DNA of 64,000 nucleotides from Prolixibacteraceae bacterium (GTDB lineage: Bacteria; Bacteroidota; Bacteroidia; Bacteroidales; Prolixibacteraceae), in assembly GCA_019459525.1 (NCBI GenBank), contig JAIBEY010000066.1, positions 164,031 through 228,030 of the forward strand. Reading direction: 5' to 3'. Position numbers and translations under genes: made by a program. The notes under the pieces were generated by a model. The model ran no database searches. It was not told where the DNA came from and was given only the letters and a program-made list of their open reading frames with translations. Positions 1 through 64,000 of the stretch are shown here, one piece after another; the first letter of the stretch is position 1, and each line of letters starts with the position of its first letter.

Positions 1-1956
1 ATCTCGGTAGCTTTTTTGTTATTCCTGAGCAATAAAAAACCAGCTCCAAAATATTTTGGACTGGTACTTACTGCCTTTGCTTTTTATATAAAAGCCTACG
101 TCGCTATTATTGCAGGAACGCTCACGTTTTCCTTATTGGCACTTAATTTTTTCTGGAATAAAAACTATAAACAAACATTTATTGACGTAACTGTATTGCT
201 TGGATCAATGCTATTGCTTTGGATGTTAATTTACAAACAACTAGGAGGATTCATAAATTACTGTATCGGAATGATTCATTTAGCTGGCGACAACTCTGCT
301 GCCGCTGCTTATTATCCAAATAACAACTGGTGGCTTATAACCCCTTTTCTGATAATTATTGGGTCAATCGCATTTCTGCAAAAAACCAGAAAAGGTAATT
401 TTTTTGGATTCCTGTTCTCTCTTAGTTTCTTTGCGACATGGAAATACGGCATGGCTCGCGAAGATTACTATCATGCGCGCACCTTCCTATACTTCATTGT
501 TGTTTCAATGATTCTGTTTTTGATTTACAACCACAAAAAACGAATCATCAACACCCCCATAATTTTGGGTGCGCTGGTTCTATTTACCGCTAATATGAGA
601 AATGTGGAGAATCCGCAGCCACTCGTCATCAACTATTCAGGTATCGAAAATTTTATCCGGTTCGTTTCATCATTTCAGCAAATAAGAGAAGCAAGCGATA
701 AACAAAACACAATAAATATTGCAAGCAACCGTCTTCCGGAAACTGTCCGAAATCAGATTGGTAATGCGTCAGTCGATATTTATCCTTGGGACTACACCAT
801 TATTGCTGCCAATCAATTAAACTGGAAACCTCGTCCTGTAATACAGTCGTATGCAGCTTATACCTCATGGCTCGACAAAAAGAATGCAGTCCATTTTAGT
901 AGCGCCAATGCTCCTGAATACTTTATTTTCGGCTTGAACAATATCACTCCTGACCTGAATGGAGGGAAACTGGTAAGTATTGATAACCGTTATTTACTAA
1001 ACGATGAACCGCAAACTTTGATTGAATTGATCAAGAATTATTCGCGGGTTTATTCCAACGAGAATTTTCTTGTATATCGAAAACGCGTTCAAGCTTTAGA
1101 CGTTAATTCGTTATTAACAGAAACTCTATCAACAAAATGGAACGAATGGATAACTGTCCCAAACTATACAAATCAGCTTACCAGACTAAAACTGCATATC
1201 GGCCGGAGTTTTTCAGGAAATGTAAAAAGCTTTCTTTACAAAGATGAATTGTATTATATGTATTTTAAAACCAAGGATGGCAGCATTTTGAAGTACCGGA
1301 TTGTCCCGCAAAATGCAGCCGATGGAATCTGGATTTCGCCTTTCTATACCTCCGCAGGAAATTATTCTCCATCAGAAACAATTACTGAGGCATTATTGAC
1401 ATGCTCTGATAAAAAAATGGTGGAAAGTTCAGTTAATTATGAATGGGAACATTTTGATATCGACACAAAAACAATAAATAATTTTTTCGGTAAAGATTCC
1501 ACAAACATTCCTGAAATCTATGTAAATGAAAGTATTCTTTTAGAATCCGACAATCCAAACTGGAATGGATTTGATCCACAAAAAGTGATAACAGACCGAA
1601 CCAACAATCAGAAATTCTATCAGCTAAAGCCTACCGATTTCTCACCATCATTTAAATTGGATATCGACAGTTTGCTAAAAACACCAAAACGCATAACGGT
1701 TGATTGTTGGATCAAAACAGATCCAAACGACCACTCTACGCTGGTAATCGAGACTGAAAGCATAACAGGAGAAAAAAATTGGCAAGGAATTGAAATCAAC
1801 CGACAAATCATTGATCAAGACGAACTCAATCTTGTTTTCAGTTATATTGATCTGAATTCACAGATTAAAAAAGTCACCATTTACATCTGTAATAATGGAA
1901 ATAAACCAGTTTCGATTTATTCGATGAACATAAAACTGTTAAAAACTGAATTTTAA
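1..1956 (+). CDS. Polytopic membrane protein with large C-terminal soluble domain, 5' truncated
   Basis: The reading frame is open to the left edge of the window, so the true start lies upstream and only the C-terminal 651 codons are seen. The first ~200 residues hold about six hydrophobic segments (for example near codons 15-40, 60-80, 110-125 and 160-185). This looks like the tail of a membrane glycosyltransferase or mannosyltransferase-like protein of the kind Bacteroidota use on lipid-linked sugars. The last ~400 residues are soluble with no motif I recognise. The function is not assigned; the membrane topology is what can be seen. It ends 95 bases before a convergent methyltransferase-like gene. 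Confidence 0.7.
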   Translation: MSVAFLLFLSNKKPAPKYFGLVLTAFAFYIKAYVAIIAGTLTFSLLALNFFWNKNYKQTFIDVTVLLGSMLLLWMLIYKQLGGFINYCIGMIHLAGDNSAAAAYYPNNNWWLITPFLIIIGSIAFLQKTRKGNFFGFLFSLSFFATWKYGMAREDYYHARTFLYFIVVSMILFLIYNHKKRIINTPIILGALVLFTANMRNVENPQPLVINYSGIENFIRFVSSFQQIREASDKQNTINIASNRLPETVRNQIGNASVDIYPWDYTIIAANQLNWKPRPVIQSYAAYTSWLDKKNAVHFSSANAPEYFIFGLNNITPDLNGGKLVSIDNRYLLNDEPQTLIELIKNYSRVYSNENFLVYRKRVQALDVNSLLTETLSTKWNEWITVPNYTNQLTRLKLHIGRSFSGNVKSFLYKDELYYMYFKTKDGSILKYRIVPQNAADGIWISPFYTSAGNYSPSETITEALLTCSDKKMVESSVNYEWEHFDIDTKTINNFFGKDSTNIPEIYVNESILLESDNPNWNGFDPQKVITDRTNNQKFYQLKPTDFSPSFKLDIDSLLKTPKRITVDCWIKTDPNDHSTLVIETESITGEKNWQGIEINRQIIDQDELNLVFSYIDLNSQIKKVTIYICNNGNKPVSIYSMNIKLLKTEF

Positions 1957-2051
1957 AATCGATCTTATTTTGCCTTTAAACGTTTCTGTTCATTGCGATC
2001 AGAAATACTTTAGCACAAAAATTTAATCATTTTTACACTTATAACCTTCAT

Positions 2052-2921
2052 TTACTGAATCCTATTCCGCTCGTATTCCCAATCTTTGATTTCTTCAAAT
2101 TTTGCAAATCCTTCGGCAACCGATGGATGCTGTAATACTGATTCAACGCTAACTTCAGGAATTAATTCATCAGCTATTCCATTTTTGATGAAAATAAAGT
2201 TAAAGCCAAGATCATTCGCTCCAACTAAACGATATCCTTTTTGTTTGGCCAATTTGGTCATTGCAATTGGCGAAGCACCATGATATACAGGATGCTTACC
2301 CGGGAAAAAATAATCTGGATCATAAGGAACTACAATATCCTCAAATCCAAATTCGTTGTGAGTTTCGATAATTACGACTTTCGGCTGCACCACATTAATT
2401 GCGTCCCAAACCCAATAATCGTTTCCGTCCAAATCGATGGAGAGAAGTCCAATTTCTCCTGAAAATCCTGCATCTGTAATAAGCTGATTGATATTCTCGC
2501 GCTTGATCATTGCACAAACAAATCTGGGCTGATACATCCACGGATGTGGGTACTTTGCGAAGAACTTTCGGCCTCTGGCTATGCTTTTGAGATTTCCGTC
2601 GATAAACAATCCATGCCAGCCAAAATTAAAAATCAGGTTCGCACTATTGCTGTTTACACCATCGTCGGAGCCAAATTCTACAAAAGTTTTGTTATCCATT
2701 CCAATCACCGAAAAGATGAAAAGCAGCAACCCATCTTCCTCAAATTGAGAAAAGACCCGAAATCCGGTATCCTTTAATTGGGGAAGTGTTTTTTTTCGAA
2801 TACATTCCTGATAATGTAAAAATAACTGTCGTTGGCTAATTTGCGTAGACGGATTAAAACGGCTCCTGATTTTTACGATCAGAAAAAAATCTTTCAGGAG
2901 ATTCCTAATTATACTCCTCAT
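2052..2921 (-). CDS. FkbM-like SAM-dependent methyltransferase family protein
   Basis: This 289-residue protein carries the hallmarks of the FkbM/Methyltransf_21 group. A glycine/acidic motif I reads FVEFGSDDG, followed by an SNSANL stretch and GWHGLFIDG. Further on there is a LLSIDLDGNDYW strand, where the acidic residues match the family's SIDvEG motif, and then VVIIETHNEFG. These enzymes methylate sugars or other small surface molecules; the substrate here is unknown. The frame stays open for 64 more codons upstream, but that stretch overlaps the CHU_C gene. The ATG at 2921 is one base past that gene's stop, so I use it. The tight spacing indicates co-transcription with the secreted protein upstream. 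Confidence 0.75.
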   Translation of the reverse strand: MRSIIRNLLKDFFLIVKIRSRFNPSTQISQRQLFLHYQECIRKKTLPQLKDTGFRVFSQFEEDGLLLFIFSVIGMDNKTFVEFGSDDGVNSNSANLIFNFGWHGLFIDGNLKSIARGRKFFAKYPHPWMYQPRFVCAMIKRENINQLITDAGFSGEIGLLSIDLDGNDYWVWDAINVVQPKVVIIETHNEFGFEDIVVPYDPDYFFPGKHPVYHGASPIAMTKLAKQKGYRLVGANDLGFNFIFIKNGIADELIPEVSVESVLQHPSVAEGFAKFEEIKDWEYERNRIQ

Positions 2922-2922
2922 T

Positions 2923-4227
2923 TTACTTCCCTCTGAATAAATGAAAGAATCCACTCGTTCGTCGCCTCTCGTTGTCGCGTCCCCGCCCTTCAACAACGTA
3001 ATAATACACTCCAGGGGTACAAACTTTTCCACCAACTTTTCCGTCCCAAACTGATTGTGGAACTGTCTTAACAGTATTGTCAAAATTAATAACGTTGTTG
3101 CTTTCCCACACATGCAGTATTTTTCCCCACCGATTAAAAATGGAGATTTTAATTTCCTTCATCGACCAGAATTTGACGATAAATTCATCATTAGTTCCAT
3201 CGCCATTGGGGGTAAATACATTGGGGACATCAACAAATGAGGTATCTGCCTCAATATAACCGTCGAGATAAAGCGTATCGTAACAGGTGTGAAACTCCGA
3301 TATTTTTTTTGAAACTAATTTGACCTTATATTTTCCGGAATTTTCAAAGGTATAAACAGGGCTATCGCTGAATATTTTGATCAGGATACTATCTTTTACG
3401 ACTCCGTTATTTGCTGCACTTTCACGCTTAATTTCATCCAAATCTCTAAAAATAAACCACTCATACTTACCGGCATCCCCATTTTCCGACTCATTGGTAA
3501 AAGTAACTTCAAGCGGGGCTTCACCCTCATTCTCGCTCACTGAGAATAAAGCCTTCGTTACAATCGACAGATATTGCACATCAGCCTCGGCCTCGCAGCC
3601 AAATTTATCGGATACAACCAAGGTATAATTGGTGTCTTTGGTGGGCGGATCAAATATTTCCGAACGAATTACCCGGCTCACCACATTATCGCCATCCATC
3701 CACTTTACCTCTATCTCTTTGTTCATTTCCAAAGGTTGACCGCTGGCCAGGTCAGTATAAATGAGTTTAGGCGTATCAAAGGTTCCGTTCAGCGTAAACG
3801 AGTAACAGTCCGACTCCGGAATCTCCGCAGTGGCATCAATATAGTTGTTAAAAACCCAGGCGGTATAGGTTTTCTCTCCAGATGCCGCAGTTACCTTCAC
3901 CCGATAACCACCATCTTCCAGGTTCGAAATGGTTGAAGTTGAGTTGCCGGAAAGATCGCTGGAAAAAAAGACAAAACTTCCTGAGGCAGCATTGTATTTC
4001 TGCCATTCAAAACTTCCGGATTCGCCATTTAAAGTATTTGCGGTGAGGGAGGCATTTTTTTCATCTTTTGCACCGCAAAAAACATGAATAAAATCCTGTA
4101 CTCCACTCGAATATGCTGTTGACACCACTTCGTTGGCCACAGAGGTAATTTGTGCAAGACCAACTGACGGTAAGGAAATTAGCCCAATAAAAAAAAGCAA
4201 TTGTCCAACCAATTTTAATTTATTCAT
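2923..4227 (-). CDS. Secreted PKD-like protein with gliding/T9SS type B sorting domain (CHU_C)
   Basis: The protein of 434 residues starts with a signal peptide (LKLVGQLLFFIGLISLPSVGLAQ-like hydrophobic stretch). It carries a PKD/Ig-like region near residues 220-320 (FSVSENEGEAPLEVTFTN) and ends in a gliding-motility-associated C-terminal domain from about residue 335. The landmarks of that domain are DVPNVFTPNGDGTND, ISIFNRWGK, WDGKVGG and PGVYYYVVEG. By family knowledge such domains direct export through the type IX secretion system and attachment to the cell surface. The protein is short for this class, with one obvious repeat domain rather than many. Its job is probably adhesion or cell-surface structure. 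Confidence 0.88.
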   Translation of the reverse strand: MNKLKLVGQLLFFIGLISLPSVGLAQITSVANEVVSTAYSSGVQDFIHVFCGAKDEKNASLTANTLNGESGSFEWQKYNAASGSFVFFSSDLSGNSTSTISNLEDGGYRVKVTAASGEKTYTAWVFNNYIDATAEIPESDCYSFTLNGTFDTPKLIYTDLASGQPLEMNKEIEVKWMDGDNVVSRVIRSEIFDPPTKDTNYTLVVSDKFGCEAEADVQYLSIVTKALFSVSENEGEAPLEVTFTNESENGDAGKYEWFIFRDLDEIKRESAANNGVVKDSILIKIFSDSPVYTFENSGKYKVKLVSKKISEFHTCYDTLYLDGYIEADTSFVDVPNVFTPNGDGTNDEFIVKFWSMKEIKISIFNRWGKILHVWESNNVINFDNTVKTVPQSVWDGKVGGKVCTPGVYYYVVEGRGRDNERRRTSGFFHLFRGK

Positions 4228-4325
4228 TCTTCAAATTCTTTACTAATGCACAATATTAACGCTAAAAATTGATTTATCTTTTGTGACTCCTGAAATTTTC
4301 TGAATTGGCATTGTTGAAAACTACT

Positions 4326-4332
4326 TACTTTG
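4326..4332 (+). promoter_or_regulatory. Candidate -7 box for uvrD
   Basis: TACTTTG followed by C resembles the Bacteroidota TAnnTTTG box but is one base short in the spacer. A transcript starting ~7 bases downstream would exclude the TTG start at 4305 and fits the GTG at 4395. Confidence 0.3.
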
Positions 4333-4394
4333 CAAGCCTGAAATCAGGAAAAACAGTTTTACTTTTGGTGTCCATTATCGAAACGAAAAATATC

Positions 4395-6710
4395 GTGCAA
4401 AATTATTTAGAAGGTTTAAATGAGGCTCAGCGGCAAGCCGTTGAAAACATCCATGGTGCATCGTTGATTATTGCTGGCGCAGGATCAGGAAAAACACGGG
4501 TTTTGACTTACCGGATTACTCATTTGTTAAAGAACGGGGTAAAACCCGGTTCTATTTTGGCCCTCACGTTTACCAACAAGGCAGCCAAAGAAATGAAAAC
4601 CCGTATCTCGGAGATGGTTGGTCAAAATACGGCCAGATACCTGTGGATGGGGACTTTCCACTCTATTTTTGCCCGAATTTTACGAACCGAATCCGAAACA
4701 CTTGGTTATCCGTCGAACTTTACCATTTACGATTCGGCCGACTCGAAAAGCCTGATCAAAAGCATCATCAAAGATTTAAACCTCGACGACAAAACCTACA
4801 AGCCCGGTGTGGTATCATCGCGTATTTCAGCAGCAAAAAACAACCTGGTTTCGTCAGAAGTTTATGCCCAACTGCCCGAAACGGCCGAATACGACCAAAG
4901 CATAAAAATGCCGCTAATCAGCCTGATTTACAAGGAATACGCCAAACGATGTTTCCTTGCCGGGGCTATGGATTTTGATGATTTACTGATGAAAACCAAT
5001 GCGCTTTTCCGCAACCATCCTGAAATTCTGGAGAAATACCAACGCATTTTTGATTATATATTGGTTGACGAGTACCAGGACACAAACCACTCCCAATACA
5101 TGATCATCAAAAAACTGGCTGCCAAACACAACAACATTTGCGTGGTGGGCGACGATGCTCAAAGTATTTATTCATTCCGGGGAGCACGAATCGAAAACAT
5201 CCTGAATTTCCAGACCGATTACCCTGAACACAAGGTGTTTAAGCTGGAACAAAACTACCGCTCAACCCAAACCATTGTTGATGCGGCAAACAGTGTAATC
5301 GCCAAAAACAAAAGGCAAATCAAGAAAAATGTATTTTCGGAAAAAGAAAAAGGCGCGTTAATTAAAGTAATGAGCGCCATTACCGATAATGAAGAAGGCT
5401 ACCTGGTTTCGAACGAAATTATAGAGACCCGAATGCGTGAACATTACCTTTTTTCTGATTATGCCATTTTATACCGCACCAACGCCCAATCGCGTATCTT
5501 CGAAGAATCGCTGCGAAAACGGAATATACCCTACCGGATTTACGGAGGACTTTCATTTTATCAGCGGAAAGAGATCAAGGATTTGCTCAGCTATTTCCGG
5601 ATGGTCATCAATCCGAAAGACAATGAGGCATTTAAGCGGATTATCAATTATCCGGCGCGTGGAATCGGGCAAACCAGCCTCACCAAACTCGAACAGTTTG
5701 CCGGCCAAAACAACCTTTGTATCTGGGAATTTGCCACCAATATTCCGCTGCTGTTAAGCGAATTCAACAAAGGTACCGCCGCCAAAATCAACGAATTTAC
5801 CCAGTTGATCAATGCTTTCAGGGAAAAACTTGAAACCCACGATGCATTTGAGTTGGCCAGCGAAATTGCGACTGGCTCTGAAATCATGAAAGATTTGTAT
5901 AAAGATCAAACTCCGGAAGGTGTGAGCCGTTTCGAAAACATTCAGGAATTACTCAACGGGATTCAGGAATTCTCTATTTCGGCGCGCGAGGAAGGAACGC
6001 CTAACAAACTGAATAATTACATGGAGGACGTTGCCTTGCTGACTGATCAGGATAACGAAAAGGAAGATGACAACGACCGTGTGACGATGATGACCATTCA
6101 CTCGGCCAAAGGACTCGAATTTAAAAATGTATTTATTGTCGGGGTAGAAGAAAATCTTTTCCCTTCAAATCAATCGGGGCAAAAAACGCTGGAAGATTTT
6201 GAAGAAGAACGCCGCCTGTTTTACGTTGCGCTTACAAGGGCTGAGCAAAATGCCTATCTCACGTATGCACGCCAACGATACCGATGGGGAAAACTGGATT
6301 TCTGCGACAAAAGTAGGTTTATCGACGAAATTGACCCGCAATACCTGAACCTGCCGGTAGAAAAAGATCAGGCTTTCTTCGGAACAAATACCGACCTCCC
6401 ATTTGCAACGCCCAAACCACGGCAACAAGCTGCAACCATTCCGGGACTTCGGCCATCTTCGGCCAACCAACCCGATTTGCAGCGTAAACTAACACAACTC
6501 CGGGCTGCCAAAAAAGAAACAGATGCCTTTGAATACAGCAATCCGGAAGACATTCAGGCCGGAATGCTGGTTGAACATCAGCGTTTTGGCCGAGGGAAAG
6601 TACTACAAATGGAAGGTAAAATGCCCGATATTCAGGCAACCGTATTTTTTCAAAATGCCGGAAAAAAACAATTACTGCTTAAATTCGCTAAACTGCGGAT
6701 AATTAATTAG
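4395..6710 (+). CDS. uvrD: UvrD/PcrA-family ATP-dependent 3'-5' DNA helicase
   Basis: This is a superfamily 1A helicase acting in nucleotide excision and mismatch repair or replication-fork processing. Motif I is AGAGSGKTR, motif II is VDEYQDTN, motif III is GDDAQSIYSFRGA and motif IV includes LEQNYRST. The late motifs MTIHSAKGLEF and RRLFYVALTRAE are present. The C-terminal ~50 residues form the PcrA-type Tudor-like tail (VEHQRFGRGKV). No ATG exists at the 5' end. The frame could begin at TTG 4305, GTG 4368 or GTG 4395. I choose 4395 because it gives MQNYLEGLNEAQ, the usual N-terminus of Bacteroidota UvrD proteins, and leaves ~770 residues, the family norm. Confidence 0.93.
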   Translation: MQNYLEGLNEAQRQAVENIHGASLIIAGAGSGKTRVLTYRITHLLKNGVKPGSILALTFTNKAAKEMKTRISEMVGQNTARYLWMGTFHSIFARILRTESETLGYPSNFTIYDSADSKSLIKSIIKDLNLDDKTYKPGVVSSRISAAKNNLVSSEVYAQLPETAEYDQSIKMPLISLIYKEYAKRCFLAGAMDFDDLLMKTNALFRNHPEILEKYQRIFDYILVDEYQDTNHSQYMIIKKLAAKHNNICVVGDDAQSIYSFRGARIENILNFQTDYPEHKVFKLEQNYRSTQTIVDAANSVIAKNKRQIKKNVFSEKEKGALIKVMSAITDNEEGYLVSNEIIETRMREHYLFSDYAILYRTNAQSRIFEESLRKRNIPYRIYGGLSFYQRKEIKDLLSYFRMVINPKDNEAFKRIINYPARGIGQTSLTKLEQFAGQNNLCIWEFATNIPLLLSEFNKGTAAKINEFTQLINAFREKLETHDAFELASEIATGSEIMKDLYKDQTPEGVSRFENIQELLNGIQEFSISAREEGTPNKLNNYMEDVALLTDQDNEKEDDNDRVTMMTIHSAKGLEFKNVFIVGVEENLFPSNQSGQKTLEDFEEERRLFYVALTRAEQNAYLTYARQRYRWGKLDFCDKSRFIDEIDPQYLNLPVEKDQAFFGTNTDLPFATPKPRQQAATIPGLRPSSANQPDLQRKLTQLRAAKKETDAFEYSNPEDIQAGMLVEHQRFGRGKVLQMEGKMPDIQATVFFQNAGKKQLLLKFAKLRIIN

Positions 6711-6874
6711 TTTTGTACCAGAAATCCAACTTCAATTAGTTTTTTCAGCTTTATTTTGAAGTCAAAACTATTTTGATTTATTTTGCAGCATATTCGTCTT
6801 CATCCTGATTATCTACCAGATTTCCTTTTTTTGAGATAACAGCCTGATTTTTAAAGAAAACTTTATTTATTTAC

Positions 6875-7510
6875 ATGGATTATAATTCTAATCGCAGTAA
6901 GTTGCCTTTGCCTGAGTATGGCAGAAACTTACAAAATATGGTCAATCATATTCTGACCATTGAAGATCGCAATGAAAGAAACCGGGCCGCCCGGACGATC
7001 ATTGACATTATGGGTGCTATGTATCCATACCTGAGAGATATTAATGATTTCAAACACAAACTTTGGGACCATTTAGCCATTATGGCTGATTTTAAATTAG
7101 ACATCGATTATCCTTACACACCGCCGTCACCGGAATTTTTCAATACCCCGCCACTGAAGATACCTTACGATACAAACAAAATTAAATATCGTCACTACGG
7201 AAAAACAATTGAATTTTTGCTCGAAAAAGCGGCAGTTCATGAAGATCCCGCAGAACGCGAATTGCTGATTAAACTGATAGCCAATCACATGAAAAAAAGT
7301 TATGTGATGTGGAATAAAGATTCGGTGACTGACGATAAAATTTTACTGGATATTGAAGAGCTTTCAAAAGGTAAAATTAAATGTACCGACCTGGTGCTTA
7401 CCGAAACAAAAGATATTTTATACCGAAATCAGAAAAAACAAAACACAGGGAATAACAATCCTGGCCGTAAATTTCAGAAATCTGACGATCGCAAGCAACA
7501 GCGCCAGTAA
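6875..7510 (+). CDS. DUF4290 family protein
   Basis: The 211-residue soluble protein matches the Bacteroidota-restricted DUF4290 family as I remember it. It opens with an LPEYGRNLQNMV segment, then NRAARTIIDIMG, and a central PPLKIPYDTNKIKYRHYGK block. The C-terminal ~35 residues are low-complexity, rich in Asn, Lys and Gln. No catalytic motif is apparent and no function has been established. It lies 53 bases upstream of murA in the same direction, the arrangement usual in the phylum, so the two are probably co-expressed. Confidence 0.85.
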   Translation: MDYNSNRSKLPLPEYGRNLQNMVNHILTIEDRNERNRAARTIIDIMGAMYPYLRDINDFKHKLWDHLAIMADFKLDIDYPYTPPSPEFFNTPPLKIPYDTNKIKYRHYGKTIEFLLEKAAVHEDPAERELLIKLIANHMKKSYVMWNKDSVTDDKILLDIEELSKGKIKCTDLVLTETKDILYRNQKKQNTGNNNPGRKFQKSDDRKQQRQ

Positions 7511-7563
7511 AATATCGAATTCGAGACTAATCTTATTTATTCACCCTCCTTTTCTTTCGCGAG

Positions 7564-8871
7564 ATGGCAACATTTAAAATCGAAGGTGGTAATCAATTGC
7601 ACGGAGAATTGCACCCGCAAGGCGCAAAAAACGAAGCGTTACAGATTCTTTGTGCGGTATTGCTAACACCTGAAAAAGTTCAGATTACCAACATTCCCGA
7701 AATCAGTGATGTCATCAAATTAATTGAAATTCTGAGTGAACTCGGTGTTAAAACCGAACGGCAAAACAAAGGGAACTACCTGTTTCAGGCCGACGAAATC
7801 AGGCTCGATTACCTGAAAACAGAAGCCTTTGCGCGAAAAGCAGCCAGTCTCCGCGGATCAATTATGATTTTAGGCCCACTATTGGCCCGATTTGGGATGG
7901 GCTATATTCCACAGCCTGGTGGTGACAAAATCGGTCGCCGACGATTGGACACCCATTTTACTGGTCTGCAAAAATTGGGGGCAACCTTCAATTACAATCC
8001 TGACGAACATTTCTATAGTGTCGAAACTTCAGGGTTAAAAGGAACCTACATGCTTCTTGACGAAGCTTCGGTTACCGGAACCGCCAACATTGTGATGGCC
8101 GCTTCGATGGCTGAAGGCACCACCACCATCTACAATGCTGCTTGCGAACCCTATGTGCAGCAGTTGTGCAAGATGTTGGTATCGATGGGTGCAATTATCG
8201 ACGGAATTGGCTCCAATCTACTCTCCATTAAAGGGGTCAGTTCGCTAAAAGGCTGTACCCACCAAATACTTCCGGATATGATTGAAGTGGGAAGTTTCAT
8301 CGGCCTTGCTGCTATGACCAATTCAGAAATTACAATCAAAAATGCAGGGATACAACATTTGGGGATTATCCCTGAACAGTTTAAAAGACTGGGAATTAAG
8401 ATTGAAGAACAAAACGACGACTTGTTCATTCCGGCCCAGGAGCACTACGAAATTGAAACATTCATTGATGGGTCAATCATGAATATTGCCGATGCGCCCT
8501 GGCCGGGGCTAACTCCCGATTTACTTAGTATTTTTCTGGTCATCGCCACTCAAGCTAAAGGCAGTGTGTTAATCCACCAGAAAATGTTCGAGAGCCGGTT
8601 ATTCTTTGTCGATAAACTGATTGACATGGGAGCACAAATTATTCTTTGTGACCCGCACCGAGCCACAGTTATCGGACTCGACCATAAATATCCGCTCAGG
8701 GCAACCAACATGAGTTCGCCCGACATCCGTGCCGGGGTTGCTTTGCTTATAGCAGCCTTGTCGGCCCAGGGAACCAGTAAAATATCCAACATTGAGCAAA
8801 TTGATCGTGGTTACGAAAACATTGACGAACGATTAAATGCCATAGGTGCCAGAATTACCCGATTGAATTGA
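7564..8871 (+). CDS. murA: UDP-N-acetylglucosamine 1-carboxyvinyltransferase (MurA)
   Basis: MurA transfers enolpyruvate from PEP to UDP-GlcNAc, the first committed step of peptidoglycan synthesis in the cytoplasm. The 435-residue length is normal. The N-terminal GAKNEALQ holds the substrate-binding Lys-Asn pair. The active-site loop reads PGGDKIGRRRLDTH, and the C-terminal DIRAGVALL is present. At the loop position where E. coli MurA has Cys115, the fosfomycin target, this protein has Asp121. That exchange is known from naturally fosfomycin-insensitive MurA enzymes such as those of Mycobacterium and Chlamydia. It follows the DUF4290 gene in a likely two-gene unit. Confidence 0.96.
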   Translation: MATFKIEGGNQLHGELHPQGAKNEALQILCAVLLTPEKVQITNIPEISDVIKLIEILSELGVKTERQNKGNYLFQADEIRLDYLKTEAFARKAASLRGSIMILGPLLARFGMGYIPQPGGDKIGRRRLDTHFTGLQKLGATFNYNPDEHFYSVETSGLKGTYMLLDEASVTGTANIVMAASMAEGTTTIYNAACEPYVQQLCKMLVSMGAIIDGIGSNLLSIKGVSSLKGCTHQILPDMIEVGSFIGLAAMTNSEITIKNAGIQHLGIIPEQFKRLGIKIEEQNDDLFIPAQEHYEIETFIDGSIMNIADAPWPGLTPDLLSIFLVIATQAKGSVLIHQKMFESRLFFVDKLIDMGAQIILCDPHRATVIGLDHKYPLRATNMSSPDIRAGVALLIAALSAQGTSKISNIEQIDRGYENIDERLNAIGARITRLN

Positions 8872-8958
8872 GCCGGACTCCGCTTGATCCATGAAAAAAA
8901 CATCTGTTAATATTTCATAACGAAACAAGTGACTTTAACAAAGCTGTATTTGAATTGT

Positions 8959-8966
8959 TATTTTTG
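8959..8966 (+). promoter_or_regulatory. Candidate TAnnTTTG -7 box for the thioredoxin-like gene
   Basis: TATTTTTG fits the TAnnTTTG consensus and lies 31 bases before the ATG at 8998. No good -33 TTG is visible at the usual distance. Confidence 0.35.
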
Positions 8967-8997
8967 TTCAGGTCATAAGAACTAAAGATTTAGAAGA

Positions 8998-9549
8998 ATG
9001 AAAATGAAAATCACAATGCTTTTTATAGCTCTTTTTGCGTTGGCAATCGGAACAAATGCGTCGAACCCAAAATCCATGACAACTGGAACGAAAGAAGCAG
9101 TAATTGGGCTAAACATAGGAGATAAAGCTCCTGAAATCATCGAGAAAACGGCTGACGGGAAGGAACTTAAACTGTCCTCGTTACAAGGGAAGTTGGTTTT
9201 GATTGACTTCTGGGCATCCTGGTGCGGACCATGCAGAAGAGAAAATCCGACGGTAGTTGCATCATACGAAAAATACAAAGACACGAAGTTCCAAAATGCC
9301 AAAGGGTTTACCGTTTTTAGCGTTTCGCTTGATAAAGATAAAGCTGCTTGGAAACAGGCCATTGTGGCCGATAAACTAGGCTGGGAAAACCATGTTAGCG
9401 ATTTGCAGGGTTGGAACGCAAAATATGCAGCAGTTTATGGTGTACGTGGTATTCCTGCAAATTGGCTTATTGACGGAGAGGGAATTATTGTTGGCAGAAA
9501 CCTTCGTGGTCCAGCATTAGAGCAAGCAATTAAAGCGCTATCAAAATAA
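8998..9549 (+). CDS. TlpA/ResA-like thiol-disulfide oxidoreductase, exported
   Basis: The 183-residue thioredoxin-fold protein has an N-terminal signal peptide (MKMKITMLFIALFALAIG) and an intact WCGPC active site at Cys76 and Cys79. The cis-proline loop RGIPANWLID and the alkyl hydroperoxide reductase/TlpA-type insert (FSVSLDKDKAAWKQAI) are also present. Members of this family reduce or isomerise disulfides in the periplasm, for example in cytochrome c maturation or stress defence. No client is suggested by the neighbours. It is a monocistronic unit with its own promoter-like box and a strong terminator. Confidence 0.88.
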   Translation: MKMKITMLFIALFALAIGTNASNPKSMTTGTKEAVIGLNIGDKAPEIIEKTADGKELKLSSLQGKLVLIDFWASWCGPCRRENPTVVASYEKYKDTKFQNAKGFTVFSVSLDKDKAAWKQAIVADKLGWENHVSDLQGWNAKYAAVYGVRGIPANWLIDGEGIIVGRNLRGPALEQAIKALSK

Positions 9550-9564
9550 ATATTCATGCGCAAA

Positions 9565-9603
9565 CAAAAAGGGCAGTTCGGTTAAATCGAGCTGCCCTTT
9601 TTG
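9565..9603 (+). terminator. Rho-independent terminator after the thioredoxin-like gene
   Basis: The arm from 9565 to 9580 pairs with 9588-9603 in a 16-bp stem with one G-T pair and a 7-base loop. The stem's own T-tract follows the GC block. It begins 16 bases after the stop. Confidence 0.85.
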
Positions 9604-9676
9604 CGTTTTAAACCACCATGATGTCAGTTCACAATTTTTTAAAATGCCAATTTGTCAATCGTAAGGCCTATGGCAG

Positions 9677-9684
9677 TATATTTG
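9677..9684 (+). promoter_or_regulatory. TAnnTTTG -7 box of grpE-dnaJ
   Basis: TATATTTG followed by C is an exact -7 box, 36 bases before the grpE ATG. A TTG at 9652-9654 is a possible -33 element, 22 bases upstream. No CIRCE-type inverted repeat is visible nearby. Confidence 0.5.
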
Positions 9685-9720
9685 CAGCTCCGAAAACGAA
9701 AATTTTAAAATTCAGGTACA

Positions 9721-10305
9721 ATGACAGAAGATAAAGCTAAAGTTAACGAACAACTTGAAAACGAAACGCCCGATTTGAGCGAGCAAAAAGAGGAATCGGC
9801 TCACGACAAAAAAGAATCGAAAAAAGATAAAGCTCATAAAAAAACAAAGGCCGAAGAGCAATTGGAAAAAACAGAAACAGAACTACTTGAACTGAAAGAC
9901 AAACACATTCGGTTACAGGCTGAGTTCGACAATTACCGCAAAAGAACATTAAAAGAACGGATGGAATTGCTGAAAACTGCCAGTGAAAGTCTGCTGGTTA
10001 GTATTCTCCCGGTAATTGATGATTTCGACCGCGCGATGCAAACCTTAGATGTTGTTGAAGAAGAAAGTCACGTAAAAGACGGTGTTAAACTGATCTACAA
10101 CAAATTTCAGGATTTTCTGAAGCAGAACGGGGTAAAAGAAATTGAAGCTAAGGAACAAAGTTTTGATACCGATTTGCATGAAGCCATTACCAAAATACCT
10201 GCCCCGACAGAAGAATTAAAAGGGAAGATTGTTGATGTGGTTCAGAAAGGTTATTATTTGAATGACAAAGTAATACGTTTCTCTAAAGTAGTTATAGGCG
10301 AATAG
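9721..10305 (+). CDS. grpE: Nucleotide exchange factor GrpE
   Basis: GrpE releases ADP from DnaK and acts as a homodimer in the cytoplasm. The 194-residue protein has a long acidic and lysine-rich N-terminal tail (~60 residues), then the coiled-coil helix with RLQAEFDNYRKRT, then LPVIDDFDRAM. The C-terminal beta domain ends in VVQKGYYLNDKVIRFSKVVI, which is diagnostic. It is followed 20 bases later by dnaJ. dnaK is not in the window. Confidence 0.96.
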   Translation: MTEDKAKVNEQLENETPDLSEQKEESAHDKKESKKDKAHKKTKAEEQLEKTETELLELKDKHIRLQAEFDNYRKRTLKERMELLKTASESLLVSILPVIDDFDRAMQTLDVVEEESHVKDGVKLIYNKFQDFLKQNGVKEIEAKEQSFDTDLHEAITKIPAPTEELKGKIVDVVQKGYYLNDKVIRFSKVVIGE

Positions 10306-10325
10306 CCTGATTTATTTGTATAAAA

Positions 10326-11477
10326 ATGACAAAACGCGATTTTTACGAAATTCTGGGAGTCAGCAAAACTGCGACTGCTGATGAAATAAAAAAGGCCTAC
10401 CGGCAAAAAGCCATTCAGTTTCATCCTGACAAAAATCCAGGCAATAAAGAAGCTGAAGAAAAATTTAAGGAAGCTGCTGAAGCCTACGAAATATTGAGCA
10501 GTCCGGAGAAACGCCAGAAATACGACCAGTTTGGACATGCAGGAATGGGCGCTGGTCAGGGATTTAGCGGCCACGACATGTCGATGGACGATATTTTCTC
10601 CATGTTCGGCGACATTTTTGGTGGCGGTGGTTTTGGCGGATTCGGTGGTTTTGGCGGTGGAACGCGTAGTCGGGGACCACGTCAGCATCGCGGTTCCGAT
10701 CTTCGCGTTAAAGTCTCACTTAACCTGTTAGAAGTCCTAAACGGTGTTGAGAAAAAACTAAAAGTAAAAAAATACGTTCCCTGTACCCATTGTAATGGCA
10801 CCGGTGCCCAGGGAGGATCATCCTATTCCAATTGTTCCACCTGTAAAGGGTCCGGGCATGTTATCCGCATCCAGAATACCTTGCTGGGACAAATGCAAAC
10901 AACCTCAACCTGCCCCACCTGTAACGGCGAGGGACAAATAATTACCAACAAATGTGTGCATTGCCAGGGTGAAGGTGTTGTTAGGGACGAAGAAGTAATT
11001 ACAATTAAAATACCGGCAGGTGTTGGCGAAGGAATGCAGCTCAATGTGGCCGGGAAAGGAAATGCCGGCCGACGTGGCGGAGTTAACGGCGATCTTTTTG
11101 TTGTGATCCAGGAAGATGAGCATCAGGATTTAGTTCGCGACGGGAACAACCTTATTTACAATTTGTTTGTAACCTTCCCCGAAATTACCCTGGGCACAAC
11201 CAAAGAAATCCCAACGGTTGACAGTAAGGTTAAAGTTAAAATTGAGCCCGGCACTCAACCCGAAAAAATTCTTCGTTTACGCGGGAAAGGATTACCTGAT
11301 GTAAATGGCTACGGAAAAGGAGATTTACTGGTTCGCGTACATGTATGGATACCAAAAAAATTAACGTCCGACGAACGCAAATTATTGGAAAAGCTTCAAT
11401 CGTCGCCCAATTTTATCGATGGTCCCGATCAGGCTGATCGGAATTTCTTCGAGAAAATGAGAGATATATTTGATTAG
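10326..11477 (+). CDS. dnaJ: Chaperone protein DnaJ
   Basis: DnaJ is the Hsp40 co-chaperone that delivers substrates to DnaK and stimulates its ATPase. The 383-residue protein has a J-domain at 1-70 with the HPD motif (FHPDKNPG). A Gly/Phe-rich linker lies near 95-118. Four CxxCxGxG zinc repeats follow ([32 protein letters not shown]), and then the two substrate-binding beta domains. It is therefore a complete type I DnaJ. It forms an operon with grpE and is closed by the hairpin at 11499. Confidence 0.97.
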
Positions 11478-11498
11478 TTTACAACTCCAATTTCATAC

Positions 11499-11547
11499 AA
11501 AAACGACCGAAAAAATGAATGTTTTCATTCTTCCGGTCGTTTTTTTG
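11499..11547. terminator. Bidirectional terminator between dnaJ and mltG
   Basis: AAAAACGACCG and CGGTCGTTTTTTT form an inverted repeat extended by an imperfect AAAATGAA/TTCATT inner stem. A-runs and T-runs on both sides allow it to end both convergent genes. Confidence 0.8.
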
Positions 11548-11561
11548 TAATCTGATTTTGC

Positions 11562-12623
11562 TTATTGAAAGATCTCCATTGAATCGAGTGCAGCCTTGTA
11601 TTTTCGGGCATTTTCGTTGTGACCCGATAAGTTTTTCGAAAAATTATGGTAGCCTGAAAAATCCTCACGGGCACACATGTAGATGTATTGCGTTTTAGCA
11701 GCATTTAAGACCGATTCGATACTCGAGATTTCAGGAAAATTAATTGGCCCCGGTGGCAAGCCCGGATATTTATAGGTATTGTAGGGCGAATCAACTTCCA
11801 GGTGGCTTTTCAAAACCCGTTTGATACGAAAGTTTCCCAACGCGAACTTCACCGTCGGATCAGCCTGTAAAGGCATTCCGCGTTTAATCCGGTTCAGGTA
11901 CAAGCCAGCCACAATGGGTTTTTCATCCTTCTTATTTGTTTCTTCCTGAACAATTGAAGCAACAGTCATTACCTCTTCAGGAGTTAACCCCCATTCCTTG
12001 GCTTTATTCTTTCGTTCTTCTGTCCAAAAACGTTTGTATTCCATCGACATGCGTTCCAGGAACTGATCGGCTGTTGTTGTCCAGTAAAACTCGTAAGTAT
12101 TCGGAATAAACATGCAATGAAAGGTGCTTTGCGTAAAACCAAATTTTTCGTGAATGGCCGGATCGGTAAATTTTTGAAGCAGTTCAACCGAATCGGGTTC
12201 GATATATTTGGAAACCGCCCCTGCCAATTCCTCGATAAATCTCAGGTTATTAAACGTAACTTGTACGGGCTGTTGGTTTCCCGACCGCAACATATTCAAA
12301 ATCTCATTGGTATTCAACCCTTTATCCAGTAAGTATTTACCTGGCTTTATCGATTCGGCATATTTTTTTCGTTTGGCAACCCAGTTGAAAGCCTTGTAAT
12401 TGATAATGATTTCATGCTTCTTTAAACTATCGACCACCTGTTCGTAAGTAGCATTGAGCGGGATTATAATACTTCCCGGGGTATGGATGTTGTGATCAAA
12501 AATATATTTATAAAGCTGGTAGCCTCGAAATCCGGCTACGGCAATGGCCATAACAAAAACAATAGTGATCCATTTATTCAGGCGGGGGAACAGCATAAGT
12601 CTGCTTTTTTTGATTACATCCAT
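11562..12623 (-). CDS. mltG: Endolytic murein transglycosylase MltG (YceG-like)
   Basis: MltG cleaves nascent glycan strands at the membrane and sets their length. The 353-residue protein has one N-terminal transmembrane anchor (near residues 18-38), a LysM-like region, and the YceG catalytic domain with ASIVQEET carrying the conserved Glu. Further family landmarks are GLYLNRIKRGMPLQADPT, YKYPGLPPGPI and a C-terminal YHNFSKNLSGHN. It is transcribed convergently with dnaJ and stands alone. Confidence 0.93.
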   Translation of the reverse strand: MDVIKKSRLMLFPRLNKWITIVFVMAIAVAGFRGYQLYKYIFDHNIHTPGSIIIPLNATYEQVVDSLKKHEIIINYKAFNWVAKRKKYAESIKPGKYLLDKGLNTNEILNMLRSGNQQPVQVTFNNLRFIEELAGAVSKYIEPDSVELLQKFTDPAIHEKFGFTQSTFHCMFIPNTYEFYWTTTADQFLERMSMEYKRFWTEERKNKAKEWGLTPEEVMTVASIVQEETNKKDEKPIVAGLYLNRIKRGMPLQADPTVKFALGNFRIKRVLKSHLEVDSPYNTYKYPGLPPGPINFPEISSIESVLNAAKTQYIYMCAREDFSGYHNFSKNLSGHNENARKYKAALDSMEIFQ

Positions 12624-12835
12624 ACTAATTCTGGTTTTTTTGCATAAAAATAATCATTTCATTTAAAGTACCTAAACTGAAATCAAAACCACAAACGCAG
12701 AATCAGGCTTAAATATCTGAATGAATGTTTGTAATATTTACCTTAAATTCTGAAGTAAAGAAATACAGTCGTATTTGGTTTGCCTGAATTTGCTTATTTT
12801 CGTGTCCGATTTAACATGAAAATAAAATATCCCAC

Positions 12836-14023
12836 ATGCACCAGGTTAATTTAACTGACAATATATACTACCTAGGGTTTAACGACCGGAGAACTCATCT
12901 ATTCGAGAATTTTTGGCCTATTCCGTATGGAGTTTCATACAACTCGTATTTAATTGTCGATGAAAAAATTGCATTGATTGATACTGTTGAACGTACTTTT
13001 ATTGACGATTATCTCGACCAGATTGAAGCATTAACCGGTGGCCGTCCTGTTGATTATCTGGTCATCAACCACATGGAGCCCGACCATTCAGGAGCTTTAA
13101 AAGCAGTTGTTACCAAATACCCAAACATCACACTTGTTGGCAACAAAAAAACCTTCGACATGGTGGCCAACTATTACAAGTTATCAACCCAAACACTCGA
13201 AGTTTACGACGACTCGGAGCTTCCTTTAGGGAAACACCGTTTATCGTTTACAACCATCCCCATGGTTCACTGGCCCGAAACCATGGTAACTTTCGAAACT
13301 TCGGAAAAGATTTTATTCACCGGCGATGCCTTTGGCTCATTCGGGACTCTGGATGGTGGCATTTTTGACGACGAATTGAATATGGCCAGTTACGAAGAAG
13401 AACTGATGCGGTATTTTACCAATATTGTTGGTAAATATTGTCCACATACACAGCGAGCACTTAAAAAAGTACAAACACTGGATGTTAAAGTACTAGCCCC
13501 GACACACGGCCCTGTTTGGCGAACTGACCTGAATTACATTCTCGGCAAATACGAGAAATGGAGCAGTTATGCGACCGAAACCGGCGCAGTAATTGTTTAC
13601 GGCTCGATGTACGGGAATACAGCAAAAATGGCCGATGTCATTGCCCGCCAGTTGTCTGTTCGCGGGGTAAAAAATATTCGCGTTTACGATGCCTCCAAAA
13701 CACATGCATCGTACATTATCAGCGATATTTTCAAATACAAAGCTTTCATTATCGGAAGCGCTGCCTATAACAACGAACTGTTCCCTGCGGTGGAAAGCCT
13801 GGTGACCAAAATTGAACACATGGGCATTAAAAATCACCTGCTTGGTATTTTTGGCTCCTATGGCTGGAATGGCGGCGGCGTAAAAAATCTGCAGAAATTT
13901 GCTGAGAACATCAAATGGGAAGTTGTTTACGAACCCGTTGAAGAAAAAGGAACTTTGAAAAAGGAAAAGTTCGGTCAATGCCTTGAACTTGCCAATGCAA
14001 TGGCAGACAAACTGTTAAGCTAG
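12836..14023 (+). CDS. FprA-family A-type flavodiiron protein
   Basis: Flavodiiron proteins reduce O2 to water or NO to N2O in the cytoplasm, protecting anaerobes. The N-terminal metallo-beta-lactamase-like domain carries the diiron ligands in HMEPDHSG (His79, Glu81, Asp83, His84). Further ligands lie in VHWPET, TGDAFG and PTHGPVW. The C-terminal flavodoxin domain starts with IVYGSMYGNTAKMAD, which binds FMN. At 395 residues there is no fused rubredoxin or NADH-oxidoreductase module, so electrons must come from a separate partner. It is monocistronic with a terminator. Whether O2 or NO is the substrate cannot be read from sequence. Confidence 0.94.
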   Translation: MHQVNLTDNIYYLGFNDRRTHLFENFWPIPYGVSYNSYLIVDEKIALIDTVERTFIDDYLDQIEALTGGRPVDYLVINHMEPDHSGALKAVVTKYPNITLVGNKKTFDMVANYYKLSTQTLEVYDDSELPLGKHRLSFTTIPMVHWPETMVTFETSEKILFTGDAFGSFGTLDGGIFDDELNMASYEEELMRYFTNIVGKYCPHTQRALKKVQTLDVKVLAPTHGPVWRTDLNYILGKYEKWSSYATETGAVIVYGSMYGNTAKMADVIARQLSVRGVKNIRVYDASKTHASYIISDIFKYKAFIIGSAAYNNELFPAVESLVTKIEHMGIKNHLLGIFGSYGWNGGGVKNLQKFAENIKWEVVYEPVEEKGTLKKEKFGQCLELANAMADKLLS

Positions 14024-14048
14024 AGAAGCATTCACACCTGATAAATGA

Positions 14049-14079
14049 GGCTGTCCGTCAATATACGGATGGCCTTTTT
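14049..14079 (+). terminator. Terminator after the flavodiiron gene
   Basis: GGCTGTCCGT (14049-14058) pairs with ACGGATGGCC (14065-14074), including two G-T pairs. A T5 tract follows. Confidence 0.8.
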
Positions 14080-14158
14080 CGTTAACTAGTAAGTCCTGAA
14101 TCTTTGCATATTGTGGAAAACTATTTCTATTTTCTGAAGGAATTCCGGACTGAGAAAA

Positions 14159-14166
14159 TATCTTTG
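14159..14166 (+). promoter_or_regulatory. TAnnTTTG -7 box of the DUF4494 gene
   Basis: TATCTTTG followed by C lies 19 bases before the ATG at 14186 and matches the -7 consensus exactly. The -33 element is weak. Confidence 0.5.
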
Positions 14167-14185
14167 CAAATCAAAATTTTAGGCT

Positions 14186-14767
14186 ATGCAAACTTGGTTC
14201 GAGTGTAAAGTAAAATATGTAAAAATTGACGACGATGGTCGTGAACGAAAAGTTAACGAGGTTTACCTGGTTGATGCGGTAACTTTTACCGATGCAGAAA
14301 CACGTATCATTCAGAATGTACAACAAATGGTTCGGGGCGAATTTGTCGTTGATAATATTAAAAAATCAAATATTGTAGAAATCTTCCCCCACGAAGAAGG
14401 TGAATGGTGGTACAAAGCGAAAATTGGAATTGTCACTATCGACGAAAAGGCTGGTAAAGAAAAGAAAATCAACAACTATTTTCTGGTTGCTGCCGACGAT
14501 ATTAAACAAGCACTCCAGCGGCTGGAAGATGGGCTTTCCTATATTCTGGTGCCCTACCAAACAACCTCACTGGCTATCTGCAATATTGTTGATGTATTTC
14601 CTTATTTTGGCGACAGCGCCAATCAACCAATCCCGTCAAACCTTAAGCCGCTGGCCCAGGTTACCAAACCCCAGGTTTTTGAGGATGAAGACCTCGATGT
14701 AGTTTATTCGGCTGACGAAGAGGAAGAAGAAGAAATTGAGGAAGAAGATACTGACGATCAGGAATAG
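14186..14767 (+). CDS. DUF4494 family protein
   Basis: This 193-residue protein contains two similar beta-rich halves. Each has a WFECKVKY or WWYKAKIG strand, an acidic/lysine stretch and a YLVDAVTF or YFLVAADD strand. This is the layout I associate with the Bacteroidota DUF4494 family. The C-terminal ~30 residues are extremely acidic (runs of Glu and Asp). The function is not known. The internal duplication is visible in the sequence: residues ~1-60 and ~73-135 align by eye. Confidence 0.8.
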   Translation: MQTWFECKVKYVKIDDDGRERKVNEVYLVDAVTFTDAETRIIQNVQQMVRGEFVVDNIKKSNIVEIFPHEEGEWWYKAKIGIVTIDEKAGKEKKINNYFLVAADDIKQALQRLEDGLSYILVPYQTTSLAICNIVDVFPYFGDSANQPIPSNLKPLAQVTKPQVFEDEDLDVVYSADEEEEEEIEEEDTDDQE

Positions 14768-14773
14768 ACCGTG

Positions 14774-14823
14774 AAAAAAGATCATTGTTAGTTGTTGCTT
14801 AAACAGTATAACTAACAATGATC
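14774..14823 (-). terminator. Terminator of the hypothetical gene at 14876
   Basis: GATCATTGTTAGTT (14780-14793) and its exact complement (14810-14823) form a 14-bp stem. On the minus strand it is followed by a T6 tract. Confidence 0.75.
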
Positions 14824-14875
14824 AAGTTAATTCCTCGCAGGGTAAAGTCAGTTACCGTTTTTTTCCGGTCCTGAT

Positions 14876-15586
14876 TTAATTGTGGGCTGGTTCGATAACC
14901 GATTTTTTCAGATTAATCATCACTTTGTAGAAGTTGAATTTGTCCCGCTGAATCGGGTCAAACTCGTAATAGGCGTTTGCTATTCGGCAAATGTCTTTCA
15001 CTTCGGCATAAATAGCATTAATTTCCCGCTTCAGGTCAATACTCAGTTGATCGCTTCCGTGAGAAATATCGAAGCAATTCTTTAATTCGGCCAGTTTCTC
15101 CTTATAATCCATCAAACGGAAAAGTAAATTTTTGTCGATACCACGGGCCAAAATCACCTGCTGCAATTCAGGAGTCATATTTCTCTTGAAGGTTGCCATC
15201 ATTTTATATAAACTAAAATGATCGCCATTTTTTGCATCGCTGAAATAGTCGACGTACCCCAAATCCTCGAAAGTTTCTTTCAGGAATTCCTTGTCATGGC
15301 TGAAATCCACTTTCAATTCGGCACGAAAAACGGTAATATCTTTCAGTGCAGCAATCATCAAATCATAAAATTGACCATGTTTTTCCAGGTGCTCCATGAG
15401 CGATTCCGGGGTGAAATATTGATTCATAATCCTGTCAATTCGTTCCTTCAGATTGCCAGCATAATCGGGCGACCAGTTTCGCCGGATGGAAGAGAGTTCG
15501 TAGATGTTCTCGCTGAATGATTGAGCGATCTTCCTGCAAGTCAGAATAGTTGCAGTTCCGGTCAGGCAAGTTGATATGACATTCAT
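14876..15586 (-). CDS. Hypothetical helical protein
   Basis: I do not recognise this 236-residue protein. After a short, mildly hydrophobic N-terminus (residues 1-20) it appears all-helical, rich in charged residues. Segments such as DRIMNQYFTPESLMEHLEKH and LMDYKEKLAELKNCFDI fit amphipathic helices. No metal, nucleotide-binding or export motif is evident. It is monocistronic, convergent with the DUF4494 gene, and closed by its own hairpin. A cytoplasmic or membrane-associated structural or regulatory role is possible but unsupported. Confidence 0.7.
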   Translation of the reverse strand: MNVISTCLTGTATILTCRKIAQSFSENIYELSSIRRNWSPDYAGNLKERIDRIMNQYFTPESLMEHLEKHGQFYDLMIAALKDITVFRAELKVDFSHDKEFLKETFEDLGYVDYFSDAKNGDHFSLYKMMATFKRNMTPELQQVILARGIDKNLLFRLMDYKEKLAELKNCFDISHGSDQLSIDLKREINAIYAEVKDICRIANAYYEFDPIQRDKFNFYKVMINLKKSVIEPAHN

Positions 15587-15792
15587 AATCGCAAGGTTTA
15601 AATTATTGGTATATTAAAATATACGATATTTTAACCAAAAAGAATATGTTTAAAGTCTTTATTATCAACATTGTGTTGTAGAAAATAATCTCAACAACCA
15701 AGAGCCTTGCACAACGGAAATAAGCTATGGTTTAAAAAGGGATGGGGATGGAGATGTGAATAATTCGAAGGACGAAGGAATTAACCGTTGGC

Positions 15793-15829
15793 AAAAAAAA
15801 GTCCCAACCAGATTGAACTGATCAGGACT
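15793..15829 (-). terminator. Terminator of typA
   Basis: On the minus strand AGTCC..ATCAG pairs with CTGGT..GGACT around a short loop. A T8 tract follows, 28 bases past the typA stop. Confidence 0.75.
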
Positions 15830-15856
15830 AATGTGTATTTGGATTACGAAAACGTA

Positions 15857-17659
15857 TCAGCTATTTTTTGCCAAACGCTTACGTTCATGTTCTTTTAAAT
15901 AAATCTTCCGCATACGAATCGACATCGGCGTAACTTCAACCAGTTCATCGCTTTTGATGTATTCGAGCGCTTCTTCCAAACTAAATTTTACCGGAGTGAT
16001 CAGTCTCAACTTTTCGTCGGTTCCCGAAGCACGCATATTGGTCAGTTTCTTGGGCTTGGTAACGTTGATGGTTAAATCATCGGCGCGCGTATTTTCACCA
16101 ATCACCTGTCCTTCATACACATCCTGACCAGGATCGATAAAAAACATACCCCTATCCTGAAGTTTCCCGATTGAATAAGCGAATGCATTTCCGGTTTCAA
16201 AAGCAACCAACGAACCATTGTTCCGCGTTTCGATTGGCCCTTTGTAGGGTTGATATTCAATAAAACGGTGATTCATTACAGCTTCCCCGGCAGTAGCAGT
16301 CAGCATGTTGGTACGCATACCAATAATTCCACGCGATGGAATAATGAATTCGAGGTGAATACGATCGCCTTTGCGCTCCATAGTCTGCATTTCGCCTTTA
16401 CGCTGCGAAACCATTTCAACCACTTTCCCTGAATATTCTTCAGGAACATCAACGTGCATTTCTTCGATGGGTTCACATTTTTCGCCAGCTATTTCTTTGA
16501 ATAAAACCTGCGGTTGCCCAACCTGAAGCTCATAACCTTCGCGGCGCATCGTTTCGATCAATACCGATAAATGTAGTACTCCACGGCCATAAACAGTATA
16601 TGAGTCAGCCGAATCGGTAGGCATAACCCTTAATGCTAGATTCTTTTCCAACTCTTTCTCCAAACGATCTTTCAAATGGCGAGAAGTCACAAATTTTCCT
16701 TCTTTTCCGTAGAATGGTGAATTGTTGATCATGAAAGTCATGCTCATCGTTGGTTCGTCAACCGCAATGGGTTCCAGTGGCTCCGGATTTTCCCAATCGC
16801 AAACGGTATCGCCAATGTCGAACCCTTCGATTCCAACCATGGCGCAAATATCACCGGAAATCATTTGGTCAACCTTCTGGCGGCCTAATCCGGTAAAAGT
16901 ATGAAGCTCCTTTATTTTAGTCCTTTTTATTGAACCATCACGCTTAACCAGTGAAACGTTCATTCCTTCTTTAATCTCACCACGGTGGATACGACCAATG
17001 GCAATACGGCCAACGTACGACGAATAATCAAGCGACGTGATCAAAACCTGTGGGGTTCCCGGATTTGGAACCGGCCCCGGAATAAATTCAATAATGGAAT
17101 TCAGTAAGGCTTCGATGTTGTCAGTCGGAACTTTCCAGTCATCCGACATCCAGCCTTGTTTGGCCGATCCGTAAACGGTTGGGAAACTTAACTGATCTTC
17201 CGTTGCATTTAAACTGTACATCAGGTCGAAAACCTGCTCGTGAACTTCTTCAGGACGACAGTTTGGCTTATCAACTTTATTAACTACAACGATAGGTTTC
17301 AGGCCTAAAGCCAACGCTTTCGACAATACAAAACGGGTCTGTGGCATCGTACCTTCAAAGGCATCGACCAACAGCAACACCCCGTCAGCCATATTTAATA
17401 CCCGCTCAACCTCGCCACCAAAATCGGCGTGACCAGGAGTATCAATAATATTGATTTTTACATCTTTATAGATAACTGATACATTCTTTGCCAGAATGGT
17501 AATACCACGTTCGCGTTCCAAATCGTTGCTGTCGAGAATCAACTCTTGTTTCTTCTCGTGTTCTTTCATGATGTTACAATAGTAAATCATCTTGTCAACC
17601 AATGTGGTCTTCCCGTGGTCAACGTGGGCTATAATCGCAATGTTTCTAATCTTCTGCAT
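15857..17659 (-). CDS. typA: Ribosome-associated GTPase TypA/BipA
   Basis: TypA is a translational GTPase that binds ribosomes and helps growth under stress and ribosome assembly. The 600-residue protein has G1 AHVDHGKTT, the switch RGITIL, G3 DTPGHADF and G4 NKVDKP. EF-G-like domains follow, then the BipA-specific C-terminal domain ([31 protein letters not shown]). The frame is open for 61 more codons upstream, but the ATG at 17659 gives the family N-terminus [12 protein letters not shown]. It also lies just after a -7 box, so I use it. Confidence 0.96.
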
Positions 17660-17678
17660 AGGTTCCAAAAATGAGGTG

Positions 17679-17686
17679 CAAAGATA
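17679..17686 (-). promoter_or_regulatory. TAnnTTTG -7 box of typA
   Basis: On the minus strand TATCTTTG (followed by C) lies 19 bases before the ATG at 17659. It supports the short form of TypA. Confidence 0.5.
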
Positions 17687-17780
17687 GCCTAATAATCCAA
17701 TCGAACTTGCTTTTACGGTTAGCAAGCTGTTAAGTTTTTGTAAATACTGCTCTTTTAACAATTTAGGCACATTAAAATGC

Positions 17781-17816
17781 AAAACGGAGGACTCCATTTT
17801 CAGAATCCTCCGTTTT
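17781..17816 (-). terminator. Terminator at the end of the his operon
   Basis: AAAACGGAGGA (17781-17791) and TCCTCCGTTTT (17806-17816) form a strong stem ending in a minus-strand T tract. It lies 61 bases downstream of hisIE and upstream of the typA promoter, separating the two units. Confidence 0.85.
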
Positions 17817-17877
17817 ACGTTGAATTGACTAAAGGATTCCATCCCTTAAAATAAGGATGGAATCCCGATCAGCTGCT

Positions 17878-18483
17878 CTATTTGTGACGTTTTTTCAATT
17901 CCCGTGCTAAATCTTCAATGCGGTAACCTTTGTGCGACAACAAAACGATAAGGTGATACAATAAATCGGCGCCTTCGTAAAGAAAATTTTCATCATCGTC
18001 GGCCATTGCTCCAATGATGGTTTCAACAGCTTCCTCTCCCACTTTCTGGGCAATTTTACGTGTTCCTTTCTGAAACAACGAAGTGGTGTACGAACCTTCG
18101 GGCATTTCCTGCTTCCGCTGATCGATAAAATCCTGCAAATATTCCAGAAACTGAATGTCACTTTCCTGATTTTCTTCGCCCCAGCAAGTATCATCGCCAG
18201 TGTGGCAAACCGGACCAACCGGATTTACTTTAATCAGCAATGTGTCGTTATCGCAATCCGAAGCAATCGAAACTACGTTCAGGAAATTGCCTGACTCTTC
18301 GCCCTTGGTCCACAGCCTATTTTTGGTACGGCTGAAAAAAGTAACCTGACCGGTTTCTTCTGTTTTAGCCAAAGCTTCTTCGTTCATAAAACCCAGCATC
18401 AAAACCACGTTGGTGGTATTATCCTGAATAACAGCCGGAATCAGGCCATTCAGTTTCGTAAAATCTAATTGTGTATTTTCCAT
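17878..18483 (-). CDS. hisIE: Bifunctional phosphoribosyl-AMP cyclohydrolase / phosphoribosyl-ATP pyrophosphatase
   Basis: HisIE catalyses the second and third steps of histidine synthesis. Residues ~1-105 form HisI, with MLGFMNEEAL, the zinc and substrate ligands in SDCDNDT and the GPVCHTGDDTCW motif. Residues ~112-201 form HisE, with GTRKIAQKVGEEAVET, the MazG-like helix that binds PRATP. The 201-residue length is usual for the fusion. It is the last gene of the his operon, starting two bases after the outer-membrane-type gene's stop and followed by a strong terminator. Confidence 0.96.
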   Translation of the reverse strand: MENTQLDFTKLNGLIPAVIQDNTTNVVLMLGFMNEEALAKTEETGQVTFFSRTKNRLWTKGEESGNFLNVVSIASDCDNDTLLIKVNPVGPVCHTGDDTCWGEENQESDIQFLEYLQDFIDQRKQEMPEGSYTTSLFQKGTRKIAQKVGEEAVETIIGAMADDDENFLYEGADLLYHLIVLLSHKGYRIEDLARELKKRHK

Positions 18484-18485
18484 AT

Positions 18486-19646
18486 CTATTTTATTTTAAG
18501 TCTTTTCAACATTGAATTTTTCCGGATATTTCCAAAGTAATTATAAGTGAGAATCAGAGATATGTAGTTACCTTTCAGACTGGTTCCCTTCTCATTATTT
18601 AAATTCACAAAATTATACTTGGTTTGCAATCCAACGAAACTCATTCTTTTTGAATAAATTCTATATCCTAACCCAAGGTTAAGATTTAAACTTCCGAGAG
18701 TTTTACTATCGTTTTCTACTTCAGGATCGCCTTCAATTGCGTCCATAATTTCTGCTCCGATTCCTCCAAGTAGATCCAATTCTTTTTTGTAATTGTTCGT
18801 TAATTCAAACGCCCCATCTAAACCGACATAACCGCCAAATTGATAATTGGTTTCTACAATTTGATCCTTAAAAAGAACGTTATATGGATTCGCGGGTTTT
18901 CCAGGTCGAAATGCAAGCGTCAGGTCGTACTGAACTTTATTAATTTTTGCACCTACCTGAAATCCAAAAATCGGTTTTATTCCAATGAACTCATTCAGAT
19001 TGGATTGAGGCAAGAAAATACCAGTTAGAATTCCTAAGTTTCCTTCAACCATTTTGTTTGTTTTTCGGATCTGCTCATTATAAACCTCCTGAAGTTTCGC
19101 ATCTAAAACTTTTTGCTCTTTTAGCATTTGCCAGAAAGCATCAGCCTGATTCGAATACAGCAGACAAAATGCCTTTTCAACTGGCAACAAATCAGCCTTC
19201 TCCAGTAAGTAATTTGCCCAAATAACCGTCAAATCATCGAAAGGTGAATTCAATGAGATATAACCGAAGGGGATTTTATAACGCTCATAAACTTGTTTGG
19301 CATTGGGTTCTTTAGCGTAATCAATGCGATCCAGATAAAGAAAAATAAAGTTCATGAGGTACTCTTTCTCCATCCAAACATCGCTAAATGTTCTACCTTG
19401 AATCTGATTCAAAACTTTTAATCGAAACAAAGGCTCTGTTGTTCCACAGAATTCTTCCCAACGAGTGGAAACAACAGTAATCGAATCATAATTTTTCAAT
19501 CCAAAAAAACGTTCAATCAATCTTGACGAATTGAAAGCAACATTTTCACAATTTGGAATTTGAGTTAATAGTTCTTTGTCAATATTATTTTGAGCAAAAG
19601 TTGCTGCTGAAACAAAAAATACAAGAAAGAAAACTACTTTTTTCAT
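18486..19646 (-). CDS. Predicted exported outer-membrane beta-barrel protein inside the his operon
   Basis: A signal peptide (MKKVVFFLVFFVSAATFAQ) begins this 386-residue protein. The first ~200 residues are helical. The last ~190 show alternating beta strands typical of small Bacteroidota outer-membrane barrels (FGFQVGAKINKVQYDLTL, GGYVGLDGAFEL, NLNLGLGYRIYSKR, YISLILTYNYF). No family is recognised. It sits between hisF (14-base gap) and hisIE (2-base gap), so it must be on the his transcript, although nothing suggests a role in histidine synthesis. It is more A+T-rich than its his neighbours, suggesting insertion. Confidence 0.72.
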   Translation of the reverse strand: MKKVVFFLVFFVSAATFAQNNIDKELLTQIPNCENVAFNSSRLIERFFGLKNYDSITVVSTRWEEFCGTTEPLFRLKVLNQIQGRTFSDVWMEKEYLMNFIFLYLDRIDYAKEPNAKQVYERYKIPFGYISLNSPFDDLTVIWANYLLEKADLLPVEKAFCLLYSNQADAFWQMLKEQKVLDAKLQEVYNEQIRKTNKMVEGNLGILTGIFLPQSNLNEFIGIKPIFGFQVGAKINKVQYDLTLAFRPGKPANPYNVLFKDQIVETNYQFGGYVGLDGAFELTNNYKKELDLLGGIGAEIMDAIEGDPEVENDSKTLGSLNLNLGLGYRIYSKRMSFVGLQTKYNFVNLNNEKGTSLKGNYISLILTYNYFGNIRKNSMLKRLKIK

Positions 19647-19660
19647 TGGGTATGGAGTAA

Positions 19661-20413
19661 TTATCGGATGGGAATATTTTTGGCCCGAAGATAGGCTTTC
19701 AAATCCGGTATCGCAATTTCCTTGTAGTGGAAAATACTGGCAGCCAAGCCGGCATCAGCTTTCCCTTCTGTAAACACATCCACAAAATGCTCCATGTTTC
19801 CGGCACCTCCTGAAGCAATAATCGGAATCCGTAGCATATCCGACATTTTCGCCAGTTCCTTGTTGGCAAAACCGGCCTTGGTTCCATCATGATTCATCGA
19901 GGTAAACAAGATTTCGCCAGCACCGCGACTTTCGCCTTCTTTCGCCCACGAAAACAATTCTTTTTCTGTCGGAATACGGCCACCATTGACCGTGACAGTC
20001 CAGTAATCGTTTTCTCCACGGGCATCGATGGCCAAAACCACAAACTGGCTACCGAAGTTTAATGCCAGATCGTCGATCAGTTTCGGGTTGCGAACTGCTG
20101 ATGAGTTGATGCTGATTTTATCGGCACCTGCACTCAACAGAGCATCTGCATCTTTCAATTCGCTGATTCCGCCACCAACGGTAAACGGGATGTTGATTTC
20201 GCGGGCAATGCGCTTCACAAGTTCAACAAAGGTTTTACGTCCTTCGTGGGTGGCCGTGATGTCGAGGAAAACCAATTCGTCGGCTCCCTGTTCGGCATAA
20301 AGCGCGCCCAGTTCAACCGGGTCGCCCACGCTTTTAATATTTACAAAGTTGATGCCCTTCACGGTCTGACCGTCTTTAATATCAAGGCAAGGTATGATTC
20401 GTTTTGCTAGCAT
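19661..20413 (-). CDS. hisF: Imidazole glycerol phosphate synthase cyclase subunit HisF
   Basis: HisF is the (beta/alpha)8-barrel lyase subunit that, with HisH, makes IGP and AICAR from PRFAR. It is 250 residues long and starts [15 protein letters not shown] with the catalytic Asp11. Other landmarks are the GGGI phosphate loop ([10 protein letters not shown]), VVLAIDARG with the second catalytic Asp near residue 130, and [13 protein letters not shown] near the C-terminus. Its partner hisH lies 3.2 kb upstream, separated by hisA and several accessory genes. Confidence 0.97.
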
Positions 20414-20479
20414 TCTTATTTAGTTTCAAATTCCAAGTTCCAGGTTTAGTAAAAATCCAGTAGAACGATTTAAGTTGAA

Positions 20480-21022
20480 TTAATACTTAATTTTTATTTT
20501 TTTATTCAGTCTTTTGTCCTTTTCATATAAAAAGCGGTCAGCCTCAGCAAATTTTACCCCACTAGAAAGACAGAATACTTTAACTTTTTCGAGGTAATCA
20601 AGGTAGATTTCAATATTTTCTTCCACTTTTTTAACAGATAATTTGAGTTCTTCACCCACAAGAATCCGATATGCCCGTTGATCAATAATTTGATAAATAT
20701 TCGGATTTCTAAACCTCAAAATAGTCGAAGCCATTGGAATTCCGATTCCCGATATTTTCAAAAGAGCAGTCAAAACCTTTCTTGTTTTTTCTTTATCAAT
20801 AATTTCATCAGATGGTAAAATACTATTAACAAGCTGGATTGCTTCTTCATCAACTTTTGCATATCGGTTAATTTTCCAAAGAACAATCTTATTGATCAAA
20901 TTTTGATCAATATCTCCATTAAAAGAATCAAGTTCTTCGGTAAGTTCAACTTGATAGCTGTAATCTTCATCAGAAAGATTGAATTCAGGACTGTTAATTG
21001 TTTTAACGTGAGTGTCTGTCAT
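20480..21022 (-). CDS. Small HhH-GPD-like hypothetical protein (third gene of SatD cassette)
   Basis: The 180-residue protein has a central segment SGIGIPMASTILRF followed by NPNIYQIIDQRAYRIL. This looks like the helix-hairpin-helix and catalytic-Asp region of HhH-GPD DNA glycosylases (pattern GxGxxxAsxil..P....iD.Ra.R). Flanking residues are helical and charged, with an unusually acidic N-terminus. No iron-sulfur cysteines are present. DNA base excision or DNA binding is an inference; the protein is shorter than true glycosylases (~210 and more). It starts four bases after the DUF3307 stop, so it is translationally linked to that gene. Confidence 0.6.
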   Translation of the reverse strand: MTDTHVKTINSPEFNLSDEDYSYQVELTEELDSFNGDIDQNLINKIVLWKINRYAKVDEEAIQLVNSILPSDEIIDKEKTRKVLTALLKISGIGIPMASTILRFRNPNIYQIIDQRAYRILVGEELKLSVKKVEENIEIYLDYLEKVKVFCLSSGVKFAEADRFLYEKDKRLNKKIKIKY

Positions 21023-21026
21023 TATT

Positions 21027-21716
21027 TCAATTTATTATTGTTTTTATCCCCAACCCTACCACAATCGCCGAAGTAAACGACACAAGCGTTCCCAATAAAA
21101 AGTACTCGGCTTTTTGATTTCCTTCGTGTTGTATTTCGCTAAAACGGAAAACGGATTTGGCGGCCACCAAAAATCCAATGGACTGAATCTGTCCGGTAGT
21201 TACAAATATTACAATGAGTATTCGTTCAAATATTCCAATCCATGCAGAGGCGTTCAATTGGACGGTGTTACTTTCTGCCTTGGTGACTGATTTTAAAAAC
21301 ATTCCGGTCAAAATTCCCAGCGGATTGGTTATCAGGATAAACCCGCATGCATAAATCCACAAGTGAACAAAACTTTCAGGAATGGTAATTTCGGTGAAGA
21401 ATGTAGCCAATATCCAAAGTATGCCGATGTGCAAAAACTGATCAGTCACAAAAAACCACATGGTTTGTTTTACTTTCGATTTTACGACATCAATCAGGTA
21501 GTGCGTTAAAAAGATAACCGGCACAAACCACCAAAGTGTTAATTGTAAAGTGAATACTACCGGAAGTACAGACGCAATTAAGGTATGAAGGATCAATTTT
21601 TTCGATTTCCAGCCATTTTCTTTCTTATGCGAGACCCAGCTTGACGGTTGCAACCAAAAATCGGCGACCAAATGACCTGCAAGCATTGGAAAAAATAAGC
21701 TAATCATTGTATCCAT
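21027..21716 (-). CDS. DUF3307 family integral membrane protein
   Basis: The 229-residue protein is mostly hydrophobic with about six or seven membrane segments. Its N-terminus (LAGHLVADFWLQPSSWVSHK) and LILHTLIASV, THYLIDVVKS and VTDQFLHI motifs match the DUF3307 family, in which conserved His and Asp residues lie at membrane borders. The function is unknown. Its first 17 bases overlap the end of the SatD-like gene, showing tight coupling. This SatD-DUF3307 pairing is, from memory, recurrent in other bacteria. Confidence 0.8.
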   Translation of the reverse strand: MDTMISLFFPMLAGHLVADFWLQPSSWVSHKKENGWKSKKLILHTLIASVLPVVFTLQLTLWWFVPVIFLTHYLIDVVKSKVKQTMWFFVTDQFLHIGILWILATFFTEITIPESFVHLWIYACGFILITNPLGILTGMFLKSVTKAESNTVQLNASAWIGIFERILIVIFVTTGQIQSIGFLVAAKSVFRFSEIQHEGNQKAEYFLLGTLVSFTSAIVVGLGIKTIIN

Positions 21717-22335
21717 AATTTTGATTAATCAGGGTTTTATATCGCTTCATAAATCTATCAATGACTTGCCAGTTAGCTGTTTTAAGCGATTTGCTTACAG
21801 CCGGCTGACTAACATCTATACTATTTGCAATTCCAGCCTGATCCAATCCCTGCATTTTATAATAGATAATGTTAGATTGAATTTTCGTAAAGCCGTTAAT
21901 AATTACGTCGGCGAAATAACAATATGTTTCCAGTTCGTCATTCAATAACGTATTTTCAGTCTGAATCAATAGGTTTAATTTTTTTTCTTTCAATTGGTCG
22001 AGATTTTTGCCTGAAATTTCAAACGCTGAACCTGTTGAAAACAAAACATTTTCATTTAAAGTTGCAACCTGCCCAATTCCAACAGAAACACGTACGTCAT
22101 TTTTTTCATGAATCCGCTTCATCTCAATTCGAATTTTGACAGCGATTTCAAGTGCATCAGCCGGTTTTGTTGCCAATTGGAAACTGTCGCCTCGGTAAAA
22201 TTGAGGACGTATAAGAATCCCTTTTTCTGCTGAAGATTCTATTGTCAGCTGATAATTCTTTAATTCATCTGCGGACAACAGTGACGAATCAATGATATCG
22301 CAAGTAAGTACCGCTATTTCTTCATTTAGTTTCAT
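21700..22335 (-). CDS. SatD-family protein with C-terminal helix-turn-helix
   Basis: In this 211-residue protein the N-terminal ~140 residues resemble the SatD family and also the core of class III nucleotide cyclases. AVLTCDIIDSS matches the cyclase DIxxS metal strand (Asp13, Asp16), YRGDSFQLA the second metal motif (Gly49-Asp50), and VRVSVGIGQV the later strand. The C-terminal ~45 residues form an HTH (GLDQAGIANSIDVSQPAVSKSLK). It is therefore a candidate one-component sensor-regulator. Whether it makes any cyclic nucleotide is unproven. It is the first gene of a three-gene cassette, and the repeated motif upstream suggests autoregulation. Confidence 0.72.
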   Translation of the reverse strand: MKLNEEIAVLTCDIIDSSLLSADELKNYQLTIESSAEKGILIRPQFYRGDSFQLATKPADALEIAVKIRIEMKRIHEKNDVRVSVGIGQVATLNENVLFSTGSAFEISGKNLDQLKEKKLNLLIQTENTLLNDELETYCYFADVIINGFTKIQSNIIYYKMQGLDQAGIANSIDVSQPAVSKSLKTANWQVIDRFMKRYKTLINQNYGYND

Positions 22336-22342
22336 GGCTCAA

Positions 22343-22420
22343 ATATAACCCAAATTGGTTAATCATCCAAATATAACCTAAAAAAGCTATATTTTAAATT
22401 ATAAATTATTTAGGTTATAT
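22343..22420. promoter_or_regulatory. Triple ATATAACCYAAA motif upstream of the SatD gene
   Basis: Three copies of a 12-base motif lie here: ATATAACCCAAA at 22343-22354, ATATAACCTAAA at 22371-22382, and the exact inverse TTTAGGTTATAT at 22409-22420. The last copy lies inside the 3' end of hisA. On the minus strand the first two create TATATTTG, a -7 box, so regulator and polymerase sites would overlap. It is a candidate operator for the SatD HTH. Confidence 0.55.
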
Positions 22421-23130
22421 ATTTTAATTTCTTCCATACTAATTCTTCCTTCATAAATCGCTTTTCCGGTAATTACTCCTGGAATACCCATTTCGTCAAG
22501 TTCATAAATATCTTTCATGGTGGCAATTCCGCCACTGGCAATGAGTCCGAGTTTAGGGAATTGAGTCATTATTTCTTTGTACAAATCGATGCTTGGGCCG
22601 GTCAACATGCCATCGCGGGCAATGTCCGTAGAAATAACCTGTCGGATACCTTTGTTGGTATAGCTTTCGATGAAATCCAAAATCGAAAGTTCAGAAACTT
22701 CCTGCCAGCCGCTCACGGCAATCATTTTGTCTTTGGCATCAGCACCGAGAATAATTTTCTCTGCACCATAAGTTTCAATCCAATGCAAAAAAGTTTCGCG
22801 GTCTTTTACAGCTATGCTTCCGCCGGTAACCATTTGTGCTCCACACTCAAATGCAATGCGCAGGTCATCATCCGATTTTAATCCGCCACCAAAATCGATA
22901 ACTAGATTGGTTTTTGAGGCAATCGTTTCAAGCACTTTATAGTTGACAATGTGTTTGGCTTTTGCACCATCCAAATCGACCAGATGCAAACGGGTGATTC
23001 CGGCATCTTCGAACATTTTAGCCACTTCGAGCGGATTCTCGTTATAAACCGTTTTCTGGTTGTAATCGCCTTGTGACAGGCGAACGCATTTCGCATCGAT
23101 TAAATCAATGGCAGGTATAATTGTGATCAT
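22399..23130 (-). CDS. hisA: Phosphoribosylformimino-AICAR ribotide isomerase HisA
   Basis: HisA is the (beta/alpha)8-barrel isomerase converting ProFAR to PRFAR. At 243 residues it is of normal length. Diagnostic segments are [23 protein letters not shown] with catalytic Asp8, the phosphate loop [20 protein letters not shown] with the second catalytic Asp, and [13 protein letters not shown]. It lies 18 bases from the repeat element that separates it from hisH. Confidence 0.96.
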
Positions 23131-23133
23131 TTT

Positions 23134-23157
23134 AATTAACGATTAGAGATTAACGAT
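23134..23157 (-). repeat. 24-base repeat copy shared with 59955
   Basis: A 24-base string reading AATTAACGATTAGAG and then ATTAACGAT is identical, base for base, to 59955-59978. It overlaps the outer edge of the element carrying the four-helix-bundle gene. Confidence 0.7.
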
Positions 23158-23655
23158 TGAGGATTAACGATCTTAGAAGAACCCGGTTGGATGTTGATCA
23201 TGAGAAATTTGATTAAAGATTGAGAATTAACGATCTCACTTTGGAGGTAGGGTACCTTGCTTTCGTTTACTTGTTTCGATGCTCTTTACAAAAATTGAAA
23301 TAAGCTCGTTACTTTCAGTCTTCAAACTATACACCAGTTGCTGATCAGCATGAAGGTTTGCACCATCAATAATCCTTAGATTAATAAACGTTTCCCGAAC
23401 TTCCTTAAGACATATACCAAGTTTGTGTACAAAGTCTCTCCCAGATTCAGCACTTTGTGCTTCGCCATAATTTAGGGCTGTTGATGAACTGGATCGAACA
23501 ATTTGCTCTGCCAGATTTCTACCTCCAATTGATGGCTTAATACCATCCGACAATTTGATAATATTAACAGCAAAGACAATGAGCCTTTCTTCTAATTCCC
23601 GTGGTGTCATATTTAAAATCTAAAATCGTTGATCGTTAATCTTCAATCGTTAATC
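23148..23655 (-). mobile_element. Inverted-repeat-bounded element carrying a four-helix-bundle gene
   Basis: The ends at 23148-23172 and 23631-23655 are 25-base inverted repeats with one mismatch (GATTAACGATTGA-type). A further copy in the left orientation lies at 23211-23235 with two mismatches, directly abutting the gene's stop codon. The 508-base unit sits between hisH and hisA and contains nothing but the four-helix-bundle gene, in the operon direction. In RNA the two ends would pair and loop out the gene, like the intervening sequences of some 23S rRNAs. Mobility is inference. Confidence 0.55.
23236..23610 (-). CDS. Four-helix-bundle (S23/IVP-like) protein
   Basis: This 124-residue all-helical protein matches the four-helix-bundle family typified by the protein encoded in 23S rRNA intervening sequences and by Avd of diversity-generating retroelements. 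Visible landmarks are NLAEQIVRSSSSTALNYGEAQ, EVRETFINLRII and the C-terminal ELISIFVKSIETSK. By family knowledge members are basic, form pentamers and may bind nucleic acid, but no activity is established. No reverse transcriptase or variable repeat occurs here, so the Avd role is unlikely. It is bracketed by 25-base inverted repeats. Confidence 0.85.
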   Translation of the reverse strand: MTPRELEERLIVFAVNIIKLSDGIKPSIGGRNLAEQIVRSSSSTALNYGEAQSAESGRDFVHKLGICLKEVRETFINLRIIDGANLHADQQLVYSLKTESNELISIFVKSIETSKRKQGTLPPK

Positions 23656-23659
23656 AGTT

Positions 23660-24259
23660 TCACAACTTCAAGAAATTTTCCAATATCCTTGCGCCAACGG
23701 TACCACTTTTTTCAGGGTGAAACTGGGTGGCGTAAAAATTATCGCGGTGCAGGGCTGCGCTAAAGGGATTGATGTAATTGCAAACGGCAGCAGTGTGTTC
23801 GCCAACAGCGGCATAATACGAATGCACAAAATAAACATATTGCTGGTCGAGTGACGGATCAAAAATACCACTCTTTAATTGGCTAATACTATTCCAGCCC
23901 ATATGCGGAACTTTAGTTACAAACTCCATCCCTGGTTCAGGAATGAATCGTTTAACCTGTTCATCGAAAATACCCAAACAGGGGGTATCGTTTTCTTCGG
24001 AATAGCTGCACATGAGTTGTAATCCGAGACAAATTCCAAGAACCGGCTGAGTCAATTTTGGAATTAATTGATCCAAACCTTCCTTTTTCAGGTAAGCCAT
24101 CGTGGTGCTAGCCTCTCCCACTCCGGGAAAAATAACTTTATCGGCAGCTTTAATTTTTTCGTGATCGCCTGTAATTTCGGCATTCACACCTAACCGCTGC
24201 AAAGCATTATTTACCGATTCGATATTTCCGGCGTTGTATTTGATAATGACGATATTCAT
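23660..24259 (-). CDS. hisH: Imidazole glycerol phosphate synthase glutamine amidotransferase subunit HisH
   Basis: HisH hydrolyses glutamine and channels ammonia to HisF. The 199-residue class I amidotransferase has the nucleophile elbow LGICLGLQLM (Cys near residue 77) and the His-Glu pair in ATQFHPEKSG. The opening IVIIKYNAGN and VIFPGVGEAS are also typical. It starts 82 bases from a tRNA gene on the other strand. Its stop is five bases from the inverted-repeat element. Confidence 0.96.
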   Translation of the reverse strand: MNIVIIKYNAGNIESVNNALQRLGVNAEITGDHEKIKAADKVIFPGVGEASTTMAYLKKEGLDQLIPKLTQPVLGICLGLQLMCSYSEENDTPCLGIFDEQVKRFIPEPGMEFVTKVPHMGWNSISQLKSGIFDPSLDQQYVYFVHSYYAAVGEHTAAVCNYINPFSAALHRDNFYATQFHPEKSGTVGARILENFLKL

Positions 24260-24341
24260 ATTGAAAAATCTAATTTTTCGAAGCCTTTCGGAGACAACGA
24301 AAGCTAAGTTGTTGTAATTTTATTCGTTGTAATCGCATCAG

Positions 24342-24412
24342 GCGCGTTCTTCTAACGGTTAGGAAACCGGTTTCTCAATCCGGAGATGGCAGTTCGATTC
24401 TGCTACGCGCTA
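24342..24412 (+). tRNA. tRNA-Glu (anticodon CTC)
   Basis: A cloverleaf can be folded by hand. Acceptor GGCGCGT pairs with ACGCGCT (one G-T pair). The D-stem is TTCT/GGAA with a 7-base loop containing GG. The anticodon stem is CCGGT/TCCGG with loop TTCTCAA, giving anticodon CTC (Glu, reads GAG). The T-stem is GGCAG/CTGCT with loop TTCGATT. The discriminator is A and CCA is not encoded. A T-T mismatch at the base of the anticodon loop is unusual. It lies between hisH and a TlpA-like gene, antisense to the his operon. Confidence 0.82.
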
Positions 24413-24418
24413 CAACTA

Positions 24419-24955
24419 CTATTTCAGCAAATCTGCAATCACCGATTTCATTTCAGCAAATTCCTCTTCTTTATAAAGTCGGGTCATATAAACGATTTTC
24501 CCGGCTTTATCGATAATAACATTTCGGGTAACGCCTGCACCTTTTTCAGCAAACCGATAAAAAATACCGCCTTTCGGATCAAGCGCCAACGGATAAGTTA
24601 CCGGAATCTGTTTGGCAAACTCTTTTACCTTTTCAACCGGCTCGTCTAAATCGATTCCGAATAAAGCAAAGTTTTTATCGGTTTTGTATTTATTCCATAT
24701 GTCGGTTTCAATATGCGGCATTTCTTTTCGGCAGACACCGCACCAACTGGCAGTAAACTGAAGCATAATAACTTTGCCTTTCAAATCAGCTATTTTGATA
24801 GTTTTACCATCCGTCGTGGTCATCGAGAAATCGGGAACTTGTTGACCAATTTTTACCAGATAACCGTAATCTGCCGGAATTTCCTTTTGGACCGTTTGAG
24901 CCATAGCTCCTGAAAAGCTTAATCCCAGAACCAGAAGTAGAATGATTTTCTTCAT
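24419..24955 (-). CDS. TlpA-like exported thioredoxin-fold protein with atypical cis-Pro loop
   Basis: The 178-residue protein has a signal peptide (MKKIILLLVLGLSFSGAMAQ) and a WCGVC active site (Cys72, Cys75). The TlpA fold includes an ALDPKGGIFYRFA stretch. In place of the usual TP or IP cis-proline motif it reads GAGVTRNVIIDK, so the cis-proline appears replaced by Val. This would alter substrate binding. It sits 12 bases after purU, on the his transcript, without an obvious link to histidine synthesis. Its end is six bases from the antisense tRNA. Confidence 0.85.
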   Translation of the reverse strand: MKKIILLLVLGLSFSGAMAQTVQKEIPADYGYLVKIGQQVPDFSMTTTDGKTIKIADLKGKVIMLQFTASWCGVCRKEMPHIETDIWNKYKTDKNFALFGIDLDEPVEKVKEFAKQIPVTYPLALDPKGGIFYRFAEKGAGVTRNVIIDKAGKIVYMTRLYKEEEFAEMKSVIADLLK

Positions 24956-24966
24956 GATATATTGTT

Positions 24967-25839
24967 TTAACTGAAAACTACTGTGCGATTGTTATAAACC
25001 AGAATTTTCCGTTCGATGTGTTTATTTACAGCCTTCGAAAGAACGATTTTTTCCAGATCGCGACCTTTGGCAATCAAGTCGTTCACCGTGTCTTTGTGAC
25101 TCACATGCGCCACTTCCTGTTTGATAATTGGCCCGGCATCGAGTTCGGTTGTAACGTAATGGCTGGTGGCCCCAATAATCTTGACTCCGCGTTCGTAGGC
25201 TGCATGATAAGGTTTTGCCCCAACAAATGCCGGCAAGAACGAATGATGAATATTAATAATCCGATTCGGATAATGGGTGATAAAATCGTCGCTTATTATT
25301 TGCATGTATCGGGCAAGTACAATAAAATCGATCTTGTGCTTTTCCAGCAACGCAATCTCCTGAGCTTCCAGTTCTTCCTTGTTGTCCTTAGTCACCTGGA
25401 AAACATGGTAATCAATGTCAAACCGGCGGGCCACATCGGCCATATCGGGGTGATTGCTGATGATCAGTGGAATTTCTACACTCCATTCACCTGAAGTATA
25501 ACGAGCTAAAAGATCGAATAAGCAATGTGACATTTTTGAGACAAAAATAGCCATCCGCGGTTTTTCTTCCGAGAAATGAATTTCAAACGTCATCTGGTTC
25601 TTCTGTCCGATAAGGGTTGAAAAGTAGTCCGAAAGTTTTTCTTTGGGAATATTAAAATTGCTCAAATCCCATTCAACACGCATGTAAAACAGTTTTTCTT
25701 CCCGATCAACATGCTGATCAAGGTAGAGAATATTCCCGTTATTGGTATTGATAAATTCGGTTACCAGAGCCAAAAGTCCCTGCTTGTCGGGGCAGTGGAT
25801 CAGGAGAATTGCGGTCGATTTACTTTGATCTATTGTCAT
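24967..25839 (-). CDS. purU: Formyltetrahydrofolate deformylase PurU
   Basis: PurU hydrolyses 10-formyl-THF to formate and THF and balances the one-carbon pool. The 290-residue protein has an N-terminal ACT domain (LLIHCPDKQGLLALVTEF) and a C-terminal formyltransferase-like domain. Catalytic features are ARYMQIIS, INIHHSFLPAFVGAKPY (Asn-His) and GATSHYVTTELDAGPII (Asp). It lies within the his operon. One-carbon and purine metabolism share AICAR with histidine synthesis, so the placement may be functional, but that is inference. Confidence 0.94.
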   Translation of the reverse strand: MTIDQSKSTAILLIHCPDKQGLLALVTEFINTNNGNILYLDQHVDREEKLFYMRVEWDLSNFNIPKEKLSDYFSTLIGQKNQMTFEIHFSEEKPRMAIFVSKMSHCLFDLLARYTSGEWSVEIPLIISNHPDMADVARRFDIDYHVFQVTKDNKEELEAQEIALLEKHKIDFIVLARYMQIISDDFITHYPNRIINIHHSFLPAFVGAKPYHAAYERGVKIIGATSHYVTTELDAGPIIKQEVAHVSHKDTVNDLIAKGRDLEKIVLSKAVNKHIERKILVYNNRTVVFS

Positions 25840-25853
25840 ATTGATAGTTGTTT

Positions 25854-26296
25854 ACCACAGAGAACACGGAGTAGATCACAGAGTTCTCAGAGTTTTATTA
25901 GTTATTAACTACTCGCTTAATTCCTTTTATTAATTGGGTAACATTAAAATTTATAAGTAATCCGACTTCACATTCTGACAATTTCAGGTAAGTCAGCATT
26001 TGAGCTAAATGAATGTTAGTTAATGTTTCGACTGCTTTAAGTTCGGCAATTACCCTATTTTCAACAAATAAATCCAATCGATAGCCACATTCCAATTCAA
26101 TTTCTTCATAAATAACCGGTAGCGGTTTTTCTTTTTCGACTTTCAGTCCTGATTTTTTCAATTCATAAAACAGACATTGTTGATAAGCAGACTCCAATAA
26201 CCCAGAACCTAGTGCTGAATGAACTTTAATCGCACATCCAATTATAGTTTCTGTTATTTGATTTACTGAAAGCATTTTCTCTGTGATCTCTGTGGT
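25854..26296 (-). mobile_element. Inverted-repeat-bounded element carrying a GxxExxY gene (copy 1)
   Basis: The ends are ACCACAGAGAACACGGAG (25854-25871) and the inverse of ACCACAGAGATCACAGAG (26279-26296), matching at 16 of 18 positions. The 443-base unit contains only the GxxExxY gene, whose ATG is three bases inside the right end. It lies between hisB and purU, in the operon direction. The same ACCACAG/CTGTGGT ends recur at 27439, 28582, 56151 and 56657. Mobility is inferred from this recurrence. Confidence 0.55.
25898..26275 (-). CDS. GxxExxY-family PD-(D/E)xK-like protein (copy 1)
   Basis: The 125-residue protein has the GLLESAY motif (Gly25, Glu28, Tyr31) that names this family. It also has a nuclease-type core, GYRLDLFVENRVIAELKAV, in which Asp68, Glu78 and Lys80 fit the PD-(D/E)xK pattern. 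The family is common in Bacteroidota and has no established function. The open frame extends 47 codons further upstream into hisB, but the ATG at 26275 coincides with the inner edge of the terminal repeat and gives the usual length. It is about half identical by eye to the copy at 56234. Confidence 0.85.
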   Translation of the reverse strand: MLSVNQITETIIGCAIKVHSALGSGLLESAYQQCLFYELKKSGLKVEKEKPLPVIYEEIELECGYRLDLFVENRVIAELKAVETLTNIHLAQMLTYLKLSECEVGLLINFNVTQLIKGIKRVVNN

Positions 26297-26303
26297 TAAA
26301 AAA

Positions 26304-27425
26304 TTACAGCGTTCCTTTTGTTGTTGGCAGTTCGAAATTAAAAACATCTTTCCGGATAGCCATTTTAATTGCTCTTGCCAAGGCTTTAAAAATGCCTTCA
26401 ATTTTATGGTGCTCATTCGTTCCTTCGGCCTTAATATTCAGGTTCGAAAGCGAAGTATCGGAAAACGATTTGAAAAAATGAAAGAACATCTCGGTTGGCA
26501 TATCACCAACTTTTTCACGTAGAAAATCAGCCTTCCAGACAATCCACGGACGACCGCCAAAATCGATAGCTACCTGGGCTAAACAATCATCCATCGGCAG
26601 GCAATAGCCATATCGTTCCACGCCACGTTTGTCGCCCAAAGCAAGCCTGAAAGCTTCACCCAGAGCCAAACCAGTATCCTCAATCGTGTGGTGTTCATCC
26701 ACATTCAAATCGCCATCAACCTGTATGGTCAGATTTACTCCTGAATGACGGGCAATCTGGTCGAGCATGTGATCGAAAAATCCAAGTCCGGTATTGATAT
26801 TTCCTTTTCCGGTTCCATCCAGATTCAATTCAACCCTGATTTTGGTTTCCTTGGTGTTGCGAACAACGGTGCCCGTGCGATCAGGAGAAGCAACTTTTGC
26901 ATATATTTCGTCCCAATCGTTGGTAATCAAAGCACAAAATTCGGCCAATCCTTTCTCCTGAAGTTCGTTTTTCAACGAGCCATCGTTAATCAGTATCCCT
27001 TTTGAACCAAGGTTTTTAGCCAGTTGAATATCAGTCAGCCGGTCGCCAATTACGAAGCTATTGCTCAAATCGTAACTGCCATCCATGTATTTGCCCAGCA
27101 TCCCGGTACCTGGTTTTCGGTTTGGCGAATTGTCGTGAGGGAAATGCCGGTCGATAAATATATCATCAAAAACAACTCCTTCTTTTGCAAAGGCATTCAG
27201 AACTTTGTTGTGTACCGGCCAAAATGTTTCCTCCGGGAATCTGTCAGTACCCAGTCCATCCTGATTGGTTACCATCACCAATTCGTACGACAGGTTTTTA
27301 GCAATAAAATGCATGTTCCTGAAAACCTTCGGAAGATATTCCAACTTTTCGAGCGAATCAATTTGCTCATCTTCGGTTTCAAAAATCAGAGTTCCGTCGC
27401 GGTCGATAAATAATGCTTTCTTCAT
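26304..27425 (-). CDS. hisB: Bifunctional histidinol-phosphatase / imidazoleglycerol-phosphate dehydratase
   Basis: This fused enzyme performs two late steps of histidine synthesis. Residues ~1-165 are a HAD-type phosphatase (FIDRDGTLI nucleophile motif, [19 protein letters not shown]). Residues ~175-373 are IGP dehydratase with two Mn-binding repeats ([10 protein letters not shown] and NEHHKIEG), plus GLGFFDHML. The ATG at 27425 is used because the extra 19 upstream codons fall in a palindromic repeat. An ACCACAG element lies on each side of the gene. Confidence 0.95.
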
Positions 27426-27438
27426 AAAAAACTTTTTT

Positions 27439-27516
27439 ACCACAGAGAACGCTGAGAAAAAAGAGTTAAAAATTACCATCACTGTGACCTCTGTGAAAAC
27501 TCATTTTCTCTGTGGT
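27439..27516. repeat. Gene-less ACCACAG...CTGTGGT palindrome between hisC and hisB
   Basis: ACCACAGAG at 27439-27447 is the exact inverse of 27508-27516. Inner sequences also show partial complementarity (CAGAG/CTCTG, TGAGAAAA/TTTTCTC). The 78-base unit fills most of the 110-base gap. It looks like an empty version of the GxxExxY elements. Confidence 0.65.
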
Positions 27517-27535
27517 TAATATTATTTTAAACGTA

Positions 27536-28567
27536 TTATATCAATTCTTTCAGCGCTTTTCTAAGTTTCTTATTCTCTTTTGGCGATCCGATCGTTATTC
27601 GCAGGCAATCATCGCAAAGCGTAATTTTTGAACGGTCGCGAACAATAATTTTTTGTTCGGTCAGATATTCGTAAATACCTCTGGCATCGTTCATTTTCAC
27701 CAAAATAAAATTGGCATCCGACGGATAAACCACCTGCACAAATGGTAATTTGAATAGCTTTTTCACCATTTTACCACGCTCTTCAAGAATCGTGTTCACC
27801 CATTCTTCTTTCTCCTGAATTTTGTCCATCAACATCAATGCCTTCTTCTGTGTCAGAATATTGATGTTGTAAGGATATTTTACCTTGTTGAAAATCCGGA
27901 TAATTTCAGGTTGCGCAAAAGCCATTCCCAAGCGAATACCGGCCATTCCCCAGGCTTTCGAGAATGTCTGCAAAACAATTAAGTTCTCGTATTGATCCAA
28001 TTCAGGCAACAAACTGCTTTCCGGAGCAAAATCAATGTAAGCCTCGTCAACAACAACCAAACCATCAAAATCAGTCAGCAATTTAACTATTTCCGATTTA
28101 TCTAACAGATTGGCTGTCGGATTGTTGGGTGAACACACGAAGATAACTTTAGTGTATAAGTTGGTGGCATCGAGTAATTTTTGAGCACTGAACCCGAAAT
28201 TCTCGTCAAGTTTTACTTTGCGAACCTCTACATTATTGATGTCGGCAGCCACCTGATACATGCCGTAAGTTGGGTCGATCGAAACCATGTTGTCAACTCC
28301 CGGCTCACAAAATGCACGAAAAATAATGTCGATAGGCTCATCACTTCCGTTGCCCAGGAAAATTTTTTCAGGAGCAATATTTTTGATGGCCGCAATTTTC
28401 TCTTTTACCGCCCACTGTAGCGGATCGGGATAGCGATTATAGGGTTTATTGAACGGGTTTTCGTTGGCATCCAAATAAACGTCAGCCTCGCCCGAGAATT
28501 CGTCGCGAGCTGAAGAATAGGGTTTCAATGCCTTTATGTTGTTGCGAAGTAATTTGTCTATGTTCAT
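27536..28567 (-). CDS. hisC: Histidinol-phosphate aminotransferase HisC
   Basis: HisC is a PLP enzyme converting imidazole-acetol phosphate to histidinol phosphate. The 343-residue fold type I aminotransferase shows NRYPDP near the start, [10 protein letters not shown], the CSPNNPTAN motif and VVDEAYIDF with the PLP-contacting Asp. [14 protein letters not shown] carries the Schiff-base Lys. It starts at ATG 28567 ([10 protein letters not shown]); the longer frame upstream enters a repeat. Confidence 0.95.
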
Positions 28568-28581
28568 ATTTATATTTTTGA

Positions 28582-28644
28582 ACCACATAGATACATAGAA
28601 CACATTAAAAATTTAAAACTATGTGACCTATGTGCCTCTGTGGT
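28582..28644. repeat. Gene-less ACCACA palindrome between hisD and hisC
   Basis: ACCACATAG (28582-28590) faces CTCTGTGGT (28636-28644), and inner CACATTAAAAA and TTTTAAACTATGTG segments are complementary. At 63 bases it is a shorter, diverged member of the same palindrome family. Confidence 0.6.
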
Positions 28645-28649
28645 TGTTA

Positions 28650-29942
28650 TTATTTTTTCAATTCTTTCAACCGCAGTGTCACTGCATTTTTATGTCCGTC
28701 CAATTCTTCGGCGGCAGCCATTGTTTCAATAACAGGTCCGAGGTTTTTCATCCCTTCCGGAGTTATTTCCTGAAAAGTAATTTTTTTGATGAAACTATCG
28801 ATATTCACTCCGCTGAACGAACGCGCCCAGCCATTGGTTGGCAAAGTATGATTGGTTCCCGAAGCATAATCGCCAGCACTTTCAGGAGTATAGTTTCCGA
28901 GAAAAACGGATCCCGCATTGGTTATCAATTCGGCCACCTGAAGATAGTTTTCCATCGCAATAATCAAATGTTCGGGTGCATATCCATTAATCAGGTCAAT
29001 CATTTCCTGAACATTTTCCAGCACAACGGCCTGACTGTTTGCCAAAGCTTTTTCGGCAATGGCTTTGCGTGGCAGATCGTTAAGCTGCTTTGCCAATTCC
29101 TGATCAACTTTTTCAACCAATGATTTGTCGTTCGTCACCAATACAACCTGACTGTCGGGTCCGTGTTCTGCCTGAGAAAGCAGATCTGCAGCAATGAAAG
29201 CCGGGCTGGCGGTTGAATCGGCCATAACAGCAACTTCCGATGGGCCAGCAGGCATATCAATAGCCACATCACCCCGACTGATTATCTGTTTGGCTGCCAT
29301 CACGTACTGGTTTCCGGGACCAAATATTTTATCCACTTTCGGAACCACATCCACGCCATATGCCATTGCTCCAATCGCCTGAATGCCTCCGAGTTTGAAT
29401 ATCTTCGTCACGCCAACCAGCTGTGCAGCAAACAAAATCGCCGGATGTATTTTGCTTTCCTTATTGGGTGGTGTACACAACACAATTTCTTTACAACCTG
29501 CAATGTTCGCCGGAATAGCCAACATCAGAACCGTTGAAAATAACGGAGCCGAACCTCCCGGAACATACAATCCAACGTTCTCGATGGCCACCGGTTTTTG
29601 CCAGCAGATTACCCCGGGAGTCGTTTCTATTTTTTTAATTGCCGGAACCTGCGATTCGTGAAATTTCTGAATGTTGTGAGCAGCCACCCTTATCGCATTT
29701 TTCAGTGAATCATCGACTAAAGAAATAGCTTCAGCAATTTCCTGCTCCTGAACGGCAAAATTCTGAATAAAAGCGCCATCAAATTTTTCGGTGTATTTGC
29801 GGATAGCGTGAACACCACCATTTTTAATCTCAGCAAGAATAGCCTGAACCTGACCTTCGAGTTCGGCCACACTAAATAATGGACGCTGAAGCAGTTCTGC
29901 CCATGTTTCTTTTGGGGGATTGATATATGTCTTCATACTCAT
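28650..29942 (-). CDS. hisD: Histidinol dehydrogenase HisD
   Basis: HisD oxidises histidinol to histidine in two NAD-dependent, Zn-bound steps. The 430-residue protein has the landmarks VGLYVPGGSAPL, DKIFGPGNQYVMAAKQ, MPAGPSEVAV, LSQAEHGPDS (zinc ligands) and NHTLPTNGWAR. The ATG at 29942 overlaps the stop of the upstream transporter by four bases (ATGA), indicating coupling. A second ATG two codons later is also possible. Confidence 0.96.
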   Translation of the reverse strand: MSMKTYINPPKETWAELLQRPLFSVAELEGQVQAILAEIKNGGVHAIRKYTEKFDGAFIQNFAVQEQEIAEAISLVDDSLKNAIRVAAHNIQKFHESQVPAIKKIETTPGVICWQKPVAIENVGLYVPGGSAPLFSTVLMLAIPANIAGCKEIVLCTPPNKESKIHPAILFAAQLVGVTKIFKLGGIQAIGAMAYGVDVVPKVDKIFGPGNQYVMAAKQIISRGDVAIDMPAGPSEVAVMADSTASPAFIAADLLSQAEHGPDSQVVLVTNDKSLVEKVDQELAKQLNDLPRKAIAEKALANSQAVVLENVQEMIDLINGYAPEHLIIAMENYLQVAELITNAGSVFLGNYTPESAGDYASGTNHTLPTNGWARSFSGVNIDSFIKKITFQEITPEGMKNLGPVIETMAAAEELDGHKNAVTLRLKELKK

Positions 29943-30829
29943 TGAGTTTTCAATGGTTTAATTCTCAGAGCTAAAAAATTACCTGCAAAAAGTAAAAGGA
30001 TACCTATTGCGGCAGCCAGACCCCATTGGTAATTTTCGAAAAACGAAGAAATTACCAATGCAATAACCGGAGCAACCAACGTTGTATATCCGGCACGATC
30101 GGGGCCAATATCGCCAACAAGTTTCAAATATAAAGTAAAGGCAACGATTGAGCCCAATATTGAAAGGTAAAGAAGCGAAGCGATGTATGGGAATGTAGCT
30201 TCGAACGAAAAACTTTTCCCGGAAAGTGGAACCATTAACATCATTGCTAAACTACCATAAGTCATACTAAAGGCATTAGTCTGAATAACAGGTAGTTTTC
30301 GTGTTTGGTTGTATTTAGAAAGAATATTTCCTAACGATGCCAAAACAATGGAGCCGAAACAGAAAAGTAATGCCTGATACCCAATAGCTATTTGTTCCGA
30401 ACTCTGCAATTCATTGCTAAAAATAAGTAATGTTCCTCCAATCCCGAGCACTGCCCCTGCCATCACTTCTTTTCTGATTTTGCCCTTCAGCAACAAATAG
30501 CTAAAAAAGATATTGGTGAAAATTGAAAATGAAAAAATGATGGCGACAACGCCACTGGCTAAATCTTCTTCAGCCAAATAAACGAGCCAGTAATTAAATC
30601 CAAACAAAATCATTCCCTGTAGCATCATCAAAAGGTGTTCACGAAGAGTGTATTTTAAGTTCAGTCTCCGGATGGCACTGAAAGCCATTAACAGCAAACC
30701 CGCTATCAGGAAACGATAAACTACCGAGACCAACGGATCGACCTGCCCCAATTGAAATTTGATGGCAAACCAGGTAGAACCCCAAATAAAACAAGGGATA
30801 ATAAAGTATAAGAATTGTCTGGCCTTCAT
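29939..30829 (-). CDS. EamA/DMT-family transporter in the his operon
   Basis: This 296-residue protein shows ten hydrophobic segments in two EamA repeats, opening with FLYFIIPCFIWGSTWFAIKF and holding a second half from about residue 150. EamA proteins export or import amino acids and metabolites. The substrate is unknown. Its location between hisG and hisD, with a 4-base overlap into hisD and an 8-base gap from hisG, suggests co-regulation with histidine supply. Histidine export or uptake is a fair inference, not shown. Confidence 0.88.
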   Translation of the reverse strand: MKARQFLYFIIPCFIWGSTWFAIKFQLGQVDPLVSVVYRFLIAGLLLMAFSAIRRLNLKYTLREHLLMMLQGMILFGFNYWLVYLAEEDLASGVVAIIFSFSIFTNIFFSYLLLKGKIRKEVMAGAVLGIGGTLLIFSNELQSSEQIAIGYQALLFCFGSIVLASLGNILSKYNQTRKLPVIQTNAFSMTYGSLAMMLMVPLSGKSFSFEATFPYIASLLYLSILGSIVAFTLYLKLVGDIGPDRAGYTTLVAPVIALVISSFFENYQWGLAAAIGILLLFAGNFLALRIKPLKTQ

Positions 30830-30837
30830 TCTGTTGA

Positions 30838-31698
30838 TTATAGAATCATTTTTTCAATCGGAATAACGAGTATTCCTGTAGCTCCGGCAGCCTTCAGTTT
30901 GCCGATTATTTCCCAGAAGTCTTTTTCCTCAATCACCGAGTGAACTGAGCTCCAGCCCTCTTCTGCCAGCGGCATTATGGTCGGACTTTTCATCCCTGGC
31001 AAATACGATTCGATCTCGGCCAACTTTTCATTCGGTGCGTTCAGCAAAATATATTTTTTCTTTTCGGCCCTTTGCACCGATTCCATCCTGAAAATTAATT
31101 CGTCCAGAATGGCTTTCTTCACGTCAGAAAGATTGGGATTGGCTACCAAAACAGCCTCCGACTTCACAACCACTTCCACCTCTTTTAAGCGGTTGCTTAC
31201 CAAAGTACTTCCTGAACTGACAATATCAAAAATAGCATCGGCAAGGCCAATTCCGGGAGCAATCTCCACTGAACCGGTAATCACATGAATTTCTGCTGTG
31301 ATGTTATTTTTCCTGAAATAATCTTTCAGAATTTCCGGATAGGACGTAGCAATCTTTTTCCCGTTGAAGTATTCGATTCCGGAATACTCGTCATCTTTTG
31401 GGATTGCCAAAGAAAGCCGACACTTACTGAATCCAAGGCGCTTGGCAACAACAACATTTTCCTTCTTTTCGAGCATTTCGTTTTCGCCAACAATTCCTAT
31501 GTCGGCAACACCCATGGCTACTGCCTGAGGAATATCATCATCGCGCAGAAAAAGCGCTTCGAGCGGAAAGTTTGATGCTGTCGAAATCAGTTTTCGAGTA
31601 CTCAGTGGGAGTTTTATTCCAGCTTCATCTATCAGTTTTAACGAATCTTCGTTTAATCTGCCTTTGGTTTGAACGGCAATTTTTAAAAGTCCTTCCAT
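30838..31698 (-). CDS. hisG: ATP phosphoribosyltransferase HisG (long form)
   Basis: HisG joins ATP and PRPP in the first, feedback-controlled step of histidine synthesis. The 286-residue protein is the long form. It has the bilobal catalytic core (IAVQTKGRLNEDS, DIGIVGENEM, ADAIFDIVSSGSTL phosphoribosyl site). A C-terminal ACT-like regulatory domain occupies about residues 210-286, where histidine binds for inhibition. HisZ is therefore not needed. It is the first structural gene after the His-rich leader and attenuator. Confidence 0.96.
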   Translation of the reverse strand: MEGLLKIAVQTKGRLNEDSLKLIDEAGIKLPLSTRKLISTASNFPLEALFLRDDDIPQAVAMGVADIGIVGENEMLEKKENVVVAKRLGFSKCRLSLAIPKDDEYSGIEYFNGKKIATSYPEILKDYFRKNNITAEIHVITGSVEIAPGIGLADAIFDIVSSGSTLVSNRLKEVEVVVKSEAVLVANPNLSDVKKAILDELIFRMESVQRAEKKKYILLNAPNEKLAEIESYLPGMKSPTIMPLAEEGWSSVHSVIEEKDFWEIIGKLKAAGATGILVIPIEKMIL

Positions 31699-31717
31699 TT
31701 CAAATTCTGTTTAAATC

Positions 31718-31748
31718 AAAAAAGGCCTACCATTGCGGTAAGCCTTCT
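31718..31748 (-). terminator. his attenuator terminator hairpin
   Basis: On the minus strand AAGGCTTACC (31746-31737) pairs with GGTAGGCCTT (31731-31722) around a 5-base loop, with one G-T pair. A T6 tract follows, and the hairpin ends 19 bases before hisG. The same GGTAGGC string occurs at the end of the leader peptide (31797-31791) and can compete for the first arm. Confidence 0.85.
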
Positions 31749-31785
31749 TTATTGGGTTAATATCTTTTTAAAAACATCAAAACAA

Positions 31786-31848
31786 TTACTGCCTACCTTC
31801 GGATAGAATCACATGATGATGGCCGTAATGTTTAATTGTGTTGTGCAT
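31786..31848 (-). CDS. hisL: Histidine-rich his operon leader peptide
   Basis: A 20-codon reading frame encodes MHNTIKHYGHHHVILSEGRQ and ends in TAA. Five of the first twelve residues are His, three in a row. It starts 11 or so bases after the predicted transcription start. The stop codon and the three codons before it overlap the segment GGTAGGC that can form an antiterminator. This is the layout of a ribosome-mediated attenuator. Ribosomes stalled at the His run during histidine shortage leave GGTAGGC free to block the terminator. It is too short for standard gene finders. Confidence 0.82.
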   Translation of the reverse strand: MHNTIKHYGHHHVILSEGRQ

Positions 31849-31865
31849 ATCTGTATTATGAGTTG

Positions 31866-31896
31866 CAAGTATAGTTATAAATTGAAATCAAAACAA
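31866..31896 (-). promoter_or_regulatory. Promoter of the his operon
   Basis: On the minus strand TTG (31896-31894) is followed after 20 bases by TATACTTG (31873-31866), seven of eight positions of the TTG/TAnnTTTG pattern. Initiation about 7 bases downstream would start the leader transcript just before hisL. Confidence 0.5.
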
Positions 31897-32021
31897 GTTA
31901 TCTAATTACAGTTTTTAGAATTTTACGTTTTATTAATATTAAAAACCAGTATTTATCTGTAAAGGAATGACGTAAAAATACAATAATCAGGTTCGCTATT
32001 TATAAATTTAAAAGGAATGTG

Positions 32022-32029
32022 TATGTTTG
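32022..32029 (+). promoter_or_regulatory. TAnnTTTG -7 box of the GH105 gene
   Basis: TATGTTTG fits the consensus and lies 37 bases before the ATG at 32067. It falls inside the longer open frame, arguing for the later start. Confidence 0.45.
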
Positions 32030-32066
32030 TACAATCGATTGCAAAACCAACTTAAATCAAATAAAT

Positions 32067-33167
32067 ATGAAAAAAGCACTTTCAGTTGTTTTAGTTTTCA
32101 TGCTTATTGGCATGACTGTATTTTCAAAAAGTAAGCAGGACAAATGTTTCAAGCCTAAGGAAATTAAAAAGGCAATGACAACTGCTGCTATGTGGCAATT
32201 AGCCAACCCCAAACACCAATTGTGGGATTGGACCAATGGTGCCTTTTATGCAGGAATCTCTGCTGCATATAAAACTACCGGTGACAAGAAATTACTGACT
32301 GCCATGATCGAAATGGGAGATAAAAATGAATGGAAGCCTGGTCCCCGTTTGGAGCATGCCGATGATCATGCCATTTGCCAAACCTATATTGATGTTTACC
32401 GCATCAAAAAAGATCAGAAGATGATCGATCCGTTCATTGCTCAAATGGATAAATTTCTCGTCACTCCATACCAGACTAAAGGAATACAACAAATCACCTG
32501 GTGGTGGTGCGATGCCCTGTTTATGGCTCCGCCGGCATTGGTTAAATTATCGATGACTACCGGTGATAAAAAATACATGGAAAGAAGTGATGTGCTATTC
32601 CATGAATGTTATGATTTACTTTATGACAAAGAAGAGCACCTTTTTGCACGAGACTTGATGTACGTGATTAAAGGTGATGCCTCAGATCGTCGTGAAGTAA
32701 ATGGCAAAAAGATTTTTTGGTCGAGAGGCAATGGCTGGGTAATGGGAGGATTAACCCTGTTGTTAAGTGAACTCCCGAAAGATTACAAAGAACGTCCGTT
32801 TTATGAAAAAGTCTATAAAGAAATGGCTGAGAAAATAGCCAGTCTTCAACAGGAAGACGGCCTTTGGAGAGCAAGTTTACTTGATCCAGCCTCATACCCC
32901 GGAGGAGAAGCCAGCGGATCGGGATTTTATACCTATGCACTTGCATGGGGAATAAACAATGGGTTGCTAAGCAAGGACAAATACCTTCCGGTAGTTCAAA
33001 AAGCGTGGAAAGGCATGAATACCTTGATTCAACCTGATGGACACGTAGGTTGGTGTCAACCAATTGGAGCTGACCCGAAAAAGAACTTTACAGCGGAAAG
33101 TTGGGAGGTATATGGTACCGGAGCATTCCTTTTAGCAGGAAGTGAAATTATCAAACTTAAAAGATAA
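32067..33167 (+). CDS. Glycoside hydrolase family 105/88-like, exported
   Basis: The 366-residue protein has a signal peptide (MKKALSVVLVFMLIGMTVFS) and an (alpha/alpha)6-barrel typical of unsaturated rhamnogalacturonyl/glucuronyl hydrolases. Landmarks are WDWTNGAFYAG, HADDHAICQTYID (acidic catalytic region), WWWCDALFMAPP, FWSRGNGWVMGG and EASGSGFYTYALAWGI. Such enzymes release unsaturated uronic acids from pectin or glycosaminoglycan fragments in the periplasm. The upstream frame (start 32019) would remove the signal peptide from the N-terminus, so ATG 32067 is preferred. No SusC/SusD pair or other polysaccharide genes are nearby. Confidence 0.9.
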   Translation: MKKALSVVLVFMLIGMTVFSKSKQDKCFKPKEIKKAMTTAAMWQLANPKHQLWDWTNGAFYAGISAAYKTTGDKKLLTAMIEMGDKNEWKPGPRLEHADDHAICQTYIDVYRIKKDQKMIDPFIAQMDKFLVTPYQTKGIQQITWWWCDALFMAPPALVKLSMTTGDKKYMERSDVLFHECYDLLYDKEEHLFARDLMYVIKGDASDRREVNGKKIFWSRGNGWVMGGLTLLLSELPKDYKERPFYEKVYKEMAEKIASLQQEDGLWRASLLDPASYPGGEASGSGFYTYALAWGINNGLLSKDKYLPVVQKAWKGMNTLIQPDGHVGWCQPIGADPKKNFTAESWEVYGTGAFLLAGSEIIKLKR

Positions 33168-33492
33168 ATTTCCTGAGTAGCCTTGCTGGGTAGTTAATAA
33201 ATGTGAAATGCCTGTAATATTCAACTATTTTAGGTTCGGATATTTTATCAGATGATAAAAAAAATAGTTTCTTTGCATATACGATCTCAGTAAGCGTCAT
33301 TCCGACGTTTACTGAGATTCATGTAAAACAAGAGTTTTTTATGTATTTCATCACATAAATTGTTCTGAAACGTGACTGACAGCTTTCTTAAAAGGGGAAA
33401 GTTAAAATCATAAAGATGCGTGATTAGCTATGTGAATAGCTAGGTTTTTATTGACCAATTTTGTTTGATTGGTTGATCTTGTTTGTGGTATG

Positions 33493-33521
33493 AAAAGCCG
33501 ACCAGCGGGTCGGCTTTTTTT
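33493..33521 (+). terminator. Strong terminator, rightward
   Basis: AAAAGCCGACC and GGTCGGCTTTT form a perfect 11-bp stem with a 4-base loop and a T7 tract. It lies 325 bases after the GH105 stop, so it ends either a long 3' UTR or a separate small RNA. Confidence 0.85.
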
Positions 33522-33568
33522 GTTTATTAATATCACCTGTAATTAAAAACATCCGCTGTATTACAAAA

Positions 33569-33596
33569 TAAAAAAACCGCTGTTTAAGCGGTTTTT
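33569..33596 (-). terminator. Terminator of rpoD
   Basis: ACCGCT/AGCGGT with flanking A and T tracts lies eight bases past the rpoD stop. On the minus strand it ends in T7. Confidence 0.8.
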
Positions 33597-33603
33597 CAGG
33601 GGG

Positions 33604-34464
33604 TTATCCCAAATATGTTTTTAATAATTTGCTTCGCGAGGTATGCCTCAACCGGCGAATAGCTTTTTCTTTAATCTGGCGAACACGTTCGCGTGTAAGT
33701 CCAAATCGTTCCCCAATTTCTTCGAGAGTCATTTCCTGACAGCCAATTCCAAAGAACATCCGGATAATATCACTCTCACGTTCGGTCAAAGTAGCCAAAG
33801 CACGTTCAATTTCACGGGCCAGCGATTCCATCATCAATGCACGGTCGGCATTTGGAGAATCATTGTTTATCAGCACATCCAGTAAACTGTTATCTTCTCC
33901 TTCAACGAAAGGAGCATCTACCGAAATATGACGGCCTGAAACCCTCAACGTATCAGCAACTTTATCTGCTGGCAGATCCAGTGATTCAGCAAGTTCATCA
34001 GGCGATGGTTTACGCTCATGTTCTTGCTCAAATTTCGAGAAAGCTTTGTTTATCTTATTTAAAGAACCTACCTGATTCAAGGGTAAGCGAACAATTCTGG
34101 ATTGCTCTGCCAAAGCCTGCAAGATGGATTGGCGAATCCACCATACGGCATAGGAAATAAACTTGAAACCTCTGGTTTCATCAAATTTTTCAGCAGCTTT
34201 AATCAATCCCAGATTACCTTCATTAATAAGGTCGGGTAAACTTAAACCCTGATTCTGGTACTGTTTAGCCACTGAAACGACAAAACGCAGGTTCGCCCTT
34301 GTTAGTTTTTCCAGTGCGGCCTGATCACCTTTTTTAATCCGCTGCGCCAACTCCACTTCTTCCTCAACGGTAATAAGTTCTTCTTTGCCAATCTCTTGCA
34401 AATACTTGTCTAAAGAAGCGCTTTCACGGTTGGTAATCGATTTTGTAATCTTTAATTGTCTCAT
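33604..34464 (-). CDS. rpoD: Primary-type sigma-70 factor (RpoD/SigA, Bacteroidota form)
   Basis: This is the housekeeping sigma factor directing RNA polymerase to promoters. The 286-residue protein starts near region 1.2 ([18 protein letters not shown]) and lacks region 1.1. It contains region 2 ([30 protein letters not shown]), region 3 and region 4 ([35 protein letters not shown]). This short form is typical of Bacteroidota, whose sigma recognises TTG/TAnnTTTG promoters, matching the boxes seen across this window. It is monocistronic with its own promoter and terminator. Confidence 0.95.
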
Positions 34465-34487
34465 ATACCCTTCAAAAAAATAGCGTG

Positions 34488-34518
34488 CAAATATAGGCTT
34501 TTGAGGTCAATAATTCAA
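34488..34518 (-). promoter_or_regulatory. Promoter of rpoD
   Basis: On the minus strand TTG (34518-34516), a 20-base spacer and an exact TATATTTG (34495-34488) lie 23 bases before the rpoD ATG. Both elements match the sigma factor's presumed own specificity. Confidence 0.58.
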
Positions 34519-34566
34519 ATGGTTTATTATAAAGGTTTATTATTTACAATTTTATAACTATCGCAC

Positions 34567-36015
34567 TTATTTTGTATCTATTCCAAAAACATAATAAGCT
34601 ACTTCACCATTTGGATATGTTCCTTCAACTAATATTCCACCCCTTGAATTTTTAATAATTCGTTTTAACTCGTTAACCTCAGAAACGGCATTCTTGTTCA
34701 CCTGTGTAATAATAAATCCTTTCTTAATGCCTGCATCTTTAAATTTACCATTTCCAAGTTCAGTGATTTTTATACCATAGCGTATTCCTAATTCCTCTTT
34801 ATCGCGGTCTGAAACTACGACAAATTTCGCACCAAAAATATCGTCGGGATTATCACCTTTCACAATTTCCGTATCTCCGTGCTTGTTACGAAGCGTTACG
34901 TTAAATGGTTTCTTTTTATTATCTCTTTTTATCACAAGAGCTACTTTATCTCCCGGACGATGTTTACTTATCTGTTCCTGAAGCTCTGCGGATGAATTCA
35001 CCGCAACTCCATCAACACTGATAATCACATCATTATCTTTTAATCCGGCCTGCTCTGCGGCTCCGCCTGGCTGCACTTCACCAATAAAAACTCCTTCAAT
35101 TTTATCCAGATTATATTTTTTTGCAGTTTCTGCATCAACAGTTCCTATTCGCACGTTTAAAAGGGCACGTTGTACATCGCCAAATTCTTTAAGGTCTGAA
35201 ACTACTTTTTGAACAATATTGGCCGGTATTGCAAAAGAATACCCGCTATACGATCCGGTTTGAGAAGCAATAGCAGTATTAATCCCTACAAGTTCGCCCC
35301 TTGTATTTACCAGTGCACCACCACTATTCCCCGGATTTACGGCTGCATCGGTCTGTATAAACGATTCAATTCTCATCTGATCCGGGTTAATCCCGATATC
35401 ACGGCTTTTTGCACTTACAATACCCGCAGTAACAGTAGAGGTCAGGTTAAAAGGATTTCCGACTGCCAACACCCATTCTCCAAGTTTAAGATCATCGGAA
35501 TTACTAAACGCGAGTACCGGAAGATTGGTAGCATCGATTTTAAGCAATGCCAAATCGGTAGATGGATCGGTTCCAATCAGCTTTGCCTTGAACTCACGTT
35601 TATCATTTAAAACCACATCGATCTCGTCGGAACCATCAACCACATGATTATTCGTTACAATAAATCCATTGGGGGTAATAATTACTCCTGATCCGGCTCC
35701 TTGCCTGGCTGGTCCTTGCTGCTGATAGCCGCCATCGCCAAAAAAGTAGTCGAAAATATTGTTCGAACCATAATACTTTCCTTTTTGAGTTACTTTAATA
35801 TGCACAACAGAGTGAACTGAATTCTCTGCTGCAAAAGTTAAATCAGGCAACGGAGTTGAATTTGCCGCAGGCAAGCTGGCATAACGCATCGATTGATCCT
35901 GCGGCACAGTTACTATTTTTTGATCGTCGAAATAGCGTGTATAGGCCCAAAGAGCCATAAAACCGCCAACTAAAGCCACCAACAAGGTAAATAATCCTTT
36001 CTTAAAGTTGTTCAT
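34567..36015 (-). CDS. Do-family serine endoprotease (DegP/HtrA)
   Basis: HtrA proteins degrade or refold damaged envelope proteins in the periplasm. The 482-residue protein has an N-terminal membrane anchor or uncleaved signal (residues ~8-27) and a trypsin-like domain. Its catalytic triad is His124 (TNNHVVDG), Asp154 (STDLALLK) and Ser231 (GNSGGAL). Two PDZ domains follow (GVFIGEVQPGGAAEQAGLKD and ITELGNGKFKDAGIKKGF). The second PDZ is somewhat degenerate. It is divergent from a sensor kinase across a palindrome-rich gap. Confidence 0.92.
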   Translation of the reverse strand: MNNFKKGLFTLLVALVGGFMALWAYTRYFDDQKIVTVPQDQSMRYASLPAANSTPLPDLTFAAENSVHSVVHIKVTQKGKYYGSNNIFDYFFGDGGYQQQGPARQGAGSGVIITPNGFIVTNNHVVDGSDEIDVVLNDKREFKAKLIGTDPSTDLALLKIDATNLPVLAFSNSDDLKLGEWVLAVGNPFNLTSTVTAGIVSAKSRDIGINPDQMRIESFIQTDAAVNPGNSGGALVNTRGELVGINTAIASQTGSYSGYSFAIPANIVQKVVSDLKEFGDVQRALLNVRIGTVDAETAKKYNLDKIEGVFIGEVQPGGAAEQAGLKDNDVIISVDGVAVNSSAELQEQISKHRPGDKVALVIKRDNKKKPFNVTLRNKHGDTEIVKGDNPDDIFGAKFVVVSDRDKEELGIRYGIKITELGNGKFKDAGIKKGFIITQVNKNAVSEVNELKRIIKNSRGGILVEGTYPNGEVAYYVFGIDTK

Positions 36016-36393
36016 CGCTTTTTACTTTTTGTTGTTAGAAATTTTTGACTTTTTATAATTAAATTTTAAATATAACGCGCAAGCCTCAAAAGTGTTATTG
36101 GATTTGCATTTCGTTTAAATTGTTTAACAGTTTTTAACAGCACTTAAACACGACCAATCCTTTCAAACCAAATGCCAATCAATCTTTTACGCGTAAAAAA
36201 GTGACCAATTAGCAAAAAAACGTTCTAAATATGGTCGTTCTGTTCCATTGGTCGTCATATTATATGACAGTTTTTCATTGGCACACTAAAAATCTGTCAA
36301 ATATTAACCTGCGGTTTAGGATTGTTTCCCAATCAATTCTACTATATTTGCCACTTAGCCAATTAACTGACCGCGAATATTAAACTACGATCA
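36016..36393. promoter_or_regulatory. 378-base divergent control region with palindromes
   Basis: Between degP and the kinase lie a perfect 14-bp palindrome TTTTACGCGTAAAA (36185-36198), a perfect 7-1-7 palindrome GTCATATTATATGAC (36254-36268), and an ACGACCAAT/ATTGGTCGT pair (36150-36158 and 36247-36255). No gene is seen. These are good candidates for regulator sites shared by the two divergent units. Confidence 0.5.
36322..36350 (+). promoter_or_regulatory. Promoter of the sensor kinase gene
   Basis: TTG (36322-36324), an 18-base spacer and exact TATATTTG (36343-36350) followed by C. The ATG is 43 bases further on. Confidence 0.55.
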
Positions 36394-38421
36394 ATGTCGA
36401 GGAACTTCATCCGGAAATTAGCCATTTCATCAAACATCTCCACGTATTTAAGCCGAACACTGATCATTATTACGGTTACTACAACGCTGCTTACCGGTGG
36501 TATTCTGGTCATTATGCAAACCTATCATTTCAATAGACTGAGTAAGCAAAAAAGCCAGGAATACATCAATGACCAAAAAATCTATATACAGGAGATTGTA
36601 AAAAATGAGCTTGAATACGTCCGGATCCAAAATGAAAATTTCAAACAATCCATCAACCATAAGATAAAGCAAAATGTCACTCAGGCTATACATACTGCCG
36701 AGTCGATCTACCAGGAATATGTAGGCCTGAAATCTGAGGCAGAAATAAAAGCACTAATCATAGCTACAATCTCTTCGTTGAAATTTGAAATGGAATACGA
36801 AGAAGTATTTATCTCCACGATGAATGGGACAGGCGTTTATTACCCGCGAAATCCGGAATTCAGTGGTAAAGATATGTCGTTATTCAAAGATGCGAATGGA
36901 ATGCCTGTAATCTATCAGGAAATCAAGCTTCTGAAGACCGAAAACGAAGGTTTCCTGGACTATGTTATTAATTCTGATAAGATCACCGATTCTGCTCCGC
37001 ATAAAAAAATAACATTTGTAAAAAAATTTGATCATTTCAACTGGTACTTTGGCTCCAAACAATATATCGACGACTATTTTCCCAAGTTCAGAAATGAGAT
37101 TGCGCAAAAAATTGCCACTGTACGATTCAGAAACGGAGGTTATGTTTTTCTGAACCACGTCAATGGAACTCCAATTGTAATGGACGGGAAAGTATATAAT
37201 GGGAGCCTTAATTTTCTTCAGACAAAAAATGATATACGCCACGACGTGTTTGTACAGGAACTGGATGTCATTAAGGAGAACCCGGAAGGAGGTTTTTTCT
37301 ATTACAAATGGAATAAAATAAACGACACCTTACCATCCGACAAATGCGCTTACGTTCAACAATTTAAAGAATACGATTGGTTAATTGGTGCAGGATTTTA
37401 CATGGACGAGATTAATCAAGGCATCGTCGATCAGCAAAAAATGCTTAAACAAGATCAGCGGCGAAGCATTATAATAATTCTAATGATATTGATTTTGCTT
37501 TTATTTCTTGAAGCGGCCATCATTTATCATTTCAATAAAAAATACAAGTCAGATTTTGATCGTTTTTTCAACTTTTTCTTTTTATCGCAAAACAGCTTCA
37601 ATAAACTTACCGTTTCCGAATTCTATTTTGACGAGTTTAAACGCGCCGGAGTTGCTGCTAACCAAATGATTATGCTACGCGAAGAAACAGAACAACGGCT
37701 GATTGAGGAGCAAAAAAAGGCCACTGAAGCCGATCGGCTTAAGTCAGCATTTCTGGCCAACATGTCGCACGAAATCAGAACCCCGATGAATGCCATTGTT
37801 GGTTTTTCCGAATTGCTTGAAGACGGCACTCAGGACGATGAAGACCGGCTCGTGTTCATCAAACTAATCCGAAAGAATGGTGAGATACTATTAAATCTGA
37901 TAAATGATATTATTGACATTTCGAAAATTGAAGCCAACTTGCTCTCGATTAAGAAAAGACCTTTCCTGCTCCAGAATTTCCTGGATGAAATTGGAAACCA
38001 TTATCGGGAATTACTTGCGTCCAAGCCAGATAAAGACATCCGATTTGAGATTACCAACCAGATTGAATCGGATAATTTTATGCAAACCGATGAAACAAGG
38101 CTTCGTCAAATCATCGACAACCTGCTGAGTAATGCCATAAAATTTACATCGCATGGCTCCATTTCCGTTGATGTGAGAAAAGAAGATGATAAATTGCATT
38201 TTACGATATCGGATACAGGAATAGGAATTCCGACAGAACAGCAGTCAACCATTTTCGAACGGTTTATGCAGGCGGAACACGGACAAAAGGTAAATTTTGG
38301 CGGAACCGGACTGGGACTGGCCATTTCAAAAAACCTTATTGAACTATTAGGGGGTAGTATTGAGGTAAAATCGGAACCGGGAAAAGGTTCAGCATTCCAT
38401 TTTTATATCGCTTCCAATTAA
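36394..38421 (+). CDS. Cache-domain sensor histidine kinase
   Basis: The 675-residue membrane kinase has a first transmembrane segment near residues 20-43, a long extracytoplasmic region with two Cache-like sensor modules (residues ~55-360), and a second membrane segment at ~362-380. A HisKA domain follows with the phosphoacceptor His459 (ANMSHEIRTPMN). The HATPase domain has an N-box DNLLSNAIKFT (~575), G1 DTGIGIP and G2 GGTGLGLAIS. No receiver domain is fused and no response regulator is adjacent, so the partner is elsewhere. Cache domains usually bind small metabolites; the ligand is unknown. Its stop overlaps the convergent LOG gene by four bases. Confidence 0.92.
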   Translation: MSRNFIRKLAISSNISTYLSRTLIIITVTTTLLTGGILVIMQTYHFNRLSKQKSQEYINDQKIYIQEIVKNELEYVRIQNENFKQSINHKIKQNVTQAIHTAESIYQEYVGLKSEAEIKALIIATISSLKFEMEYEEVFISTMNGTGVYYPRNPEFSGKDMSLFKDANGMPVIYQEIKLLKTENEGFLDYVINSDKITDSAPHKKITFVKKFDHFNWYFGSKQYIDDYFPKFRNEIAQKIATVRFRNGGYVFLNHVNGTPIVMDGKVYNGSLNFLQTKNDIRHDVFVQELDVIKENPEGGFFYYKWNKINDTLPSDKCAYVQQFKEYDWLIGAGFYMDEINQGIVDQQKMLKQDQRRSIIIILMILILLLFLEAAIIYHFNKKYKSDFDRFFNFFFLSQNSFNKLTVSEFYFDEFKRAGVAANQMIMLREETEQRLIEEQKKATEADRLKSAFLANMSHEIRTPMNAIVGFSELLEDGTQDDEDRLVFIKLIRKNGEILLNLINDIIDISKIEANLLSIKKRPFLLQNFLDEIGNHYRELLASKPDKDIRFEITNQIESDNFMQTDETRLRQIIDNLLSNAIKFTSHGSISVDVRKEDDKLHFTISDTGIGIPTEQQSTIFERFMQAEHGQKVNFGGTGLGLAISKNLIELLGGSIEVKSEPGKGSAFHFYIASN

Positions 38422-38999
38422 TTCTTCGGAACATCAAACCACTTATTTACAGCTTCTTCTGGCTTATAATTAACAATGTAATTCATTGCCTGTTCCGCAT
38501 TTTCTGCTATATAATATAGCTTGCGATAATTCTCTTTCGCAAATTTTTCTTCGTAAGATTTCTCGAATTGTCTGAAAAGATCGTCGTAAAAACCGTTGGT
38601 ATTGATAAAAACTACGGCTTTATTGTGATAGCTCAATTGTTTCAGCGTGATTACTTCCAGAATTTCTTCGAGCGTTCCGAAACCTCCGGCCAACGCAATA
38701 AATGCATCTGACAATTCCCTCATTCTGAACTTTCGTTCCATCATATCTCCGGAAACAATAATTTCGTGCGCATGAACCGAAGCCAGGTTGAAATCGCGAA
38801 GTTTCCGCGGAATAATGCCGATAGTTTTTGCACCATTTTTCCCGGCTTCACGAGTTATTACATCCATTGTCCCAACATTGGATCCTCCATTAATCAGGCA
38901 AAAACCAGACTGCCCAATCAGCCGTGCCAAATCAATTGCCTCACTCACATAAACATCGGCGATGGCGTTGCTTGACGAAGAAAAAACACAAACATTCAT
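38418..38999 (-). CDS. LOG-family (TIGR00730) nucleotide 5'-monophosphate phosphoribohydrolase-like
   Basis: The 193-residue Rossmann protein has the LOG motif in LAGGFGTLEEILE, an MMERKFRM segment with the catalytic Arg, and NGGSNVGTMDVI near the start. Family members remove ribose phosphate from cytokinin-type or purine nucleotides, or bind (p)ppGpp. In bacteria the physiological role is often unclear. It is a monocistronic gene convergent with the sensor kinase. Confidence 0.88.
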   Translation of the reverse strand: MNVCVFSSSSNAIADVYVSEAIDLARLIGQSGFCLINGGSNVGTMDVITREAGKNGAKTIGIIPRKLRDFNLASVHAHEIIVSGDMMERKFRMRELSDAFIALAGGFGTLEEILEVITLKQLSYHNKAVVFINTNGFYDDLFRQFEKSYEEKFAKENYRKLYYIAENAEQAMNYIVNYKPEEAVNKWFDVPKN

Positions 39000-39019
39000 C
39001 TGTTTAATGATTTAGAATT

Positions 39020-39072
39020 AAAAAAAATTACGATTTACTATTGCTGAAGCTCAGACAATAGTAAATCGTAAT
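39020..39072 (-). terminator. Terminator of gyrB
   Basis: A perfect 17-bp inverted repeat (39027-39043 with 39056-39072) has a 12-base loop and a minus-strand T tract. It lies 23 bases past the gyrB stop. Confidence 0.85.
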
Positions 39073-39094
39073 TCGATAAATAATCAATACCCTT

Positions 39095-41077
<1,983 letters not shown>

Positions 41078-41255
41078 TCAAAATATTTAAATTATCCCAT
41101 TAGCCTCACCCTTCAACCCTAAAACTAAGGACTAAAGTCAGTTACAGAAAACAATCACTCGCTGCTTTTCGAAATAAATTCCGGCTGAGGTAAGCTAACA
41201 GATATTTGATTTTCAATAAATTCTTCACCATTGATTTACTTCAACAAATCAGTCG

Positions 41256-41263
41256 CAAATATA
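41256..41263 (-). promoter_or_regulatory. TAnnTTTG -7 box of gyrB
   Basis: The minus strand reads TATATTTG followed by C, 181 bases before the gyrB ATG. No -33 TTG occurs at the ideal spacing, so the assignment is moderate. Confidence 0.4.
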
Positions 41264-41285
41264 GCAAAAAAGTCGTACCGGAAGA

Positions 41286-41337
41286 CGTCAAAAAAGTTCA
41301 TAAAACGTTAAACTTTCTAACATTTTATGAACTTTTT
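41286..41337 (-). terminator. Terminator of the outer-membrane barrel/TPR operon
   Basis: A 15-bp perfect inverted repeat, AAAAAGTTCATAAAA (41291-41305) with its complement (41323-41337), ends in a minus-strand T6 tract, 82 bases past the barrel gene's stop. Confidence 0.8.
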
Positions 41338-41419
41338 AAATATTGAAAAACAATGACTTACATTGCAGATTATTTCAAACACCCAAATCACCCGAAAGAA
41401 TCAAATCCGACCCGGTTTT

Positions 41420-43189
41420 TTAGAACGAATAACTGAGTCCGGACAACCAGTTGAACCCTTTATTGGTATAACCCAGCCACTGCTCATATTTCTGAAATCC
41501 AAAATTATTGAGCCTGACAAAGAAATTCAGCTTGTCCGAAAATTGGTATTCGCCACCCAAATTCAGGTCAATAATCGGATCCATTATAATTTCATGAGCC
41601 GTTGGGAAGGTAGAAGATGAAACAGGAGAATTGTCGTTAAGAAGTGCAGTCCGCTCGCCAACCACAAAAATATCAGCAGTGAATTTTAATTGCTCGGTTG
41701 GTTTGTAAACTCCTGAAAGTGTAAGATCCAAATTCGGCATCTGCCATGCTTTTTCAATCGAATTCAGATCGTATGAATAATAGTTGCCCAACACATGCAC
41801 CGAAAAATTATCGGATACGGCATGCAATACCTCCCCTGTTAGCTTCAAAACATTTACATCGTCGTACACCCAACTGAAGGTATTATTAAGCCTTTTAGAG
41901 CCTGCTTCTTCGGGATAAAACAAATTCACGCTTTCCGTGACATAGAAATGCTGATCTTTAACCACATCGTAAGATACCTGCGCCACGTAATTGGTTCTCG
42001 GGCTTAATTTTCCTTTAAATCCACCCGAAAGAACATATTCGTGCAGGGTATTTCTGATGTCGTGGTAAGGATCGGTGTATGGATTTTCGGCTGCTATGCC
42101 GGAATAGGTGCTGTGCTGCAAATAACTATCAACCCCGGCAAAAAGAGTAAGAATGCGCTCAACCGGCGACCATTCGGCTTTTATTTTCGGGTAAACAAGA
42201 AAATCGGCATTGGTGTCATCGTCGAGAAATAAAGTAGAGTTCAACCCGATCTGGAGGCTACTGTTGTCGGTTGCCCACTTTACAGCAGGGTTTGCCCGCA
42301 GCATAATCTGTTTTTTCTTTCCGTAAACATTCGACGAGGTGTTCCAGATACTGTCGAGCGCATAATAGGTAAGCGAGGAATTGAGTATCCCAAAGGCATT
42401 ACCAAATTTCTTATGCATATCTCCGGATAATACAAACTGATTCTCGGTCTGCCCGGTTTTGCTTTTAAACAAATGGTAGTTAACACCAAAATCGTAATTA
42501 AAATCGTAGGCCGAAAGGGTTTCACTTTTCAAGCGTATGTTGGCTGTACCTTTCGAAAAAAACTGCTTATCCTGGTAGTACGGAATCATTTGTTCTTTCA
42601 AAACATCGATCAATTGAGTTCCGGTATAGCCATAATAGGTAAATGCTTTTCGGTCAAACGCCAGACTTCCGGATAAAGTCGATTTCTGAAAAAAATGTTT
42701 GCCAAAAATCTCCCCAAAATTCTCTGATTCAGGAGCCTTAACTTTGTCTTCGTTTAATAGTTTTACTTTCCCGTACGACGATAAATGCTTAAAGTGCATG
42801 CCAAAATTTGATTTTTTACCGGGTTTGGCATTGAAGAAAAGCTCTCCGTAAGGAGTCAGGTAATTTCCAAAACCAAGCTTTAGCAAGCCCATCCCCAACT
42901 CAGGCCTGGGTTCGCCAACCATTTTGGCAGCGGCAACCGGCGTTACATCAAACGTCGAAAAAACAGGCTTGCTGTAAATCGAATAATCGAATGTAGGTGC
43001 CTCGGTTTGTTCCGGTTTGATTTTCGGAATATCATTAATTTTTACCGCATCAATAATCGTAGGCTGATAGGCTTTGGTTACCTCAACTTCCTGCTTTAAT
43101 TTAAGGGTATCTTTCTGTGCCATCGCATTGCCCCACCCCACAAACAGAGCAAGGGTTAACAAACTTCCAGCTAAATTATATCGTTTCAT
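41420..43189 (-). CDS. Predicted TonB-dependent-receptor-like outer-membrane beta-barrel
   Basis: A signal peptide (LLTLALFVGWGNAMAQ) precedes a short region VEVTKAYQPTIIDAVKI resembling the TonB-box/plug start of Bacteroidota receptor-like proteins. More than 500 residues of alternating beta strands follow, ending in FNWLSGLSYSF with a C-terminal aromatic residue, as outer-membrane barrels do. At 589 residues it is too short for a full SusC. It follows a 1024-residue TPR protein by 66 bases, a pairing I believe recurs in the phylum. The transported substrate, if any, is unknown. Confidence 0.8.
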   Translation of the reverse strand: MKRYNLAGSLLTLALFVGWGNAMAQKDTLKLKQEVEVTKAYQPTIIDAVKINDIPKIKPEQTEAPTFDYSIYSKPVFSTFDVTPVAAAKMVGEPRPELGMGLLKLGFGNYLTPYGELFFNAKPGKKSNFGMHFKHLSSYGKVKLLNEDKVKAPESENFGEIFGKHFFQKSTLSGSLAFDRKAFTYYGYTGTQLIDVLKEQMIPYYQDKQFFSKGTANIRLKSETLSAYDFNYDFGVNYHLFKSKTGQTENQFVLSGDMHKKFGNAFGILNSSLTYYALDSIWNTSSNVYGKKKQIMLRANPAVKWATDNSSLQIGLNSTLFLDDDTNADFLVYPKIKAEWSPVERILTLFAGVDSYLQHSTYSGIAAENPYTDPYHDIRNTLHEYVLSGGFKGKLSPRTNYVAQVSYDVVKDQHFYVTESVNLFYPEEAGSKRLNNTFSWVYDDVNVLKLTGEVLHAVSDNFSVHVLGNYYSYDLNSIEKAWQMPNLDLTLSGVYKPTEQLKFTADIFVVGERTALLNDNSPVSSSTFPTAHEIIMDPIIDLNLGGEYQFSDKLNFFVRLNNFGFQKYEQWLGYTNKGFNWLSGLSYSF

Positions 43190-43255
43190 GTTGATCTGTT
43201 TTTATGAGCCCTGAATTCTGGTTTTTACAAAAAGGCATATTTACTTGATTAATCA

Positions 43256-46200
43256 CTATTTTTTATCACCTCCGATATTGATTTCCAGCGGTTTGTTCTG
43301 GTTTTTAGTCTGACTGGCTTCTCCTGCTTCAATCAGTTGCAACTTCTGGCGTGTGGTGTCTAAAATACCATCATTTTGTTCCGGATAGTTTTCCTCAATA
43401 CTTTTAAGCGTATGTTTGGCCTGAAATTCATCTCCGTTTTTCAGGTAAATATCCGATAAAAGCATAAAGCTTTTGGCCAGCCAGAACTGATGAGGCGAAT
43501 TTTTATCGATGAAATCCATGATCTCGGTTTCTGCTTCTTTCAGCTTTTGTTTTTCGAATAAAATTTCGGCTACCAGAAATTTCGACTCGGCTCCCTCTGC
43601 CGAATTGGTATCGCCCGAAAGTTGGCGTAAAATCGGGAAAGCTTTGTCTTTGCTACCCAAATTATAATACGAGAGTGCGAGTTTGTAATTCGTCTCACGT
43701 TTCAGGATGTCCGAAACCTTCTCCGACCCCAGTATCAAATTGGCGGTCTCGGCACATGCCTGGTAATTGGCCATATGAAATTGACAACGCATAATCCCGG
43801 TGCGTGCATTCAGCAGGTTATTTCCCGAATTGGAGATTGTGGCATATCGTTCGAAGTAAACCAACGCCTGCTGGTAGTTTTTTGCATTGTATTGCAACCC
43901 GGCGGCTTTCGATAAAGCTGCTTCGGTAAATGAGTTGTCTGACTGTGCCAAAACGTATTCGTAACCCGCCAGCGATCTGGCAGTTTCCCCCTCGTTGTAA
44001 AGCATCTCAGCCAGATAAAACTGCGAATTCAACACAAAACTTCCGTTTGGAAACTGATTGAGGTATCTTTCGAATTGTAGTTTGGCTTTTTTATCACGCG
44101 CCATGTATAGTTTCTCAGCGGCCTGGTACGAGAGCGAATCCTGTTCGTTTACCGACACCTGAACTCCTGCACCTAACTTTCCGGTATAAGCAAAATAGGC
44201 TTCCACATCATTCATTTCCACGTAGCAGTTTTTCATTCCAGACAAAGCAGCCTGAACTTCAGGACTATTCAGAGAACGATCGACCACCTGTTTGTAATAA
44301 TTAATTGCTGTCTGGAAGTCGTTTGCATTGTAATAAACCAGACCTAACTGTACCAATGTTTTATTCAGGAAATTACTTTGCGGATATTTATTGATCAGGT
44401 CTTTGTAATGATTGATAGCCATCGAAGGCTGGTTCATCCGTTCCTCTGTCCGACCCAGTTCATAAAGCGCATCATCCTGATACGATGAATTGGGATAGGT
44501 TTGAATAAGCGATTGCAAAGCGCTGATTTTAGCCGGATAATCGCGCAGCAACCCCAAACAAAAGGCTTTTTGGAAAAGCGAATAATCGGCGTCATACAAA
44601 TTCATCATCAGTGAACGATTGTAATACGAAATAGCCGAGGTGTAATCGCGGTTCAAAAAGTTACAGTCGCCCAAACGATTATTAGCATCAGCAACTTTCT
44701 CTGTCCGTAAATCGGCTTCCAGGTTCAGGTACTTTCTGAAGTAATCGGCCGCATTGGCGTAATCTTTTAATTGAAAATAGGCATAAGCCAGGTTGTAATG
44801 CGCTGTTTTATATTCAGGAATGGAGTAAGCCCCGGGCAATCTCATAAAACTACTAAATCCTGAAACAGCCTGATTGAAATCGTTCAGACGAAAATAGGCT
44901 TCAGCGTTCCAGAAAAGCGCCAGTGCACGGTAGTTTTTATTGAAGTCTCCGGCATCAATCGATTTGTCGAAGTTTTCAATAGCAGCCAGGTAATCGAGGT
45001 TATTGAAATTTTCGAGTGCGCGGTAGTAGGCAACCCGCTGGTAAGCCTTTTTAACCGAAGGACTTTTAACCTTGATATTTTCAATGGAAGCCATGGCATC
45101 GCGGTAATTGCTGGTACTCATGTAAACCTTTACCAAATAATCGTAAGCCACGTCGTTTCGCTCCGAATTTGGGTACAAAGCCACATATTTATCGAATGCT
45201 TTAATTGTCTCGTTAAACGGCGAATACGACAATTCGTAAGTAATCTTGGCGTAATTAAACAAGGCATCTTCCTTTATTTTGGCATCAAAATCGAACTCCG
45301 ATGCCGCTTCAAACGCCTGACGAGCTTTGTTTTTATCGTTGGTTGCCACATAACAATCGGCCAAATGATAGTAAGCGCTTTGTGCCAGTTCATCTTTACC
45401 TTTCGATGCTATTTCGAGGTGAGGGATGGCCTTTGCTTCCTGGCTATTCAAATAATAACAATACCCCAGCATGTAATTTTCTTCACGTCCACGATTGTTT
45501 TTATCCGACAAGAAAAATTCCAGAAACTGGATCGCTTCTTTGAATTCGCGTAAATGGAAATACGAATCTCCGAGAATCCTGGCCAACTCCGGTTGCTGAT
45601 CTGCCGAAACTGTATTGATTATTGGCGCTGTATAAGCAACAACTTCGCGGTATTTGCCCTGTTTATAGTAAATCTGACTGATATAAAATGGAATCACCTT
45701 CTCGAAAACCGGATTTTTTTGCAGTTTCAAAAATTCCTGAAGGGCCGACTCGTAATTGCCTTTCAGGTAATGAATGTGACCAAAATAATACGCGGCAGGC
45801 GCTGCCCACATCGAATTCCCTTCTTTTATTTCGGCAAAATCGGTAGCTGCGGCATCCATTTTTTCCAATTCAAAATTCGAGTATCCACGCAGGTAATAAA
45901 AATGAGCGAGCTCTTCACTGGTCAACTCTCGCTTATTTAATCCTTCAAAGGTTTTCAGCACAGCCGAATATTTCTTTTTGTCGAACTGATAAACTGCCTG
46001 CTCAAACAAGGCCCGGTTCCGGAACGAACTCTCGGGAAACTGATTCATAAAATCAGCAATCTGTTCTTCAGCGTTTGCATTATCTAATTTCAATCCACAC
46101 AAGGCTTTATAAAAAAGGGCTTCTGCCCTGATATCCGAATTCTCACCCGATTGCGAAGCGATCTGCTCAAACTGATTTAGCGCAGAAATATAATTCCGGG

Positions 46201-46330
46201 CAATAAACAATTCTTTGGCTTTTTGGATATCGTAGTTGACTGACTGGTAATAAACCGTTTGCTGCGCTACTAAAAAAGTTGGCGCCAAAACCAACAGTAG
46301 CAGAAAAATTACGAATCGGTTAGTCTTCAT
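43256..46330 (-). CDS. Large exported tetratricopeptide-repeat protein
   Basis: The 1024-residue protein starts with a signal peptide (VIFLLLLVLAPTFLVAQQ) and is built almost wholly of helical TPR-type repeats. Examples are ALNQFEQIAS, YFGHIHYLKGNYESALQEF, YNLAYAYFQLKDYANAADYF and LGLVYYNANDFQTAINYY. TPR solenoids hold protein complexes. Being exported and followed by an outer-membrane barrel gene, it probably works in the periplasm as a scaffold or docking partner for that barrel. The frame can start 12 codons earlier, but ATG 46330 gives the proper signal peptide. Confidence 0.86.
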   Translation of the reverse strand: MKTNRFVIFLLLLVLAPTFLVAQQTVYYQSVNYDIQKAKELFIARNYISALNQFEQIASQSGENSDIRAEALFYKALCGLKLDNANAEEQIADFMNQFPESSFRNRALFEQAVYQFDKKKYSAVLKTFEGLNKRELTSEELAHFYYLRGYSNFELEKMDAAATDFAEIKEGNSMWAAPAAYYFGHIHYLKGNYESALQEFLKLQKNPVFEKVIPFYISQIYYKQGKYREVVAYTAPIINTVSADQQPELARILGDSYFHLREFKEAIQFLEFFLSDKNNRGREENYMLGYCYYLNSQEAKAIPHLEIASKGKDELAQSAYYHLADCYVATNDKNKARQAFEAASEFDFDAKIKEDALFNYAKITYELSYSPFNETIKAFDKYVALYPNSERNDVAYDYLVKVYMSTSNYRDAMASIENIKVKSPSVKKAYQRVAYYRALENFNNLDYLAAIENFDKSIDAGDFNKNYRALALFWNAEAYFRLNDFNQAVSGFSSFMRLPGAYSIPEYKTAHYNLAYAYFQLKDYANAADYFRKYLNLEADLRTEKVADANNRLGDCNFLNRDYTSAISYYNRSLMMNLYDADYSLFQKAFCLGLLRDYPAKISALQSLIQTYPNSSYQDDALYELGRTEERMNQPSMAINHYKDLINKYPQSNFLNKTLVQLGLVYYNANDFQTAINYYKQVVDRSLNSPEVQAALSGMKNCYVEMNDVEAYFAYTGKLGAGVQVSVNEQDSLSYQAAEKLYMARDKKAKLQFERYLNQFPNGSFVLNSQFYLAEMLYNEGETARSLAGYEYVLAQSDNSFTEAALSKAAGLQYNAKNYQQALVYFERYATISNSGNNLLNARTGIMRCQFHMANYQACAETANLILGSEKVSDILKRETNYKLALSYYNLGSKDKAFPILRQLSGDTNSAEGAESKFLVAEILFEKQKLKEAETEIMDFIDKNSPHQFWLAKSFMLLSDIYLKNGDEFQAKHTLKSIEENYPEQNDGILDTTRQKLQLIEAGEASQTKNQNKPLEINIGGDKK

Positions 46331-46658
46331 GTTATATCTGGATAGTTTATTTACTCTCATTTTCATCCGAAAATAATTTGTTTTTTAGTTGCCGGATGGA
46401 ACTCGCATGTGAGATTTTCATCCGTGCTTGTGTTTAACGAACATGCTCGTTTCAATTTAGGTTTTGTGGATACATAAATGGTGCCACCTATTAACGACAA
46501 TGTTCTTTACAACAAGTTGCTTTGGTAAAAATAAGTATTCCATCTGGCTCTTTCCTGAATTTCAAGTTGAATTCTAAACAAAAACTGATATTTCGGTTTA
46601 ATTAGTATCTGGAAGAATAAAAAAAATTAGTTTTGCAACAGACCAATTCGTTATTCCA
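46331..46658. other. 328-base divergent region between the TPR gene and ftsE
   Basis: The only clear element is the ftsE -7 box at 46628. I see no TAnnTTTG box for the leftward TPR gene and no palindrome of note. Confidence 0.4.
46628..46635 (+). promoter_or_regulatory. TAnnTTTG -7 box of ftsE
   Basis: TAGTTTTG followed by C lies 23 bases before the ftsE ATG. No TTG is present at the -33 position. Confidence 0.45.
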
Positions 46659-47351
46659 ATGTCAGACGCAAATATTATTGAACTCATTGATGCCGACATC
46701 TTTCAGGGTGAACATCTGGTACTTACCGGTATTAGTCTGGAAATAAAGACGGGCGAATTTGTTTACCTGATCGGAAAAGTTGGAAGTGGGAAATCGAGCC
46801 TGATCAAGACACTGAATGCCGAGCTGCCGCTTGAAAAAGGTGAAGGAAAGGTTGTTGGCTATAACCTGGCCGAACTTAAAACCCGCGACATTCCTTTCCT
46901 CCGCCGTAAATTGGGTGTAGTTTTCCAGGATTTCAGGCTCCTGAACGACCGCAATGTGTACGACAATCTGGCATTTGTGCTGAAAGCAACCGATTGGAAA
47001 AGTGAAGAAGAAATTTTTGACCGCGTAAATGAAGTACTCGAAATGGTTGCCATGACCAGCAAATCCAAATCGATGCCCCACCAACTATCGGGCGGAGAGC
47101 AGCAACGCGTAGCAATTGCCCGGGCTTTGCTCAATAATCCTGAAGTTATCCTGGCTGATGAGCCTACCGGAAATCTCGACCCGCATACATCCATCGAATT
47201 GATGCAGATCCTCAAAGACTTAAATGATAAGGGAAAAACAATCATAATTGCCACGCACGATTATCCGTTAATCCGGCGGTTTCCGGCGCGGATCATTACC
47301 GTTGATGACCAAAAGATTTTCGAGACTGTAATCACGCGAAAAGAAAACTAG
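46659..47351 (+). CDS. ftsE: Cell-division ABC transporter ATP-binding protein FtsE
   Basis: FtsE with FtsX activates septal peptidoglycan hydrolases during division. The 230-residue ATPase has Walker [11 protein letters not shown]-loop VVFQDFRLL (the DFRLL form is typical of FtsE), signature [14 protein letters not shown], Walker [14 protein letters not shown] and switch His in ATHDYPLI. FtsX is not next to it; the gene downstream is a convergent glycosyltransferase. Other ABC families (LolD, MacB) are less likely because of the Q-loop and length. Confidence 0.88.
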
Positions 47352-47390
47352 GAAACAACCGATTGTACCGCAAGCATCAAAATCGGTGGA

Positions 47391-48494
47391 TTATTTATAC
47401 GGTAGATATATCGTTTTCAGCACCCCTTCTTCGTTCTCCCAACACAATTCTTTCGCTGCAAAAGGTAGATTTTGTTTCCAGACCGTAATTTTATCCTGAT
47501 CAAAAAGTGCAGTTTTAAGTATTTCGGCCAACTCTTTTCGTTGGTGCGTTTCGGCAATAGCTCCAATTTGGTAGCGCTCCACAATCCGTCTCATCTCCGG
47601 AAGATTCGAAACCAGCACCGGAACTCCGCATTGAATGTAATCGAACAGTTTGTTGGGTAAAGCAAAACGGTAATTCAAACCTAAATCCTCTTCCAACGAA
47701 ATTCCTAAATCGGCTCTACGGGTAACTTCGTGCAATTGGTTAATCGGTAAACGGCCCAGAAATTTAACTTTATCTTCCAGCTTCAGTTCAGCAACCATTA
47801 GCTTTAGCTGTTGAGTAATGTCGCCATCCCCGGCCAGCCAAAGTTCGGCTCCATCCAGGTATTGCATTGCCCGTATTGCGGCTTCGATACCGCGCCCTAA
47901 ATTAAGCGCTCCCTGGTACAAAATTATTTTGGGTTGCCCTGGTCCTTTTTCCTGATGATCCAGGGTTGCAGCCTGTGCGCAAACCGGCAAATTACGCACT
48001 ACTTTAAAATCGACTTTATATAAATCACGGTAAACTTCGGCGATTGAGTCGCAAACCGTGTAAGCCGCATCAACTCGCGGAACCAACAGCTTTTCCAGTC
48101 CGGTCCAGATTGCCCGAACAACCGGTCGTCCAATTAATTCAGGAACTTCGGTAAAATACTCGTGACTGTCGTAAATCAATGGCTTCCGTTTAATCCGCGA
48201 TGCCAGATAATTCGCCGGAAGAGTATCCAGGTCGTTGGCTACAAACAGGTCAATTCCGGATTTCAGGAGATAAAAAAAGAGCCTCAGGTTGTGCTCGAAG
48301 TAAAACATCGGACCTTTCCGAAAAAGCAGTTTCATCCGATGCGTTTGGTAATCGCGTTCCACAGCATGACTTTCAGGAAGCAAACGCCCCACCAGCACAG
48401 GTTGAAAACCCATCTTTTGCAAACTCACAGCCACTTTATGCACGCGGTTATCGGTTACCAGATCGTTGATTACGCTGAGTGAAACTTTTTTCAA
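47391..48494 (-). CDS. Glycosyltransferase family 4 protein
   Basis: This 367-residue GT-B enzyme has a C-terminal donor-binding domain. It contains ILYQGALNLGRGIEAAI, VKFLGRLP, and a GVPVLVSNLPEMRRIVE loop, where the last Glu contacts the nucleotide sugar. The N-terminal domain opens VSLSVINDLVTDNRVHKVA. It probably transfers a sugar in envelope polysaccharide or glycolipid synthesis on the cytoplasmic face; no acceptor is suggested by neighbours. It is convergent with ftsE (39-base gap) and divergent from murB. Confidence 0.88.
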   Translation of the reverse strand: MKKVSLSVINDLVTDNRVHKVAVSLQKMGFQPVLVGRLLPESHAVERDYQTHRMKLLFRKGPMFYFEHNLRLFFYLLKSGIDLFVANDLDTLPANYLASRIKRKPLIYDSHEYFTEVPELIGRPVVRAIWTGLEKLLVPRVDAAYTVCDSIAEVYRDLYKVDFKVVRNLPVCAQAATLDHQEKGPGQPKIILYQGALNLGRGIEAAIRAMQYLDGAELWLAGDGDITQQLKLMVAELKLEDKVKFLGRLPINQLHEVTRRADLGISLEEDLGLNYRFALPNKLFDYIQCGVPVLVSNLPEMRRIVERYQIGAIAETHQRKELAEILKTALFDQDKITVWKQNLPFAAKELCWENEEGVLKTIYLPYK

Positions 48495-48549
48495 GGTTTT
48501 TTCTATTTTTTGGTACTGCCAAGTTAAACGAAATAGATAGTTCTTCTGT

Positions 48550-48557
48550 TATATTTG
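48550..48557 (+). promoter_or_regulatory. TAnnTTTG -7 box of murB
   Basis: TATATTTG followed by C lies 16 bases before the ATG at 48574, giving a very short leader. Confidence 0.5.
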
Positions 48558-48573
48558 CCGAAAAATAAATCAA

Positions 48574-49596
48574 ATGATCCGCTCGTACACCGATTACCCA
48601 CTCCAAAAACACCACACTTTTGGAACCAACGCCACCACCAAATATTATTTCGAATTTACCGAAACCGAAGACCTTCAAGGTTTTCTGGCAGCCAGTAAAG
48701 AATGGTCCAACTGGCCAATCCTGATTTTGGGAGAAGGCAGTAACATGCTTTTTGTGACCGATTTTCCGGGACTGATTATCAATCCAAATGTACCCGGAAT
48801 TCGGATTGTACACGAAGACCGAAACAACATTTGGCTGGAAGTGGGTTCCGGAGTTGTTTGGGACGATCTGGTGGAATTTGCTGTTTTTAATCGTTGGGGA
48901 GGTATCGAGAATTTATCGCTGATTCCCGGAAAAGTTGGGGCGGCAGCCGTACAAAACATTGGCGCTTATGGAATGGAAATCCAAAACCAGATCGAATCAG
49001 TTACCGGGTTCGACCTCGAAACTCAAACCGAATATACCCTCGAAGCATCGGAATGCCAATATGCTTATCGCGACAGTATTTTCAAAAATCAGTTGAAAAA
49101 CCGTTTTATCATTACCAGCGTGGTTTTCAAGCTCGATAAGTTTCCCGAGTTTATCCTGAATTACGGCGATTTGAAAGCTGAAACTGAAAAACTGGGTGCG
49201 ATCAATCTTCGGAATATCCGAAAAACGGTGATCAGCATTCGCGAATCGAAATTACCCGACCCGAAAGTTGCCGGAAATGCTGGTAGTTTCTTTAAAAACC
49301 CGATCATTGAATCGTTGCTTGCCGAACAGCTTAGGGCAACTTTTCCGAATATGCCCCACTACCCTGCTCCTGAAGGCAAAACCAAACTGGCAGCCGGATG
49401 GCTCATTGAACAATGTGGCTGGAAAGGTTTTCGGCGAGGCGATGCCGGCGTACACGAAAAACAGGCTTTGGTTTTGGTCAATTATGGGAATGCAACCGGC
49501 AAAGAAATTTATGATCTGTCGGAAGAAATCAAGCAATCTGTACAGCAAAAGTTTGGTGTCGAGTTGGAACGCGAAGTAAATGTGATCGGAGAATAG
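48574..49596 (+). CDS. murB: UDP-N-acetylmuramate dehydrogenase MurB
   Basis: MurB reduces UDP-GlcNAc-enolpyruvate to UDP-MurNAc with FAD and NADPH, directly after MurA. The 340-residue type I enzyme has the FAD-binding LGEGSNML, SLIPGKVGAAAVQNIGAYG, the YRDSIFK tyrosine segment and the catalytic Ser/Glu region (NAGSFFKNPI). It has the HTFGTNA opening. It stands alone between divergent GT4 and convergent methyltransferase genes. Confidence 0.95.
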   Translation: MIRSYTDYPLQKHHTFGTNATTKYYFEFTETEDLQGFLAASKEWSNWPILILGEGSNMLFVTDFPGLIINPNVPGIRIVHEDRNNIWLEVGSGVVWDDLVEFAVFNRWGGIENLSLIPGKVGAAAVQNIGAYGMEIQNQIESVTGFDLETQTEYTLEASECQYAYRDSIFKNQLKNRFIITSVVFKLDKFPEFILNYGDLKAETEKLGAINLRNIRKTVISIRESKLPDPKVAGNAGSFFKNPIIESLLAEQLRATFPNMPHYPAPEGKTKLAAGWLIEQCGWKGFRRGDAGVHEKQALVLVNYGNATGKEIYDLSEEIKQSVQQKFGVELEREVNVIGE

Positions 49597-49601
49597 TGAT
49601 C

Positions 49602-49648
49602 AGTGGTCAGTCGCAGTTTTCAACAACTGACCACTGCGACTGACCACT
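49602..49648. repeat. Perfect 16-bp inverted repeat downstream of murB
   Basis: AGTGGTCAGTCGCAGT (49602-49617) is the exact inverse of 49633-49648, with a 15-base loop that itself carries a further ACTGACC piece. It lacks a T tract. It may be a third palindrome family rather than a terminator. Confidence 0.6.
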
Positions 49649-49676
49649 AAATACTTAACTTTTTCCTCATATCTTT

Positions 49677-50312
49677 TTACTTTGTCTTCCGGCAAACCAC
49701 CATCCAAAATTTCATGGGTTCTTCATCTGGCAGGTGTTTGATGGGTTCGTCTATTTCATGGAATTCAGCCAAACCAAACTTGCCAAATTCCCTTTTAATC
49801 GACTCAGAATCGTAGAAGAATACGTTCAACCCATTGGGAATTCGAAGCCTGTCTTTGCCGATAGATTTTCCACTTTCGTAAAGCTTTTTATACCCTTTCG
49901 AAACAGCAACAAAAACCATGATTCCATCGGTCCGAAGCTGATTGTAGCAGTTTTTCAGGAATTGACGCCGTTCTGTATGATTGAGTAAATGAATCAACGC
50001 ATAACAGTAAATTCCATCATAAAGCGAATCGTCGAAAGGCATTTGAGCGACTGATCCGTGATAAATCGGAAAGTCAAGTCCATTTTCACGGGCAAGTTGA
50101 ATAGCAGTTCCCGAAATTTCGATTCCGGTTACGTCAAAACCACTTTCAACAAAGATTTTGGCATTCCGGCCATAGCCAACACCGGGAATGAGTATTTTCT
50201 GGAGCTTATGCTGGGCAAATAAATCGCATACAAATAGCGTCGAATCTGCGGGTTCGAAGTGCCACATCATCCCGATTTTCTGAAACATATTATCCCAAAA
50301 TTCGCTCATCAC
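49677..50312 (-). CDS. Class I SAM-dependent methyltransferase
   Basis: The 211-residue protein shows motif I (LIPGVGYGRNAKIF), motif II (VTGIEIS), a DSLYDGIYCYALIHLL post-motif and a C-terminal VVCRKTK. The GVGYGRN form is like the small-molecule (thiopurine/tellurite-type) methyltransferases. The substrate is not evident. It follows another methyltransferase by one base, so the two are co-translated. Confidence 0.85.
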   Translation of the reverse strand: MMSEFWDNMFQKIGMMWHFEPADSTLFVCDLFAQHKLQKILIPGVGYGRNAKIFVESGFDVTGIEISGTAIQLARENGLDFPIYHGSVAQMPFDDSLYDGIYCYALIHLLNHTERRQFLKNCYNQLRTDGIMVFVAVSKGYKKLYESGKSIGKDRLRIPNGLNVFFYDSESIKREFGKFGLAEFHEIDEPIKHLPDEEPMKFWMVVCRKTK

Positions 50313-50314
50313 GT

Positions 50315-50953
50315 TTATGCTTTAACTCCAATAAAAATCAAGTCGGTAGTTAAACTGCCATCCGGTTCGGTGTAGTCTTGTCTTTTTGCCTGAATAAGCT
50401 CAAATCCATATTGCTGCAGAACTGCTTCCAAATCAGTTTGCCTGTGGTAATTGAAATAGACTTCAGCATTTCCTGAAAAGCTGGTTGTTTCAAAACCAGC
50501 GCGGGTTTCGTCGCCTTCCATGGTACTGAGGTAAAAAACACCTCCATGATTCAGTCGGGTGGCACAATCCGCAATTAGTTTTCCAGCATCAGTTTTTGAT
50601 AAAAAAGGCAGACAAAAAGAACACATCACCGCATCAAACTTTTCCGGAAAAATAGAAATATCACGGACATCCATTACTTTGAAATCCACTTCGGGCAACT
50701 CTTTACGGGCAATTTCAACCATTTTAGGGGCCAAATCAATTGCAGTAATTTTGCTTTCGGGAAACCGCAATTTCAGCAATCGGGTTACATTTCCGGGGCC
50801 ACAACCCAGTTCCAATAGTTGGGGTTGTTGACTTGGTATCCCATCACAAAATCGATCTATAGAATCTGAATACGAACTCAAATCCATAAACCGTTGCGCG
50901 TATTCACATGCAAATTCATCGAACCGCTGCACCGAAACATCAAAGTTTTCCAT
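50315..50953 (-). CDS. Class I SAM-dependent methyltransferase
   Basis: This 212-residue protein has motif I LLELGCGPGNVTRLL, an acidic loop AIDLAPKMVEIA, motif VDFKVMDVRDI and CSFCLPFLSK. A Methyltransf_25/11-type core is clear, but the substrate is not. Its start directly abuts the stop of the DUF2007 gene upstream with no gap, so translation is probably coupled. Confidence 0.85.
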   Translation of the reverse strand: MENFDVSVQRFDEFACEYAQRFMDLSSYSDSIDRFCDGIPSQQPQLLELGCGPGNVTRLLKLRFPESKITAIDLAPKMVEIARKELPEVDFKVMDVRDISIFPEKFDAVMCSFCLPFLSKTDAGKLIADCATRLNHGGVFYLSTMEGDETRAGFETTSFSGNAEVYFNYHRQTDLEAVLQQYGFELIQAKRQDYTEPDGSLTTDLIFIGVKA

Positions 50954-51208
50954 CTATTCTTTTATTCCTTCAGCCTTTTCGTATTGATCGATCACTTCTC
51001 TGGCCTTTTCATAATCCAGACTCGATACGAATATTTTCACTGACCCGGCACCTCCCCCGGCAACATTCCACGGAGCTAAAACGCCCATACGTTCGTCCTT
51101 CAGAAAAGACTCAATCTCTGCATTATCCAGAAGACTCTTTACCAATGAAGCATCCCATTGGGCACCATCAAAAATCTCAACAGCGCTAATTTCCTGATTT
51201 GAATCCAT
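50954..51208 (-). CDS. DUF2007 (putative signal-transducing) protein
   Basis: An 84-residue small protein with the DUF2007 core. VEIFDGAQWDASLVKSLLDN, the EIESFLKD helix, a Gly-rich AGGGAGSVKIFVSS stretch and DYEKAREVIDQYEK match the fold that resembles PII-like signalling proteins. No function is established. It is upstream of two methyltransferases in the same unit and may modulate or report on one of them, which is inference. Confidence 0.78.
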   Translation of the reverse strand: MDSNQEISAVEIFDGAQWDASLVKSLLDNAEIESFLKDERMGVLAPWNVAGGGAGSVKIFVSSLDYEKAREVIDQYEKAEGIKE

Positions 51209-51241
51209 AGAATTTAGATTTATGAATGATTATTTATTCTG

Positions 51242-52348
51242 TCAACGAATGACGAATCCGGTTAATCCTTTCAAATACGAAGCATCCAAACTGGCCCCCA
51301 ACCCCGGGGTTTCAGAAATGGTAACCAATCCATTACGGCCGTATTGAATTCCGCCGCAAACCGGATCTTCGCGAAACATCATGGGCGTATCGAAATCGCA
51401 AAACAGAACCTGATCGCTGGTCAATGCCAAATGCGCCGAAGCAGTGAATCCAATCCTCGATTCGAGAAATCCTCCGATTTGCAGTTGCAAGTTAGCCTTT
51501 TCAGCCAATTTAATAATTTTTTGTGCCTTAAATATTCCTGAAGATTTTCCCAGTTTGATGTTGAACGATTGAGCCGCTTCCAGGGCAATCAATCGCTGTG
51601 CATCGTTGTGATCGCAGCAGGATTCATCGGCCATAATCATTACCGGAACACTATTTTTAATTCGGGATAATTCCATGAAATTCCAGCGCGGAATGGGTTC
51701 TTCGCAAAACTGAATGCCATATGGAGCCAGTTCGTTTAGCACTCGAATAGCCGAATCAACATCCCAACCCTGATTGGCATCGAGCCTCAACGGAATTTCG
51801 TCGCCAATTTGTGTACGAATGGCTTTAATCCGCAAAATATCTTTATTCGGATTATCTCCCAATTTCACTTTAATAACCTCAAATCCACAATCCCTGATCG
51901 CCAGGGCATCCATAACCATCTGTTCCAGATTTCCAAGGCTGACGGTATAGTCTGTTTTCAAAACTTTGTCGTTTTTTCCACCTAAAAAAGCATACAGCGG
52001 AAGGCCTGCCTGTTGCGCAGCAATGTCGTAAAGCGCTATATCGAAGGCACTTTTGATGCTCGAATTACCAAAAATAGTGCGATCCATCGTTTCCGAACAC
52101 CCCTCAATATCCAGCGGATCTTTCCCGAGCAAAGCTTTCGCCAGGTAATTGGCAACCACGTAACACGTTTCCATGCTTTCGCCATTGATCGGCATAAACG
52201 GACTACATTCACCAAAACCCCTGAGACCTTCACTGGTTCGTATGACGACTACAACGTTTTCAGCATATTCGAAAGAGCCCAGCGAGATTACAAACGGCTT
52301 TTTAAGTTTGACTGGAAATTGATAAACTTCTATTTGGGTAATTTGCAT
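51242..52348 (-). CDS. Enolase-superfamily dipeptide epimerase (L-Ala-D/L-Glu type)
   Basis: The 368-residue protein fits the muconate-lactonising/dipeptide epimerase group, which recycles muropeptides. The acid-base and metal residues are visible: the KVKLG Lys, LRLDANQGW (Asp), FCEEPIPRWN (Glu), MADESCCDHND (Asp/Glu) and NIKLGKSSG (Lys). N-terminal capping residues start MQITQIEVYQF. The open frame runs 17 codons further upstream, but ATG 52348 gives this standard start. Substrate range within the superfamily cannot be decided. Confidence 0.9.
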   Translation of the reverse strand: MQITQIEVYQFPVKLKKPFVISLGSFEYAENVVVVIRTSEGLRGFGECSPFMPINGESMETCYVVANYLAKALLGKDPLDIEGCSETMDRTIFGNSSIKSAFDIALYDIAAQQAGLPLYAFLGGKNDKVLKTDYTVSLGNLEQMVMDALAIRDCGFEVIKVKLGDNPNKDILRIKAIRTQIGDEIPLRLDANQGWDVDSAIRVLNELAPYGIQFCEEPIPRWNFMELSRIKNSVPVMIMADESCCDHNDAQRLIALEAAQSFNIKLGKSSGIFKAQKIIKLAEKANLQLQIGGFLESRIGFTASAHLALTSDQVLFCDFDTPMMFREDPVCGGIQYGRNGLVTISETPGLGASLDASYLKGLTGFVIR

Positions 52349-52396
52349 CCTGATTGTTTTTTTGATTCGAAAATAATTGGTCATACCAGAGACTGT

Positions 52397-52404
52397 CAAA
52401 TTTA
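52397..52404 (-). promoter_or_regulatory. Candidate -7 box of the epimerase gene
   Basis: The minus strand reads TAAATTTG, an exact TAnnTTTG, 48 bases before the ATG. It lies inside a CTGTCA/TGACAG inverted pair (52393-52398, 52415-52420). Confidence 0.35.
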
Positions 52405-52479
52405 GGTTTTAATCTGACAGGCTGATGCAAATCGGGATACAAAAATCGAGAAATTGACCAATGTTAAATTCCGGGTTAT

Positions 52480-52986
52480 TTACTTTACTTTGCCCATTCT
52501 GAACGTTCTGGTTTTCAGCTCTCCACCAACAACAGCGGCTATTTCGGCAGATAGCGAATCATTTACCAATAACGAATACGTGATTTTCTGAGGGAAATCG
52601 TGCTTCGGATTTTCAAAAACAATCGTGCTATCGGTCAGGCTGGTTTGTGCAAATACAACAGGTTGCCCTTCATTCTGATCGGGAACGGTTGGTATGTAAT
52701 ACAACTTACCTGTTCTCTGCTCCAAGCGGATACTTTCCAGCAAAAGGGTATCGGCTTCTGAAATCAAATAGCTTCTCCCAACGAGTGTCGAATCGTCCAA
52801 CTTTCGCCATGCCTCTGTCAGAATACCTTTCTCCGATTGTTTTTGCCATTTTCCAACCAGCCAAATTACTTTACCAATTGGCTGAACGTTTTCGTTGCCG
52901 GAAATTGCATTTTTTTGCTTGCCTGCAAAATGACAGGAAATGAACGCGAAAGCTAAAATCACCAAAAATATTCCAATATTCTTCAT
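52480..52986 (-). CDS. Predicted lipoprotein, DUF6265-like
   Basis: The 168-residue protein has a lipoprotein signal ending in FAFISC (lipobox Cys near residue 18). A compact beta-rich domain follows, with IWLVGKWQKQSEKGILTEAWRK and VFENPKHDFPQKITY. These match, by memory, the DUF6265 group of small beta-barrel proteins. The ATG at 52986 is chosen over 53031 because it gives the signal peptide. It ends upstream of the epimerase promoter. No enzymatic motif is visible. Confidence 0.72.
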   Translation of the reverse strand: MKNIGIFLVILAFAFISCHFAGKQKNAISGNENVQPIGKVIWLVGKWQKQSEKGILTEAWRKLDDSTLVGRSYLISEADTLLLESIRLEQRTGKLYYIPTVPDQNEGQPVVFAQTSLTDSTIVFENPKHDFPQKITYSLLVNDSLSAEIAAVVGGELKTRTFRMGKVK

Positions 52987-53033
52987 ACGTTTATTCTTTA
53001 TTTCTATCCTGAGATCAACCTGAATATCCATCT

Positions 53034-56000
53034 CTATTCGCCCCAGCTTGCCAAAATCCGACTACCGGTTTCTTCGTGATTTTCGATGCGCAAATGTGTA
53101 TCAATTTCCTGCTGCATTTCTTCCACGTGCGAAATCACGCCCACGATGCGATTTTCCTTCCGCAACGATTTCAGCGTATCGAAAACCACTGACAGCGAAT
53201 CTTTATCGAGCGAGCCGAATCCTTCGTCCAAAAAGAAAAAATTTTGGTTCGAATCGGTAATTTTCTGGATGTTGTCGGCCAAGGCCAGCGCCAGGCTTAG
53301 TGCAGCCTGAAACGTTTGACCTCCGGAAAGTGTTTTCACGCTGCGAACTTTGCCGCCATTCAGGTAATCGCGGATCAGGAAGTTGTTATCTTCGGTAATT
53401 TCGAGGCTCAGTTTCTGTCGGGTAAGTTGGAAAAACCGGTCGTTGGCCGCATTGCATAAATTCTGCAGGTAAACCGACGAAATATAATTTACAAAACCGC
53501 TGGCCTTAAACAGCGACTTCATCGTTTTGATATTTTCGGCGCGTAATTCCAGATTTTCAAGCTCTTTGCGCAACTGTGCCTGACTTTCCAGATCGCTTTT
53601 CAACTTTTTGAGCAGTTGCTCCACTTTCCCCAATTCCTGATTTTTCCGGTTCAGGCTTTCTCCGATTGATGTAATTTCTATCCTCAGTTTTTGATGAGCT
53701 ACAGGGTCATAAACACGGGTCCCAATCTCATTTTGGGTTTGGGCAAACTGATTCTGCAACAACATCAGCTGCTGCCTGAAATCAGCCAGCTTCTGTTTCT
53801 GAAGTTCAAGATTAATTTCCTGATTCAGAATTTGTTTAATCTCTTCGACGGTCACATAACTGCTTTTTATAATGCGGTCAGTCAGTTCATTTTGAATCGC
53901 TGAATTAGCTTCCTTTTCCTGAAAAAGTTCTTTCCGGTTGGCTTCCAAACTGCCGCTAACGGTATCTTTCGTCTTCCGAAGTTCGGTGAGTTTAGTCGTC
54001 AGTTCGTTGTACTGTTTTTCCAAAGCAGCATGTTTGTGCAAAAGCGATTGCCTTTCCGTTTCAATCTCTGCCGCAGTTTTTGTCCGGTAATCGGCAGTAT
54101 TTATTTGCCTGATTTGTTCCGAAAGTGTTTTGATTTCGGTTTGCGAAACAACCAGCGAAGTTTTGATTTTTTCAATTTCAGCCTGAAATTTCTCTTTGTT
54201 CGATGCTTCTTTTTCCAGACCAGCCGAAACTTTTTCAAGTTCCCTTTCCTTTTCAGCAACAGCTTTCTGGTGAATCTCAGCCGCCACAAAAGCCTGATTA
54301 ACGAAAGCTTCATCTTTGAAAGCATCCCACTTAAAAAGAGCGGTATGATTGGCTGTTTTTGTATCAAGTTCCTTCTGTTTCACCAGAGCACCATTCAGTT
54401 GATCCAAATTGAATTTCAAGCGGTTACCCGAATCTGTCAACTGATTGATTTGCTCGTTGGCCAACGAATTTTCCTTTTCCAGGCCAGACTTTAATTTCTG
54501 AGATTCCGCTAAAGCTCCGGCCACACTGGATGCGCTGAATACTGCCGGATGTTGCACCGAACCGCACAATGGGCAAGCTTCACCGTCGTGTAAATTCACG
54601 GCATACTCTTCCAATTTCGATTGAACCCGATAATGCTCCATTTCCAGATCGACGACTGAAATTTGCTGTTTCAACTGCTCGATCTTCTCTTTCAGAAACT
54701 GAACTCCGGCAGCGGAATCCGCTTCAGCAGGCATACCTGCAAAAATCGGTTCGGCAAAAAGAGCTTTTACAGAATCAACAATGGACTGAATTTCCTTTTG
54801 AAACTTCTCAACTTCAACTTTACTTTCGGCAAGTTGCTTATTCAGAATTTTATTTTCGTTGTGCCATATTTTTACCTGCGAAAGCAAAACCAAATCCGGA
54901 AGTTTGGCTTTTTCTGTTTTCAGCAAAATTTCCAGTGTTTCCTTTTCCTTTTTCAGTTTTTCAAGCGAATCGACGGTTTTTACCAGAATGAGTTCACCTT
55001 TCGCAATTCGCTCCTGATCGGTTAGAACGGCCGTTTGCAAAATATTTAGCCGAGCCATTTTTACCAGTTCGTCTGCTTGCAGCTTCAGTAAATCTCGCCG
55101 TTCGTAAGCTTCTTTGAGCGCGGCAAATTCCATTTCCGATTGAGCAATCTCTTCTTTAGCCTTTTTTAAACGAACCGCCTCCTTTTCAATCAATTCCGTT
55201 TTCTGGATGATCTTTTTATCGCTTTGAGCCAGCGCATCCAACTGACTTTTAAACTGAACGAGGCACTGTTCGTAATTCTGGATTGTTTTTTCAAGTGCGA
55301 CAAACTCGGGTTCCCGATCTTTCAACTGCTTCAATTTCTGTTGAATATCTTCCAATTTTCCAGCTAACTCCTGCAATTTTTTCCATTCCAACTCTTGCTT
55401 TTGCTGATCGGTCAAGCTTTTCTGCAATTGCCCGATTTCGGTTCTAAGTTGAGTCAACTGCTCTTCGTATAATTTGATTTGCTCCGGATCAATCGCACCA
55501 AGCTGCTTCAATTGTCCATCCAGATTTTCCCTCTGCGAATTATTTTTGTTTTCGAGCGAAACCACTTTGTAGTACAATTCGAACTTTTCGAGGTTGAAAA
55601 GTTCCTTCATCATTTGAGTCCGGTCTTTGTTGCCCAATTGCAAAAACTCCTGAAATTGCCCCTGTGGAATGATGATGGTCCGCTTAAAATTATCGTAGCT
55701 CAGACCAATGGCTTTTTCGAGCTGCTCCGGTTCAATCGGAATCCAGTTGCCGCCTTCATTTCGGTAAGCCGAGCGTTCCAGCGTTTTAACTTCCTCGAAC
55801 TTTTTGCCGTTTCGCCGTCCTTTCACCACCGCCTGATAAGCCGTCTGATTTTTCCCTGTTTCGAAGACGAACTCAATCAGCAAGTCGTTCGATTTCAGGT
55901 TCATCATGTTGTAATTCCGGTTGTCGCCCGACAAATTTAGCCGGTCGGTTTTGCCATAAATAGCGAAAGTGATGGCTTCAAGAATGCTCGATTTCCCGCT

Positions 56001-56114
56001 ACCCACCGCACCAAAAATGCCAAACAGATTGGCCGACGTCAAACGGGTGAAATCAATCGTTTGCTTCTCCTGGTAGGAATACAAACCTTGTATGGTAAGC
56101 TTTATTGGTATCAT
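53034..56114 (-). CDS. sbcC: Exonuclease subunit SbcC
   Basis: SbcC is the SMC/Rad50-like ATPase that, with nuclease SbcD, opens hairpins and processes DNA ends. The 1026-residue protein has Walker A GAVGSGKSSILEAI, long coiled coils on both sides, the zinc-hook CPLCG at about residue 513, signature LSGGQTFQAALSLALAL and Walker B FFFLDEGFGSLD. It lies downstream of sbcD on the same strand but separated by a 575-base repeat-and-gene element. Confidence 0.95.
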   Translation of the reverse strand: MIPIKLTIQGLYSYQEKQTIDFTRLTSANLFGIFGAVGSGKSSILEAITFAIYGKTDRLNLSGDNRNYNMMNLKSNDLLIEFVFETGKNQTAYQAVVKGRRNGKKFEEVKTLERSAYRNEGGNWIPIEPEQLEKAIGLSYDNFKRTIIIPQGQFQEFLQLGNKDRTQMMKELFNLEKFELYYKVVSLENKNNSQRENLDGQLKQLGAIDPEQIKLYEEQLTQLRTEIGQLQKSLTDQQKQELEWKKLQELAGKLEDIQQKLKQLKDREPEFVALEKTIQNYEQCLVQFKSQLDALAQSDKKIIQKTELIEKEAVRLKKAKEEIAQSEMEFAALKEAYERRDLLKLQADELVKMARLNILQTAVLTDQERIAKGELILVKTVDSLEKLKKEKETLEILLKTEKAKLPDLVLLSQVKIWHNENKILNKQLAESKVEVEKFQKEIQSIVDSVKALFAEPIFAGMPAEADSAAGVQFLKEKIEQLKQQISVVDLEMEHYRVQSKLEEYAVNLHDGEACPLCGSVQHPAVFSASSVAGALAESQKLKSGLEKENSLANEQINQLTDSGNRLKFNLDQLNGALVKQKELDTKTANHTALFKWDAFKDEAFVNQAFVAAEIHQKAVAEKERELEKVSAGLEKEASNKEKFQAEIEKIKTSLVVSQTEIKTLSEQIRQINTADYRTKTAAEIETERQSLLHKHAALEKQYNELTTKLTELRKTKDTVSGSLEANRKELFQEKEANSAIQNELTDRIIKSSYVTVEEIKQILNQEINLELQKQKLADFRQQLMLLQNQFAQTQNEIGTRVYDPVAHQKLRIEITSIGESLNRKNQELGKVEQLLKKLKSDLESQAQLRKELENLELRAENIKTMKSLFKASGFVNYISSVYLQNLCNAANDRFFQLTRQKLSLEITEDNNFLIRDYLNGGKVRSVKTLSGGQTFQAALSLALALADNIQKITDSNQNFFFLDEGFGSLDKDSLSVVFDTLKSLRKENRIVGVISHVEEMQQEIDTHLRIENHEETGSRILASWGE

Positions 56115-56150
56115 AAATTCTTCAGTTCAACACTGATTTGTAATTATTTC

Positions 56151-56222
56151 ACCACAGATTACTCAGATGAACACAGATTAAAGAACTTTTAAAAATCTGT
56201 GTAAACCTGTGATATCTGTGGT
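56151..56222. repeat. Left palindrome of the GxxExxY copy 2 unit
   Basis: ACCACAGAT and ATCTGTGGT are the outer arms; AACACAGATT and AATCTGTGT are the inner ones. It lies 11 bases past the GxxExxY stop. Confidence 0.65.
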
Positions 56223-56233
56223 GAATTGAGTTT

Positions 56234-56608
56234 TTACATGACGATTCTGGTTATCCCTTTTTTCATATCCGTCACATTGAAATTCAGCAACAATCCGAGC
56301 TGAAGTTCTGATAATTTTAAATACGTTATCAACTGTGCTTTATAAAGTGGAATCATTTCTATAACAGCCTTCAATTCAACAATTACACAATCTTCGACCA
56401 GTAAATCAATCCGATAACCGGCATCCAATTCAATCTCATCATAAATTATAGAAAGTGGTTTTTGCCTTTCAACTTTGTATCCCATTTTTATCAGCTCATA
56501 TTCCAGACAAACTTCATAGGCTGATTCCAATAAGCCTGGCCCTAAAGCGGAATGAACCTTATAAGCCGCACCTATGATATCGTAACTAATCAAATTCAAT
56601 GTTTCCAT
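56234..56608 (-). CDS. GxxExxY-family PD-(D/E)xK-like protein (copy 2)
   Basis: The 124-residue protein has GLLESAY with Gly25, Glu28 and Tyr31, and the nuclease-type triad Asp68, Glu78 and Lys80 in GYRIDLLVEDCVIVELKAV. These residues sit at the same numbered positions as in the copy at 25898. It is preceded and followed by ACCACAG/CTGTGGT palindromes and lies between sbcD and sbcC. No activity is established for the family; a nucleic-acid nuclease role is inferred from the fold. Confidence 0.86.
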   Translation of the reverse strand: METLNLISYDIIGAAYKVHSALGPGLLESAYEVCLEYELIKMGYKVERQKPLSIIYDEIELDAGYRIDLLVEDCVIVELKAVIEMIPLYKAQLITYLKLSELQLGLLLNFNVTDMKKGITRIVM

Positions 56609-56656
56609 ATCTCACAATTTTAAATGAAATAACACAAATTGATTATTTTTCTATTA

Positions 56657-56725
56657 ACCACAGCTTACTAAAATGAACACAGATTAAAAAACTTTTAATC
56701 TGTGTAAATCTGTGCTATCTGTGGT
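56657..56725. repeat. Right palindrome of the GxxExxY copy 2 unit
   Basis: ACCACAG (56657-56663) is the inverse of 56719-56725, with inner GAACACAGATT and AATCTGTGT arms. It abuts the sbcD stop codon. Confidence 0.65.
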
Positions 56726-57949
56726 TTAATCCTCTTCCTCTGCCAAAATCTCGGTAAACAGTTTCATTACTTCTGCATTGGGTTCCTGTCCTTTTTCGTG
56801 CCTGAAATAATCAGTAAAAAGTTCTTCCATGGTTTTCGTCAAATCGATACTTTTTTTGTTCCCTCCGGAAAATTCAGATGCGTTTTTCACTTCCGGAATA
56901 ATCGCAACAATTCCATTGTGTGCCGTGCTCAACTGTTTTCGTTCCTGGGCAGTGAGGTAAGTGTCGGTTACCATCGTCAGTTCAACCAAACATTCGGGGT
57001 TTTCAGTCAGCCATAGTAGCGCTTCGTCAATACCTTCGGCACGCTTGCGTAGTAATCTTTTGCCTTTAGTAAGTTCCAATTCCTGAACAGTGGCGACTTT
57101 TCCTGGCTCTACATCAACCAACAACACATACTTTTTCTGGTTGGCTTCTGCAAAACTGTACGACAACGGACTGCCGCTGTAATAAACCGGACAAGGCGCC
57201 GAATCGACCTTGTGCATCCGGTGCAAATGACCGATAGCCGTGTACTGAATCTGATCTGGAATATTCTCGGTATAAATAACCTGGGCGCCGCCCACATGCA
57301 GAATTGGTTTTTCGTCGGCTGGTTCTTCAGGCAATTCGTCTCCTTTTTTGACTACAAAAAGATGGGTAACCAAAAGATTGACACCTTTATTGTCGCAGTA
57401 CTTTTCAGCCAGTTCCTTCCACTTTTGCTGAAGCACTGTCCGCAATTCTTCCTCGCTGTTCTCGTGTCCCAGATACGTTTTTAGCCGGAATTCGTTGGCA
57501 TACGGAGTCAACAGCAAGCGCAAAGGAGCTTCATTTTCGGGAAGTTTCAATTCGAGAAAACCTTCTTCACTTTGCAGAACTTTCAGTCCGGACTCCAATT
57601 CAAACGTTGGAACAACCGAATTGGGATAACCCGCGAAAATAATTCCGCACTCGCGTGCCAGCGGATCGGGTGCTTCAATGCGGTCGGGCGAATCGTGGTT
57701 TCCGGCAATGGCAATCACTGGTCGACAACCATTGTGCGACAAGCGTTTCAGCGTTTTGTAAAACAAATCAACCGCTTCGGTGGGTGGATTAAACGTATCG
57801 AACAAATCACCGGCCACCAAAACAGCATCAACCTTTTCACGTTCTGCAATTTCACAGATTTCCTGCAAAACAGCCTGCTGCTCTTCGATTCTCGAAAAAT
57901 CTTCGAGCCGTTTACCGAGGTGCCAGTCGGAGGTATGGAGGAGTTTCAT
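56726..57949 (-). CDS. sbcD: Exonuclease subunit SbcD
   Basis: SbcD is the Mn-dependent Mre11-like nuclease partner of SbcC. The 407-residue protein has the phosphoesterase motifs TSDWHLGK near the start, AGDLFDTFNPP, AGNHDSPDR and IGHLHR. A C-terminal capping region ends in a tail of acidic residues. Its stop lies directly beside the palindrome that separates it from sbcC. Confidence 0.95.
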   Translation of the reverse strand: MKLLHTSDWHLGKRLEDFSRIEEQQAVLQEICEIAEREKVDAVLVAGDLFDTFNPPTEAVDLFYKTLKRLSHNGCRPVIAIAGNHDSPDRIEAPDPLARECGIIFAGYPNSVVPTFELESGLKVLQSEEGFLELKLPENEAPLRLLLTPYANEFRLKTYLGHENSEEELRTVLQQKWKELAEKYCDNKGVNLLVTHLFVVKKGDELPEEPADEKPILHVGGAQVIYTENIPDQIQYTAIGHLHRMHKVDSAPCPVYYSGSPLSYSFAEANQKKYVLLVDVEPGKVATVQELELTKGKRLLRKRAEGIDEALLWLTENPECLVELTMVTDTYLTAQERKQLSTAHNGIVAIIPEVKNASEFSGGNKKSIDLTKTMEELFTDYFRHEKGQEPNAEVMKLFTEILAEEED

Positions 57950-57957
57950 ATGTCAAA

Positions 57958-59589
57958 TTATTTTCTTGATTCTTCCCGTATTGCTTTAAACTCCGAACCT
58001 TCGTTCCAGTCCGGCCATTCGGTGGAGTTGGCCAGGTTGAGTCCCACCTGGTAAAGCAATTTGGCATCCTGAACGACTCCTTCTAAGTCATCGCGTTCAG
58101 GTTTATATTCATCTTGAGGAGTGTGGTAAACAGTTTTCCAGTAGTTGTCCAAAATCCGGAGAGTTTCTTCCTTGCCGTGCTTTTCAGCATCAATATATCC
58201 TTTGGCAAAAATAGCCGGTACGCCTAGTTTTACAAACGGGAACTGGTCGCTTCTGAAATACATCCCGTTATCCGGATTGGGATCAGGAGCGATATACCTT
58301 CCCCGTTTTTCGGTTTCAGCTTTGACCCATTCATCCAGTTCCGATTGACCAAATCCTGTAATCGTCACGTCTTTATACTTTCCTAAAAATAAAAGCACAT
58401 CAGTATTGATACAGGCTACCGTTTTATTCATCGGGAAGTAGGGATGTTCGGCGTAATAGCTGGAACCTAACAGGCCAGATTCCTCGCCGGTAACCGAAAG
58501 AAACAAAACAGAACGTTCGGGTGCAGGACCGCTTTTAAAGCCACGGGCTATTTCGAGCATCCACGAAACGGCACTGGCATTGTCGGTTGCACCATTGTAA
58601 ATGCTGTCGTTGTTAATTACCGAGCCCATACCCAGATGATCCCAGTGTGCGGTGTAAACCACCACTTCATCGGGGTGTTTGCTTCCCCGAATAAGTCCGC
58701 AAACATTACGCGAAGTATTGGTTTCGAAACTACTTTTCATCCAGCCCGAAACTTTTACAGGCAAGGCAAATGGTTTAAAATCCTTTTGAACAGCTTGCTT
58801 TTTTAAGTCATCGAAAGTCATCCCGCAAGAAGCAAACAACTTTTCCGCTGCTGTTTTCGAAATCCAGCCTTCAAACGCACAGCGATCGGTGTATCCGTTT
58901 TCAGGCTTCAGGTATAGTTTGGTTGTTTCTCCGTTATTGGCAACCACTTTCCACGGGTAGCCAGCCGGACCAGTTTCGTGAATAATCAGGCAACCCTTGG
59001 CTCCGCGACGGGCAGCTTCTTCAAATTTATAGGTCCAGCGTCCGTAATACGTCATCGTATTCCCCTTGAAATAGATGTCAGATCTTCCATATCCTGGATC
59101 GTTCACAAAAACCAAGATGGTTTTGCCCGCCAGATCCATTCCCTGAAAATCGTCTCGACCAAATTCAGGAGCAGTAATGCCAAATCCGGCAAACACCAAC
59201 TCCGACTGATCGAGCGACTGTTCTGCCTCCATCTTTCGCGAAAAAGTCACATAATCGACCATTTTGTCTAGTTTTAATGTGCCCTGAGGAGTTTCAAAAT
59301 CGAGGGTATTCGAGATCGTAGATGACACGGCCAGCAAAGGAACTTCCTGAAAATAGCTTTCCTTATTGGCTGGTTCCAGACCAATTTCCTTCATCTGCCC
59401 GGCAATGTAATCAACTGTAATTTGCTCGGTTGACGACATGGGCATCCGCCCCAGATACTTATCGGAGGATAATTCGGCAATGTGCTTTTCGATGTTTTTA
59501 TACAGAATGGCATCCTCCCCAGTTTTGCTGCTGGTTACAGCACATGCAGCAAAAAGAGCTGTCAGGAATAGTAAATAAATTACACGCAT
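57958..59589 (-). CDS. M28-family zinc metallopeptidase, lipoprotein
   Basis: The 543-residue protein starts MRVIYLLFLTALFAAC, a lipoprotein signal. A PA-domain insert is followed by the M28 core, with zinc ligands in TAHWDHLG (His, Asp), NGATDNASA, TGEESGLLGS (catalytic Glu), CINTDV (Asp) and a C-terminal VYHTPQDEY (His). It is probably an aminopeptidase or glutaminyl-cyclase-like hydrolase anchored in the envelope. Upstream codons to 59679 are rejected because they lack a signal. It is followed 8 bases later by sbcD. Confidence 0.92.
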   Translation of the reverse strand: MRVIYLLFLTALFAACAVTSSKTGEDAILYKNIEKHIAELSSDKYLGRMPMSSTEQITVDYIAGQMKEIGLEPANKESYFQEVPLLAVSSTISNTLDFETPQGTLKLDKMVDYVTFSRKMEAEQSLDQSELVFAGFGITAPEFGRDDFQGMDLAGKTILVFVNDPGYGRSDIYFKGNTMTYYGRWTYKFEEAARRGAKGCLIIHETGPAGYPWKVVANNGETTKLYLKPENGYTDRCAFEGWISKTAAEKLFASCGMTFDDLKKQAVQKDFKPFALPVKVSGWMKSSFETNTSRNVCGLIRGSKHPDEVVVYTAHWDHLGMGSVINNDSIYNGATDNASAVSWMLEIARGFKSGPAPERSVLFLSVTGEESGLLGSSYYAEHPYFPMNKTVACINTDVLLFLGKYKDVTITGFGQSELDEWVKAETEKRGRYIAPDPNPDNGMYFRSDQFPFVKLGVPAIFAKGYIDAEKHGKEETLRILDNYWKTVYHTPQDEYKPERDDLEGVVQDAKLLYQVGLNLANSTEWPDWNEGSEFKAIREESRK

Positions 59590-59683
59590 AAGTAAATGTA
59601 TTTGTCCTCTGATTCGAATTAAGATGTGCTGATTTGTTGTGAGGATAAAGTTAATTGAATATTGTTTCGGTAACGGCAAAAAA

Positions 59684-59715
59684 AGAAAAAGCCGCTGATT
59701 GGATAACCAGCGGCT
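59684..59715 (-). terminator. Terminator of the small winged-helix gene
   Basis: AGCCGCTG and CAGCGGCT pair around a 10-base loop; the minus strand runs into T5. It is 20 bases past the 59736 stop. Confidence 0.8.
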
Positions 59716-59735
59716 CGCTCAGATTTTTATCAGGA

Positions 59736-59912
59736 CTATTTCTTCACTTCCCAGGCACAACGCACCGGAGACACAATTTTGTCTTGTTTTTTCAATTCAT
59801 TCATGGCTTTTTCAACCACTTTTTTATCCAGTCCTGCCAACTCGGCAATTTCGCCAGCTTTCACCGGTTTCCCGGCGGCAGTCATTACTGCCAATACTTT
59901 TTCTACGCTCAT
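59736..59912 (-). CDS. 58-residue winged-helix-like regulator
   Basis: A short frame encodes MSVEKVLAVMTAAGKPVKAG and then EIAELAGLDKKVVEKAM, NELKKQDKIVSPVRCAWEVKK. The first two helices and recognition helix resemble a MarR/ArsR-type winged-helix core, with a CAWEV wing strand. It is too short for most ORF calls, but its start and terminator fit. DNA binding is inferred; no operator can be assigned. It lies beside a gene-less repeat and next to sodB. Confidence 0.72.
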   Translation of the reverse strand: MSVEKVLAVMTAAGKPVKAGEIAELAGLDKKVVEKAMNELKKQDKIVSPVRCAWEVKK

Positions 59913-59954
59913 ATTTATCGAATTTAAGATTTAAAGAAATATATGAAGGTCCAA

Positions 59955-60036
59955 AATTAACGATTAGAGATTAACGATCAACGATTGGTGATGTTTTACT
60001 TCGCTAATCGTTAATCTACAATTGTTAATCATCAAT
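59955..60036. repeat. Gene-less ATTAACGATT palindrome upstream of the winged-helix gene
   Basis: The left half (59955-59988) and right half (60003-60036) carry AGATTAACGAT and its complements. Its first 24 bases are identical to 23134-23157. The last base overlaps the sodB stop. It is an empty version of the element that carries the four-helix-bundle gene. Confidence 0.62.
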
Positions 60037-60611
60037 CATAACCTTCCTTCAACAACTTTCCAGTCAAGCACTTTCCAGAAATCGGCAATATAGGCCGGAC
60101 GAAGATTCTGTTTGTCGAGGTAATAAGCATGCTCCCAAACGTCGCAGGTTAAAAGCGGAGTCAATCCGTCGCGAACCGGGCAACCAGCATTGCTGGTCTG
60201 AACAATACTTAGTTTTCCGGCGGCATCTTTAACCAGCCAGGCCCAGCCTGAACCGAACTGAGTTGCAGCAGCTTTGTTGAAAGCTTCTTTAAAAGCATCC
60301 AGCGAACCGAAAGTTGTTTCGATTGCAGCCTTTAATGCTCCTGAAGGTTCAGTTGCAGGTGTTGCCGAAAATTGTTCGAAGTAAAACGTGTGGTTAAAAA
60401 CCTGGGCTCCATTGTTGAAAATGCCACCTTCAGCTTTTTTGATGATGGTCTCCAGGTCGGCATTTTCGAATTCAGTTCCAACAATCAGGTTGTTCAGGTT
60501 AGTAACGTAAGCCTGATGGTGTTTGCCGTGATGAAATTCCAGTGTTTTGGCGCTAATGAAGGGTTCAAGCGCATCAATAGCATAAGGTAATGCGGGTAAT
60601 GTAAAACTCAT
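60036..60611 (-). CDS. sodB: Superoxide dismutase, Fe-type
   Basis: SOD converts superoxide to O2 and H2O2. This 191-residue enzyme has [29 protein letters not shown] and [13 protein letters not shown]. The Gln in GAQVFNH and the Ala in TSNAGCPV are the positions where Fe-type enzymes carry their outer-sphere Gln and the Mn-specific Gln is absent. I call it Fe-type on that basis. It lies next to a second, Mn-type SOD gene. Confidence 0.9.
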   Translation of the reverse strand: MSFTLPALPYAIDALEPFISAKTLEFHHGKHHQAYVTNLNNLIVGTEFENADLETIIKKAEGGIFNNGAQVFNHTFYFEQFSATPATEPSGALKAAIETTFGSLDAFKEAFNKAAATQFGSGWAWLVKDAAGKLSIVQTSNAGCPVRDGLTPLLTCDVWEHAYYLDKQNLRPAYIADFWKVLDWKVVEGRL

Positions 60612-60742
60612 TTTGGTTATCTTTTTGGTTAAACAATGATTTTAGTTTTTTCAGAAAGATAACAGAAACTAGAATTAAAAGGTTTGGGAAATCAGCAATT
60701 CCGGGGTAATTTATACTGATTCTGAATAAGGGGCTATAAAAA

Positions 60743-60774
60743 ACAAAACCGCCCGAAACCTCTGTTTCGGGCGG
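60743..60774 (-). terminator. Terminator of the Mn-type SOD gene
   Basis: CCGCCCGAAAC and GTTTCGGGCGG form a perfect 11-bp stem with a 4-base loop. The minus strand continues into T tracts. It lies 19 bases past the stop. Confidence 0.87.
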
Positions 60775-60792
60775 AAAAAAACCAAAAATCAA

Positions 60793-61392
60793 CTAACCTT
60801 TAAACCGTCTGGCAACTTCATCCCAATTAACCACGTTGAAAAAGGCATCAACATAATCGGGCCTCCGGTTTTGATACTTCAGGTAGTATGCATGTTCCCA
60901 CACATCCACTCCAAGTACCGGAATTCCTTTTACTTCAGCCAGATCCATTAACGGGTTATCCTGATTAGGTGTAGATGAAATCACCAAACCATCACCCTGC
61001 TTTACCAACCACGCCCAACCAGACCCAAACCGGGTGAGCGCTGCTTTGGTAAATGCTTCTTTAAAATTTTGATACGACCCAAATGCGGTGTCAATAGCTT
61101 TCAGTAAATCACCTTCAGGTTGTTTGGCACCACCCGGAGCCATCACTTCCCAAAATAAATTGTGATTAAAAAATCCACCGCCATTGTTGCGAACGGCAAC
61201 AGGCTGAGCCGATATATTAGCCAAAATTTCTTCAATTGTTTTTCCTTCAGTTGCTGTTCCCTGAAGTGCAGCATTCAGGTTATTGGTGTATGCTGCATGA
61301 TGTTTACCATGATGGATTTCCATAGTTTGCGCATCGATGTATGGTTCAAGAGCATCGTAGGCATATGGTAACTTCTGTAATTCGAACGCCAT
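60793..61392 (-). CDS. sodA: Superoxide dismutase, Mn-type
   Basis: This 199-residue SOD has [31 protein letters not shown] and [13 protein letters not shown]. In place of the Fe-type Gln it has Gly-Gly-Gly, and NQDNPLM carries the Mn-type Gln that hydrogen-bonds the metal-bound solvent. It is therefore assigned to the Mn-type. It has its own promoter and terminator and is 181 bases from the Fe-type gene. The metal used in vivo is not proved by sequence. Confidence 0.9.
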
Positions 61393-61434
61393 TTTTGTAT
61401 TAAATTAAGATTAAAGACTCTTTTATCTTCTATA

Positions 61435-61465
61435 CAAACATAGCACCTATTTAAATTGTTTCCAA
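61435..61465 (-). promoter_or_regulatory. Promoter of the Mn-type SOD gene
   Basis: On the minus strand TTG (61465-61463), a 20-base spacer and exact TATGTTTG (61442-61435) lie 42 bases before the ATG. Confidence 0.55.
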
Positions 61466-61515
61466 ATAAGTTTACAATTTTTTACATTATTTTTTTTGAT
61501 GTGCTATACCCGGAA

Positions 61516-63180
61516 TCAATAGGTAAAACTGCTTCCGCCTAAAAACTCACGGACAACCGATGTCGGCGGTATTTCCTGATCGTCAATGTCCTTAAAATAA
61601 GACAGAAACTTCAGCAAGCGGTTGCTTTCGCTGTATTCGGACTGGCTTTCGGGAACTGATTTAAGCAATGGTTCTGCATATTTTTTAAGCACAGCCAGTT
61701 CGTAAATCATGGCTGAATTAAACATGACATCGGCATTCTCCTGGTAGGGAAAAATATTTTTGTCTTCGCCCGCGCGAACACTTGGCCAACGGCGAATGGT
61801 ATCCGAAGCTGAGTAATTCCGGTATTTGCTGTCGCGGATCATCCGGCGGATCATTCGGTTGTCGGTAGTTGAAATGTGGTTTTGATCGTCGATGGAAATT
61901 TGTGTAAGCGCCGACAAAAATATTTTAAAGGTATTTTCTGGATTGATGTGCGGAATCAGATTCGGGTTCATGCCATGAATACCTTCCACAATCAGGATGC
62001 TACCCGGCCCCAATTGCAGCTTTTTTTCTGAAGGGAAACGCTGCCCTACGGTAAAATTAAATTTAGGCAATTCAACCCATTCTCCATTAAAAAGCTGCAC
62101 CAGTTGCTGATTAAAAAACTCAATATCAATAGCTTCAATGGCTTCAAAATCGTATTCGCCATGTTCATCTTTGGGCGTTTTTTCGCGATCGACAAAATAG
62201 TCGTCCAGTGAAATCATGGTTGGCTTTAATCCGTTTACCGCCAATTGCACCATCAACCGTTTGCTGAACGTGGTTTTCCCGGAAGCCGATGGACCGGCAA
62301 TCAATACAATTTTAACTTTATCCCGCCTGTCATGCACCAAATTCGCAATCTCAGCAATCTTCTTCTCGTGTAACGCTTCCGATATTTTAATAATGTCACC
62401 GCTTGTGCCGTTCAGCGTATTTTCATTCAGGTTAGCTACATTCGGTACATTTAAAAGCTCTGCCCAATCTTTATGCTCCTGAAAAATACCAAACAACTTA
62501 TCGTGTCTCGAATAAGGCTGAAGTTCGCTGAATTTGTTTGGTTTAGGAATCCGGAGCAGCAATCCATCGTAATAGGCTACCAAATCGTAAACCTTTAAAT
62601 AACCGGTTGAAGGAACCATATGACCATAAAAGAAATTGGCCTGTTCGCCCATGAAATAAAGGTAAGTAAACATGGCACCCTGTTGACTAAAGAGCTTGGC
62701 TTTGTAGCGCAGATTTTGTTTGGTACATATTTCAACCGCCTCTTCGGTGGGCAACCCGATTTTTTCAAAAGGAATATCTTTGTCAACAAACTGTTGCATT
62801 TTACTCTTGATGGCAAAAATGTCGTCATCGGTAATCGACCGGTCTAATCCGGCCAGTTCGCAGTAATAGCCGCGCGACATACCGTGCATTATTTTTAATT
62901 TTACCTGTGGAAAAACCTCGCGTACCGCAGCAAATAAAACAAAGAACAGCGACCGCACATACAGGCGCAAACCATCGGGATGAGAATAATCGATAAACTC
63001 TACCTTTTTGTTTTTTACAAACACGAACGAGAGTTCTTTCACTTTGTTATTGACTAAAGCCCCAATAATGGGGTTGTTGAGGCTGACCTTAAAATCATCT
63101 TTAATTTCCATCAGCGTAACGCCCAACGGATAAACTCTCTTTTCGCCGGTATTGACGCAATAAATATCGATTGTGTTCAT
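61516..63180 (-). CDS. TGS/threonyl-tRNA-synthetase-like domain fused to uridine kinase-like P-loop kinase
   Basis: The 554-residue protein begins with a TGS-like domain (NTIDIYCVNTGEKRVYPL). A ThrRS/AlaRS-type second domain includes HGMSRGYYCEL, and a C-terminal P-loop kinase has Walker A AGPSASGKTTFSKR. SLDDYFVDREKTP and EYDFEAIEAIDIEFF resemble uridine/phosphoribulokinase family motifs. Such fused kinases occur in Bacteroidota and some other phyla. It probably phosphorylates uridine or cytidine, or another nucleoside. It lies 52 bases from the uvrA stop. Confidence 0.85.
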   Translation of the reverse strand: MNTIDIYCVNTGEKRVYPLGVTLMEIKDDFKVSLNNPIIGALVNNKVKELSFVFVKNKKVEFIDYSHPDGLRLYVRSLFFVLFAAVREVFPQVKLKIMHGMSRGYYCELAGLDRSITDDDIFAIKSKMQQFVDKDIPFEKIGLPTEEAVEICTKQNLRYKAKLFSQQGAMFTYLYFMGEQANFFYGHMVPSTGYLKVYDLVAYYDGLLLRIPKPNKFSELQPYSRHDKLFGIFQEHKDWAELLNVPNVANLNENTLNGTSGDIIKISEALHEKKIAEIANLVHDRRDKVKIVLIAGPSASGKTTFSKRLMVQLAVNGLKPTMISLDDYFVDREKTPKDEHGEYDFEAIEAIDIEFFNQQLVQLFNGEWVELPKFNFTVGQRFPSEKKLQLGPGSILIVEGIHGMNPNLIPHINPENTFKIFLSALTQISIDDQNHISTTDNRMIRRMIRDSKYRNYSASDTIRRWPSVRAGEDKNIFPYQENADVMFNSAMIYELAVLKKYAEPLLKSVPESQSEYSESNRLLKFLSYFKDIDDQEIPPTSVVREFLGGSSFTY

Positions 63181-63232
63181 ATTAGTTAGGTTAACTATTT
63201 CAAATTCTCAGTTCCTGATCACATTTTTCAGG

Positions 63233-64000
63233 TCAGGCTTGCGCCATTTCCTGTTTCAGGTATTTTGCAGTAAACGATTCTTTATTTTTAATGACTTGTT
63301 CCGGAGTGCCAAAGCAAACCACTCGCCCACCCTCTTTTCCGCCTTCGGGGCCAATATCGATGATGTGGTCGGACACTTTTATGACATCCATGTTATGCTC
63401 AATCACAATGACCGTATTTCCGCGATCAACCAGTTTATTCAGCACTTCGAGCAACACACGGATATCCTCAAAATGAAGTCCGGTAGTTGGTTCGTCGAGA
63501 ATGTACATGGTTTGGCCCGTATCTTTTTTGGCGAGTTCGGTGGCCAGTTTTACACGCTGCGACTCTCCTCCGGAAAGTGTGGTTGATGATTGCCCCAGCG
63601 TAATGTATCCCAGCCCCACATCCTGAATGGTTTTCAGTTTATGGGCGATGGATGGAATATGCTCGAAGAATTCAACGCCCTGGTTAATAGTCATATCCAG
63701 CACGTCACCAATGGACTTGCCTTTGTAGCGGACTTCAAGTGTTTCGCGATTGTATCGGCGGCCGTTGCAGGTATCGCAATGCACATATACATCGGGCAAA
63801 AAGTTCATTTCAATTTGTTTCAATCCGCCACCCTGGCAATCTTCGCAGCGGCCTCCTTTGACATTGAACGAAAACCGCCCCGGAGAATATGCCCTGATTT
63901 TGGCTTCAGGCAACTGGGCGAATAGGTTCCGGATATCAGAGAAAACGCCTGTGTAAGTGACCGGATTACTTCGTGGCGTACGGCCCAGCGGTGACTGATC
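63233..64000 (-). CDS. uvrA: UvrABC excinuclease subunit UvrA, C-terminal part
   Basis: Only the last ~255 codons are seen; the frame is open to the right edge, so the truncation is due to the window. The C-terminal zinc region ([17 protein letters not shown]) leads into the second ABC ATPase signature [15 protein letters not shown], Walker [15 protein letters not shown] and switch HNMDVIK. UvrA loads UvrB on damaged DNA. Upstream residues read [13 protein letters not shown], which matches the UvrA family. Confidence 0.95.

Follow-up and report, generated by a model that had tools for sequence, protein, structure and literature searches.

A probable ribosome-mediated histidine attenuator before hisG in Bacteroidota, with conserved competing arms and a pause-like TG at fixed spacing

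In the Prolixibacteraceae genome considered here, the hisG leader contains a 20-codon peptide frame with five His codons and is most probably a transcription attenuator of the ribosome-mediated kind, these codons being predicted to sense histidyl-tRNA; we assign this reading a probability of roughly 0.88 on the basis of comparative and folding evidence. The mechanism is strongly supported by both lines of evidence, and the function is predicted from them. The window, i.e., the whole stretch of DNA that was analysed, comprises 64,000 nucleotides; all coordinates refer to it, and the features are listed below together with their basis.

31866–31896, minus strand: predicted Bacteroidota promoter, with TTG in the −33 region (31896–31894), a 20-nt spacer and TATACTTG in the −7 region (31873–31866); sequence.
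31786–31848, minus strand: leader frame MHNTIKHYGHHHVILSEGRQ, 20 codons plus TAA, with His at codons 2, 7, 10, 11 and 12; sequence, and conserved His-rich frames before hisG.
31821–31828, minus strand: outer arm 1, TTACGGCC, from the last base of His7 to the first base of His10, pairing with GGCAGTAA (31793–31786); pair counts.
31802–31806, minus strand: inner arm 1′, CTATC, in codons Leu15–Ser16, pairing with GGTAG of arm 2 into a candidate pause hairpin; RNAalifold, 32 sequences.
31791–31797, minus strand: arm 2, GGTAGGC, common to the 1:2 and 2:3 pairings; pair counts.
31778–31779, minus strand: pause-like TG (T 31779, G 31778), 11 nt after the end of arm 2 and outside the coding frame; offset count.
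31757–31780, minus strand: AT-rich apical hairpin that would nest inside the 2:3 antiterminator, with the TG in its stem; z of −2.9 (L001).
31718–31750, minus strand: intrinsic terminator AAAGAAGGCTTACC-GCAAT-GGTAGGCCTTTTTT; fold energy, covariation, relatives.
31737–31743, minus strand: arm 3, GCTTACC, part of the first terminator arm and also the partner of arm 2; pair counts.
31725–31731, minus strand: arm 4, GGTAGGC, followed by C at 31724 and T6 at 31723–31718; sequence.
30838–31698, minus strand: hisG, the first controlled gene; Pfam HisG (PF01634) and HisG_C (PF08029).
26304–30829, minus strand: rest of the likely operon, i.e., an EamA-type transporter gene, hisD, hisC and hisB; Pfam, gene order, spacing.

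Read on the minus strand, the region upstream of hisG thus presents promoter, leader frame, arm 2, arm 3, arm 4, T6 and hisG, whose ATG at 31698 lies 19 nt past T6. A first-pass annotation of this DNA had placed there a TTG-20-TATACTTG promoter (31896–31866), a 20-codon frame with five His codons (ATG 31848 to TAA 31786), a terminator with T6 ending 19 bases before hisG, and a GGTAGGC at 31797–31791 identical to the second terminator arm and able to pair with the first, GCTTACC. Upon base-by-base reading, each of its coordinates upstream of hisG matches, the terminator is also borne out by its fold (−18.2 kcal/mol), and the gene behind the leader is a true HisG (PF01634, PF08029). The first-pass annotation had missed the outer and inner partners of arm 2 and the pause-like TG. 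The last base of arm 2 is the first base of the final sense codon (CAG).

The EamA-type transporter gene (window 29939–30829) sits between hisG and hisD. Such a gene is present at 12 of the 139 hisG loci of more than 2 kb (ten from the own genus, plus L021 and L141), with hisD within reach in 126. The transporter is possibly controlled by the same attenuator and is a candidate histidine transporter.

An attenuator is expected to have, ahead of its biosynthetic operon, a small reading frame with multiple codons for the amino acid under control; such a frame is found here as well as in relatives. hisG was recovered in 51 of 61 genomes in a search of relatives, in 52 of 119 in a class search and in 70 of 80 in a phylum search; the own genome is included in each genome set, and the phylum set overlaps the class set. 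G008 and G027, with partial or weak hisG matches, were left out of the 51 relatives, as were twenty HisG matches of the phylum search (29–32% identical) from the locus set, while L019 (a run of N) and L050 (100 bases) were excluded from the counts over 137 and 217 loci; the leader of L019 was readable separately despite its run of N. Defining a leader as an ATG frame of 7–60 codons with at least three His in 8 codons, no more than 300 nt upstream of hisG, we find one at 19/19 own-genus, 28/32 family and order, 46/53 class and 10/33 deeper-phylum loci. For these four groups, dinucleotide shuffles expect 0.25, 0.7, 1.3 and 0.5 His leaders, and the opposite strand yields 0, 0, 3 and 0. The His codons are, hence, conserved in the hisG upstream regions of relatives, a comparison that the first-pass annotation had proposed as a check. 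Enrichment is specific: at least four His in 8 codons (ATG frame, within 300 nt) occur at 89 of 137 hisG loci, and the next amino acid, Ile, reaches this at 7 of 137.

Among the 23 deeper-phylum loci that miss an ATG leader, nine have GTG-started His leaders (L115, L120, L122–L124, L126–L129), and ten of the remaining 14 have a HisG that is only 29–33% identical. Counting ATG and GTG starts, a His-rich leader is present at 171 of the 217 sampled hisG loci, with none at 46; these loci are unthinned and include near-duplicates, e.g., L023 and L140. Named genome records were assessed for the best 80 of at least 586 confirmed loci, counting ATG, GTG and TTG starts within 350 nt. A leader is found in 56 of these best 80, including records of Bacteroides, Phocaeicola, Parabacteroides, Algoriphagus, Pontibacter, Empedobacter and Flavobacterium, and in none of the other 24, including all four Paludibacter, both Tannerella and several rumen Bacteroidaceae; the titles of a few metagenome-assembled records conflict with the phylum (Chlorobiota, Akkermansia).

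Of 149 leaders, 120 have a TAnnnTTG box in the 60 nt before them, versus 11 of 149 control windows, and 90 of these 120 also have TTG in the −33 region. In its accessible part, PMC7366714 gives TAnnTTTG at −7 and TTTG near −33 as the promoter consensus of B. fragilis; for F. johnsoniae, it describes the −7 box as confirmed and the −33 box as not found. Since a −7-like box precedes leaders so much more often than control windows, we expect transcription to begin ahead of the leader and not downstream of 31786; the first-pass annotation had regarded a start there as fatal to its reading. Upstream of the promoter, AATATTAATAAAACGTAAA at window positions 31922–31940 is kept exactly or nearly so in most own-genus loci, and may act as an upstream promoter element or bind a regulator.

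The competing arms were assessed in 32 aligned family sequences that had been selected by kinship and presence of a leader, not by their arms. Terminator and antiterminator with a common arm, as required for attenuation, emerge from the pair counts and duplex tests. The 2:3 pairing is retained in all of 224 cells (100%), with one double change, a number reached by 17 of 500 shuffles; for 3:4, the paired share is 99.7% of 317 cells, and 0 of 500 shuffles reach its five doubly changed pairs. Sliding controls attain at most 55.8% for 2:3 and 67.2% for 3:4. Loss of the competing arms in relatives, which would have counted against the first-pass annotation, is thus not what the alignment presents. 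The outer 1:2 pairing (TTACGGCC/GGCAGTAA) is retained in 85.5% of 256 cells as compared with at most 48.0% in slid versions, and its three doubly changed pairs (e.g., TATGGCC/GGCTATA in L023) are reached by 3 of 500 shuffles; at this locus, its fifth pair is a G–A mismatch. The inner pairing, CTATC/GGTAG, is present in 97.4% of 190 cells; its covariation is no better than in shuffles (105/500), the columns varying too little. The consensus fold of the whole 32-sequence alignment consists of the terminator and the inner hairpin, and not of the 2:3 or the outer pairing.

Duplex tests were extended to 138 leader loci, family included, whose terminator is at least as stable as −8 kcal/mol and lies within 70 nt of the leader stop codon. 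Against shuffles, the 2:3 duplex has p ≤ 0.05 in 83/138 and the outer 1:2 duplex in 51/138, the latter being weaker outside the family. In flavobacteria, the arms (CTCAAGCGA facing CCGTTTGA) are unrelated in sequence and similar in position. The arms would also account for the conserved non-His codons of the leader, with the outer arm explaining the Tyr-Gly that interrupts the His codons, the inner hairpin Leu-Ser, and arm 2 Gly-Arg.

The fold of the terminator stretch has an energy of −18.2 kcal/mol and a z of −5.25, and 0 of 200 shuffles are equally good; for the whole leader, z is −3.11 and 1 of 200 shuffles folds equally well. A simple terminator scan reported no terminator at this locus; in our reading, the stem extends across the A-rich/T6 stretch, so that nothing is left that the scan would define as a T tail. 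Among the 171 leader loci, 146 have a terminator before hisG, with a median of −17.55 kcal/mol and seven weaker than −8. The 25 loci without a detectable intrinsic terminator, including Algoriphagus, Pontibacter and a deeper group, would suit a leader that acts as a sensor on hisG translation or via Rho instead of via an intrinsic terminator; given the U-run terminators at the 146 other loci and at this one, where it ends 19 nt before hisG, we consider such a sensor very improbable here.

Masked folding with a 31-nt ribosome footprint was applied to RNA ending at arm 3. Depending on the codon in the A-site, the probability of 2:3 is 0.92–0.97 (codons 2–5), 1.00 (6–13), 0.85 (14), 0.26 (15) and 0.00 (16 to stop). 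Ribosome position—on the regulatory codons or at the stop—hence changes the available pairing in this RNA, and folding with and without masking, as proposed in the first-pass annotation, behaves as a switch. Across the 138 loci, the median upstream pairing of arm 3 is 7.2 nt when the ribosome occupies the His run versus 2.7 nt at the stop; the increase is at least 2 nt in 115 loci, and the other 23 of the 138, one of which goes in the opposite direction, are without a switch of at least 2 nt. Because any stall further upstream frees more RNA, a shuffled-spacer control was run on 117 of the 138 loci (own genus reduced to one; L140, L185 and L060 dropped), with a switch in 90/117 real loci versus 15–28/117 in six shuffles.

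At equilibrium, the full-length leader adopts the terminator (3:4 1.00) at every ribosome position, and ribosome-free RNA up to arm 3 adopts 2:3 (0.96); according to these models, the switch must, therefore, be kinetic rather than an equilibrium one. The first-pass annotation had a stalled ribosome favour the antiterminator and a ribosome at the stop codon the terminator, which is what masked folding gives for RNA ending at arm 3, but not for the complete leader at equilibrium. In ribosome-free RNA exposed to nt 63–104, the outer 1:2 pairing has a probability of 0.87–0.97. Tested as protectors, both the outer and the inner pairing are predicted to form ahead of the emergence of arm 3, after which equilibrium favours 2:3 (0.96). 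Because RNA exposed to arm 3 prefers 2:3, a terminating ribosome-free ground state would need a kinetically trapped 1:2. Stalls at His7 or His10 leave the inner hairpin on arm 2 until arm 3 emerges (0.94 and 0.96 at nt 104) and would, thus, need strand exchange; in the folding model, only stalls at His11–13 leave arm 2 clearly free.

That the full leader always folds into the terminator at equilibrium is also what a leaky, unregulated terminator would give, with the leader translated, the ribosome not setting the terminator, and the identity of arms 2 and 4 a by-product of local duplication. We regard this as highly unlikely in view of the specific His enrichment (89/137 loci versus 7/137 for the next amino acid), the 2:3 pairing in 224/224 cells, the survival of 3:4 through double changes, the drop of the masked-folding difference from 90/117 to 15–28/117 in shuffles, and the flavobacterial arm 2 of unrelated sequence (CTCAAGCGA facing CCGTTTGA).

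From the observed frame, the arms with their conservation and pairing counts, and the folding switch under masking, we infer leader translation, polymerase pausing, and termination with its histidine response. On the attenuator reading, RNA polymerase would start at about 31860, transcribe the leader and pause at T31779, at which point the inner hairpin CTATC/GGTAG would have just emerged from the polymerase. A ribosome would begin the leader and, at His11–12, melt the inner hairpin, releasing the polymerase. When histidyl-tRNA is scarce, the ribosome on the His codons would cover the outer arm and, from His11, start to cover the inner arm, leaving arm 2 free to pair with emerging arm 3; the terminator would not form in time, and hisG-(EamA)-hisD-hisC-hisB would be transcribed. 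When histidine is plentiful, the ribosome would reach the stop codon and cover arm 2, arms 3 and 4 would pair, and transcription would end 19 nt before hisG.

The proposed pause is suggested by a TG located exactly 11 nt past arm 2 in 30 of 56 thinned loci versus 6.2 expected, with at most 15 loci at any offset in 200 shuffles. These 56 derive from 77 loci with the arm 2 pattern, the own genus being reduced to one and L140, L185 and L067 dropped. At offset 10 or 11, TG is present in 38 loci, 33 of which read TGT and 25 of which have G at −11 (T being −1), and is absent from 18 of the 56. As the position of the leader stop codon ranges from 10 nt upstream to 27 nt downstream of the start of arm 2, the fixed offset of TG is not codon conservation. 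With the RNA 3′ end at T31779, RNA to about nt 58 would be outside the polymerase, given its exit length. In RNA exposed to nt 58, the inner hairpin has a probability of 0.90 when ribosome-free, and of 0.97, 0.27 and 0.00 with the ribosome at His10, His11 and His12, respectively; from the end of its stem to the TG, there are 12–13 nt. Over the 56 loci, local hairpins ending on arm 2 have a mean of −5.43 kcal/mol versus −3.91 in shuffles, with p ≤ 0.05 in nine, p ≤ 0.2 in 29 and p ≥ 0.8 in none.

These data may point to an ancestral Bacteroidota his attenuator with a built-in pause, in which the inner arm-2 hairpin, the 11 nt and T–G would halt the polymerase until a ribosome arrives at the His run, a reading which we hold tentatively, at a little under even odds. 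It is also conceivable, albeit somewhat doubtful, that the conserved TG(T) past arm 2 is not a polymerase pause signal but forms the 5′ strand of the apical antiterminator hairpin: segments lying between arms 2 and 3 have a slight folding advantage over shuffles (56 loci, mean z −0.78; below −1 in 24/56, above +1 in 2/56), and at this locus the TG falls in the predicted apical stem. However, 30/56 loci share exactly the same distance to arm 2, predicted apical stems vary in length and position among loci, and G occurs 10 bases before T in 25 of the 38 loci with TG.

Some leader loci look different. In Algoriphagus/Pontibacter-type loci (L054, L055, L189, L191, L194, L195, L200, L198, L212, L217), the leader ends in HHFHHSS*, and the leader stop codon lies within a hairpin, ATTCCTC/GAGGAAT or a shortened form. 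These loci have no convincing intrinsic terminator (L212 has a weak hairpin of −7.1 kcal/mol, and in the others none was detected), and a different kind of switch is possible. A deeper Bacteroidota group (L119, L120, L122–L124, L126–L129) has long, mostly GTG-started leaders, most with five to six His per 8 codons; about half have a hairpin inside the His codons, e.g., GATGTCC...GGACATC, and no U-run terminator was detected before hisG.

Leaders for other amino acids are also seen in the own genome. Two tandem Trp-rich leaders, MIQNTNTIWLPWWGLSANNRK and then MNTIWWWHSNFSQYRGRK, precede trpE (G000 contig C109, L225), each followed, as judged by eye, by a terminator-like hairpin. Of 17 own-genus trpE loci (L225–L241), 14 have both Trp frames, one only the second (L240) and two neither, with just 304–375 nt upstream available in these two; L242, from another family, has two Trp-rich frames, too. 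Before ilvD (G000 contig C101, L223), an Ile/Val/Leu-rich leader, MKNISIISLVIVSVVVLLRAE, is followed by a terminator-like hairpin with T8 and is likely part of a branched-chain attenuator. For pheA of the own genome, no frame with at least three Phe is listed in the 520 nt upstream.

The locus resembles hisL of E. coli and Salmonella in its His-codon leader, alternative hairpins and U-run terminator before hisG. Unlike hisL, whose leader has seven His in a row, it has five His codons, three of them in a row, one 7-nt arm 2 common to the alternative pairings, and a predicted 5′ UTR of only about 12 nt. A predicted hairpin, a spacer and Y−1G+1 before the switch resemble those of hisL as described in the accessible part of PMC9291695, where the E. 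coli pause has a 5-bp stem, an 8-nt loop, 10 nt to the pause, and G−10Y−1G+1; the likeness is close, not exact, given that the inner stem here is 12–13 nt from T instead of 10, and G is at −11 instead of −10.

This locus yielded no match at the gathering score or at E ≤ 10 to the Rfam his leader family (RF00514), to the T-box model, or to Bacteroid-trp (RF01692), the latter also having none at three trp loci scanned at E ≤ 0.1. Sub-threshold Rfam matches look like chance, e.g., Phe_leader at 24.3 bits versus a gathering score of 55. The Bacteroid-trp motif, as its name says, belongs to trp genes. In the accessible text of PMC2864571, RF01692 is a candidate structured RNA of Bacteroidetes, which it has in common with the hisG leader; the amino acid differs.

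The nearest published account of a Bacteroidota his attenuator that we found is a map of Flavobacterium psychrophilum RNA (PMC9723704), the accessible part of which reports a structured 5′ element upstream of hisG in Flavobacteriaceae—the same gene in the same phylum—and strong clues for leader-peptide attenuation before amino acid biosynthesis operons. In that part, the element is described without arms or leader sequence, and its distribution extends only to other Flavobacteriaceae genera. Lopatovskaya et al. 2010 (cited in the accessible part of PMC4833913) may list Bacteroidetes. Outside Proteobacteria, histidine leader attenuators with a His-run leader, terminator and antiterminator like those seen here are described for the Bacillus cereus group, Peptostreptococcaceae and Erysipelotrichaceae in the accessible sections of PMC9413887, and a his leader in bacilli also in those of PMC2965389. 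These Firmicutes leaders occur in few lineages and are described as acquired or separately evolved (PMC9413887, same sections), whereas the leader reported here runs through most of the phylum sample. A review of Bacteroidota his genes (PMC8305728) mentions, in its accessible portion, attenuation for S. enterica and E. coli and no leader. It was fair of the first-pass annotation to call such leaders best known from Proteobacteria, but they are common in Bacteroidota (171/217 loci) and have been partly reported there (PMC9723704, accessible part). In the literature covered, mostly non-subscription and supplements aside, there is no account of the phylum-wide spread, the shared-arm layout or the pause-like signal. 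The kind of attenuator is already known, its mechanism is classical, and the flavobacterial case is probably not new; the interesting part is the wide conservation together with the fixed pause-like spacing. As no existing family matches this locus, the alignments could serve as the seed of an Rfam entry.

For attenuation by a leader peptide, ribosome and polymerase must be synchronised over some 100 nt. As for the coupling of transcription and translation outside E. coli, B. subtilis is described as uncoupled in the available text of PMC7819879, and Bacteroidota are described as being without classical Shine-Dalgarno sequences in that of PMC7366714. A leader at 171 of 217 loci, combined with a fixed pause-like signal, would make coupling testable in this phylum. 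If the reading of a built-in pause is true, phylum-wide retention of the attenuator would imply that Bacteroidota keep ribosome and polymerase in step.
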